Shown here piece by piece: positions 1-64,000 of a stretch of DNA of 64,000 nt. The stretch lies in contig CM026427.1 in assembly GCA_014871385.1 (NCBI GenBank), positions 12,214,430-12,278,429 on the forward strand, given 5' to 3'. How positions within the stretch are numbered: the stretch's first letter is position 1; the number at the start of each line of letters is the position of its first letter. Source of the DNA: Ceratodon purpureus. Its lineage: Eukaryota; Streptophyta; Bryopsida; Pseudoditrichales; Ditrichaceae. The notes beneath the pieces were generated by a model, which saw only the letters and a program-made list of their open reading frames with translations, did not search any database and was not told the origin of the DNA. Position numbers and translations under genes: made by a program.

Positions 1-1167
1 GAAGATAATATCATGTGAAGTTTGGAAGATTAGTGAATTTCTGAAAACATAAACAATGAGTTTCCGAGTTTGATTGAAAATTGCTAATTCAAAAATTTAT
101 AAAAACTTGGCAACTAAAGCTAATTCTCTTCTCTAGTATGTTAGGAACATTCACAATTTTTTTTAGTTTTTTTCGAGTTACCAATTTGGAGAAAATAGGT
201 TTGACGTAAGTGTCACTCTGAATTTTATTTTTTCAACATGGCACTTTTTGCAAAATTCAAAAGGGATACTGATAAATCCAAAACGGTGAGGCCATAAAAG
301 AGTGGTCATACAAGCATTCCCAAAAAAAAAATGCAAAAAAAATAAATCCACAAGGAGAGATCTTCATTTCTGTTTTTAATGTGCTCAAAGTTTGGTTGAA
401 ACATTTTCATTGTAGAAACACTAACTTCACTGTAGAGACATAGGACCGACTCATGTTCTTTCTTTTTTCTAAAATCAGAATTTCACTTTTTCACCAAAAT
501 TTTAGCGTATTCTTATTGCCAACTTGATTCTAAAGAGGTTAGGAACAAAAAACACTCAAATCCGACCCTTCTAGGGCATTTTATGGGGTTTTCAATTTTT
601 GGCGCAACCCAAAAGTGGTTGCTTCGTCCTTTAGGGGTTAGACACTACCTAAATGATTGTCAAAATATTCTAGTAAAGCATTTCTATATGGAGATTCAAT
701 CTACTCAAATGGAAGGTAAGACAATATACAAAAATCAAAGAAAGGAATCAATAAGAAAAGTTAATGCAGATGAAAAGATCATGATCATTATAATGCATTC
801 ATTAAACGTCTTAATATTGATGTATGCCTATCAAAGATTTCCACCTTTCTCTTGCTTAGGTTATTGTCTGGCGAACACATCAAATAAAAACCAGTAGATA
901 ACAAGGATTTAATTCTGGAACTTCATCCGACCTTCACCACGATAATAAGTAAACAAAAAACGGGAACACATTTTCAAAACAGGAAATTCATTAAATCAAA
1001 GGCTGTACATAGATTTGGCAGAGGCGCAAGGAGTATGAAAGAAGTCATCCTGCCTCGTAGCTGGATATAGTACCTAGACAGAAGTCTCACTGTGTTGCCT
1101 AATAAGTAGCTTAATGCATTATCTACCACTGTCAAGTGAGCGGGATGTACACGTCTAGAATAGCATT
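1..1167. other. AT-rich intergenic DNA and GRAS 3' flank
   Basis: No frame here resembles a protein. The sequence is AT-rich with several A and T runs. The part nearest 1167 should hold the 3' untranslated region of the minus-strand GRAS gene. Confidence 0.6.
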
Positions 1168-4100
1168 CTACGGGCTGTCGGGGACAGGCTCCCAGACAGT
1201 CATTGCATGAGTGATTCGTTCCTTCCACCCAAGTAGACACCAGTTTCCGTCTTCCCCAATGCCAAAATCCCGGTGGTAGGCTCTCATTGCTACCCTGATC
1301 TTCGCCAGACAATCAGCATGAGTGGGTTTCTGCTGAAAGCCAGCTCGCATGGTTCGCGCCTGCCATTGCCTGTACGTTTCAGAGCGCTCCACTCTCTCCA
1401 ACCCCTCACAAGCCACCACGTTCAAAATTTCTCGACCAATAAGCTCATGGTCTATGATTTGTCTGTCTGGATTCTCAGGAGGAAACGTGGTCTCCATCAT
1501 CTCAAACAGCGTCGAGTAGTGAGCAAGTGCCTCCCGAAAACGAGTCATGAAGAAGGGCGCATTGTAGCCAGCATTCAGCACTCCTTGCACGAATATCTTC
1601 AGAAGCACAACCAGATTGCTCAATAAGAAAGATATTCATATGCAGAATTAAAGATGTGCGAAATAAAATAAAAAGCCCTAAAAAAGTCTACCACAGAAGG
1701 CAAAGCAAAATCTGCCCAACAATTCATAGCTCTTGCGAGGACTACAGCAGAATTGTTGCAGAACAATGGATGAAGAGGTTCATTTTGAAGCACTATGCCA
1801 TGGCATCGGACTATAACATTTTTGTACATAAAAGCGCAGAAAGTACCTTCGGATTCAAACTTCTTATTCTGCTCAACAACAGGTTGCGCGGGCTTGCTGC
1901 TGTCACCGATTCATCCAAAAGGTGGCGGAGCCTGAACATGCAATTCACTGCAAGGACTTCATCGTCTCGCAAGAGAAGATTTGCAGGAGTGATTGCCTCC
2001 CACTTCTCAGCAATTGCATGAAACTCGAATGGCACTCCCATCGTCTGCGCAAGCCTGGCCAGGCGCCGTCCTGTGTCTTGGATCCTAGCTGAGGGTCTGA
2101 ACCCAGGTTGAGGTCGATCAATACCTGCATCATGATAGTAACAACAGAATACCACCAATATCATCAAACAATGTTTAAGAAAAATTGAACTGGGAAATAA
2201 CAAAACTGTTCCATTGATACATTATCTCTGCATCCCAGATTTAACTGATTTGAAACAAAGCCATACCTGTAATCCGAAGGTGTGGAGGTCCCCCCTCTCG
2301 TTGTGAGAGTTGGTGAAGAAGGCACGGCCACTGTACTCCATAGAGGATACCATAATCAATAATATGGACCCGTTGAGCACCCTTGAAGGCTTGCATAATG
2401 GCATAATTAGCAAATATGTGTGGCACTTGAATAAAAGGGCAATGTTCGCAGAACAACATTTGCGCCTTCAACATTTGGGCTTCTGAAGGGCGGTTGTTGG
2501 ATAGAGCTGAGTACAGCTGCCCACCGGTTCCAGACATTCTCGCAACCTGAAAAATACATAGCCAATGCTCAGAAACCAACCAATATGCGCATGTTTCACT
2601 ATCGATTTACACACAATGATGCATGCTTCTGAACAAAGTTTCAAGGTGATCATACGTACTATACCTTTCATGTGCCGAAGATCTAAGAGGTCAGGTAACA
2701 CAATGAACTGCCTCAAATTCTAGACTTCAAAAACTACCATTAGCAGCAAAAATAGGATTTAGAGAATACATACCAAAGCTTCCATGAAGTAATGAGCCAT
2801 CCGTTGAGGACCGTTTCCATATGCTGACGAATGCTGACGCAATTCGTTAACCAACTCATTTGCGTGCCCATAATCAGATTGCTCCACTGCTTGCGCACAT
2901 CTGGTAGCAACGGATTTTCAGGAATTATTTAAGTGATACATGACCCAAGAATGTTAAACAGCTATGAAAGCTTACATTCAATTACCCAACATACCAAGCG
3001 CACTCAACTCAACTTCCCATGGACGAAAACGTTGAATTGCAGGTCGATCTTAGTATACAATATCCGTCCCAAGTTTAACAGAACAATTGCCAAAGCAAAC
3101 TACAGGAATTTTGCTGAAATCCATTCTGAGACTACATGTGATAGAACACTGGCAAAATTTTACGCAGCCTGCAATGAAAGGAGAGGACACTATACCCCAC
3201 AGAGACTTAGATCTGTTACTTTCTCAATTTGCAATCTTCATCTCTAGATGACGGTTATAGGCCTTGAGGAAACTCCCTACTTTCGCAGATCATGAGATAC
3301 TAACGGGACGTGCAAAACTTATATTCCCTTCAGATTTGGGCTACAAAACCTTAAATACTTATCACCCTCAGTTTTGCCCCAACACAAATCTCACACCCCA
3401 TCTCCCCCCTCCCCCCGCTCCAAGACAAATTGCTTAAACTGATAGAAACAATCGTGACTATATTACTGCATCCGAGAAGTCCAAACGAATACAATAGAAA
3501 GGAAAAGGCTAATTAATAAGTACCCAAGATTCCCTGCAACATACTCCTTCATAGCAGGAAACATTTTCTGGCAGCGACGGCATAACATGACCTAGACCAA
3601 AGTGGAAACAGCTACAAACTCGTAGCTAGGATGTAGATCATGCATGGTTTGGAAATCAGAAAACAAACCTGAGAAGGAGGTTGGTCAAGTCCACGGGTGG
3701 TACATCAGCTCCATTGCCATTTGAAGACGGGGCAACAGGTTTGGAGGCAATGTGTAAGCTATGTCCACTTCCATTTGCAAGAGCTTGCGGACAGAACCCC
3801 TTTTCAAGAGCATCCGGAGGGAACACAATCTCCGCTGGAGACAAGCCCAGAGTATAATGAAGAGCATCGGCAGAGTTCCCAGAGTCTGTTGAAGACAAAG
3901 GATATGCATACGCGCGTTGACATTCTGCAACTTCCGACTCTGAATCCTTTCCGTCAGTCCAGGCGGTGGAGCAACCTAACCCAGAATCTACATGAGAACA
4001 GGTTTCTGCGGGACTTTGTGCATGCTTGAAACCAAGCTCCGCTTTTGCATCTGGGCTATCTCTAAGCTCTTCCGGTAGAGGACCGCTTAGAATCTCATCA

Positions 4101-4987
4101 ATCCAGCTGTCAACACCACCACCATCTTCTTCGGACTGAAATTCCTGACTGGAATTTTCAGCCACTGGTACTGGAGGGAGTGGGTATGAGATGAGGTCGC
4201 CGAGCTCTTTCGCCATAGCCTGATAGGCACTCATTTCAACAAACATACACTTCTTCTCCTCCACATTTTCGTCCATGAGAATATCATTTAGATACGCAAA
4301 CATGGGTGTTTTCTCTTCCTCCACCGCAGTCTCGTTTTCGTAGTCTGATTGAGTTGTTGAAGGTTGCCTGCGGTAGCCGCCGCCGCACATAGAGGACAAA
4401 ATATCTCCAACATCGGGACTATCTGGAACATTTTGATGACTGGACCCTGAAAAGCTATGGGAGGTAGAAAGCGGTCCAGTAGCAGAAAAGTCTGACGAAC
4501 CACCAGACTGCTCAACCAGGCTACTAGAAAAGGATCTTTCGGGGGCTCCATGTAGAAATGCTTTAGCCTTCAGAGCTCTCGCCTCCGCTATAGTATGCTC
4601 GATTGCGTCCTCACCAAACATCATCCCTAGGCATTCCACTTTCTTCTGGTGAACGGTAAGAGTAAGTGGAACGGGGTGTTCACCATCTTCAAAAACGGAA
4701 GATATCATCACCTTCTTCTCCTCCTGGACATTTGCAAGTTCTGGGAAAATAGCCGACAAGGACTTCAAAGCAGAAAGTGCTGAGGGTCTCGACGATTCAG
4801 ACGTATCACCTCCAGGCGCCATTCTCGAAGGTTGATTTTGTGTGTTTGAAACGGCAGTAAAGCTGCGCTTCTGGGTTTTCGGCATCTGTGTTTGCAGCCA
4901 TGCTTGCTGAAGTTGTGCAGCAAGCGGGGACACCTCCCCTGATCCTCCAGAACCACCCCCCGATCTCCCATGCTTACTCCCGGCCAT
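1168..4987 (-). CDS. GRAS transcription regulator, LISCL (SCL9/14/33-like) subfamily
   Basis: A GRAS-domain nuclear regulator of about 810 aa in five exons: 4987-3669, 2900-2774, 2546-2267, 2124-1847 and 1596-1168. Splice phases close without stops. The start is the ATG at 4987; the frame stays open upstream only to a GTG. Exon 1 is a long, low-complexity acidic/Ser-rich N-terminus. Near residues 228-265 it carries DILMDENVEEKKCMF, which resembles the conserved activation-type motif of LISCL proteins. The GRAS domain starts at VDLTNLLLRCAQAVEQ (LHRI, about residue 433), followed by VHIIDYG (about 542), a PFYRE-type block (NAPFFMTRFREAL) and a C-terminal SAW block (GWKERITHAMTVWEP). LISCL members act as transcriptional coactivators, for example in stress and detoxification responses. 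That role is family knowledge and is not shown here. All core GRAS motifs are present, so this is probably a functional gene. Confidence 0.93.
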
Positions 4988-6300
4988 TGTTGTGACCACT
5001 ACGTGAAGTGCAAGTCCTTAACGTCTTCCAACTACAGGTCCCTGTGCATTTATCCTTTTTTATTTTTTCCTCCTAACACAGCTCCTCCTTCATGCTCTTA
5101 CCGCGACGCACTGCACCCCAAATCACTTCTCCTCCTCCCCGCCTGCTGGGTCCGCTCTCTCTTCCCTGATTCTACTGTACTATAAACCACAGCTCCGAAA
5201 CTTCCTCCTCAACACTCAAACTAACAGCACGTACAATTCGACCTAATGATCCCGTTCAATTTGCCGCCTTTCCTCACAACCAACATCCTGCGACCATAAA
5301 CGCCAAAGAAAAACTCGAAAATATGAGAACGCAACTCATTGATCCTAAACCTCACCCCAGTCGCCCTCAAAACATGACAGCCATATCACTCATCGTTTTC
5401 AGTGCCATGCATCCATACTTCACGCATCCCGAGACAGAATATTACTCCCATACACTCAAACCACGCCTAGAATCAACACTAGAAACTCTTACAAAATCCT
5501 CCAAACGCATCCAGATCTTCTTCAAAAGACCTACACCTCACCACAAAGAACCTCCACGCACACACAAACTGCGCATCCAACTCGCACACCCTGGAAACCT
5601 ACATACAGACTCTTCCTCCCAAACCTGCCGAGACTACTTCACTCCAAAACAACGAACGCTCCTCAAAACTACACGCCTCCAGCTCACCTTCAGTTCCTGT
5701 AGAACAATCCTCTCCGCCAAATTCTAACCAATCAGCCATTCGAAACCCCAGCCGCTAGGGAGGAAAGACGAAAATAAAAAAATAAAAAAATAAACTCCTC
5801 ATCTCCGAACCCTTAGTTAAAACCTCTGCCAGAGACTCCTCCAACTCCACCTTCTAGAGAACTAAACCACCTCGAAACGTAATTCCCCCTCACCCTCCCA
5901 AACTCACAGCAAAACAGAAAACGAAACCCTGGAATGTAAATGCGCACCTTGGGAAACCCTGGAAATGGCACCGTTCCGCCTGAAACAACGTTCTCCCGGT
6001 CCCGCTCTCTCCCGAGAATGCACCTGCAGCGCGCTCCATCACAGAGGCGTCCCCATTGGAGTGCAGCGGCGCCAACACCCGCAACGCCGAGCTCCGCTGC
6101 GCGAAAAGGAACAAACAAAGCCGCAGAAACACAAACACAACAAAAAAACCGAGAAACCATCATCGGAGCTTCAACAAGCTTTTGTCCATTCCCCCTGATA
6201 CCCCCCAGGTATTCACCCCTGTATCCGGAACAACATCTCCATAGTATCACCCAACTATCACCCAACTATCACCCAACTATGAACCTAGTATCACATAGGT
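4988..6300. other. Strand-asymmetric C/A-rich leader or promoter of the GRAS gene
   Basis: The plus strand is very G-poor from about 5200 to 5760 and C/A-rich up to 6240, so the GRAS sense strand is G/T-rich here. The frames on both strands are open because of composition and show no domain. Position and divergence suggest the 5' leader and promoter of the GRAS gene; extent is unknown. Confidence 0.4.
6244..6280. repeat. 11-bp direct repeat, three copies
   Basis: The unit cccaactatca is repeated three times in a row in the distal upstream region of the GRAS gene. No function can be assigned. Confidence 0.7.
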
Positions 6301-8500
6301 ATCAATCAGAGAAGGGTCGAGAAAAAGCGTCGTGGACCTAAAAGCCACATTCTATTTGGAATTGGTAGATTTGGGGGTTGGGAGTGTAGGTGCGGGGTAG
6401 ATGAGGGCGGGTTTAGGGGAGGGCGCGGGTATGGGTGGGAGGCGAAGCTGCGGGGGCAGCAGAACGGAAGGGAAGGGTGGGAGGCCACTTGCGGCGTGAA
6501 TCTATGGATCGGCACATCTACACATCGACGCAGGTAGCGAAAGATGTGAGGGTTTGGTGATTGGAAGCGAGGTTGGGGTTCGGGGGTGGCGGCCAGGTCG
6601 GTAGATTTTGCGGAGGTTGCTTCGAGTGTTGATTGTGCAGATCTTTCCAGGCCGGGAAACCCCCTGACATTGCAGTTGGCAACTCGAGCGAACTGGGAGT
6701 TGCATCGGGACACGGCATCCTCAATGCCCCTATTCTGCTCCTCAATGCGCGTCTCAAGGATTTGGCATGATTTCCCTCTACTTCCCTTTCACACTTTTCT
6801 CTATTCTTTTTATTTAAAAAAATCTAAATTTCATAACATTCACTAGTAGTTGGATAAACCTCCTTCATTCTTATGATGGCACATCGAGGGTATAATTGAC
6901 TTGTTCTCTTTGTACTATGTTGCTTTTAGGTGAAGTTGAGATGAGAATACACAGGTGAATTAATTGAAATCATAGGATAAAAATTCTATAATTTGTTCTC
7001 CCATTGTTCTTATCACTATTTTCTTTGGAAGCAGATACAACTTCTAATTGATGTTATGTTTCTTCAAATCAAAACGAAGAAAATAAGCTCCTGCTCTTTG
7101 AATGTATTAATTTGATCCAGACGTTGGAAATTTGTTGTGAGAAAAGCAAGAATTTATATTTGATTTGATTGAGATCAGTTGAATACATGTATATGTATAT
7201 GTATATTTTTTTTGAAGATACGTAACAATCAGTTGAATATTTGATGTGTTTTTCAGTGGGATATGTTGGGATGCTTCTTGCTAGGGTTTGGAGAACATGT
7301 TTCTGGATAAAGATTCTGAGATGGGAATTTGAGCAATGGCTTGCTTGACAAGGATTGTCGTGCGCACGTTGAAAAGGATTTGCTCTGCTCACATAATGTT
7401 CCAGAAAGCCCTACTTGAGGGATAGGAGACTGGGACGTGTTTGGAACCTGGTGGGAAGAGAGGAAGGAAGCTCGGTAAGCCCCAATCAGTGGAATATTCA
7501 GCCTAGAAGTGAGGAGCAAGGCAGGAAGGGTATTTTTCTTCTTATCAAGTGCCTGGAAAATCATGTGTATGAATGAATTTACTGTTACATTTAGCCTGCT
7601 TTTGTGTTTTTGGTATATCCATTCCATCCAGATTCCAGATATTTGCAGGGAACAGGACCTGAATAAATTAATACATGTACCTTTTCAGCTCCATTCTTGT
7701 GTGAATTGTACTGTACATGTGAGTACCATTGCTTTAGGATGTGACTCCACTTGGATATGGAGGCAATGGGAGTGAGTATAAGAAAGGCATTTCAGACTGT
7801 TGTTTTCAACAGTTGCTGTTTTCATGGGGGTGGTCTTGGGAAATTGGAGGTAAGTCATGGGTCCTTGCTGACTAGACTCAGCAAGGCCTTGAAAATATGA
7901 TACAAAATCATGTTCATATACGTGAGTAACAACTTAGCTGTGAAGAGTGAACTGGGACCACTCTCTATCACATGCATGTTATGGAATACTTTTTGTTACA
8001 AGTATTATGGTGTAAGCACCTATCCCCATACCCCCCCAAGGCGGACACCTCATATTCTTGTTCCACTGGAGATTTGATCACCCTATAATTACATGTAATG
8101 TATCCCATGCGTACATGTAGCAGGGTGTCCGGTTATAGGTTGGCCTATATTGGTCACTTCTAAAACTTGTAGCAATTATCGTAATTGCTTATAAATATCC
8201 TAAAAATGGGGAAACTTTGTTTTTTTTATTGATAATTACTGAAAAATAGTAAGCCACTCCTTCCACCTCTATAAGTATAGTAAATTCCTTTAGTGTACAA
8301 AAATAGGTGCTACTACCTTATGTCATAGCATTATTAGCAACCCTATTGTCCCTCATTTACTATTTCAAGTATCTTAGTAGTTGGGTGAGTCATCAGGGTC
8401 GCAAAAGACAAGAAAAAGTGAGCTTTTCCGCATTCTCACTAAATGAAGGGCAACACTTAATGAGTGAGGAACAACACGGTCTCTTGTAGTGTAGTGTCAA
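6301..8500. other. Intergenic DNA without recognisable genes
   Basis: Contains a G-rich patch at 6350-6500, a short atgtat repeat near 7185-7206 and otherwise AT-rich sequence. Frames longer than 60 codons show no family resemblance. Confidence 0.5.
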
Positions 8501-8534
8501 AGACTAGGTTGCCGTCATAAAAAATGATTTGTTG

Positions 8535-8860
8535 TAGCTTAGAACCACCCATCCAAAGACCATCTTGTTGTGGTCATTGCTAGAGACCATCTTGCTACAA
8601 TCAACAACCACCATATTGTATCCCAATACCACTTTGTCACATGCAAAGATCAAAATATAACGACAAAATTTAATTTCTCTAATTTTAAAATACAATTCTT
8701 ATTGATTTCATTTTGTTTGAGGCTTTTGATTACATCTTGGCTGTTACAATTTCAATCTGTGGCTATGGTATCGTGGTCTTTGGTTGTGGTAAGGTGGTCT
8801 TAGACATTGGACATGGAAGGATGGTCTTTAAACATGTGGTTCTTGGCTCAAAGAAATTGT
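8535..8860. repeat. Degenerate GACCA/TGGTC repeats in inverted halves
   Basis: From about 8540 to 8630 the plus strand repeats gaccatctt and accacc motifs. From about 8750 to 8860 it repeats the reverse-complement motifs (tggtctt, gtggt). The two halves are imperfect inverted repeats of each other and could fold back. They may be relics of an old element; units are too diverged to define. Confidence 0.35.
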
Positions 8861-9908
8861 ATTCAACTTGGTTTTTAGGATTGACAACTTATCTTTCGTA
8901 TTGGCAACTTGATCTTTCGCATTGACAAAATGGTACTTGTATTACAAGACAATCCAATAACAGCCTCCTCCCAAAACCAACTCCCAAACTCCAACCCACA
9001 AACGAAAATCCCACTACGAACAAACTACCTCCAAGAAACAACCCTCCAATCCACCACCCAACAAAGACCCACAAGAAAACGCCCAATATAGGGCAAGAAA
9101 CCCTAAACTCAAGAACAAAATACACAACAAAAACCTCCATTCAACACAACACAACACAACACAATTCAACACAACACAGAAGACTAATCGAGAAGATCAC
9201 TTACAACGAAACGCCCCGAACAAACCCCAGATACTAGGCCGGAAACCATCCGATGCCGAAGCTGTAAGCCTGGATCAGAGCATCTGTTGGCGACGGAGCC
9301 GATCAAGGAAGGAATCGAGCAATGCTGCGGAACGAAAGCAAGCAATTGAGGCAAGCAAAGCATGCTTTCCATGCGTTCTTTACAATAGGAGCACATGAAA
9401 TTTCGGACGTGGGTTTTGTTGCTATGTGGGTTCTCCTCTTTATGGGATTTCTCTCTTCTTCACTAGGTGGAATCATTAAACTGGTACTCCCCCACTCACT
9501 CCCGAGGTTACCTCCCCCTTTCTAACTTCAGAGTGAAAATATCTTGAATTACTGCTCTGATTGCTTGAGAGCTCCGAAAGAGGTGGAGAGGCCTCACAAG
9601 AATAGGGTTCCAAATGGTGAGAGTCTGTCTCCGCCTTATGTACCCGGACACCCGGTTTAAGAGTTTGGTTTAGAGGCCTTAGGTGGGTACTGAGTTTGAG
9701 ATCACTAATTTGGGGGTGGTGTTATGGGGCAAGAGGAGATCATGTTGGAATTGGTGGATTAAGGAGTGGTAGGATGATGTGTTGTCACTTGTTGATTTGG
9801 TCTGTCATTCTAAATTAAGTATCAAATAGTTGACTTAGTCTGTCGTACATTGATTAAGTGACTGCCCTCGTTTGCTCAGTTAGGAATAATTGGATTCTAG
9901 TTGTAGTG

Positions 9909-10385
9909 CAGGATATCCCTCTAGAAGCTTCAAATGTCATTGTTGTCTGTAAAATGATAATTGTACTGGAAGACAGCTCTCTGGTAGCTTCACATGTCAC
10001 TACTGCATGTAAAATGGACGGTCCTCTAAGAACTTCACAGGTCACTACTGTCTTTTAAATAGACGGCCCTCTAGAAGCTTCACACCTCACTATTGTCTGT
10101 AAAATGGACGGTCCTCTAAGAACTTCACACGTCACTACTGTCTTTTAAATGGACGGCCCTCTAAAAGCTTCACACCTCACTATTGTCTGTAAAATGGACG
10201 GTCCTCTAGAAGCTTCACACCTCACCACTGTCTGTAAAATGATAATTGTACTGCAGGATGGCCCTAAGAAAGCTTCAAAACTTATAGGCAATCTGTAAAA
10301 TGGTAATTGTACTGGAGGACGACCCTCTAGAAGCTTCAAAAGAAGAATAGTCAAATTGCAATTATACCACAAGACGGCCATCTAG
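9909..10385. repeat. 45-bp minisatellite with two alternating unit types
   Basis: Clear 45-bp units start at 10016, 10061, 10106, 10151 and 10196. More diverged or extended units flank them to about 9909 and 10385. Type A carries ctagaagcttcacacctcac and type B carries ctaagaacttcacacgtcac. The order B-A-B-A-A gives a 90-bp higher-order period. Outer units gain a gataattgtact insertion. No gene is associated. Confidence 0.85.
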
Positions 10386-12060
10386 AAACTTCAAAACTCA
10401 CCTACTATTTGTTCTTTTGTAGGTCCTTATTTGTTCTCAACCTTGTTCTTCGCAGCTGCAGAAGAGCCACTAGATCATGTGGCCTAGGGCATAATGTTTG
10501 TAACCAAAAGAATAGTATAGTATAAAATTATCTAGTTTATGACTATGTCAACTTATTTTTCACCTCCAGCTGGCATTTAGCATAGAGCGTATTATTCTTA
10601 TTGTATCACATGAAAATGCACACAAATTATTTAAAGTTCATTGACAATAGTAGATTTACTGATGACAGTGTTTTAAAATTCCAATTTCAAAAAATTTGTT
10701 GTAAGAGGCCAAATAATTTGCTAAAAGTACATCATATATCTATGTAATAAACTTCTAAAAAACAAAACAATGAGTTTTTTATTCTATCTATCAAAAGTCT
10801 ATAGCTAAATTTCCATCCATTTTAAGAAATTAATTTTTGAAAAAAAAAGGATTTAATGTTTAAATTTTTTTTTCATTTATATGGCAAAATAGGTCGAGTA
10901 GCTTACAAATAGATTTTAAGCTCACAAAAGGCTATCTCTATATCAAGTTAGATTTTTTTATAAATATTTTATTTTACTTTATTTTTTATCTTTGTAATTT
11001 TCTTGTTTTTTGTGTTTTTTTTCTTAAAATTATTTTTCAATAATCCACTATAGCATCATGTTACAAAAACAAATGAATCAACTTGAATTAACAAATAATG
11101 CAATAGCGTCTTAAGATGACGGAAATGTTTTGTAATGGCTCTGGGTCTATTTCCTTTTAAAAACTTTACTTCAATTCAAAGATACAAATTATACCATGTT
11201 ATCTTGGAGGCCTTTGTAGTAACAATATCCTTGTAAGGCTAGTCACACTAGTTATTTCAACTAAAGTTACCCTCCCTTTAATACCTTTTTCAATGGAAAT
11301 ATTATAGACATGGTACCATCTTCAAAATAAAGGAAGTTACAAATGAGTTGTGGCCCATTGATTTGGTATATACCGAAAAAGAAGGATCACCGTCAAAATT
11401 AAAGCAATGATAATAATGAAAACTTGAGAATCCAAAAAACAAACCACTGAAAAAACAAAAATCTCAAACTATTCATTAAACTAGTCTATTAAAAAGTTCC
11501 AAAAATCCTAAGGATAGAGATTCTGGTTGGACTTCTAATATATAAAGCTATGTGACCTTCATCCAAAATACTTTTTTTAGTCAATGAAGTCACTATCCAC
11601 TTTTATAATGTAAGATTCTATCTAGATTTTTCATCAAAAAAAAAAATGCATGTTATCTAAGTTTTCTTGATGTAACTCAAAAGTTGGGTACCAAAAGGTA
11701 TCTCATAATGAAAATTCTTCATTTCTTTTGCCTTCAACTCAATATTGTTTGGTAAAAATTGTTCTTCAACTAGTGCTATAAAGTAACTTTTTTCTTTTTA
11801 CTAGCAACAAAATTTTAGAATGTTCACAAAAAGCCCTTTTCAAAGTATAGCTTTTATGAAGTTAGGTTTCAAGATCCTATAGTCACTTCTTCACACTACT
11901 TGTCTTTGTGCATAGAGGTGTTTGTGACTATACATTCTTTGATAGAAAATTCTTCATCACCTCCTATACGTTTTCACATGTTTTTTAGATCATTTCACCG
12001 AAGGTCAATAAATTGTAAATGAAGAAGATTTCATGTATTTCCTTTGTTTTACGGTTGTTT
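10386..12060. other. AT-rich gene-free DNA
   Basis: Highly AT-rich, with many short A/T runs and no recognisable coding region, terminal repeats or RNA gene. It may be decayed transposon sequence, but nothing in it identifies a family. Confidence 0.5.
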
Positions 12061-12069
12061 CCTACAGTC

Positions 12070-12140
12070 GAATGTTTCTCGAACATTCTGGATCGTCGTA
12101 AGACATGTAGCTTGTCCTGGAACATTCGAGAACATTCTTC
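12070..12140. promoter_or_regulatory. Two heat-shock-element-like clusters
   Basis: GAACATTCGAGAACATTC at 12120-12137 is four perfectly spaced alternating nGAAn/nTTCn units, the canonical binding pattern for heat-shock factors. A second run of TTC-GAA-TTC with 2-bp spacers lies at 12076-12088. Each cluster is also nearly palindromic. No heat-shock gene is adjacent, so the sites may be fortuitous or belong to an unrecognised non-coding transcript. Confidence 0.5.
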
Positions 12141-12184
12141 CGTTCATCGTAACTCTGGTGAAGGTCAAAGAGCTACACATGAAC

Positions 12185-12609
12185 TAAGGTGGAGGCACCC
12201 ATAAACGACCAGGTACCCATAACTAATCAGTAGACTTCTCCATTTCCGACCTCCATTTCCAACCACTTACTGTTCAAAATCTTGGGAGATCTAGAAGAAA
12301 GTATCAAGCATGATTGGTAGAAAGGGAATCAAAGGGAATCTTGTGGGAATATTTTGGTAGTAGTAGAGTGATCAAGTTTTGGTGTCATGGTGGTCGGTTT
12401 TAGATGTGCCTACATATCGGTTGTATGTATTACAAAAAAAATGTCTTTCAAAATTCATAGTAAATAAAATATTGAAGTAAACATGACATTTAAAGTTGCA
12501 TTCCTCCTTAAACCTATTTCCCCTTCAAGGAAAAATCTCCCTCAACTTATACACCTTCAATCTTAGTGGCAAATCTCTTAACTGGTCGGTTACAGGTGCC
12601 TCCACCTTA
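12185..12609. mobile_element. Candidate MITE-like inverted-repeat element
   Basis: Terminal inverted repeats at 12185-12215 and 12579-12609 match at about 27 of 31 positions, starting AAGGTGGAGGCACC at one end and ending GGTGCCTCCACCTT at the other. If the ends are at 12186 and 12608, both flanks carry the trinucleotide act, a possible 3-bp target duplication. The 360-bp interior has no coding capacity. Family is uncertain; 3-bp duplications are known for CACTA and Harbinger types, but the ends do not match either well. Confidence 0.4.
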
Positions 12610-13103
12610 CTGTACCTTGTACAGAACCGGGAGCTGAAGGTTGCAGAGGCAGGCCAGGAACCGTGCACTGCCAAATCGGAGGACTTTCGTAGATTAAAAA
12701 TGATCTGTTAATCAGGTGCAGCCGACATTCAAAGCAGCATCATCAGATCGTTGCAAGCTGCACTGTCGTAATCTCTTTTGAAACTGGTTTTGGTATTTCT
12801 GTGAGCACTGAGCAGTGGAGGTTTCAGAGCATTCTTAAGGTTCTTCGGATGATGAATTTCAAGATAAAAAGCAAGGTAACTAGCAGGAAGTGAAGCCGGA
12901 GCTAAGTTTATAGCTTGAAGAATTGGGTCAGTCCGCTAGTTCTCAATCCCCTGCCTGCAAATAAAACGGACGTCAAGCTGGCGCTCAACCCCTGCTAATT
13001 GATGAACCAGAGGTAAAATTCCCTGTTATTAAGATGAACAGCTAGTGCTTGATCCCCTGGACTTGCCGATGCACGATCTCCTACTTGTGGATCTGGAAGG
13101 ACA

Positions 13104-13112
13104 GTACATGTG
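13104..13112 (+). repeat. 9-bp target-site duplication, left copy
   Basis: gtacatgtg abuts the left end of the inverted-repeat element and is repeated exactly at 14611-14619. Confidence 0.85.
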
Positions 13113-14610
13113 GGGTCTCTCTAAAAACCCCATCAAGCGGTGCACCTTGGGCAGCTCACCACGCGGGCAGCGAGTCTCGTGGATGAGCTTCTGTCCGTCA
13201 GCGACGAGTCCCCTCCGTCGTCACCCCATCGAATTCCTCCTTCCCGCCCATTTTCCTCCCCCTTTCCTCCACGCACAGCTCCTCCATCGCACTCCTCCGG
13301 GTGCTCGCCTTCGACGCCGCCTCCCGTTCCTCATCAGCTCCTCCATCGCTCTCCCTTGCTCCCGCCCTCGCAATTTTTGTGGTCCGTGTATCTTTTGTTC
13401 GAATCCTTAAGACTGATTTCCAAGCTGTCCGTGCCAAGCTGTCCGTGCTTACCCTCGACGCGACGTCGGGTAAAACCGCTCTCAAACCATCAAGCTGCTC
13501 ATCAAGCTTGGCACCGGCGCTCCAACGAGGCTTCGGAAGCAAGATCAACGCCATAAGTCCGCTTCAAGAACCCAGGCACACCCACTCTTTGACACGCCCG
13601 CGACAAAGCCACGAACTCATTCTGGATAACTTCACTCTCGGAATCCGACTCCGTCAACCCCTCCGAACCTGTCTCACCCCCTCCCTGATCTCTTCCATCA
13701 ACAGCACATCACGAATACTAGCACACGCTCCCATATCTAACTGCCCCAACTGCAACCCAGCTCCGCACCTCCTCACCACCTCCTCCGCTGGCCATCGTTG
13801 ATCACTAAAGTGAGGTCTTGAAGAAAACACCCAAGAGGCACCTTCGGATTCGGAACTGCCGATATTCAAATCACGTCATCTTCATAGCTTCGACCATTAT
13901 TAACCCGGTCACGAGAAACCAAGGCCTGAATTAAATTGATATTTTCATTCCTACTGTGAGGCGGATATGTCTGTGCTCCGAAGCCACGAAGCCAACAACA
14001 TTGTCTGCAGGCTGCTTCCTTCACCAGTTAGAGAACGACCGACATTCAAGTTCAGCATCAAGATGGTCTTAACTTGTGTTAATAAAAAATAGGCGTGGGA
14101 CAGGTGATAGTTGTTGAGAATGACATGGTAGGGTGCCAAGGGGAGCTTGGGCAGTACATGAGCGCTACGAATTCACATCCTTTCCGGCCAATCGAGCCAC
14201 CCCTGCAGATTCGAACTGATGGATCTCTCGTATGACGTTATGAAGTAGCGTTGTCTTGTTGTTAAATCCTTTGCATCAGCAATTTTGAGCAGTGTAAACA
14301 TGTTTAAATGCTTGTGCATCGCCTTGAAATACACACGGACCACAAAAATTGCGAGGGCGGGAGCAAGGGAGAGCGATGGAGGAGCTGATGAGGAACGGGA
14401 GGCGGCGTCGAAGGCGAGCACCCGGAGGAGTGCGATGGAGGAGCTGTGCGTGGAGGAGAGGGGGAGGAAAATGGGCGGGAAGGAGGAATTCGATGGGGTG
14501 ACGACGGAGGGGACTCGTCGCTGACGGACAGAAGCTCATCCACGAGACTCGCTGCCCGCGTGGTGAGCTGCCCAAGGTGCACCGCTTGATGGGGGTTTTT
14601 AGAGAGACCC
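13113..14610. mobile_element. Non-autonomous Mutator-like element (MULE) with long terminal inverted repeats
   Basis: The element is 1498 bp. Its terminal inverted repeats, 13113-13389 and 14333-14610, are about 277 bp long and almost identical; I noticed only one substitution and one 1-bp length difference. Both ends start gggtctctctaaaaacccc. Exact 9-bp flanking duplications and long terminal repeats are hallmarks of Mutator-like elements. The interior (13390-14332) encodes no recognisable transposase, so it would need one supplied in trans. The repeats are GC-rich and contain composition-driven open frames on both strands. The interior could include captured host sequence, but I cannot name a donor. 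It sits about 210 bp beyond the choline kinase stop codon and may lie in or near that gene's 3' untranslated region. Near-identity of the arms suggests a recent insertion. Confidence 0.85.
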
Positions 14611-14619
14611 GTACATGTG
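14611..14619 (+). repeat. 9-bp target-site duplication, right copy
   Basis: gtacatgtg follows the right terminal repeat directly, matching 13104-13112 at all nine positions. Confidence 0.85.
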
Positions 14620-14826
14620 CCTTTGATTTCACCAGCACGAGAACTAAGTAATTCTGCAACAGGTGCAGGACCCAGCAGAGCATGATGAGAAGAGCAGGAA
14701 GCCTTTGCATTGTACATCCTATTCAATCATACCGGAGTCGTATAGTGAGTACAACTGAACAAGATGCTTTGACTGTTAACCTAAATCCGAACTACCCGCT
14801 CCCTGACAACTGATGTTTCAATTCAT

Positions 14827-17800
14827 CTACTGTTGCTTTGTTTGACTTTCGCTCTGATGCTTCAATTCTTTATATAGTGAGAGCCGCTGCTTTGAATACC
14901 CCACGAAGTCGAACTCCACATCCTGATATTTTGCCTGCGACAAATTACACATAAAATCACAGGTGTGAATTGATGACTTTAATTATAATGGCATGCTTCT
15001 GAACGGATTTTTTGGGGAAGAATACTGACCTCAAGAGAAATCTTATTATGGCAAAAGATAATGATATGATAGACGAACTTCACAGATCTTTTTTCACTCT
15101 GATTAATTTCTCTATTGGAGGACATTAAGTTCTTTTGTAATTAAACTTTTTTCAGTGTTGTGAGATTTGCCAAAGTGGCCATCGACTTTAAGGACTAACT
15201 GCCTCCACGATTCTGCTGAGGACATAATCGTCCATCAGCATCCTTCACTACATTGTAGATAAGAATATTTATTTATTTTTTCATTCTTGTTAAACGTCTG
15301 TTGGAGAAAGTGCGGCAATTCGCCCATTTTGAAAAAATCAATTCACAAAAGAATATTCAGTTTTAGTTTGCATTTGGCAACAGATCCCCAGAAAATCATT
15401 GTGAAATCTATGAGGCAGAACAAAGCAACGGAACTGCCCTCGGTCAACGTATAGATCTGAGCACAACAAATATAATGGACTCTTACCGACAACAAGCCCC
15501 AAAGAACCCAGTGTAGATGGCTTGCAAGTACGAACTCCTTCACCTCCTCACGAAGTTTGTCCACGTCTGCTTGAGATACAGCATCCCCTGTACAAAAACC
15601 ACAAGCCAAAAGATACAAGCCCTTTAGACCTGAACATCGTAACAAAATGAAACAAAAGAGACCATGAAAGGGCACTTGCAATGCAACACGGGAGTAACAA
15701 ATAACACAAACTATTGAAGAGCAAGCAATGTGTAGAATTCTTTAGATCAAATACCTGAAGCTTCCAAGTATGCTCGCAAAAATCGATCCTGTTCTTCATC
15801 TCCTGAAAAACAATGGATCGCAGGAGAACAAATCGTTACACACCACTTAAACAGCGTTATCCGAATTCGCTTCATTCACATTACTTCATCTGAACTATGT
15901 TCCTTTACTATATCTAAGATTTGAGACTAGCAATGCATATCACCAAACTCACTTGGAAATAATTCTGGGTGCAGCACATGAGGCTCGTCAGAGTGATAAT
16001 CAGCCGTCATTTCACAAAAATGGTTGGCAATATCAAACGCCACAGGGTTGTAACTGGCGTATTCATAATCCTGCAACAAACCAGAAAACCACCTACTCAA
16101 CAATCCAGCCATGAGAGTAACGAGTGGTTAATCAAAGAAACCAATTACCCTGGAAAGTCCCTTCCTGAAATAAAAGGCGTTCCAAGAAGCATCAACACGA
16201 TTGAAAATTACCCATCCCACACAATACAAATGGTTTTAAGTGTTTGGGCGGAGATTACGTGACAAGACATCTTAACATTCCATCAATTTCGCAAAAGGTT
16301 TGCAAAGATGTACATACAATGAGTGTGACAGAGTCGTCTTTCTCTGAAAGCATGATGTTGCCGTACTGTAAGTCATTGTGGCAAAAACCAATCTGTGTAT
16401 CGCGCTTGTCCAGCCGCTGTTGAAGATAGTTGATTTCATCTTCCAGATAGTTCGGATCAATGATCTCATCATCCAATTTACTCAGCCCACCATCACTCAC
16501 TTGACTCGAATCAGAATGGTCCTGAATCTTCATCAACCATTCCCTGCAAGAACCCTACTTTTCAGACCACTTCTATAACCACGGAACTACTTCAAGTGTT
16601 ATGTAGTTTCAGCACTGCTAATTGCAAATGCGAAAGGAAGCCAAAGGGAGAAGAGAAGTAAGCATATCACTTGGAAAACACATGACCAAGCTCAACATGG
16701 TGGAAACAAGTTTTAAAAGTAAAAATGTATTGTTTTGTTTTTGGGCAGGTTAATGGGCATGCCCAATGGGCAGGTTTCCAACAATGCCAATCGTATAAAA
16801 TTGCACGAAATTTCCCCGACTATGGGCCAAACGGATATAATCAAAAGTAATTCAATCGAATACAACTACAGAAGTAACAAATAAAAACAGTGACGCTGTA
16901 TTCGAATCCAGAATACTTGCATAGAAAAGCTAACCTGAGGCGCTCCCAAATCTTGGCTTTCCGTCCGCCCGTTTTAACTGGCATGTCCAGGCTATGAAAA
17001 TCCCGCAGCTTCACGGCAATTTTTTTGGAAATTTCCGGATCACGTATGTCGTGCTGCTCGAGTGTCTGCGTTCTCAGGACCCAGTTAAAAACCAGTTAGC
17101 TACAAATCATGGAATACAGAAACATTACCCCAGAATACCACAAAGTGAAAGATCTCAGCACCATCAAAATCAAAACCCGCCCGACTTTGACCACTAACAA
17201 TCCCAGTAGACATGGTCACCTCGATGGGGACGACAGAGGAAACCAGCACACAAGCAATGACAAGAAGATAAAAGATGTCCCACAAATCCTGAGAGAACGC
17301 AATGGAGGGTTTAACATATGATAAATCTCTGAAACATCTCTAAAGCAACCCCTAAAGCAAGATCCAGTTTCCAATCCCCTTGAAGAGGAAAAACCCAGCA
17401 ACAAAAAAACAGGAATAGGAACAAACCCGCGCTCGCAAAAACTCTTCCACCCTGCCATTCGGAAACCTGCCCATCAAGCGCGGCCCCTGACCCTTGAGTG
17501 ACATGCGCTCAAAAGTAAGCACCTCGTCATTCCTGTCGAAGAACAACCCCGAGCCCTCGCCATAGACGCGCACCAGCACTTTCTTATCCCGATTCCCGTC
17601 GTTCCGCTTCCAGTGACACTGATACACATTGTTGGTCATGGCCCCCTTGAGGCGCGTGAGCTTGAGATCCACCGGATCCACGATGTCTGCCCACTTCCCC
17701 GCCAACTTGCGCAGCTGCTTGTACGCCTCCACCGGCAGCTCAATCGACCCCTGCGAGTAAATCCCTCCCCCTCCCTCCACCTCCACCGAGCCCTGCGTTG

Positions 17801-17882
17801 AGCCCATCAACGCCGCCAGCCCCCCCGAATCCTCATGCCTCGGTCTCTCCGCTGCCTCCATCGCCTCCTCCACCACCCCCAT
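14827..17882 (-). CDS. Choline/ethanolamine kinase
   Basis: Cytosolic-type kinase of about 395 aa that should phosphorylate choline or ethanolamine with ATP, the first step of the CDP-choline (Kennedy) route to membrane phospholipids. Seven exons: 17882-17427, 17065-16935, 16543-16318, 16070-15953, 15802-15755, 15587-15487 and 14934-14827. All phases join cleanly. Key blocks are [17 protein letters not shown] with [19 protein letters not shown] (nucleotide-binding region), [11 protein letters not shown] (Brenner-type catalytic loop, His about 251) and [20 protein letters not shown] (choline kinase motif). The C-terminus, ending in a Gln-rich tail, lies in a separate exon after a 550-bp intron. 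The start is the ATG at 17882; the frame extends upstream only to a TTG. The LKGAMTN block is typical of choline kinases, but substrate preference cannot be fixed from sequence. Confidence 0.93.
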
Positions 17883-19580
17883 GATCCCCAATCTCCCTCC
17901 TTTCAACTCCGAAAACGCACTACTACACTTGCAACATCACCATCACCATCTCCACCATCATCTTCATCAAGGTATCGCTCTGCAATTATGTGAACACTCC
18001 CTTGTTGTGCTAATTTTGTGAAAACCGAGGACGACAAACTATGGTGTGCAAATGGCGTTGGACACAGCAGCAAAATACAAACTAACTTCAAAATACAAAC
18101 TAGTGTAACTTGATGTTACTGTTGTGCTTTGAGAGTGTTTTGTTGAGAGGGCTTTTTCTTCCTGACAAGTGTTGGCCTGGGTGGGAGGGTGGCGTGGAAA
18201 GTGGCCACCATCTATATCCTCAGTCAGAGACATATATACATTGCAACAGTGAGTGTTTACTGTTCATGGCAATGCTTACATTCGTTCGTTTCCTCATGGA
18301 ACTTGGGATTCCTATGTGAGGGAATTTATGAGACCAAGGTGAGCTGATTTAGTGGACTGCTTGGAATCTGGGCACAACACAATGGTGCATTGGTGTCATG
18401 GTCATTGGTGCCATGGTCGTTGGCAAGAGAGAACAGAAGGAGCGCACCATGGCATGAGTTGTGACCTCATGTGACGGAGCCAAGGCACGGCTATGCGAAG
18501 CAGTTAAAATCCACCCTTCTTGGTTAAATCTATATATACATATATACATTTCCTCAATCTATATCGCGATAAAAAATCTACCATTCTAACATATTGTATA
18601 TATTTTAAAATTTAGATGACTAATTATAAGTGAAACAAACATGGTAACATTTACAAAATACTGAAGTGCATGAATTGCAACAAAATATAATTCTTAGATT
18701 TCTACAATAGAATTATATGTAAAAAACAAAACTCCACATGTTACATGTTGAATTGTGATATTTTAGAGAGCTACATATTGAACATCATTTACCTCAAATT
18801 CTACATACATTCAACAATTCTGCGTTTTATTAAACTTAAATTAAAGTATCTCTATATAAGACATCTATAAAAGGCATTATAGGCAAATTCATTTCAATCC
18901 CTCTATCACTCTGAATATCTAAATTCTCAATCAACTATTTTAATTGTCCATATCTCATTCAATACTTGAAGTTAGAATTTGATCTTGGATTCTTTAGAAA
19001 GATCTTGTTATAGACTACAAGGTGAATCACAAGCAAGATTTGAGTGACTTTCGAGCAAGATGTGGACAATATAACATATTTTTTAAAGCTCATATCTCCC
19101 TCGATATCAATCGTATGATAGTGAGTTTAGGCTTTTTGGAAATATCTGAACAAGGCCTAGAAGATGCTTACATCATTTAAAAGAATGAAGTAAGACATAA
19201 AAGAGATATAAACCTCTAGGGTTTCAAAAATTTAGAAGCTAATATCTCCTTCAATACAGTACTAATCTTACAATGTTTTTTTCCTTTTTGATAACCATGT
19301 GTTTGAGCACTATGAGATTGATACCTTGTTTGCCTGATTTGAGCAAATTTTAAGTACTTTGTGACACTTTTAATTTAAAATTGTTAGCACCAACAACACT
19401 AGAGTACCACTAGAGTAGGATGTAGTAAGCTGGTAAACCCTGGGTTTGAGTAGAGTACACCTCTGATTGTGATTATAAACATCTCGAAAATAAAAACCAA
19501 GACCGGTTGGCTCACTTCTATTTCCCAATCGACAAGGCTGTAACCAATTTTTTTTGCACCACGAGACAAGGAATGGTTGC
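17883..19580. other. Intergenic DNA between choline kinase and ALG3
   Basis: The first few hundred bases should hold the choline kinase promoter. From about 18550 to 19450 it is strongly AT-rich, with a tatata-type microsatellite near 18530-18550 and no recognisable gene or RNA. Confidence 0.5.
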
Positions 19581-22500
19581 TTAACTCTTCTTTATTTCTT
19601 TAGTCCTATCTACATAAGGGTACTCAGATGGAGCGAACCATAGGCCTGCGAGAAGTGAAACATGGCACAATAACAACGCTACTGATGATACCGGTGTCGA
19701 TGGGTACACATTCCAGCAGAGCTCTGTCCCGAAAAATATTGCCAATCTGCACTTCCGAGAAAACAGACAGACTCAGAATATCAATTGACAGCACACAAAC
19801 ACTTTCACTACGGTACACACATGTACTTGGAACAAAGGAAACCGAGCAAACACAATGAGCATGTGACTGCCCCGTTGCATCTCTGATCACCACTTGAGGT
19901 AAAGACAACTCACCGGACAGGGGTCGGGAATGTTGTTTTCCACAGTAGAAACGGTAAGCTGTAAAAGTACCTGCATGGACCATGTTTCCATGTTAATCAA
20001 GGGTGAACGTACGAACTGAGACACGACCAGTTCATGCAGCTGCATCAAAGGAGAAGAGTCTTTCAGATGTTGCTCACCAAGAATAGAATTGGTAATGTAA
20101 TGATCGAGCGAAAACAATGCCGATAAAGTTTCCAGTGAACACAACGGTCAGGATGTCTTAGGGCTCACTGTCAAAGAACACTTGACATCATGCATGATAG
20201 CAAGCACTTTCAATGTAGAATATGAAAATAGTTTGATAGTACATAACAACATAGTCTGAATAAGTCTGCGGGTTGGATACGGTTGGCTGAGAGAGATTGC
20301 ACAGATCTGAGAAACTTGTCCACAACATTCAAGTCTGACTTCTTAGGCTCTTCCCGCACATTTTGGGGCCCGCATGCTCGTAAGATACCTCCTTCGTGTC
20401 TGTCCAATGAAACGATATGTTAGAGGGTGAAAAATGTACACTCTCATCGGTCGATTAGCGTAGTAGGCATAGTAAAATTCACGCACAAAAATCACACTCG
20501 TACATGACAAAACCTTTACCTGCACCACTTGTACTGGGCGAACACAAACAGAAACCCCAGATGAAGTATCAACAGTGAGAGCGCAAACGGCTTGGAAATA
20601 AAAAAGTCCTCTGGAACAAACTTGAAGTTCACCGACCTGCCCCACACAGCTTCGATAACAATCAGAACATCATTCAATTACGTACACCAACTGTAAGAGA
20701 ACATATCTCGAATCAAATTCAGGACTGAAAACATCCACGGCACCTTGCCATTGCTTCATAACCCAAAGTGAGAGACAAAAGAACATCGACTTACCAGAAG
20801 TGGATAAACACCCGACCGAGATTGAAAGCTCTAGAGAAGTACTCCATGGGGTATGTAAGAAGGAAAGGCATGCCCACCAAGACCTGCAAACAGAGATCTC
20901 GAAATCAGTAAGCAGTCCGCCAACCCATATTGCAGAGCTGAACAAACCCATGCTTCGGGATCAAAAACATTAGACCTGACTGGAGTGTCTGTTTATAATC
21001 CAACCCAACTGTTTAACATGTGTCAAGGAATTATTGTGGATCTAACAAAGAATCCAACATGTCATTCTACAGTCTTCATAGACTATCCAGCGGCATGTAT
21101 TGAGCGAGCAGCACATAAACTTGAGGATGAAACTCACAAACCTGAAGTATTGCGGCACATCCAAGTGATGTCAGCACGCCCCAAACGGTCAGGCTCTGGA
21201 AACACAGTTCGTAGATGATTTTCAACACTTGTACAAAATCAGAATGGACGCATGGGATTCAACCAGTCAATTTCGTCAAAATGCATAAAGAAAAGTAACT
21301 GTCATAAACTGCTTACTTTCAAAAGGAGAAGCAATACAGGCGGCGCAAGCAGCAGTACATTCATCTTCACGGACACCGCAGCACTGCATTCATAGCATAG
21401 TCGCCAGTCAAACACCACACTCACACAATACTTCTCAAACACGATCAAAGGAAATTTGTGCGGGAAAATTCCTACATACATGGAGCACATATATGGGGCG
21501 TACATCCGACGAGCATCTCAAAGACAAGAACTAAAAACATTGAACAATGGGGGTGCAATCCCACCATCAAAGCCTGAACAAATGCCTCAAAGCGAAACTG
21601 CTATCCAAATTCCGAGTCCTACCTGAACACTGTCAGAGCCAGGTGCCAATGTTGCTGTTGCATAAGAGCAACAGATGCATGCATCAGAGTGGTGGCCACA
21701 CAGTCGTTGAACAGGCGGAGAACAAATATCGAATGAATCCGCTTTGAAAGGCATAGCAGAGAGAGTGCCCACCATGGTACCTGTCCTATGACAGCAATTG
21801 CACACACAACCCAAAGCTGTGAGTTTGTCAAGCTTACATCAACAGGCCACGCTTCAACAACAGCATTCACACATGGTCATCGCCTCGCCATATTCACAGA
21901 AAAGGAGAACGCGTACCGCTTGAGCTCTGATGTAGATCAAAAGGACCAGTCCAAGGTTTATCACATACAATACCCCAAAAAGGATCTGAAGACATAACAA
22001 ACGAGGTATCAAAACGCAGTCTAGGATCCACGATATCTAAACACTAAATGCTCATACATATCAAATGTCTTTAAGGCAAACACCAACGGTAAAATGAAAT
22101 GAATCCAGTGAACCTTCACATCGTTCCTAAGGCTGTATTCACTTTGTGGGAGGGAATACAAATGAGGACACCAACCTGCGCTGGAAATACAGCTCCGCCA
22201 GTAATATACTGGATGCCAGAATAGATGTACAAGAAACCTGCGGGGTACACTAACGGCCCCGTGTCGCCATGAATCTCAGCATAGTTTCTCTCACCAGCCA
22301 GAAATCCTGTCACCTGAGCGAGCAATGTCAGTCTAAAATAGACAAACCAACTGTACCACATGTTCTGCGCAGTGAAGGATATGAAAGTGAGCAAAGGTCA
22401 TCACACAATTCACACCTTAGAATGTGCATCTCTACTTCCCTCATCGTGATCATATATTACGTCATCGTCGTGGTCATGCATCTCCATAACCAGTGCCTAG

Positions 22501-23168
22501 TCTACATTTCTAACGGGGAGCTTTGACAAGCAAGAAAGTCTAAATTTGTAGTCACAGGTTTGGCACATTTTGACACATTTGCGACCGGGTTCTCGATGCA
22601 AGCAAACCTGTGACATGTATGCATCCCAATCGATCTTCGTGTCTGGCGATCCAAAGGCGCACCCACAGAAAAACCACCAGCACAAGTTCAGGTCCAACTC
22701 ACAAATCATAAATACAAATGCTGTTGCGAGATTAGGGTAACGCTGACAGCTGCACTTCGATCAACACCAACAAACATCGAATTCCCATCCGAGAACATGA
22801 TAGAATTCCAAACACCAAGCTGAAATCACACAATCACTCATACAAAAACTTTACCAATGCAGCATTTTCGCAACATCAACTCTTCACAAACGACTGACAG
22901 CAGCGCGAGTAAGGCTCCGATCACATATCAATCACTAAGAAGCTTAACAAACCGAAAAGAGTTAGGATTGAGCTTGCAATCAGACGAGCTTACATGGAAC
23001 GCGAGCGATGATAATTGCTGTGAGGACAGCGTCGAAGAGAAGTAACCCACACGCAGAGGAAATGAGACGCGATCGGCCGTCTCGAGGAGACACCATCGGC
23101 GACGGCGCCTTCGCCTTCGCCATCGCCTTCGTCACTGCCTCCCTCGACTTGGAGTCCGCCATAGCCAT
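19581..23168 (-). CDS. ALG3: ALG3: dolichyl-P-Man alpha-1,3-mannosyltransferase (NOT56 family)
   Basis: ER multi-pass membrane enzyme that adds the first mannose donated by dolichyl-phosphate-mannose to the Man5GlcNAc2-PP-dolichol precursor of N-glycans. I join 13 exons: 23168-22994, 22642-22608, 22313-22176, 21985-21917, 21780-21623, 21383-21317, 21195-21142, 20883-20795, 20636-20520, 20399-20281, 20156-20078, 19970-19914 and 19746-19581. The result is about 440 aa, close to the usual 430-460. Family blocks are intact: TKIDWDAYMSQV, ERNYAEIHGDTGPLVYPAG, NAV-type SVKMNVLLLAPPVLLLLL, NFIGIVFARSLHYQFYSWYF and ELCWNVYPSTP. Hydrophobic helices run through most of the protein. The start ATG at 23168 is the first in frame; upstream extension reaches only a TTG. 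It is divergently paired with the REX1-B-like gene 382 bp away. Part of its exon 5 and intron 5 is duplicated at 39891-40050. Confidence 0.95.
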
Positions 23169-23549
23169 CTCTGGAACCCAAATTCTCCAGAGGCGACGTT
23201 CAATGGGCAAGAGTCGCCAAACCCACGATCATGGTCTTCAGGCAGTTCTGTTCACGGGAAGAAAAAAGTTAACCCAAATCCAAAAGTAGAAAGAAGGAGG
23301 AAAAGGAGGGTTAGGCTTTGATCGGAGCGAGTTGAAGACTGGGTTGAAAGCTTTCATTCTGTTTCTCCAACCCTTGAGAGACGTGCAACAGACCCATCTT
23401 CTGTGGCACTTCAGTTTTGGAGACATTACCTTAGTGGGAAAAAATAATTGTTTGTTGAGACTTCTTCGATCAATTGGTGAGTGGTCTTTGTGGCTTTGTC
23501 AGTTCAATCGAGGTTTTGCTTGAGTGGGTGGGGTGTTGGCGAAGAAGAG
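23169..23549. promoter_or_regulatory. Putative bidirectional promoter, ALG3 / REX1-B-like
   Basis: Only 381 bp separates the start codons of two divergent genes, so both promoters and 5' leaders must share this interval. No convincing TATA box is visible. Confidence 0.55.
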
Positions 23550-25423
23550 ATGGAGAGCAATAACGAGGTCCGTGAGCAGGAGAGTGGAGAATTGCGGCAG
23601 CAGGAAGTAAGAGTTTGTGAGATTGGGCTTATGATGTTGCATTGAGCTTGGTTGTATTTTTGGTTCTGTGATATGGTAGTGGTGACGAAGTGATGAAGGA
23701 TTCGAGGCTGTCTTCTTACTGCCGGCCCGTGATGCACGTCCTTACAAAACTGCCATGTCATATGCCAAATCTCATAATCAAACACTTCTTACGGGGGTTA
23801 TTAACACGCCCAAAACGGCAGTAAGCAAGTTTTTGAGTTGGAAAGAAACGATAGAGCAGTTCCATGGAATTGGCTGAGCACTCGTGCAAACGATTGTGAG
23901 GATTGTGAGGAGTGAATGTCCTCAGGACCCTTCACGAACGGGATTTCATTGCTGTTGCCAGGTTTAGGGTTCAATGTAACTCAATGTGTATAATTATCCA
24001 ACAGTTTCAACCTCATTTAGCTCGGCACCTTGGACTTTCACATCATGGCAGTAGAAGCAAATTTCTGATTGATTTTCCTCGTCTAATAATGTGGAACTGG
24101 TTGATGCTTTGGGAGTTGTATTTCATTGACGGGTTATATTTCATTTAGTCTTACGTTGCGGCTTGTTGGATGCAGCTGTTGAGGGAGTTTCTGAAGGTGC
24201 AGGAGCATCGAGCTGGGCTTTACTCGACCCTTCACAGGTAGTGTTTTACGTGGAAGGGTATGTATGTGTTGCATAGCTGGTGGGAATCAATTTCTAGTGT
24301 TCGAGAATTATTGTGAATTGGTAACGAGGGTGTTCTTCAGCCGTATGCGGATGACGATGTCTGATTTGCATTTAGAAATTATCTAACCCTAGGATTGCAA
24401 TCTCATATTATCACGAACGTGTACAGGACATTGATAAAAAGATGTTGGAGGATGAGTATATGAGCGGTTTTTAGTTGGCTTTATATAACTTTTGTGTCTC
24501 TAACTTGTGTATTGGGAACAGTTTCTAAGAGTGAGTCTCGTGAATTTGCAGTGGATTTGCGGATTATCTGAAAACAGGGTCAGAAGTTTCGTTTCAACAG
24601 CTCTGTGGCAGGATCACCACGGCTTTTAATGACTGCTCAAGACAGGTCTGTTGATTATCCAATCAATATCTGATGCATTGATTCATTTGTTTGAAGAGAA
24701 TGGAGGTCCACACTAGTAGAAACTGTAATATCCTCGGAAGGGACACTCGAGTGATTTATGCTGTGGATGTGATTATATTTTCTCGCATTTTTTCCAGGTT
24801 GGAGTGAGGTCGTGTTATTCTCAACCACAGTTCTATACCTCAAGAAGACAATTGCTTACTTATTATATTCTTTGATTGTGATTAACCTCAGGTTATTGAG
24901 ATTCAAGCAGCTTTACGAGGACCAGACATTGACAGACAAGATCTTGCAGATATACTCAAAGATGTTCAGGCCCAAGAGAAACAGAATTTGAAGATGGTAA
25001 GTGTCTGCACAACAGCTTCTGTACCATGAGATCTGATCATCCAGAAGGTTATTTTTTTCTTCATTCTACAGTGCTACCTGAGTTTTGATAACACTTGATG
25101 GTCTCTTTGATATTCGAGTTTGGCTTTCCTGGTGAAAACTACTGAAACCATTTCCTTGTGACGCCCAGACTGCAACTCTACAAGTTCTGAGGAAAGCGGG
25201 CAGGCCATCAGACCGTGCACAAGAAATGGAGAAAAAGGGCCATCACCAGTGTTCTCATCTTCACGAGGAAGAGAGCAGTGCTTTGGAACTTGCGGAATCA
25301 GATGCTGAGTTTGATGCAGCCTACAAAGAAGCCACACAGGCCTTGCAAGAGTCGAGGACATCGATTCACGAATATATGGAGGAAGTTCGATATGAACTTG
25401 CATCTAGTGGTGCTGATGTTTAG
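23550..25423 (+). CDS. REX1-B-like (Required for Excision 1-B) protein
   Basis: About 190 aa in five exons: 23550-23606, 24176-24237, 24552-24645, 24892-24996 and 25169-25423. Phases all close and the first codon is ATG. Blocks LLREFLKVQEHRAGLYSTLH, LCGRITTAFNDCSRQVIEIQ, LKDVQAQEKQNLKMTATLQV and a His/Cys-containing HHQCSHLHEEE followed by an acidic helical C-terminus resemble the family defined by Chlamydomonas REX1-B, which is linked genetically to repair of UV damage. I name it from memory of that family, not from a search. The protein looks soluble and mostly helical, with no targeting signal. Expression may be coupled to ALG3 through the shared upstream interval. Exon 4 has an inverted duplicate at 41012-41155. 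Confidence 0.8.
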
Positions 25424-26244
25424 TGTTGTACAAGAGCTAGCCCCTCACTTGACAATTTTGTAGTCTTAATTAATCTAGATAAATCAATTTTCTTCTCAAC
25501 GTCATGTCCAATATTTCATTTTCTGAGTCTGTGTTTGTTTCTCGGAAATGCTGATTGGCAATATTTTTTGGCGAGAACTCTGCTAGAATGTACTGTATCA
25601 TCCGTACACTGTTGCTATAATGCCATAGTTTTTTTTTGTTGTTTTGTTTTGTTTTCGCTTGTTATTAAAAAAAAAAATTCAAAATGCAATTTGTAGCAAT
25701 TTTCAGAAGAGATACTAGATCTATTTTGAAAATTTTACGAAATAAAAGAACATCTATTCACATAATACATTTATTTATGAAGTAAGCTTTTACACCAAAT
25801 CAATCATATCATAAAAAACAACAAACATCTCTATGAGTTGAGACACTTGCAATACCCGCTTCTATATCATTCACAGCCGCTCCCACCTCGTGCAAAGCAC
25901 CAGTGCAAAACTTAACCATTTCCTATCAACGAGCAGCACGTTTCTAGAATCCAGGCACGCCACCAGGGCCCCAAAATCTACACCACCGAGAGACTCAACC
26001 AGATTCAATGCATCTCACAGACCCAAATTTAATACCCAGACACTCAAATCAAAACCAGGAACAACCCATCCGAAAAAAAAAAAAAAAAAACAAATGTTTA
26101 CAAAAAACTTCCACTGAACTTGAATTCACCAGAAAAACTCTCCGAACAAGACACCGAAGACAACAATCTAGCAACGCCCGCGATGGTCACACAATCCGTT
26201 AGATTCAACACAAGAACTGCATGTCTCCGAATTCCAATCATTAC
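25424..26244. other. Intergenic DNA between REX1-B-like and transporter genes
   Basis: 3' flank of the REX1-B-like gene, with T/A homopolymer runs near 25630-25680 and an A run at about 26072-26090. No coding region is seen. Confidence 0.5.
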
Positions 26245-26500
26245 AAGCATTTCAATCATCACATGCCAAGTGACTCAAGAATTTCAATCATCATATGCTA
26301 AGTGATACAAGCATTTCAATCATCATATGCCAAGTTACACAAGCATTTCAATCATCATATGCCAAGTTACACAAGCATTTCAATCATCATATGCCAAGTT
26401 ACACAAGCATTTCAATCATCATATGCCAAGTTACACAAGCATTTCAATCATCATATGCCAAGTTACACAAGCATTTCAATCATCATATGCCAAGTGACTC
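26245..26500. repeat. 32-bp minisatellite, eight copies
   Basis: Eight consecutive units of exactly 32 bp (aagcatttcaatcatcatat plus gccaagttacac). Units 3-7 appear identical; units 1, 2 and 8 carry a few substitutions. Because 32 is not a multiple of three, all plus frames read through, producing spurious repetitive ORFs. The array ends about 150 bp before the transporter start codon. Confidence 0.95.
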
Positions 26501-26652
26501 AGGCATTGCAACGTTGATTCATCTTCCATGGATGGTGCAAATGTGGAGAGGCAGGAAGTGATCACGGTGTGTTTAGTGGTGATGTATGTGTGAGGAAGTG
26601 GGTTCATGGCGGCCGTGGGTTAGGAGGTTTGGGAGCAGAGCGGGGAGCAGTC

Positions 26653-28447
26653 ATGGAGAAGACATGGCGATGGATGCTGGGCATGTTGTACGTGGTGTTG
26701 GTGGCCGTCATCTGGATCATTGCCAGTTTCGTGGTGCAGTCGGTGGTGGATGCGGGCGTTTCGCCGTTTCTCATTTCCTACATCTGCAATTCCTTGTTTG
26801 TGGTGTACCTGCCCATTGTGGAAGGTGGGAACTTGGTGCGGAGATGGCTTGCGGGGGGGTTGGAGGGGAGGAGCGGTGCGGAGAAGGAGACCGTGCGTTT
26901 GCTGGAGGAGCCTCTGGGTGGAGGAGAGAGTAGTGGTGGAAACCCTAATTCTGTTGTGGAGGCGGATGGCGGTTTGGATTCGAATCGGGAAGTGGTGAAC
27001 CGCGTGTGGAGCCGGCGAGAGATTGCGCAAGTGAGCTTGCTCATCTGCCCATTTTGGTTCCTGGCCCAGTTCACCTTCAACCTGTCGCTGCGGTACACAT
27101 CTGTCACGGTGAGCATTTTTCAGCAACCATTTTTGTAGTGATGCTTTGGTCGGAATATGTTCTTCCTAAGGTTTGGCCGATGGTGTGGGGAAGTCCAGAG
27201 AAGAGAATGATGCAAATTAGAACATCTTGCGACAAGGTTTTGGCAGCATGAGGTTTAGCTGTGGAGAAATTTGCAAAAGGGTGCTGCAAGGTTGTTAATC
27301 AGCAGAATTATTAAGCTAGTTAATTGTTTTGGTGTACTCTTCTCTGATGATGTACTCATGGGAATTGAGAAGGGGCTGTATGTTTTTGCTCTTGATTCTT
27401 GGATGCTTCATAGAGATGTGCCTTATAATCCTTTTTGTGTGTACTCCTCTGCAGTCAAACACCATTTTGAGCAGTGCATCCAGCCTGTTCACATTCCTGT
27501 TCTCGTTAGCACTGCTGAACGAGAAGTTCAAGTGGACGAAACTACTGAGTGTGTTTCTGTGCATGATCGGGACCATAATAGTGACCCTGGCAGATTCCAC
27601 AGGGAGTGAGGGTGTGTATAAAAAAGCATGGTGGGGTGACATTCTTTGCTTGTTTTCGGCTTTGGTGTATGCTCTTTACAGCACCCTGTTAAGGAAGCGA
27701 TTACCTGACGAAGAGGCTGGGGAAGGGAAAGCCAGTACTGCCCTGTTCTTTGGCTATCTAGGCCTTTTCAACGCTATCCTGCTCGGCCCTGTAGCCTTGA
27801 TTCTACACTTCACTGGTTTGGAGACTTTCCGCAGGCTTACCTTATCCCAAGTCGGCCTCATCGTTGGCAAAGGTCAGTGAGAATTTGAATCAATAGATTT
27901 CATTTCTTCTCTTCCAACGAGAAATTTCTCTGTTGAAAGAAAAAATGTATAACACAGTAGAGCCTGCATGATTTTTTTCTTTCATTTACAGGATTTTGCT
28001 TGAGATTAAGGTGATTACCTTATTTCTAATCCAGTTTACTGTTTGAGATCAGTTCAGTGTTCCTATACCTGTTGTTAACAATCTGACGATGGTATCGTCC
28101 CTGTTTAATCTCATTCTTGGTCGATGCCTTGTGTATTTGGACTAAGAGGGAATGTGTTTGCAGGGCTACTAGACAATGTGTTGAGCGACTATCTTTGGGC
28201 TAAAGCTGTCTTGCTTACGACGCCGACAGCAGCAACCACGGGCCTTACTATTCAAGTGCCCATTGCAGGGGTGGTGGATTCATTGAGAGGAAACATTCCC
28301 TCTCCACTAAATATTTTGGGAGCAGTTGCGATTCTTCTAGGGTTCTTTGGAATCAACGAGCCCGCAACAGGATGCTTTGGATCTTCTACTGAGGATGTTG
28401 ATGATTTTGATAATGTGAAGGAGAGCGCAGATGTTAGTACAGTGTAA
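26653..28447 (+). CDS. EamA/SLC35F5-like multi-pass membrane transporter
   Basis: About 385 aa in three exons, 26653-27108, 27455-27872 and 28164-28447, joined in phase. It begins with ATG and a hydrophobic helix (LYVVLVAVIWIIASFVVQSV), then SPFLISYICNSLFVVYLP, as in SLC35F5 and related drug/metabolite transporters. A charged, Gly/Glu-rich loop covers about residues 65-125. The second exon holds SSASSLFTFLFSLALLNEKF and a run of helices. The last exon has SDYLWAKAVLLTTPTAATTG and a final helix before an acidic tail. About ten transmembrane segments fit a transporter of the vacuolar or endomembrane system. Substrate is unknown. An in-frame ATG may exist further upstream in the leader, but homology starts at 26653. 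Confidence 0.85.
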
Positions 28448-30240
28448 CGATAGTCAGAGATCGAGTTTTTTGTATTATATATTCTTGACATGGGCGGACA
28501 CCATCCATTTTTTCTCAATCTCGTAGACTATCCAGACTGTCCTAGTCGCTCGATGCATTTGTCATGTCACACATGACTGCAGAGAAAAACTGAGGAGTCA
28601 AATGACTTTCGTAGTTTTACCTCACGTTTCACGGCAATTAAGGGACTCGGATCATACCAACTTGTATATCTGGAACTTGACTCATGCATTTTACTGAGAA
28701 GACCGGTGAGGCTTCATCAATTCTGTGAAACTCAGTTGATATTGTCCTTACATGGAAGTTTGCTCTAATGGAAGTCCCGAGAGAATAGCTTAATGGAAAC
28801 AGCCTCTTATGAATCACAGGTCAGTATATTCTTAGTTTCCACCATTAATGCTTCACCAGAGTAGTTGTAACATGCATTTAGAAGCTATCTTGCGCTCTTG
28901 GGCAAAATGTGACTTACAACTCGAGGAATCTCTGAAGGAAAGGAGATACTGAGGACTGCAAGCTCTAGTTTACAGTGGTGTTTTAACAATTTAGTAGCGC
29001 CGTGGACAACAGGTATCCGGAATATGAATTTGAATCACTTTAAATTGTTTTCCCCTATCCTGTGAAGCAGATTTCAGATATTTGTTTTATCGTTTGTTGT
29101 GGTCGAAGCCTGCACGCTTCGCCATGCATGCACAATGAGAGGGTAACAGAATTCAGGCCAGCCCGAGTAGAGTGGTGGATGTGGTAACAGCGAGAGGCTG
29201 CAGGCTTTGAAGGTGAAAAGGGCTCGGGAGCTGTGGCTGCCACTGTGGAGTGAGTGCGAAACAGCTTTGCAATGGTGCATCATGCGTGGGTAGACGTGCA
29301 CAAGTTTAATGCCATTGTGCAACAGTGATAGGCCTGGCTGGGGGTTGCTGCACTGCCGCTGAATAGAGGAGACTCTTCTTTGGGATGTGTGACGATTTGT
29401 TACTTGAGCAGCTGCTCCAGTGATGTTGCAATTATTGCTGCCTGCTTATCCTGTGCTCGTCGGGTGTTGCGTCAGCCCTCCACCGCATGCCTAAACCCTG
29501 AACCCTTATTGCCATTAGAGTAACTGAATAAGTTACTCGTGGGTGTATCCCGGGCATTAGAATGACGTGATGGTCCAAATTGGTTAATTTGCACAAGATA
29601 CAAAGCATATAATTTAAAGCTTTCTGGTCCTAGAATAACGTGTATATCTTTCTCTAAAACTAAAAATAAAAAAACAGAGAAAAAACGAATACCCATGTAT
29701 TTGTAAACTCACAGTCTCACACTCACGGCTCTCACCAACTCTTATCTCTAATTTAGGGTCAAATCACTACGAAGATCCCAGATTCCAATGCTCAATCCAT
29801 CGCATAGAATTCCTAACCGTTGTTTCCATTCCCAGTTGAAACGTCAGACTCCTGGTTACAATCGATCTGAATATTTCGCCATCTAAAATAAACCGCTAAC
29901 AAAATTCTAGGTCAGCTTTTGGGTCAAAAACACAATTTACAGAACTCAGCTTTACTCAGAAATGATGCAAGCTGTTGTTTACGAGCCACGCCCTCTCCAT
30001 GACAGTAAAAGTCAGCTAAACCATGCACATTGCAGAGGAGTAGGCGGCGAGGATACTCTGACACAAATTTGTTCGGAGAGACGACGCATGTTTCGAGGAC
30101 GACACAACGGGTTCTTTGGGATCACAGCCAGCCAGGTGCCACCCGAATTCCAGCGCCCTTCTCATGATCTCATTGACCACAATCAACATCTCTAATACAT
30201 TTTTCCGTTAAACTAATGCAGGTACATGAGACACACTGCA
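28448..30240. other. Intergenic DNA downstream of the transporter
   Basis: No recognisable gene, RNA or element. Short open frames lack family resemblance. Confidence 0.5.
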
Positions 30241-30257
30241 GAGCAGCAAAAATTAGT

Positions 30258-30304
30258 GTGGCGATTTATCGCCACGTAGGCTACCCAATTACCTACGTGG
30301 CGAT
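30258..30304. repeat. Overlapping palindromes with ACGT cores
   Basis: GTGGCGATttATCGCCAC at 30258-30275 is a perfect palindrome around 2 bp. Its right arm extends to ATCGCCACGTAGG, which pairs perfectly with CCTACGTGGCGAT at 30292-30304 across an 11-bp loop. The middle arm can thus pair with either neighbour. The CACGTAG/CTACGTG cores also resemble bZIP-type sites. Confidence 0.7.
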
Positions 30305-30789
30305 TTCGCCCAAGGGAGGTGACAGGGTGAGGTCCCGGGAGGTGGCCAGGATTTGATGTCCTGGGCCACCCACCTCGCCCACTCTCTGCCCTCCACTCCA
30401 TCTTCCCCATTTGGCTTCTCCACCACGGCTCTCTTGGAAACTTCATTTATCGCTCTCCTCCTCCCCACCTCGGATGCTGCATCGCTGTTTCCTCACCCTC
30501 TCAGTGCGCCGATCGCCAGCGTTACCTGCTCTTCAATGCTCCAAAGATAGCGCTCAGATCCGCTCTTCTTGGATCCCGTGTAGCGCTGCTGCTTCCCTGT
30601 GAAGCTTGGGGTTTAGCTCCCGAGTCCATAAGTGCCATTGCCCCCCGCCTCCAATCCTGTGTAGCTCCAATCTCTCATTGTTCACCTGCCGATTTGCTCC
30701 ATTTGAATTCGCGACTCAATTCCATTGTGATGATGGTGTTTTCATGATTGCTCTTGGTTAATGTGTGTACTTCCTTTGTCCAGTACGTA

Positions 30790-31060
30790 TGGCCTTGGGG
30801 TCGGAACTTGGGGGCTGGGGGTCGGGGCTGCGGGGTTTTGCTGAATGCTTGAGCCTTTCCATGTGGTGGGTAATTTGAGCTTGTAACTTGGAACTTGGGG
30901 GCCGGGGCTGGGCAATGCGATCAATGCTTGAGGCGCTGGGTAATTTGTTTGGAACTTAGAACTTGGGGTCGGGGCTGGGCTATTTCCTGAATGCTTGAGC
31001 CTTGAGGATGTGGGTAATTCGCTCAATGCTTCCAGCTTGAGGCGCAGGGTTTTGAATTCC
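30790..31060. repeat. Degenerate G-rich tandem repeat, three to four copies
   Basis: Units contain aacttgggg, ggtcggggctg and gaatgcttgagcc in the same order, recurring about every 80-90 bp. The runs of three or more G could form quadruplexes. It lies in the leader or promoter of the hAT-derived gene. Confidence 0.6.
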
Positions 31061-31374
31061 CAATGCCCATGGGCCATCACCTCGCATTGATGGGGTGTGA
31101 TCCGGATTCCGCAATGGGTGATTTCTGGGGGCTTTGGATTATTGGGTGGGGGGGCTTTGGGTTGAGGGCTGAATGGGGCTGCAGATCCAATTTCAAATTT
31201 GAAATGGATGCTCACTCATGGGGACGCCGATCTGTGTTGTCTCCGATCTGGTATATAATTGCAATGCGATCATTGTGTTTCATCATCACAGCTTTTGAGT
31301 GCCCTGTTTCCTGCTTATCTGCAATCATTGTTTTCCTCTTTGAACTTGCTCTCTTGCTTTTTTTCTTGTCTGCG

Positions 31375-33926
31375 ATGGCTTCGGGTGGGCAGGTGACGCG
31401 GTTGGCATTGGCGAAGAAGAAGTTGGGGACTTTCCGGCAACGTGCTCTGGCTTTTTCGGATCGGGGAGAGCTGTCGCACACCGCCCTGGAGAGGGTGGTT
31501 CTCACCCGCAGTGCGAGCAAGAAGCGCGCTGCTGAGGACTCGCAAGAGTCCAGCAGCTGTGGCGGAGGTGATGGGGGTGGCGCGGTGGCTGCCGCAGGGG
31601 GCGGAGGCTGCGGGGCTACGGCAATCTCTGGAGGCTGCGGGGCTGGCGCGCTGGGTGGATCGGGGGGTGGTGACCCCGACTGCCAAGAGGTCATATGCCT
31701 CAGCGACAGTCAGGCCGAGCCAGCCCCCGCGGCGAAGAAGAAGCAGCGCAAGCACGACGCCCACCGCCGGTACCAGGACTCGTGGGCGTCCAAGTATCCT
31801 TGGGCTGAGCAGATGGTTTGCGAAGGGGACAATGTCGAGACAGTCCGCTGCTCGATCTGTACCAAAGTGAATGGGGCTCCAAAAATCCTCATCGCAAAGG
31901 GGGACAATTTGGCCAAACATCAGGGGTGGAAGAAAGCAAAATCTGACCTCCCTGATGGAACGAAGGAGGGGGAATGGCGGTGGGATCGCAATTCCAAGCA
32001 CTGCCGGGCTGAGCGGGTCTATGCCACGACCTCTGTGGACTCCATCTTGCGACTGGTTACCGAAGGTGCTTGCAACAGTTCCTCTGATCGCAAGAAACAC
32101 ATACAATTTGCTGTGCTTTTCCACCTCTTGGCAAATGGGAGGCCGATGGTTGAGTTTGAGGGCATGCACGAGCTTTTTCAGTTCGTTGGGGTTCCCAGGC
32201 TGCCTCGGAAGCACTGGTCCGCGAGCAGTGGGTGGCAGATGGCGGAGGCTTTGCACGAGGTAGTTCTGGGGGCCTCCTCGCAGGTTCTTTCTAACGCCAA
32301 ATTTTTTTCCCTCAGTTGCGATGAGGTTACTACTGTGGACAATCAAGTGTGGATCTCAATCCACGCTTATGTTGTGGAAAATTGGATCCGGGTTCCTGTT
32401 TTGCTGTCGCTTGAGCGTGTTGTTGAGGGCTGTGGAGCGGTGAACCTCACCCGCATTATCACTCAGGCCATGGCCAACGGTGGTCTCACCGAGTCACACA
32501 TTCGGGCCGGCCTCATGAGCGTGGGGGCAGATGGGGCCTCCACTTTCCAAGGGAGGAGGTCGGGAGTGATCACACAGCTGCAGCAATTGCATGCGCCGCA
32601 TGTAATTGGCATGCACTGTGTGGCCCACGGGACTAACCTCGCCGTTGGTTGTCTGTCTGACCTTCCCTCTGTCCAACGAATTGAGCACCTGTTGCAGTCT
32701 TTGCATTTTTTTTTCTCCAAGTCCCCCAAGCGTCACCTTGAGTTTACTAAATTGTCCGAGATCTTGCAGACCAAAGGGATGAAAATCCTGCGGCAAGTAA
32801 AGACTCGTTGGATTTCAATGCTCAGTCCTCTGAAACGTGTACTATCTGAGTACCGCACCTTGGTTGTGAAGATGTACTCTGATATGCATGCTGCGGTGCT
32901 TGTGCCCTCGGCCAAGATCAATTTTGAGGCGCTGGTTGACATCGAAAACCTCCTGAGTCTTGCATGTTTTGTTCCACTCTTGGAGTCAGTCAAGAACCTC
33001 ATTGTCTTTGCTCAAAGTCCGAATGTGTATGTCTGTGACTTTACAAGGGCCTTGCAGCTTTGCTGCGATGACATTGACAGTTTGTACCGAGCTGAGGAAA
33101 CTGCATTTAAATCAGATGTATTTTCTCATTTCACCTCAATCTGTGACATGACGCATGATAGCATCAAGTTGAGATGGCAACCAGACATGAACGGAGGTGA
33201 TGACCTATTAGTGTTTGAGGGCCACTTGCAAACTCCTGCTGGAGCCCACCTGAATGCCACTGTCCGGGCTGATGGAGGTCGGTCCAGTGTTTTCGTGACC
33301 CCTTCCATGTGGGAGCTTGTGAAGGCCAGCGTGAAACGGGATGTGAAATGTAAGTGGCCCCTTCAGAATCTCCAGTAGCTTGTCACCGCAACTTAATGCT
33401 ACCATGCGTCATGATCCTTGTTTGTGTTGCTTTGGGCTTCTTGTCTATTTTCCATTTGTTGTGATACACTTTGTGTTGCTAATGTGTGTGCTGTGTGGCC
33501 TGTCTAGTGGCTGCGGATCTGATTATCAGTGAGCTCCATGACCGATTTCCGGCCAACCATGTGTTGAATGCTTTGAGCATTGTGTACCCTCATTTCTGGC
33601 TGCCTGAGAATGAGCCGCATCTGCACTTGCAGCAGCATATTTCTGTGATTAAATCCACCTTTTGTGACCCTAAACAGTGCTACATGGGGGAGGCCTCTTT
33701 GTCTGCCAATGGTCCACTGTCCGCATCTGCACTTGATGCACAGCTGGGGCTTTTTAAGCTCGCCATGGAAAGCAATAGCCCCGCGGCACTGGCCCCCTTT
33801 GACATGCACCTCAATCCGCTAACAAAGTTGTGGCGAAAGCTCAGTCAGTCCACCATTCTTACCAAGTCGAGTTTTCCCGAGTTTTTCAAGCTGGCTCACG
33901 TAGCCATGGTCATGGTGATGTTCTAA
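31375..33926 (+). CDS. hAT-superfamily transposase-derived protein, C-terminally truncated
   Basis: Two exons, 31375-33349 and 33508-33926, give about 797 aa. An in-frame ATG at 31063 is possible, but its extension is low complexity. The N-terminus has a Gly/Ala-rich stretch, then a CSIC-containing BED/TTF-like zinc-finger region (WASKYPWAEQMV, GDNLAKHQGWKKA). The RNase-H-like core shows CDEVTTVDNQVWISIHAY (first Asp), GADGASTFQGRRSGVITQLQ (second Asp) and MHCVAHGTNLAVG. Exon 2 reaches FPEFFKLAHVAMVMV, where family members normally continue into the segment with the catalytic Glu and the dimerisation region. Here it stops after MF. That last segment is absent, so the protein is unlikely to transpose. 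It may be a decayed copy or a domesticated DNA-binding protein. The long open frame and clean intron argue for some constraint. Terminal inverted repeats were not found. A poly(A) signal AATAAA is at 34167-34172. Confidence 0.8.
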
Positions 33927-35967
33927 AATCATTTTATCTTCTTTCTCTAATGCTGTATACCTCCTAGGCTGCGGTGTTTTCTGCTGCAGTGTGTCCAGGT
34001 CTCGGTGGAGTTTGCAGCTGCGGGTTTCCTCTTTTTAGCTTCTGGCCTTGGGGTCTTGGTAGGTGGTTTGTGAGCTTACTGTCTGCTGCTCACCGAATTC
34101 TGCTCCTTTTTATCACTGTTCTTAGCATTTAGGCAATACCTCTTGTTCCTTAAAGTTGAGAACTTTAATAAAATCGAGGTTTCTTGTCCATTTACATTGC
34201 CGCATGCCTCTTGAATCTTGATCATTTTGCTTTTATGCTGTTAGTGAAAAAAAAAAAAAAAACTTGAACATGGTTGAGTTTGCTTTTTCTCAAGTTAACT
34301 TGGTCATGTATGTCTGTTTGAAGTCTGAACTGCTTGTTTGAATCTCAAACTTAACCAAAAAATAAAAAAGTTAATCAATCGAAGTCCGATTCAGTTTTTA
34401 TGAACTTAACCAAAAAAAAAGTAAAATGAAGCTTTAAAAAGGTAAAGTAAAAGTCGCAAAAGTGAATTTTATAACTTTAAAAATAATAAAAATAAAATTG
34501 TAAATAGCCAGAATGCTCCAACATGGCATGCTGAAATCGTGAAAATACGCCCCTAAACCCTTCCCTTTAGCCCCTAATCCTACTCTCTCTGCTCTCTGAG
34601 TAGCACTGCAATTCTGATGTAATTTCAAATGTCGTAGCACTATTCAGATGCATAAATGAACTCTGTAGCCAAGTGAATTGCTACTCAATTCATCCACTTC
34701 GCACAGCTGGCTATCCAGAGTTACTGGTTCTCGTTTTTCCACCTCCTCGAAATAGTTTAAAAAAAAATCACTGCTGCAGAGTACTAATAATCTATAAAAC
34801 ACGAGATTCAAGTCTTGGCTGTTTACCTTATTACGGACTGAGAAGGAGAGTTTTTTAAAAGTTGTGAACTGGGTGAAATAAGTAAACTTCCACAACCGAA
34901 TGAACATATGCAAACTAGGATAATTACATAGTGAGCTAGTAAACTTCCCGAACACTGATTGCGGTGGGTTGAAACTTGGATTTACTTCAGCAAAGCTTTT
35001 ATCACTTAGCTGCTCACCTGCCAAACCGGATTCCATACTTGGCAGGATTTCAGAGAGCTTTAAGAAGAGTCAGCGAAGTGAATCTACATAGGGCAAAGAA
35101 TCAGCTGACATTGTGTTTGCAGTGTACATATCCAGCAGTGCAGTTTCAGCGAGCGTAGGACAAGATTAGATACCAAAGCCGAGGAGAAGATTCTGGACAA
35201 AATAAATCCGAAGTTTAACACGACGCCGCAACGCTTCTGCATGCACCTTGCACGCACATTGCCAAGTCGACCTCAGGTAACTTCTGAGGTTGCATCTTTC
35301 AAGGGGCTTTTTGCAAATTAAGCATTTGAGGTGGCAAGGGTGGTCGTTGCGAGTAACGGCCTTGTTGAGTAATTCGTTGTTGGTTGCTGGGTGGCCAAAG
35401 TGACATCCCAAGTGCAGTGAAGGATATCCATCGTTGTGTACCATTGAAACGAGCTGATCATCTAATTTTTGATGAGGATGATGAAAGCTGTGATTCCTCT
35501 GCCAATCTCTACAGTGGTACCAGATGGAGTTGCACCGGCCTGCTAGGGCCCACCCCAACATGTTCTCCGCTAGACTTGTAGTGAACCTACAATTTAGTCA
35601 ATACAATGTCACCGAATGGTCTTCCATGCGGAAGACAAAGCCAGGGCCCCGGCTTGCAACCGTTCCTCCTCCTCCAACTTGCCCCGGACCCAGTCTAGCA
35701 ACCAGGATTACAACAATTTATTTCATCGCAGTAGAGTGTAACTTCTTGCAGCAAGTGGTCGGTCCAGTCGAGGCTACATTTTCGAAGCCGAGGGTTCTGA
35801 ATCGGTTTTCTGAGTGGCATTTCGGTGTTAGTTCGGGCTTAGCTTCTTTGCAGTTTAGTAATAGGGGATTCAGCTGGAGGAGTGTGGAGGAGCTAGTCTC
35901 ATAGTAGTACTGAGAGGGAGAAGTTTTGGAACCATTCGAGTTAGTTTTGAAGTTGATTGTAGCAGAG
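33927..35967. other. Intergenic DNA before the glyoxal-oxidase-like gene
   Basis: Starts with the 3' flank of the hAT-derived gene, then A-rich DNA near 34235-34450. The rest presumably includes the promoter and leader of the downstream gene. No other coding region is supported. Confidence 0.5.
34167..34172 (+). terminator. Polyadenylation signal, hAT-derived gene
   Basis: AATAAA about 240 bp after the stop codon, followed by T-rich DNA; a plausible but unproven transcript end. Confidence 0.4.
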
Positions 35968-38559
35968 ATGGGTTTGGAAATGAGGAAGACTTGCAGTATT
36001 GGACTATGTCAGGTGTTGGCAGCGTTGCTGTTGTGGTGGAGTGCGGTGTTGATTCTGTGCGGTGGAGTGAATGGCCAGGGGTCGTGGGAGACTGTAGTGA
36101 AAAATGCTGGAATTTCGACCATGCACGCTGCCGTGACCCACTTCGGCAATGTGGTGCTGCTGGACCGCACCAACATTGGCGATTCGCAGCTCCCTTTGCC
36201 TCCCGGAGTGTGCCGCAACAATCAACAGGATCGGGTGAGTAAACCTAGTTCAGACTTCCATTCATTTCTTCCTATCCTGCAACCTTTGGTCGGTGTCCTT
36301 GTCGGTAATCGTCCGTGTTCTGTGCATGGATCTTCTCCACTTCAACTAAAGAACAGATCATACAATTACCGAACAGGGTAGCAACTCATTTGTGCTCTTC
36401 GAAAATTCTGATGAGTGCGGGGCTTAGCAGAATCGCAGACTTGTTTCTAAAGCCTTAGGTCACAATGTGTCTGCATTTACAAGATAGTACCGTTGAGTTC
36501 GATCTGCTGACTTTTAAAGTAGTTTAGCTGCAAATGTAGTGCAGCAAAGTTTTGCAATTGTACAATCACTCGTCGTGGGCCGTGGTAGTTAAAGAGCTGT
36601 TCCGCACACCGTGGTATCTGGATTCTGGTGGCCTTCCCGGGCAGGTTGTCCATCCCTTGGTCAGACATTTTACTCTCTTAATTGTCCTCTGACAAGGGTG
36701 GAACTTGGACTGATCAGGCTATGTCAGTTACCTACTTTTGGGTTGTCAACTTGCTCAAATGAAGAACTCAGCACGAAACAGATGGTTTCGAATTCTATTC
36801 CATCAGAAACCGTGAGTTCTCTTGACGCTCACAGATTACTTGATTGTATTGCAGGCGAATAAGTATGACTGCACGGCGCACTCGGCTTTGTACTCCCCGG
36901 GTTCCAACAAAATCCGGCCGCTTTTTGTGCAAACCGATACGTGGTGTTCGTCGGGACAGTTCGATGGGTCTGGGAAGCTCGTTCAAACGGGTGGAGACGC
37001 CGAAGGAGTCAGGAAGGTAAAACTCCATCTCAGGGCATTCAATTCGCAAGTATACAAGTCACTAGAATCTGCGACTCTCTGTTAGAGTTTGAAGTATTTG
37101 CACACTTCGCTGTACGATCCTAATGTTGTGCGAAATGGTGGATTGACGCTTGAACAGATTAGAACATACTGGCCCTGCGCCGATGATGGGGATTGCAATT
37201 GGGAGGAGACGACCACCAACTTGCAGGTCGGAAGGTGGTACGCCTCCAACCAGCAGCTCCCGGACGGCACGCAAATAGTAGTAGGCGGTCGCAATGCATT
37301 CACCGTTGAATACGTCCCTGCCAACGGCCGCGGCCAATTCGACCTCCAACTCCTCAAAGATGTAAGCACCACCTCCACCATACCTCAAACTTTGTAGCCA
37401 ATCTTACGTCTGAAACAATGTGGACGATCAGTGAACCCAATCATCTGGTTTGATATGTGCAGACCAACGACGCTCAAAACGACAACCTCTACCCATTCGT
37501 CCACCTCCTCCCAGACAACAACCTCTTCATCTTCGCCAACCGCGACTCCATCCTCTACAACTGGCAAGACAACTACGTTGTGCGAAAGTACCCCACCATC
37601 CCAGGGGAGCCTCGCAACTACCCCTCCGCCGGGAGCTCCGTGATGCTTCCTCTCACGGCTACCGGCGGGTTCAAAGCTTGCGAGATTCTGGTCTGCGGAG
37701 GCGCAGCACCAGGCTCCTTCAGCAACCCGGGGAGACTGGCTCCCGCGAGCGACACCTGCGGTCGCATGGACCCATTCGCCAAGGACGCGAACTGGACCAT
37801 GGAGACGATGCCGCAGCGACGCACCATGGGCGACATGATCCTGACCCCACTCGGCGACGTTATCATCATCAACGGCGCGACGAAGGGGAGCCAGGGATGG
37901 GGCTACGCCAGCGACCCAGCCCTGACGCCCGTGTTGTACTATCCGGGGGCGAAATCCGGGGAGCGGTTCCAGACCTTAACGGGGACAGACATTCCGAGGA
38001 TGTACCACTCGACGGCGAATCTGTTGCCGGATGGGCGGATTCTAGTTGCGGGAAGCAACACGCATCAGTTCTATACTTTCACCGGGCAGTTTCCCACTGA
38101 GTTGAGGATCGAAGCTTTCTCCCCGCCGTACCTGGGCGGCACTCGCCCCGGTTTGGTTGTGCCTGGAGAGATGGGCTACGGGGAAGAATTCTCTGGGAGT
38201 GTGAATTACAACGGCAATCTCGTCTGGGTCGACCTGAGCATGGCGAGCGCTCCTTTCGTCACGCACTCATATGCAATGGTAATATTTGCTTTGATCGTTT
38301 CATATATTTCTGTGAGTTGGTTTGGTTTGGTTTTGTTTTTTTTTTTCAGAAGTTTTGTGTTGATGGTTTTTGTTTTTCGGTGCAGGGTCAGAGGTTGCTG
38401 AGACTTGGAGTAGCGGCACCAGTTGGTGCAGGTGATGGCAAGTGGACGATTTATTCGATTACACCACCCAGTGCAACCATCGCGCCGCAAGGCTACTACA
38501 TGATGTTCGCCGTTGTGAACAATGCCCCTAGTTGGGCGAACTGGGTGAAGATCGGTTGA
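35968..38559 (+). CDS. Glyoxal-oxidase-like copper radical oxidase (secreted)
   Basis: About 540 aa in five exons: 35968-36234, 36855-37016, 37158-37361, 37463-38278 and 38386-38559, all in phase 0. A signal peptide is evident (VLAALLLWWSAVLILCGGVNG, cleavage near residue 35), so the enzyme should be apoplastic. Copper radical oxidases oxidise aldehydes or alcohols to produce H2O2. The expected active-site residues can be placed by motif: Cys about 120 (DTWCSSG) and Tyr about 171 (GRWYAS) for the Cys-Tyr cofactor, Tyr392-His393 (MYHSTANLLPDGR) and His479 (THSYAMGQ) as copper ligands. The C-terminal DUF1929-type domain begins near EAFSPPYL. All ligands appear present, so it is probably active. 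Plant members are associated with cell-wall and pollen or tapetum roles; the substrate here is unknown. Confidence 0.93.
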
Positions 38560-39890
38560 GCTTCGGTTGCTGTTGCGAATCCGGTTCTCTCCCTGGTTGT
38601 GCCTGCTGTCACTTCATCAAAACGTCGATTGTACAGCAGTGAAGAGAATGCACCGAGTTCGATGGATTGGAACGAAGTAGGCTTCGTTTTCGATGTCGGT
38701 GCCAGGGCACAAGTAATTTGATGGTCAGGGACTGTGAATAATTGCAATTGAATTTATTTAGTAACAAGTACACGATAAGTGTAAAGCTTGGGGCGAATTT
38801 TGGTTATGGACGTAGGTATCTTTTGGTGGAATTTCTATCAAAAGATGAAGCCCCAGCGACTCGGTACTAAGTGACTTACATCACACGGATCCTCGATATC
38901 TGATATTCTTTAGATGTGATCAGATTCTTTTGGGAAGAGATACTAGACGTCAAGTCACAGAATTTTCACAACTAGACTAGTAGTGAAGAAGCTCTGTAAT
39001 TAGAAGATGCTCATTCATGGAGTATTCTCGTGTGGAAAGCGACGCCGTCCTGCGTTGCAATGAGTTCTGCTTGCAATAAAGACGTTTCAACGCGCATTTG
39101 CACCGTCTTACGGCGTTTGAGTATATCTCCGTTTTACAATCGTGGCACGCACTTCGGAGACGGAGCCTATCCTGCAAATGCTCCATCACAATCCACGACC
39201 ATGCGTTACCATCTGTAAAATCAACACAATTAGGCTACAGTCTCCACTGCGACCCCACAAGCAGTACTCCGAACCTTCTCCATATTACGGCAGAAAGATC
39301 TTCAGTCTGCTGGTAGCAATACCATGCAATCATTGTTGGTTATTATAAAACATGCCGCGATTCTGATTGTTATAATCCACATACTTAGATAATCCAAGTT
39401 CAATAATTGAGATTTACACATTGTAATAGTTATGATATCAAAGTATTTATTCAATTGTTACCAGCTGCAAATACCTTCAAATGGTGAGTCAGTACGTAGC
39501 AAACATTTGCTAGAACGCAAGTCATCAGCTGTTTAAGATCTGCTATGTTCTGTTGTGTCAATGTCAAATCGGACTTGAGATCCGTTACCTACGTCTGAGC
39601 ACCTGTGATCCCGGGTGTCATATACACATCATTTACGTTCATATTAGTCTGCAAAATTATTGTATCATCCAGCTTCCATTTTCAGCATCAGAAAATTAGG
39701 AGAGATTGGACATCAACTTGGTCCTGCGGACTCATAGAGAACGTTGCGGAAAGACCTTGTCAATCAGTGAGCAGCCCAAGGAATGAGTTGGTCCTAACCT
39801 GTCCTACAATCAAAATTGTTCAAGCTGCTTGAATGCAGGCCTAGCTTAGAATTTGAGTGAGTGTTACCTCCTGGAATTGTTTGATAATGT
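38560..39890. other. Intergenic DNA
   Basis: 3' flank of the glyoxal-oxidase-like gene followed by sequence without recognisable genes. Confidence 0.5.
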
Positions 39891-40050
39891 TGAACAGTGG
39901 GGGTGCAACCCCACCATCAAACTCTGAAGAAACGCCTCAAAGCGCAACTGCAATCTGCATTCAAATTCCTACCTGAACACTGACGTCAGAGCCAGGTGCC
40001 AATGCTGCTGTTACATTAGAGCCACAAATACATGCATGCATCAGAGTGGT
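39891..40050 (-). pseudogene. ALG3 fragment (part of exon 5 plus intron 5)
   Basis: Closely matches 21541-21693, that is the 3' part of ALG3 exon 5, its GT donor and about 80 bp of intron 5, in the same orientation as the functional gene. Because intron sequence is retained, the copy was made from DNA and not from spliced mRNA. In the exon portion a CAA codon has become TAA, so the frame is broken, and a 3-bp insertion is present. Matching sequence stops abruptly at both ends. Confidence 0.9.
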
Positions 40051-40228
40051 CATGCCTTGGTTTGAGATTTATTACTATGATTACTTGTACAGCAAGAAAT
40101 TAGAAGTTGAACGAGTGGGAAAATGTTCGAAGTTAATGTAAAAATAGTTATTTAATGTAAAATTAGCTGATTACTTGCAAAAAAAGTAATCGACTCCAGA
40201 ATTAGCTCCCTTTTACTTTTGATTTTTG

Positions 40229-40236
40229 TATATAAG
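40229..40236 (+). promoter_or_regulatory. TATA box candidate for the TFIIS-N-like ORF
   Basis: TATATAAG lies 153 bp before the ATG at 40389, in A/T-rich surroundings. Spacing fits a short leader. Confidence 0.45.
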
Positions 40237-40388
40237 CGCCACTCTCATTTACTATATTGATTTCATTATGACATTGTTGCTTTAGTCTTCATCTCTGTGC
40301 CTCCATATTATCTACCTTGGTCCATTCTCTTCGTTCTCCATTGTCTACCTTTGTCCATTCTTTTCCGTTATTCACAGGTTCAACTCTA

Positions 40389-40901
40389 ATGGAGATTTAC
40401 GAGTTGCAACTTGAGGATGGAGAGGTTTTGGAGAAGAAGGACGTCCGAACAACTCTCGACAAATTGCAAGCATCTCCACATGGAGGTACAGCAACAGAGT
40501 ACATGGAGCTCTTGGTGTACACTGTGAAGATGAGCAATATTGTCAATCAGTACATGGTGCTCAAGGCCCTCAATGAGACAAAGCACATGTCTCTGCTCAA
40601 GGGCATTGCCAAGCCAAAAAATCTGCAAATTCTTTCATTGGTATTGATCTTACATCAAAACTCCTATCAAATGACTCCCGTCATCCGCAACACTTTGCGT
40701 CTACTTCAACGTTTGGACAAGTTTAAAGTAATTAAAGGGACTGAACTTGCTTGCACTCACAAGCTTTGTACACACAAGTTCTTAAAAATCCTCTTCGAAT
40801 TGACCAAGCACCCGGATCAGGAAGTCCGGACTCTTGCTTCATTGTTCCAAAAGCTACGATTTTCCATGCCAAATGGAAAATGCATCAATCAGACATGGTA
40901 G
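40389..40901 (+). CDS. Small intronless protein with TFIIS-N (LW)-like helical domain
   Basis: 170 aa starting at the ATG at 40389. The segment LRLLQRLDKFKVIKGTELAC with LKILFELTKHPDQEVRTLAS resembles the C-terminal helices of the TFIIS N-terminal/LW domain, a fold that docks on transcription elongation factors. The whole length appears helical and it lacks membrane segments. It stops where a longer transcription protein would usually continue, and a cag acceptor-like site precedes the ATG, so it may be one exon of a captured gene instead of a complete gene. It lies between broken copies of ALG3 and REX1-B-like pieces. A TATA-like box upstream favours possible expression. Function is not known. 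Confidence 0.5.
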   Translation: MEIYELQLEDGEVLEKKDVRTTLDKLQASPHGGTATEYMELLVYTVKMSNIVNQYMVLKALNETKHMSLLKGIAKPKNLQILSLVLILHQNSYQMTPVIRNTLRLLQRLDKFKVIKGTELACTHKLCTHKFLKILFELTKHPDQEVRTLASLFQKLRFSMPNGKCINQTW

Positions 40902-41011
40902 AGCAAAGTACATGCATTAAAAAAATGTTTATAAATAATTTGATGTGGTATACTTGCAAATACATTTTGACAAAACTCTATTAGCACTGTAGAATGAGAA
41001 ATAACTCAAAC

Positions 41012-41155
41012 CTTCTGGGTACAAAAGATGTTGGTGCAGACACAGTTTACCATCTTCAAATACTGTCTCTCTTGGGCCTGAACATCTTTGAGTATATCTG
41101 CAAGATCTTGTTTGTCAATATCTGGTCCTCGTGAAGCTGCTGGAATGTCAATATA
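41012..41155 (-). pseudogene. REX1-B-like fragment (exon 4 plus start of intron 4), inverted
   Basis: The minus strand closely matches the plus-strand region from about 24895 to 25040, covering exon 4 of the REX1-B-like gene, its GT donor and the first part of the intron. The exon copy remains open (RGPDIDKQDLADILKDVQAQ) with a few substitutions. Neighbouring exons are absent, so it cannot encode the protein. Orientation is opposite to that of the source gene. Confidence 0.9.
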
Positions 41156-41772
41156 AACCCGAGTTTAATGACAATTGAAGCATTGTATCAAGGATTTTGA
41201 AGGAATTTGCGTCCATGGTAATCACTAGGTCGGTCTAGCAGTATTGATGGTACATAGGACATACTGCGGGTTTGACATTTCGCAATTGCTCGGATTGCAA
41301 ATAAATTCGTATGCATCAAGTCATACCCTGGCGCTAAATGTAACAGAGTCTTTGCAGAGTCCATTGATGCAATTCACTGTGATTGTATAACGTGAGCGTA
41401 ACTAATGTGATCTTGCAAGTTTCATCAAATGTGTCCAATTTATGAGTGTTAACGATATGAAAAGATTCTATGACAATCACAAAAGCTATCGGTGGTCACA
41501 AGCTTGAACCGAGAGTCGTGGATTGCAAACCTCGGAGGAAACTACAATACCTGTCATGTCCAGAACGAACTCAATCACCACAACCAGTTAGACACAAAGA
41601 TTGCATGTTCTTTATGTTCCATTTGTTTTGGTAAGAGAGTCTAGATATATATGGTAGCCCCCAATCCTGCTTTTCCTAAACTTCGGTGAATTTAGTTTGC
41701 AGATGATAACTATCATAGCTAGACCTGGATTTCTTCTCCCCACACTTCACGCTCTATGGAGGGGTAAAGCAG
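41156..41772. other. Intergenic DNA and PRMT10 upstream region
   Basis: No coding region is recognised; should include the promoter and leader of PRMT10. Confidence 0.5.
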
Positions 41773-44116
<2,344 letters not shown>

Positions 44117-45300
44117 TAAATCTGCTAAAGAATGATACTTGTTTAGAGACGCCCCGGTTGACAGATTCACCGGAGAGGATCTTCGAGATCAGTTGTTTTT
44201 AACTATGAATATATTCTAATGGTCACTCAATGGTCATGTGCATACATGTTACCCACGCAGCTCGTGAGGGAGCTTCACTTTTATATTGCTACGCTAAGCA
44301 GCGCCGGTTTATCTTCTGTGTATATTTTTTCCAGCGCTTGTTAATCTTATTGAGTTTGTTTTCCAGGGGTTCATCTCTGATTGCTGAGGCCCAGCATCGA
44401 CATTACCAACATGAGAGATGATCCCCATTGTCTACTTAAATGGTGAGCTTTACAAGAAGCATTTTATGTTAGCCTCTCCACAGCTACTTGATTTCGAATC
44501 TTAGTTTTCCCTGGTTTGCAGGCGCATAGTTGTCAAATAATCAGCTCATTGCGTCTGAAATGCTGATAGTAACGTGGTTGGTATAGAATACATTACAAGG
44601 AAAAACCTGTGTGAAAGAGATTTCCATGTATTATTCATAGCAAACTGACTGAAGTCCACATTCACGCCCACCATGTCAGGACAATTAGAGCTGTCATTCT
44701 CATCACGGAGTACTGAAGTTGTTTTCAGAGTACTAACAGTTAAATTAAGGGACACAACCCTGGACGGGGGTATGTTCTAAAAGTCAATAAACTGTGTGAA
44801 TCCTCAGTTGAAGAGAATTGTGCAGGGCTGCAGTGCATCCAAGGAAAGACAAATCGCACTACCCACATGATTGATCTTGAGCTGAAGTAGGTGATGTACA
44901 TTATGCAAAAAATGAAAATTTCTTTCGTACCTAATGATCCACCGAGACACATAAGAATTTAGGGAGAAGCATTAAGCAGTATATTTGATGAAGATAGGTA
45001 CAGTAACGCCGGGAGGATTAATCGTTGCTAAACCTAGTGGACACCCAGCTCTTACTGGATTAAGATCATTCTAAGAATTCTCAGGATGTACCCAATGCTG
45101 GTAACTTGGAGGATTAGTAGACTTCTGATCAGAATTCATCTTCCAAGCTCTTCTTCTTCCAACTTCTGTTCAACAAGGACTGAAATTCTGACAGAAGAAT
45201 CAATGATTCTAGAATTGTCTTGAACTATAATCAACTTATTAACTCAGGATTAAAGACTCAGGAGGCTGGTATACCGTATGCATCCGTGGCAGCAGCAGGA
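44117..45300. other. Intergenic DNA downstream of PRMT10
   Basis: 3' flank of PRMT10, then DNA without recognised genes. Confidence 0.5.
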
Positions 45301-45317
45301 TTAAGTAGATTAGAGAC

Positions 45318-45700
45318 TCTTTTTTATTTATTTTTTAAATTTATTTTTTTTATTTTTCTTGAAGCAAAATTCATTGCAGAGGAGTAATATACAAGCCCTC
45401 ATCGGGAGAACCCAGGGCAGGAAAAGTCACCAAAAGATCACAAGGCGGTTAGTAGGCATGGCTTTATCTGCCAAGACCTAAATTTTACTTCGACTTCCTC
45501 ACTAAGATATTCTTTGCATGAAAAGAACTCCTTATCGATCGGCGAGCAGGCTCAGGTAGAAGAAAACAGGACGAGACAGACTCTGAGAACACAGATTAGA
45601 GACTTGTTGACAATGTTCTCCACCATGTCAGTGCGGACTTTGTAGAGACCGATAAAGCAAATCGTGCTCTGCATAACCAGTGTCAAGTTCCAGCCATCAT
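45318..45700 (-). mobile_element. Possible 3' end of a degraded LINE-like retroposon
   Basis: On the minus strand, sequence running from about 45700 down ends with a tail rich in A and TAAAA (45318-45358) preceded by CAATGAATTTTGCTTC, which resembles 3' ends of plant non-LTR elements. No reverse transcriptase is visible. Confidence 0.25.
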
Positions 45701-47111
45701 TCATGCATTGCGGTGACGATTAAGCCTGGCAGCAAGTGCATGTGTAGAAGCATTGTGTACATGCAACAGGGCTGTGCAATTTCTTGGTGAGGGCGTCGAA
45801 AGGACACAGGGCACGGAAATTAGTTTATGTCGCGAATTGCCAGTCATTTGACGTCAATATGTAGATGAAGCTCAACCTTAGAATGTCCTTGTTCTCTTGC
45901 TCTTGAACAAGTTACGGTGTTTTTGTTTAACACGACTACCACAACACCTCTAATTAAAAAGAGATTTAGTGAAAACGATGATCTCTCACGGTTAGATTTG
46001 TTCAATGCTACATTAACCTTGCATCAGGAAAGGTCACAAAATCTATGAAGTTGTCACTCAAGTTACAATTCGGTTTCCAAGTAAACCATTTCTAGATTAT
46101 GTGGTGGGTGAATCATGCACATGGGTTTTGGCAGGTTAGGTACTGTACTTTACATGTGAATTTCGTGTAAAGACTCAGCTAAACATGCTACTTTGATTTG
46201 CTCCTGACTCTTGTGAAAGGTGGGATAGGAAAATATGAGCTAACAACCGTTTGTTTTATTTCTTTTATTGTTGATATAAAACTGTTCAATAGTCCAGATT
46301 CTGATGGTGTTGATATTGCCACTTGTTTGCACAACACTTCAAAATTCTTATTGGGCAGTCAATGCAAATCTCCATCTCAGTCATCCGAAAATCATATTGA
46401 AGTGTTGGTAGAACAAGAGTTGGCAGGTGAGTGCCTTCATAACCCGAAGCACTACTGGTCTGTCAAGCAGCATAATACAGATTCAAGAATGAGAAATTCT
46501 CCACAGTTCATAGAATTGCCCTTTTTGAAGTTAAGAACTCCAGCTTAAAGCCCTACTGAGCCTTGGACACATGCAAAGCTCCATTCAAGATGGGTCACTG
46601 AATTCAACGTTGGGCAGTAGTGTCGATAAAATAAAGAAAAATAAATGACTCCCCTGAACAGGTACTGTACCTAAACTCCTCATGTCCCTTCGTCCCATTA
46701 ATCAATGCTCAGGACTGCCGGCAGAGGAGCATTCAATGCCCTCTGCACTCTCCCACCAATCCCTTTAATAACCATCTCTGCCGCACCACCTTCCCATATC
46801 TTCCATTCAGACCTCCTCCTCATTGCAATTGCAAAACCAGTCCTGCACATTCAACCACATCTCTTTGAGTTTATCTGCACATTGTGAGCTTCACAAAAGC
46901 AATTCAGTCCATACTCTAGAGCTCCTTGTTACAAGTCTCTGATTGATAGCTTTAACGTGTGTTTTGATTGCATCTGCTTGAGTGATATGAACTACTTACC
47001 TTGGTTTTGAGACAGTTGAGTAGACTTAGTGTTTTGAGATCAGCAGCTATCACTGAGCTGAATCTGAGCTGCAGAGAGATTGCACCTTGAAGAGGATCAG
47101 CAGCTGTGAGA
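45701..47111. other. Intergenic DNA and BAHD promoter region
   Basis: No recognised coding region; an open frame at 46198-46548 shows no family features. The last few hundred bases probably hold the promoter and leader of the acyltransferase gene. Confidence 0.5.
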
Positions 47112-48541
47112 ATGCCAGGAGGCGACGAGATCCCACTGCAGAAGCTGGAAATCAAGGTGAAGGAGCCCACATTGGTCTACCCAGCCTCACCAACGAAGAA
47201 GCATGTCTACTTCTTGACAAACCTGGACCAGAACATCGCCGTGAGCATGCGCACGGTCTACTTCTTCAACGCCCAGGAGGATAAGAAACACGATGACCCT
47301 GTGTCTGTCATCAGGGAGGCTCTGTCGAAGTTGTTGGTGCATTTCTACCCCATGGCGGGTAGGCTTGGCGTCAGCGAGGACTTCAAGCTGCAGGTAGAGT
47401 GCCAGGAACAGGGTGCGGTGTTTGTAGAAGCCGTTGCAGAGAACTGCATTGCTGAGCTCGGGGAGTTGTCGAGCCCAGCTCCGTTCATGCGCCAGCTCGT
47501 TTTCGATTTCCCTGATGCCAAAAACATCCTGGAAGTGCCTCCATTGATTGTCCAGGTATGCAACCTGTCCTGCCCTAATCTGTTCATCATCCTAATCTTT
47601 GCATAAGATGATGCGTTTGATCGGCATTAGCATCGTTGCAATTAGGTGACGGCTAAGCCGTTGACGATCATTTGCAGGTGACGACGTTCAAATGTGGTGG
47701 GTTCGTGGTCGGAGTGCACAACAACCACTGCATGATGGATGGTCTCTCCGCCAACCAGTTTCTGCTAGCATGGGGTGAACTCGCTCGCGGCGTGGACATC
47801 ACCAACCTCCCGCACATCGACAGGAGCGTGCTCAGGTCGCGGGATCCACCCAGAATAGAATTCCCCCACCACGAGTTCGACGAGATTCCAGACTTATCTC
47901 CCGAGGGGAGCCTCCTCATGAACGACAACCTCGTCTACGACAACTTCACGCTCAACTCGCATGAAGTAGAAACCCTAAAACGCAAAATCCTCGAAGACGA
48001 TGCCATAACCAGAGTCTCCACCTTCGAAGCACTCACAGCACTGACATGGCGAGCGAGAACGCAAGCACTAGACATGCCCCCGGAGCAGAAGACGCGTCTC
48101 CTCTTCGCCATCGACGGACGCAGCAAGTTCAATCCGCCACTACCCAAATACTTCTTCGGCAACGGCATTGTCCTCACATGCGCCATCACCACCGCCGGGG
48201 AGCTAACCCAGCAACCGCTCTCCTTCGCCGTCAAGCTCGTCCAGGACGCCATCGCTCTCATCACCGACGACTACATGCGCTCCACTCTCGACTTCTTCGA
48301 GGTAACTCGCGCAAGACCTGCACTTGTCGCCACTCTTCTCATCACCACATGGTTGAAGCTGCCGTTCCATACTGTCGACTTCGGCTGGGGCCAGCCCATC
48401 TGCACCAGCCCTGCCTGCTTGCCGGATCGTGAAGTAGTGCTCTTCACATCGTGTGGGAAAGACAGACGAAGCGTGAACATCTTGCTGGGCATGCCGAGCG
48501 TGGCCTCCATGGTGAAGGTTAGTGAGAATCTGCATGGTTGA
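47112..48541 (+). CDS. BAHD acyltransferase, omega-hydroxy fatty acid feruloyltransferase-like
   Basis: Cytosolic acyl-CoA-dependent acyltransferase of about 435 aa in two exons, 47112-47555 and 47678-48541. The start is ATG at 47112. The catalytic HxxxD is HCMMD at about 165-169, within GVHNNHCMMDGLSANQFL, and the structural DFGWG is at about 382-386 (VDFGWGQP). The N-terminal EPTLVYPASPTKKHVYFLTN with LDQNIAVSMRTVYFF closely resembles the suberin/cutin-type hydroxycinnamoyl transferases (ASFT/HHT, DCF, FACT). A role in joining phenolic acids to fatty alcohols or hydroxy acids of cuticle-like polymers is plausible. The acyl acceptor cannot be determined from sequence. The single intron is at the usual BAHD position, just before the HxxxD region. 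Confidence 0.93.
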
Positions 48542-50837
48542 CATGCCTCCAGATATTGATTCAGTAGGAGCGGATGTAGAATTACACAACCGGAGTATAT
48601 AAAACCACTCTAGCCTTCAGAAATTCTTGTATGTATATACATTTATGTTCTTTCACGTGCAGCTTTGGGTTGCTGTTTTCGTTGGAACAGCGAAGCTTAT
48701 AAAGAAGCAAACGGTGCTGTTTCTGTCAAGTTTTCTAGGTGCTTGCTCCGTTGCAATTCTTTGCTGAGAATGAAGCTTGGTGCATTGTCGACGTTGCTGA
48801 TCTGCTAGTGTAAGCTATCAAATTACAAATTACATTGACCTGGTTTGTGATCTGGATTGTTTCCTTGGTCGAAGTAACATGAGAGTGGCACTTGGGTGTT
48901 TGTACTAACCATTATACCGATTACCTCAAAGATGAGTGAAATGGTCTGGCATTGAGCAAGGATGCTACCACACTGCTCACGGTATGATCTCAATCTTTGA
49001 ACTTCGCATCTGACAATTCCAGAGACATGCCCATTTAACGTAGGAGCTGGAATCACCTGCGAGTCAACCCACAGGTCATCACGAAGGTCTCAAACTCTTG
49101 CACCTCGAAGGCAGTGCTCAGAGTTACACATCGTCAAGTTTATTGCCTAGCGCAGTTTGCCATTTCTGTTATCACTTCATGGTCCGGCTAGCAGGCTGGC
49201 TTCAATTAACCAGCTCTCAGAAACTGTAGATATTTGCACATTCATGGTTGATGTCCACTGGTCTAATGTCACACCCAGATGGCGAGGGATTACACAACTG
49301 CGTGTGCCGACACTCCTGTGCAAAGCTTCTCCGAGTTCCATCGTTGCAGGTGCTTCTGTAATTCACCTAACATCCCACTTCCATTTCGGATTAAACGTCG
49401 ACCGTCATCTTCACGTACCCCTTAGCATTCTCATTCACTTAAGTCGACATTGGAGCCAGCAACAGTAAGTAGTATGATTGTGACCTGAAATTCTGAATCC
49501 CTTCGGTGTGCACAATTACATTTGAAGCCACTGGTTATGCATCTGTCAGACAGGCAGAGCTGGTTTCTATTGAACAAGATGGCGAAGCAATTCCAATGAA
49601 GTGTTGATAATTTAGTAACGAGCTGCAGCGTAGGACTATGTGGAAATCTGTGAAGACGATTCAAGGAAACCCAAACTGTTAGAGACGACAGTTACATGGA
49701 GAAATGAGAATGGATTTAACATAGTGGTTATACAAGTTATGTGTGAGTAGGCGAGGGGTTCAAGTTTTTTGGTGGACGACAGATTAGAGTGAAATTCATG
49801 AGATCATCAAGACATCTGAAATGCGAATACCCAACCGCCGCTCAAGGTCGTCTCTCTCCGGGGCTTCACGTGAAACTTGTAGGGTGGCTGCTGGGAGAAG
49901 CTCGTTGCTCTGTCTTTTCTAGGGCTTTTTGTCGAGTCGCTGAGAGAATTTGTCGTCGTTTCGACCTCCCACGCTATCTCCCTTGAGCCATGGCCGCGTT
50001 TCTCTGGCTTAGGTTTGGTTACTTCGTGAGCAGGAGGGCTGATTATGGCTCGCCTGATGAGCTTGAGTGGCGTGTTCAAAAGCTGTGATCCAATGGTGGT
50101 ATATTGTGTATTGGAGGAGAGTGAAATGCAGGACTGAGATGAGGATTTATGATATGCGTTGAAGCGAGACTGCTGTGTCTTCAAGCTTATGGAACCTTTG
50201 GCGAAAAGAAGATTGATAACAGAGTAGGCTCTGATGCCGCCACATGGTGGCGGAGATGCCACCAGGTGAGAGAATTAGTTGCACCTGTTATGTCCTGTGA
50301 TGGTTTTCTTATTCCAGTATTCAAGTTTTGGGTGCTTGGTAGATGCGGAGAGATTTGGACAGTGAAATCTCTACCCTAATTACCAATTCTATGTTCAAGA
50401 ATGTGCATCTTGTCCCTGAAGATTATTGTCGTGTTGCTTGAACATTTACAGAGTGATTTCAGCGATGGTTCATGATCTTCTCCATTGAACGAAATGGGCA
50501 CGCTAACTCTATATCACAACTCGGTGCGTGCTTTCATGAAATCATTAGAGAGAAGGCTGTGCGTTATCGCATGTGGAATTCCCCCGAGGTGCAAGGACGG
50601 AGCTGTGTATCGTTTGCAAGGTCGGACAACAGCATTCATGACCTAGGTGATAATGTGTATCGGCATGGACAAAGGTTAGGCAAATTAGGGATCGTCGCGG
50701 TGGAAGTCACATTCTATTATCGAATTTCTTTCAGCAAATTACCACTCTTAACCTAAACCGAGGATTCAAACCTGGAGGAGCTCGAGAGAATTCTCTGCCT
50801 TGATTAAGCAAGAGATAGAATACACTGACTAGAAGAA
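48542..50837. other. Intergenic DNA
   Basis: 3' flank of the BAHD gene followed by DNA without recognised genes. A minus-strand open frame at 49807-50262 starts with GTG and shows no domain. Confidence 0.5.
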
Positions 50838-53159
50838 ATGGCAAAATTGCCACCATCTCTGTCACGGATCCAGTCTCCCTCTCCAAGGTCTCCTGGCAAA
50901 GAGGATGACTCTGCCGCACTGTTCCAGATGTCATTTCCTGAGATCAACCAGCACATCGATGTGGAGAAGGAGATCACCCAGTTCGTGAAGGACTTGGATG
51001 ACAATGAGGGGCAGGAGGAATTCGTCTTCAGAAACAAACTCAACAAAAACCCTGGTTCTGAGAATGGCAGTGTTAATTTGTTGTCAGCATCGGACTCGAA
51101 CATTTCCTCTCCCAAGTCGGCGAACAATGTCTCTTCGCTCAAGATGACTTACTACGCTTTCAAAGAGACGACTGGCCAGAAGAGTGGCATTCCTGTCTCA
51201 TTGGTACACAATTTCTCTCTTCCTCTCGAAGCTTGTAATATCATTGAAATCCCTGTTTTTGTATAACTTTTTGCAAATTGGTCACAACTAAAAACTTGTG
51301 TATCATCAGCAATATTTTACTTACTCTTATAATTGCAGTGATGACATGTTCTGATGCTATGAACTCTGCTGTTGCAGCTCGCAGCGCACCTCGAGAGAAA
51401 GGAATCGCGTTACCCTTCATTCCTTGGTTCTCGGTATGCAAGCGTCAGACCAAATGTTTCTTCCAAAGCTTGATTCGGCTTTGAAGTTATGATTCATTTG
51501 TACGTGTATCCACACAAATGAAAAATTCAGTTTCTTGGCAAACTATGAGTCTGATATGTAGGATGGAAATTATCATAATGGGTGCAGGAATAGCGTGAGC
51601 ATGACAGGGAAAACTTCAGCTGGGTCATTCCGGACCTTGCAACGAAGTCCGAGTCGGAGAACTTCCATGGAGATTACTTATCCTGCCCTTTCTCCCCAGG
51701 TACAACAATTATTGCGGTCCATTGTTATTACGGACAGTTCAGTTGGATTGATCATTGAAGAACGGCCACATTCAGATTTTTGTGTGGTGGAATTGGTTGT
51801 GAAGGTGTTGGAGGTAATTAACGCCCTGGAAGAGCACAGAAAGAAAGCAGAAAATGAAGGCAATTACATGGAAGCACGAGCTGCTGCCCAACGCCTCAAC
51901 GGTGTTAAGGTATCTTTCAACATCTGTATTTCTATGTTTGTGATAATATCTTGAACTACTGCACCACATCTGCAGATTTTTTAAGCATATTCTGACTTAA
52001 TTGGATTGACATAATTCCGTTTGCAGGTCTTGGAAGATAATAAGAGGAAAACAGCTATGCTTAAGAGACATAGCCAGGAAAGAGAAGAATCCGAAAGAGC
52101 CTACAAACAAGAAACCAATGAGAGAAATCGGGTATTTTGCTTTATCAAGCACATCTGAAAAGACTGTAGGTGCTCTCTTACAATCATGTCTTTATGTGAA
52201 GTATATTTCTGAATGGCCGTTGTATTTGAGCAGCTCTGGGATGAGAAGTTGCATGAGTTCCACAAAGGAGTTGTGGAACATGCAGCGAAGTTGAAACGTC
52301 AACAAATTGGTGTTTTACAAGCTTTTAGGCAACGAATGGCTGCAAAAACACCCACCAAACCTCAGTGGTCTCGCGAGCTTCTCAAGCATAGAAAAGTGCA
52401 GGTAACTCACGACAAGCGGAACATCTTTTTGGCTTGAATGTAATAATGCTCCTCATAGAAGACCTTGTATAAATCCAGGTTTACTTAATTAGCAGATGAC
52501 TCTAACCTGTCTTATTGTGTGATTGAAGGCATCATCACCAATTAATTGATTCTTCAGTGTCATGATTTTGTAGACCTTTCTTGGAAAACAAGGAAAATAT
52601 TTAGAGGCAGATGAAGTGAAGCGTCTTGCAGATAGGATGGAGCACATAGAGCTACAAGCAACACTAGCTGCATATGCAGCTGAGGTAGCACTTAAAGAAC
52701 AAGCTCTCCGCACTAAGCAACAAAACGAAATGGAAGTCTTGTTGCAGCGCGCTGCTCAAGGGCGTGATGAACTTCGAAAGACCAGAAATCAGGACGTTGA
52801 TAGATGCTCACAAGTATGGCATTCAACTTCACTGTTCATTTTTATGTACCTTTCAAATACTTAAATATAAATTGATGTATTTCTTCACTACTGATTCTCA
52901 TGTTGGACATGTTCACCTTTATATAATATCACAGAGACACAAGAACATTGTAAGGGAGTTACGAGCCTTACAAAAACAAGAACATGTGCGATTTGAACAA
53001 ATTTTGGGAAAACGTGTTAGTGAGTTTAAAAAGAGTGGCGGAAGTCTTCAACTACTTTCAGATACTTTGAGTGGTATGGGTTCGTTAATGCTCCCAGGAC
53101 TTCCCGATTGTCCTGAAGGAGATGAAGTTGCATCATCTGCAGGAAGCGGGTCACATTGA
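50838..53159 (+). CDS. Coiled-coil protein of unknown function
   Basis: About 493 aa in seven exons: 50838-51203, 51378-51433, 51588-51909, 52027-52131, 52234-52401, 52574-52813 and 52935-53159. All phases join, giving one open frame from ATG to stop. The N-terminal 175 residues are Ser/Pro-rich and probably disordered, with an acidic IDVEKEITQFVKDLDDNEGQ segment and RSPSRRTS-type phosphorylation-prone sites. From about residue 190 onwards it is almost continuous charged helix: EEHRKKAENEGNYMEARAAA, KLHEFHKGVVEHAAKLKRQQ, GKYLEADEVKRLADRMEHIE and RELRALQKQEHVRFEQILGK. GNYMEA and GKYLEA recur, as if two units share an (E/G)xYxEA turn before a helix. No membrane segment or catalytic motif is seen. 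I do not recognise a named family. Cytoskeletal or ciliary coiled-coil proteins are one possibility, since moss sperm are flagellated, but that is speculation. Confidence 0.8.
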
Positions 53160-55031
53160 TGAGGTTATGAATCCCATAGTTTCAAAGCATTGATTTAGGA
53201 CCTTAAGTATTAAATTTGATATGTTATGCCACCTCTCTATATTTCAGTCGAAGCATTGGAATGTTTGTGTACATATGACATTGAAAGTAATGTCAATTGT
53301 ATTAGTTTAGGTGTTAGAGTTATTTTTATTTTTATGCTACACTCATGACAAACTGAGGTCTCTTGCTGTTGCACAAAGGGTAGGTACTAATGTCGTTCTT
53401 TTTATGGCTTTGTAATATGGACATTCCGACGTTGTAAATTAAGTTACGCACCTGTGTCGCGTTTGATTAGCAGTATTTCTAGAACTTAATTTCCTTAACT
53501 TCAATCTTGACCATTACAAAGACTTTCACAATAATCCTGTTTCATTCTATGTGATTTGGACGAAGTGCACTGCAATTTCTGAAAACCAATTTATCTCATC
53601 TTCCTTCACCTGTATTTCATCTCACTTTAACTCTCAAACCGCGGTCCAGAATGGATGATAAGTAGGAATCCACTGATCCAATTGAGACACACGTACCTTA
53701 TCTGGAGTACTCAGAGAGTTGGTGGAGCCCTAGGACCCAGAATCCATGTGCATCATTGCAAGGACCATGGCATTCCTTGTGAAGGTTGTCGTGAATTCGT
53801 CTCCTCCATTGCTACCATGACCCATCACTTCTTCCTCAGCTATCTCGAACCCTCGGAATGCAGTACTTCTCTTGCAGAGAGCTCAGCTTTAAATTTCATT
53901 TATCTCCTTAGCGAAGTTTTAAATTCTCCTCACGCTAGGATCTTTATGCCAGCCGTTAGACTTCCAAAGGTGTCTTCATTGAGGTAAATTGGTTGTGGTG
54001 TGTGGAATTTCAGGACAAGTAGTGAAGTATCTCATCGCAGAATTAGTTCACTGGTATTTTGATCTTACGTGATATTAGGTAGATCAAGATCATTCATGGT
54101 TTCGTGACCTGCGGAACGAGAGGAAGAGGCAGAAGTGCAGCTCTTGAATCCTCTTGCTGTAGAATTGTAGAGTGATGAGGAAGAGGTAGAAGTGCAGCTC
54201 TTGGATCCCCTTGCTGTAGAATTGTCGTTTGATGCGGCCAGAAGCATCCTCCAGGGCCTCCTTGAGTCTGCAACTTTGAGCTTGACGGTTATCACAGTCG
54301 GTAGCAGTGTTGCTGCAATTAGGCTAAGCTAGCTCCACCTTCGCGGATCATGTGTTGTTGCTCTGTTTAAATGTCGGTGAAGTGAGGAAGGTCAGGATCA
54401 GGACATTGATCAAGACGTTCACGTAGCTGCATTAGAACTTTAGTCATGTTTTAGTGCCGTACGAGGTTTAAAGGCACAGAAGAGGATGCTCATAACGGCA
54501 TTTGAATAGAAAAATTGTGGAGGCTTCGGAGTTTTAGTGTACGCCGTCCTACAGAATTACATTTGTCCTACCATCGTATTCGTAAACCTCTGTAATCTAA
54601 CACTGCATGACCCAGATAGTGGGTCTGACAGGCAAGTTAAAGTAAACAACAGGTCCAGCAGATTTGATACGTTTTTAATGTACAGTCTGTCCCTGTACCT
54701 CAAAGCTAACTACCATGATATAACTCGTTAGTGAGTTGGCGTAATTCACTCATCAACGTAGGTTTAAGATCTCTTCTTCTGCACCCAGGGTTGCTGACGC
54801 AAGACACGTATCCTCATTATTCAGCACTTCGCAACCACCGCACCTCGAGAGATCTTTTGACAGAAAGGAACCTCAATGGAAAATTGTTGACCAGCGGATC
54901 TGTGCAATTTCTTGTGACCATATGAAATGAAGTCGTAGAAGACTTCGTTGGCCTGTCCGTAGTATGTTCGTTGGGAGGTATGGTTCGGTATTTACACTAT
55001 TCTACATGAGCAGCCAGATGAAAAGTCACAA
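53160..55031. other. Intergenic DNA
   Basis: No gene recognised. The convergent transcripts of the coiled-coil and hexokinase genes should end within it. It includes the two-copy repeat at 54119-54232. Confidence 0.5.
54119..54232. repeat. 57-bp direct repeat, two copies
   Basis: Two adjacent units of 57 bp share gaagtgcagctcttg and ttgctgtagaattgt with a few differences. The length is a multiple of three, so the minus-strand frame reads a repeated NSTARG-KSCTS peptide, but that frame has no ATG. Confidence 0.7.
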
Positions 55032-58236
<3,205 letters not shown>

Positions 58237-58512
58237 CAAACAAACCCTCCAATCCAATCCAATCCAAACTCTCACCTCCTCTTTGCGATGAATCAACAGC
58301 GGCTCTGATATGTTACGATCTGTTGCAATGTGTCCGGCGATTGAATGTGTGAGTTTACGAGACGATGCTCATGGCGGAGTTTGTCTGTTCGGTTGCGGCG
58401 ATGGCATGCATCCGAGTTAGGTTGGTGGGAATGTTTGTGCTTCCCGATGGAGGGATGTGTCTGTGTGCGCGTGACTGTGTTTTCTTCCAGTTTGTGGATT
58501 TCGGTGGAGATT

Positions 58513-58600
58513 TTCTTTATGATTTGTGGATTTTGGGGGTTGGTAGATTTGGGGGAATTTGTAGATTTTGGGAGTTTTGTAGATTTGGGGGTTCTGGCGG
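58513..58600. repeat. T/G-rich approximately 18-bp imperfect repeat
   Basis: About four imperfect units of gtagatttgggggaattt type follow each other in the upstream region of the hexokinase gene. Confidence 0.55.
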
Positions 58601-58768
58601 TTTGGTTCCAGGATCTTTTGATTTCGTATTTTTCCTGCAGTTGCGCGGGTTCACTGGATGGAGTGTTTGACCTCTGAGGACTCCAGGAGGCCTAAAAGTG
58701 GCTTTTATGTGATCAAATTTAGATTTCACATTGAAAACAATTATGATTTCATTTCAGTTGAACTGGAC

Positions 58769-58870
58769 AATTCTAAATTATCAAGATTAATTTCTATCTG
58801 AACAACTCAAAATGGTCAAGATTCATTTCTATTTTAACACCTCAAAATGATAAAGATTATTTTAATTCCA
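58769..58870. repeat. 36-bp imperfect tandem repeat, nearly three copies
   Basis: Units begin near 58769, 58805 and 58841 and share ctcaaaatg, tcaagatt and tttctatttt-type segments with several substitutions. Confidence 0.6.
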
Positions 58871-60355
58871 TCTTACTATTCATCAATATTCTAATTTTTA
58901 AATCTTAATCCACAAGTTTGTTTATATTATAAACACCAAATAATGTGATTTAAATAATTATTACAAAGACTACACATAAGTAATAAGTTATAGATTTTTT
59001 ATAATATAACAAAATGTTTATATATACTTCAAAAGGCTAGGTTATGACCTATTGAATACATTGATACGCTGAAGAATATTTGTTCGCACATTTTACCAAT
59101 TTATAGTACTTTGGATTTTGTGGCCTATTGTTGCTTCAAATGTCAACGGTTGAGACATCAGCTTCTCTAGGAACCAAGTTGGTCTATCCCTCGGAGTCTG
59201 TACGGGGAGCTCCAGCTTGAAACAAACCAACATTCCTTGAATGCTCTCCGACTTTGCCCCCACATCCTCCTTAAAAAATTCTATAGCATTACAGTCCATC
59301 TTCTTTGAAATTGCGATGCCCGCCATGATTAAAAATGAAACAATAGTTAAAAATTATATGTATGATGGTAAATCAATGTATAAATAAATATATATCATTA
59401 TAATTTAATATTGAATTATATTATTTATTGTACCTTATATACTATTGATGAAAGTTGCTTTTCCATTATGCCTTTACTTTTGATACTTTACTTTTACTTT
59501 ACCATTTCAAATGAATACCTGCTTTCACGCACAAACACCGCAAATGCGCCGACATGCAGACATGGCAGCTAATTTCAGTAATCAGAGGCATTTACAGATG
59601 CCTCCTGCGATACGAACTGCTCTCCGTCGATGATCGGAACAGAGAATTCCCCGATTCCACAATGTCTAGCAATCAACAAAAGTCATGCCTCACCGCAAAG
59701 TTATGGATGCTTCAACTTGGATTTTGGTGGAACTGTAGAAGTCGGGAAAGGTCAAGTGGGAAGTTGGGAACGAGCTCTGGTGGGGGTGCACCTGTAGGGA
59801 GAAGCACATTTCGACATGCTTCTATGAGGTATACACTGTTCATAGTACTAGGTGCAGGCACTTGAAGGTATCAGTCTAGTGTCTAAGATGACTAGATGTC
59901 GTTATATCAGTGGAGTCCATACTAAGTCCATAAAAATCAAAATGAGATTCCAAAGACCATGCTCAAGTCTATTGTTGAATCCAACACGAGTCTCCTTAAC
60001 ATTTGTATAGTATCAGAGCTCACCCAAAATGAACTTGGATCCTCCAAAACATACATCAGATCAACACAGTCCCCAGGCTACATTATTCAATACTAGTTCA
60101 CAACTCTGATGAACTTGACATGCATTCCCATCTCGACACATCTCAAAACTCAAGTTAATTCACGTGCCAACTTACACCTCAATATCGTTCAAAAAAATAT
60201 GAGCACGGTCCAGTCTCATTTCTTAAATTAATGGCACCTTGATCATCGCAATCCCATGGAACCGTATGTTTACTGCACAAGTGCTCAACAGTTAATGAGT
60301 TCTTAAAATGCTAAGAAATTTAAGCTGATCCTACTGTAATCATGTGTCTAGTAAA

Positions 60356-61099
60356 CTAAAACCCAGCAAGCCCATTGAGGAGGAGCAGAGCGCCGGAGAT
60401 GATGAATGACAACAACCCGGTGGGACGCAGGAACTGGGCGTTGTTGAGGTTGATGATTCCCGGCCTGGGAGGAGAGGGCGTGGTCGTGGCCGGCGGCACT
60501 GCAGCTGCAGGAGGCGTAGTGGAGGAGTCCGGAGGAGGCATTGTGGAATCGAGAGTTGGCGGCGGCGTAGCCAGAACACTAGGAGGAACAGCAGGTGGAG
60601 GAGTCGACAAGTCAACAGGCGGAGGAGCGAGACTCAGAGCAGGTGGCGGAGTGGCGAGGTCCGTTGGGGGAGAAGCAGGAACAAACCCAGCTGGAGGGGA
60701 AGGGACGGGGCCACCGGAGGCGCTCATGTCGAAGCAGCCATATATGCAGTAGGAGTCGTTTGTGGTGGTGTCGAAGACGAATCTATCGAGGTAGTAGTAA
60801 TGGTATGGCAGCAGGTCGCCCGGAGCAACGAGCGTGGCGTTGGTCAGGACCCTGCGAGTAGTAGTTAGGCACTGTGCTCCCTGTGTCGGGTAGAGGATAT
60901 ACGAGAAGCCATACCACTCGCAGGTGACGGCAACGCTGTTGAGGTAGCAGGGTGGAGTTGGTCCGTATGCCATTGTTGGCGTATCCGGGTAGCCAGTGGG
61001 GCGAGGGAGGCCATCAGGGCTTCGGGTGACGGCGAGCGCTGGTGATGTGTGTAAAATGCAGGCCAAGGCGAGGATTGCAAGGATTGTGAGTCCTCTCAT
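60356..61099 (-). CDS. Secreted, proline-rich, probably GPI-anchored protein
   Basis: Intronless, 247 aa, starting at the ATG at 61099; the frame extends upstream only to a GTG. The N-terminus MRGLTILAILALACILHTSP is a clear signal peptide with cleavage near ALA-VTR. Residues about 25-130 form a compact Tyr-rich ectodomain with six cysteines (PPCYL, VTCEWYG, AQCLTT, YCIYGCFD), suggesting up to three disulfides. Residues about 131-215 are Pro/Ala/Ser/Thr-rich with TPPP and PPP motifs expected to be hydroxylated and glycosylated as in arabinogalactan proteins. The C-terminus ends in a hydrophobic stretch (GLLSFIISGALLLLNGLAGF) after a small-residue region, the layout of a GPI-attachment signal. 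It is probably a cell-surface glycoprotein. The cysteine pattern is not one I can match to a named family. Confidence 0.82.
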   Translation of the reverse strand: MRGLTILAILALACILHTSPALAVTRSPDGLPRPTGYPDTPTMAYGPTPPCYLNSVAVTCEWYGFSYILYPTQGAQCLTTTRRVLTNATLVAPGDLLPYHYYYLDRFVFDTTTNDSYCIYGCFDMSASGGPVPSPPAGFVPASPPTDLATPPPALSLAPPPVDLSTPPPAVPPSVLATPPPTLDSTMPPPDSSTTPPAAAVPPATTTPSPPRPGIINLNNAQFLRPTGLLSFIISGALLLLNGLAGF

Positions 61100-64000
61100 C
61101 TCTGCGATCACCTGTGATGAAACTGAATACTAAGACCTAGAATATGAGAGCTACAAATAAACTGCAGTGTACGTCGTATTGCTATATTCCACTAAAACAA
61201 CCTGCGATGTTTCAAAAGACTGGCTTGAGTGGTTGAGCTCCAATGTGCAAGCTGCACTGAATGATGTTGAAGTGCTGTGTGGGAGGTGGTTTTAAGGAGA
61301 TGCTTGAGAGCACAGAGTCGACTCGTGAGATTTGAGCTAGTCGGCCAGCCTCCTGTCCAGACTGTGCGGAGGTGCCCCCACCCTGACAACCAGCTCGGAT
61401 CGGCGGTCTTCTCCTGAACTTGCCTACCAACGCTCCCCGGATGCTATTTTTGAGTATATGGTAACCTCCCGACTGAAATTTGACCTTCGGTAATTATGAA
61501 CGTTGACACTGCTCAGAAACACGTCTATGTCATTTGGGTGGTAAAAGCTGAACTCTCTGTTCTCCTGGCTTGATGGGCTGCGCCTTGCATTGCTGCCGTA
61601 CTGGTCGGGTTGTAAGTTACTCTTGCCTTTGGGATTCGTTGCTTTTTAGTTGCAAAAAATTAAGAACATTGTACTCTACGCTATTTGAGCTTATCTGGTT
61701 GAATCATATAAATCAGCTTGAATGGAGCTTATATGGTTCGCATGATTTTTTATATGTATACTTTTGTTTTTGGTAAACTGAAGGTGTTCAGCAGGAGTAC
61801 GGTTATCTAAACCAGTGAAGCGTTATTTAAATTGGTACACTTAGTACTTATATCATACATGTACACAGTCATTTGATCATTTTGGGATATGATGGATTGT
61901 GGTAAACAAAATGTAACTGGAAACTGTTCCTCCAACAATCCTATATCCATTTCGATGCACGGTAAACTTAAGTGGAGGCCATATTTGGAGCAATATTCAC
62001 AGACTCTGTCATCCACTACGTCCCAACCAGGAAATTTCAATCGCAAATTCGCACAAATTAACCAACAGTGTCGTTTCCATTTCATCATACCGATTCTGGC
62101 AGTCCTGACTGAACCCATCCATATCTCTCAACTTGCAGCAATGATTCTACCGGTTATCTTTCATCAATATTAGCATGCACAGCTGCACTACTACAGCAAC
62201 GATTCCATCACATGATCTTTTCATCTACATGTATCATCTGGTTTCGCTATTCTTTATTCCGGAAAATTGTTTCTTAAAAGAAGAGCTTATAATTTCCTCA
62301 AACCAAGCACGGAAACGAGCAGCAAACGCCCCTTGCAATTTGAACGAAGCCTTCAATTCGTGATTGATTTGGAGCTCTAACTGAAAGAAAGTCACTATTG
62401 TTTGAACGCTGTGAAAATGTGACTACAGTAGTGATCACCAAGTTATGTAATTACGTGCATCAAAAGAATGAAATATAAAGGTAACTGCAAAGTACGAGCT
62501 TTGTCCGTAAAGTACGTTCGTGGCTCCTTCATGATACGGTGGCCAATGCATTGAGCGAAAGACGTGAACCGTCATGTTGGCTGCGGCCAGACTCCGGAGT
62601 TGACATCATCAAAGTATTTTGTCAGCATCTGGAGCTCAAGTGGACAAGTTGTGGATTCAAAGTCAACGTCAACTCGGTGCAAACAGCATATATAGTATTC
62701 AGTGATCACGAATCATTGCCATATGGTATAGGTTGTAAAAATAAAAATAAATAAAAATAAAAACAAGTTTACCTCTCTCCGACACAAAAGAAAGCTCCTT
62801 ACATAGCCGGGAAAGATTGGATGTTAGTTGAACTCCTACTGCTTAAAAGCTGTCTAGTGGATTTGAGTGAAAATGAAATCATTTCACTTGGGCAACCTCA
62901 AGGGTGGTGACTATCAACATGGTTCTACTCTGTCTCACTCTTCTGTACCATTTTTGGGTAAAGTGACTCGTTTCCGGATTTGACTCAATGCATTATGCGA
63001 GGGGGAGCTTGGGCCATTTCTGAGGTTCAAGTCGCTTATCCAAACTCCATGTTTAGAAACTTCTAGACTCTCATGTTGAGGTACCTAGGTTAGTGGAAGG
63101 GTTAAGCTATTTTGCTACCTCAAATGACGAGATTGGGTGGTAATGAATTTACCGACAATTGTAAACGAGGCACTTGCTGTTGTGTAATGACCCCTAAACC
63201 GTAATGAACAGTCTAGCAAGGATGTCCGCTCTGAAATCCTAGATAATTCGTAGATAGATATATTGTCGGTCTTTGCAACAAAGGCGATGTACTTCGTTTA
63301 GGAAGCATCGAGGGAGACATCGACTTGTAAGCGGATTGCGTAATTTGATTGACAATAAATATATTCAAACAGGTGACAATAAACATTGAAACATTCATAG
63401 TACCATATCTAGACTTGTGTTTGGATGCACCAAAAAAAATAAAAGCCAATGAGAAATGTTCAACTGGTATCTTTATTGTAAATGATCATAGTTACTCTCT
63501 AAGATGCGCACTGCGACATTCATAGAGGCTGGACACAATGACCTAAATTGATTTTTTTTTTTTGAGAAGCCACTTCTAAAAAGAGTGGCGAAATAGTTGG
63601 TAAATTACAGTAACTAACATGCTGAGCATATAGACAAAATTGCCAGTCTTTTATCTATGTAACCTCACAATGAGGTACAAATTTGCAAACAGGGCATTCA
63701 GGAGGAATGATATATGCACCTTTGCGACATTCCATGCGAATTGTGAACAGGATGCCCCAAGTACTGCAGAGCCATCATTTAGTGATCTCAAAGCCCCTCG
63801 TAATCTGCACTTGATTATACCAAATCGTGGAGCGCCTCTCTGATAATTTGTCGGTAAATCACATTAAGCTCAAACATGATCAGTTCCAATTCCTGCTGCA
63901 AAACACTGTTGACTTCTAAGCTCTGCTCCCTTCGAAGCAGTTGCACCGGGAATCCCGCAAAAACCAAGAGGCAGATGCGTATATTGCTCATGAAAGCAGC
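61100..64000. other. Intergenic DNA at the right end
   Basis: Begins with the promoter region of the GPI-type gene. The rest is moderately AT-rich, with a T run at 63551-63563. No gene, RNA or repeat array is supported, although the end of a gene outside the window cannot be excluded. Confidence 0.5.

Follow-up and report, generated by a model that had tools for sequence, protein, structure and literature searches.

A mosaic of gene fragments in the moss Ceratodon purpureus probably represents a member of a selected intron-less gene family that carries ALG3 debris

A 64,000-nucleotide stretch of Ceratodon purpureus contig CM026427.1 (assembly GCA_014871385.1), hereafter the window, contains a patch of approximately 1.3 kb in which fragments of the neighboring genes ALG3 and REX1-B accompany a small open reading frame (ORF). 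How did these pieces come to lie together? The original prediction regarded the patch as gene fragments captured by a transposon of the Helitron or Pack-MULE type, or as filler DNA left by break repair. In the present study, the mosaic itself was found to be real: the local alignment scores of the ALG3 and REX1-B pieces with their source genes were 193 and 238, respectively, against a maximum of 35 in 40 dinucleotide shuffles, which dismisses similarity by chance. The predicted limits (39891-41155) were nearly correct, and the segment extends to 41183. The window alignments also confirmed copying at the DNA level, with introns kept, pieces of single-exon size, and a new relative orientation. 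The patch bears no resemblance to a transposon and probably represents a member of an intron-less gene family under selection, with ALG3 debris and a single private REX1-B addition; this assessment applies jointly to the whole explanation, i.e., the family copy, the inherited ALG3 piece, the spread by duplication, the filling with REX1-B, and a nuclear function. The features discussed are summarized in Table 1. Scans of the window for tRNA and Rfam families yielded nothing, and no match was obtained in a plasmid collection.

Table 1. Positions of the features of the mosaic and of its source genes in the window
Feature	Position	Strand	Evidence or remark
Intron-less ORF, 170 aa, with a predicted HEAT/TND-like fold	40389..40901	+	13 close genome copies; dN/dS; fold comparison
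TATA-like box of the ORF, TATATAA	40229..40235	+	aligned GTATATAA-like stretch in the compared copies
Remnant of the A+T-rich 3' flank of the family	40902..40972	+	ACTTG.AAATACATTT.GACAA also in other copies, by eye; ends at the REX1-B joint
Decayed ALG3 exon 5/intron 5 piece	39890..40050	- (sense on minus strand)	84% to 21540-21693; inherited with the family unit
Matching part of the working ALG3 gene	21540..21693	-	window self-alignment
3' part of ALG3 found after the ORF in 9 of 13 copies, absent from the window copy	19703..20181	-	sharp start at 19703-19707
Inverted REX1-B exon 4 copy with flanking intron, private to the window copy	40971..41183	-	80% to 25087-24867
Matching part of the working REX1-B gene	24867..25087	+	exon 4 = 24892-24996
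ALG3 3'-end scrap, inverted, located directly 3' of REX1-B	25512..25591	-	83% to 19708-19784

The ORF belongs to a family. A translated search of the genome with the ORF identified 21 places, 13 of which are close copies including that of the window, distributed over contigs C7 (four), C12 (five), C1 (three), and C10 (one). Of the remaining eight, which were either remote (28-38%) or very short, one reached 72% over 32 residues. The frame is intact in 11 of the 13 close copies, the exceptions being L030, which is interrupted by 744 bases, and L031, which consists of the last half only; stops marked inside several copies by the translated search are the copies' own ends according to the frame comparison. 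With respect to a possible origin as a retrogene, all 11 intact copies are intron-less, and no intron-bearing parent gene was identified among the eight remote or short rows. One of the remote paralogues (L038:4288-4581 and around, C10:14.2 Mb) lies in an open frame of 358 aa with a charged, coiled-coil-like tail by eye, and may be a pointer to the origin of the family. The TATA box that had been predicted near the ORF corresponds to a TATA-like sequence within a stretch common to other copies; in an alignment judged by eye, GTATATAA was present in five of seven rows, while L028 has GTAGATAA and L025 has GTATGTAA.

Among the 55 pairs of intact copies, dN/dS was 0.10-0.35 in 53, and the other two, with one synonymous change each, gave 0.78 and 0. 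Fisher tests on seven chosen pairs gave p values from 0.023 to 5e-19. For the window copy, dN/dS was 0.29 against L023 (p 0.009) and 0.35 against L022 (p 0.007); the window and L023 are 96% identical in the frame and 81% in the longest upstream stretch. Since dN/dS is low and the frame is better preserved than the sequence upstream of it, these comparisons show that the ORF is a gene under purifying selection, while its surroundings and the ALG3 pieces decay. The window copy groups with L022 and L023 in a tree of the intact copies, with support of 100/100. A protein search with the 170-aa frame, which requires shared 5-residue words and from which remoter kin may escape, returned four Ceratodon proteins with 73-93% identity, and an alignment-based search added one relative, the metagenome protein P0005 (48%). 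One of the proteins, P0001, is labelled M758 and differs from L022 by a single residue by eye; therefore, the L022 copy seems to be held in a second strain. We take KC19 and M758 to be the strains R40 and GG1.

The ALG3 piece of the window copy aligns with the working gene in the same orientation over 161 columns and comprises 71 aligned bp of exon 5, with five differences, and 83 aligned bp of intron 5, with 14. The predicted new in-frame stop is present (CAA to TAA in the original frame) and is preceded by a 4-base insertion, both as read by eye. Such pieces are not confined to the window. They adjoin 12 of the 13 ORF copies, and in all 12 the order in the orientation of the ORF is ALG3 from 21.2-22.9 kb, the ORF, and ALG3 from 19.7-20.2 kb, an arrangement that corresponds to a circularly permuted gene whose joint is occupied by the ORF. 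None was found beside the ORF of L023, upstream of which sits a repeat common to L030 and L037. This repeat is approximately 740 bases long (L030:1812-2551 and 5160-5899; L023:3871-4606; L037:2157-2882); its two copies in L030 are inverted and 99.7% alike, and one of them interrupts the ORF copy of L030. The downstream piece starts at the same junction inside the last exon of ALG3 in nine copies. Upstream, the copies keep different subsets of ALG3 (21210-21862, 21975-22142, 22244-22741, and 22698-22944), and a large portion of ALG3, introns included, was therefore probably present in the ancestral unit. Two further places, L044 and L046, have ALG3 pieces and bits of the unit flank without the ORF, which in L044 seems to have been removed by an internal deletion. 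Short tandem repeats of the type ACTTGTAAATACATTTGACAAGATAC were observed by eye between the ORF stop and the ALG3 3' piece in L025 (2050-2345) and in other 3' flanks.

The exon 5 pieces of the window and L022 differ from each other at 8 of 114 sites and from the gene at 13 and 18 of 110 sites, respectively. All four units with an exon 5 piece (window, L022, L024, and L026) agree against the gene, the sole reference for these comparisons, in 5 of 98 columns, and all four have three to four extra bases at one exon site by eye. The presence of ALG3 in 12 of 13 copies, the consistent order, the shared differences, and the common last-exon junction in nine copies show that the ALG3 piece of the window was inherited from the family unit and not captured at this site. 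The 3' pieces of the C12 copies differ from those of the C1 copies by 0.18-0.29, approximately as much as they differ from the gene (0.16-0.24), and this places the joining of ALG3 and the ORF at or before the split of these two groups.

We propose that the unit formed once, beside or within an ALG3 duplicate, and was then multiplied through tandem and segmental duplication; either a tandem array or a circular intermediate would account for the permutation of ALG3. The family looks to have spread by such duplications because the units on C12 occur in same-strand pairs (L024, L028), the C1 and C10 copies (L027/L030) have kilobases of common flank including a kinase-like frame by eye, and homology between copies ends at different places, with no two fixed termini. 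Homology of the window copy extends over approximately 1 kb in L022 and over two stretches, of 0.6 kb and 0.2 kb, in L023; since only approximately 1 kb is common to the window copy and its nearest relatives, we infer, rather than observe, the origin of these three copies by duplication. The family resembles duplicated gene families with pseudogene debris in its intact selected copies, tandem pairs, shared flanks, and decayed neighbors. However, the debris here consists of permuted pieces of one unrelated gene on both sides of the ORF.

The REX1-B piece has a different history. The protein of the gene model spliced from the window is identical over 190 residues to KC19_6G155200. The piece aligns with this gene in reverse over 230 columns, in which exon 4 is complete (105 bp) and is flanked by 25 aligned bp of intron 3 and 74 aligned bp of intron 4. 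The predicted inverted copy of exon 4 with its intron was thus borne out, with intron on both sides. Differences from the gene number seven in the exon, six in intron 3, and seven in intron 4; five of the seven exon changes affect the first or second position of a codon, which is what a copy free of constraint should show, and six alter the residue by eye. A genome search with 22500-25900 returned 12 places, among which exon 4 was present only in the gene and in the window copy; the other 12 ORF copies lack the piece. In the window, it occupies the place of the A+T-rich repeat flank of the other copies, and at the joint the family sequence TTTGACAA and the REX1-B sequence CAAAACTC overlap by approximately 3 bases by eye. 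The mosaic as such is therefore not repeated: in the genome-wide search, the ORF with ALG3 recurs, whereas the REX1-B part and fixed element ends do not. The REX1-B scrap looks like a later local addition. Here, and in no other copy, the 3' flank of the ORF may have suffered a break that was filled with inverted REX1-B exon 4 from approximately 16 kb away, and filling from a nearby template is the simplest reading of this piece. The idea of repair filler in the original prediction accordingly fits the REX1-B piece, which was found nowhere else in the genome, but not the inherited ALG3 piece. The piece is similar to templated insertions at repaired breaks in being short, inverted, local, and joined through a few shared bases; in contrast to these, such an explanation covers only one part of the patch, and the insert is approximately 210 bp long and old (20% diverged).

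The remaining explanations concern the agent that brought the pieces together. The original idea of one Helitron or Pack-type transposon that picked up both gene pieces and landed here as a single element now appears very unlikely: the ALG3 piece is common to copies on other chromosomes and the REX1-B piece is not, and the copies have no common ends. The retention of introns and the single-exon size of the pieces would suit it. According to PMC4683698, maize Helitrons often take up nearby gene pieces, and here, too, pieces of nearby genes are combined in one segment. By the definition in that paper, Helitrons have a 5' TC, a 3' CTRR with a hairpin, and an insertion site between A and T. Copies of a Helitron would end at the same two termini; here the homology among copies breaks off at varying points. 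Of eight stretches, only L022 had an exact inverted 14-mer on the two sides of the ORF, and the other seven, including the window, had none; this test was restricted to exact matches, so that diverged ends would be missed, and left out L028, L030, L031, and the second ORF of L024. The region has 53 inverted pairs, among them a 15-nt pair at 39467/41196 with no adjoining duplication by eye. Other loci, L041:3904-5406 (C2:4.47 Mb) and L042:3215-4716 (C12:10.24 Mb), do harbor a Pack-type element that contains a piece of ALG3 and has perfect inverted ends of 26 bases, or 24 if the adjoining TA is a duplicated target; TA duplications mark Mariner elements in PMC8903248. Its ALG3 piece runs from 22261 to 22984 in L041 and to 22515 in L042. 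Transposon capture is therefore operating in this genome, at other loci. As described in PMC8903248, Pack-TYPE DNA transposons place genomic gene pieces with introns in a new location, which is also seen here; however, the terminal inverted repeats present at L041/L042 were not found in the ORF units, which also lack common ends. The 24-base end occurs nine times in the genome, four times in these two elements (reversed control, 0), and none of the nine occurrences falls within 1 Mb of any of the close ORF copies. Matches to this end in the window are limited to two weak ones (8295-8320 and 9081-9105, seven edits; shuffled ends average 0.25). Further features of the window are a 771-aa open frame at 31063-33378, transposase-like by eye and without a Pfam match, and an inverted repeat at 13106-13395 and 14327-14618 (292 columns, 98% identical, arms approximately 0.9 kb apart). 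A transposon with since-decayed ends may instead have assembled and moved the unit at first, with later copies arising by duplication. The copies on four contigs, the permuted order of ALG3, and the capture of ALG3 at L041/L042 speak for this, and the lack of ends common to the copies, the long shared flanks, and the tandem arrays, which point to duplication, speak against it; we regard it as unlikely.

Another possible origin of both pieces is a single old duplication of the ALG3/REX1-B locus, in which the ORF adjoined REX1-B and which was later inverted and deleted. An older local rearrangement is a possible source of the REX1-B piece, and the source genes are adjacent. Moreover, the ALG3 scrap at 25512-25591 lies directly 3' of REX1-B in the orientation that this model requires; owing to this scrap, the ALG3/REX1-B pair is flanked by an inverted repeat. 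However, REX1-B is found in no other copy, and beside the scrap ALG3-like bases seem by eye to run past 19703 (GATGATAC), suggesting ALG3 itself as the source. The sequence beyond the scrap was compared with 11 A+T-rich ORF 3' flanks: five scored above the shuffle maximum (L027, 34 vs 27; L029, 33 vs 23; L031, 25 vs 21; window, 20 vs 17; and L028, 23 vs 22), one tied, and five fell below, and L027 and L029 are near-identical copies. A decayed ancient duplication, which the original prediction named as a result that would speak against it, applies in part, to the ALG3 side, and we consider the locus duplication as a source of both pieces to be quite unlikely. The least probable alternative, which we hardly credit, is that the main role of the segment is to supply RNA antisense to REX1-B or ALG3. 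REX1-B exon 4 is indeed placed in antisense 3' of the ORF and offers 44 identical bases; however, AATAAA-like signals (40916-40934) precede it, and the ALG3 piece has only 20 identical bases and is located upstream of the TATA box. No constraint is visible on the REX1-B piece because most of its exon changes alter the residue and it is private to one copy.

We favor an inherited unit of ORF and ALG3 debris with a local REX1-B addition. The ORF had been described as TFIIS-N-like; it is real, while the likeness comes from the predicted fold only, with no accepted Pfam match. In structure comparisons, the predicted fold was nearest to the TFIIS N-terminal domain (TND) of PNUTS by a narrow margin: TND chains ranked first to third in both structure models, and unrelated helical folds were within approximately 1 Z. 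Foldseek returned 761 rows at E up to 10, none of them at 0.001, with the TND rows at E 0.2-0.7, and TND rows were first in the VIA-align ranking of the structure matches. Pfam gave nothing near the curated cut-off for the ORF, its four relatives, P0005, two longer frames, or the remote paralogue L038, and a sequence search of solved structures gave chance-level rows only. In contrast to the HEAT/TND domains of PNUTS (PPP1R10) and IWS1, the domain makes up nearly the whole 170-aa moss protein, which lacks a Pfam match and shows only a small lead over armadillo folds. The least certain step of our explanation is that the protein may act in the nucleus and there, in the manner of TND domains, bind short motifs found in transcription elongation factors. 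A bolder proposal, which we consider doubtful, joins these points: a lineage-specific, stand-alone TND family that multiplied via a permuted ALG3-ORF unit, possibly through circular DNA, and supplies free elongation-factor binders in mosses, with the window copy gaining an antisense 3' end from a neighboring gene.

In the title listings searched, we found no description of this ORF family and no papers that treat Ceratodon together with Helitrons. In the light of the present results, the seeming patchwork of gene fragments becomes a trail, on which the inherited pieces of ALG3 mark how an intron-less moss gene family arose and spread. The results also show that ALG3 has been copied by two routes in one genome: a gene unit containing parts of it was duplicated, and a Pack-type transposon took up another part. 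Moreover, this selected protein family, absent from the literature searched, may touch transcription elongation.
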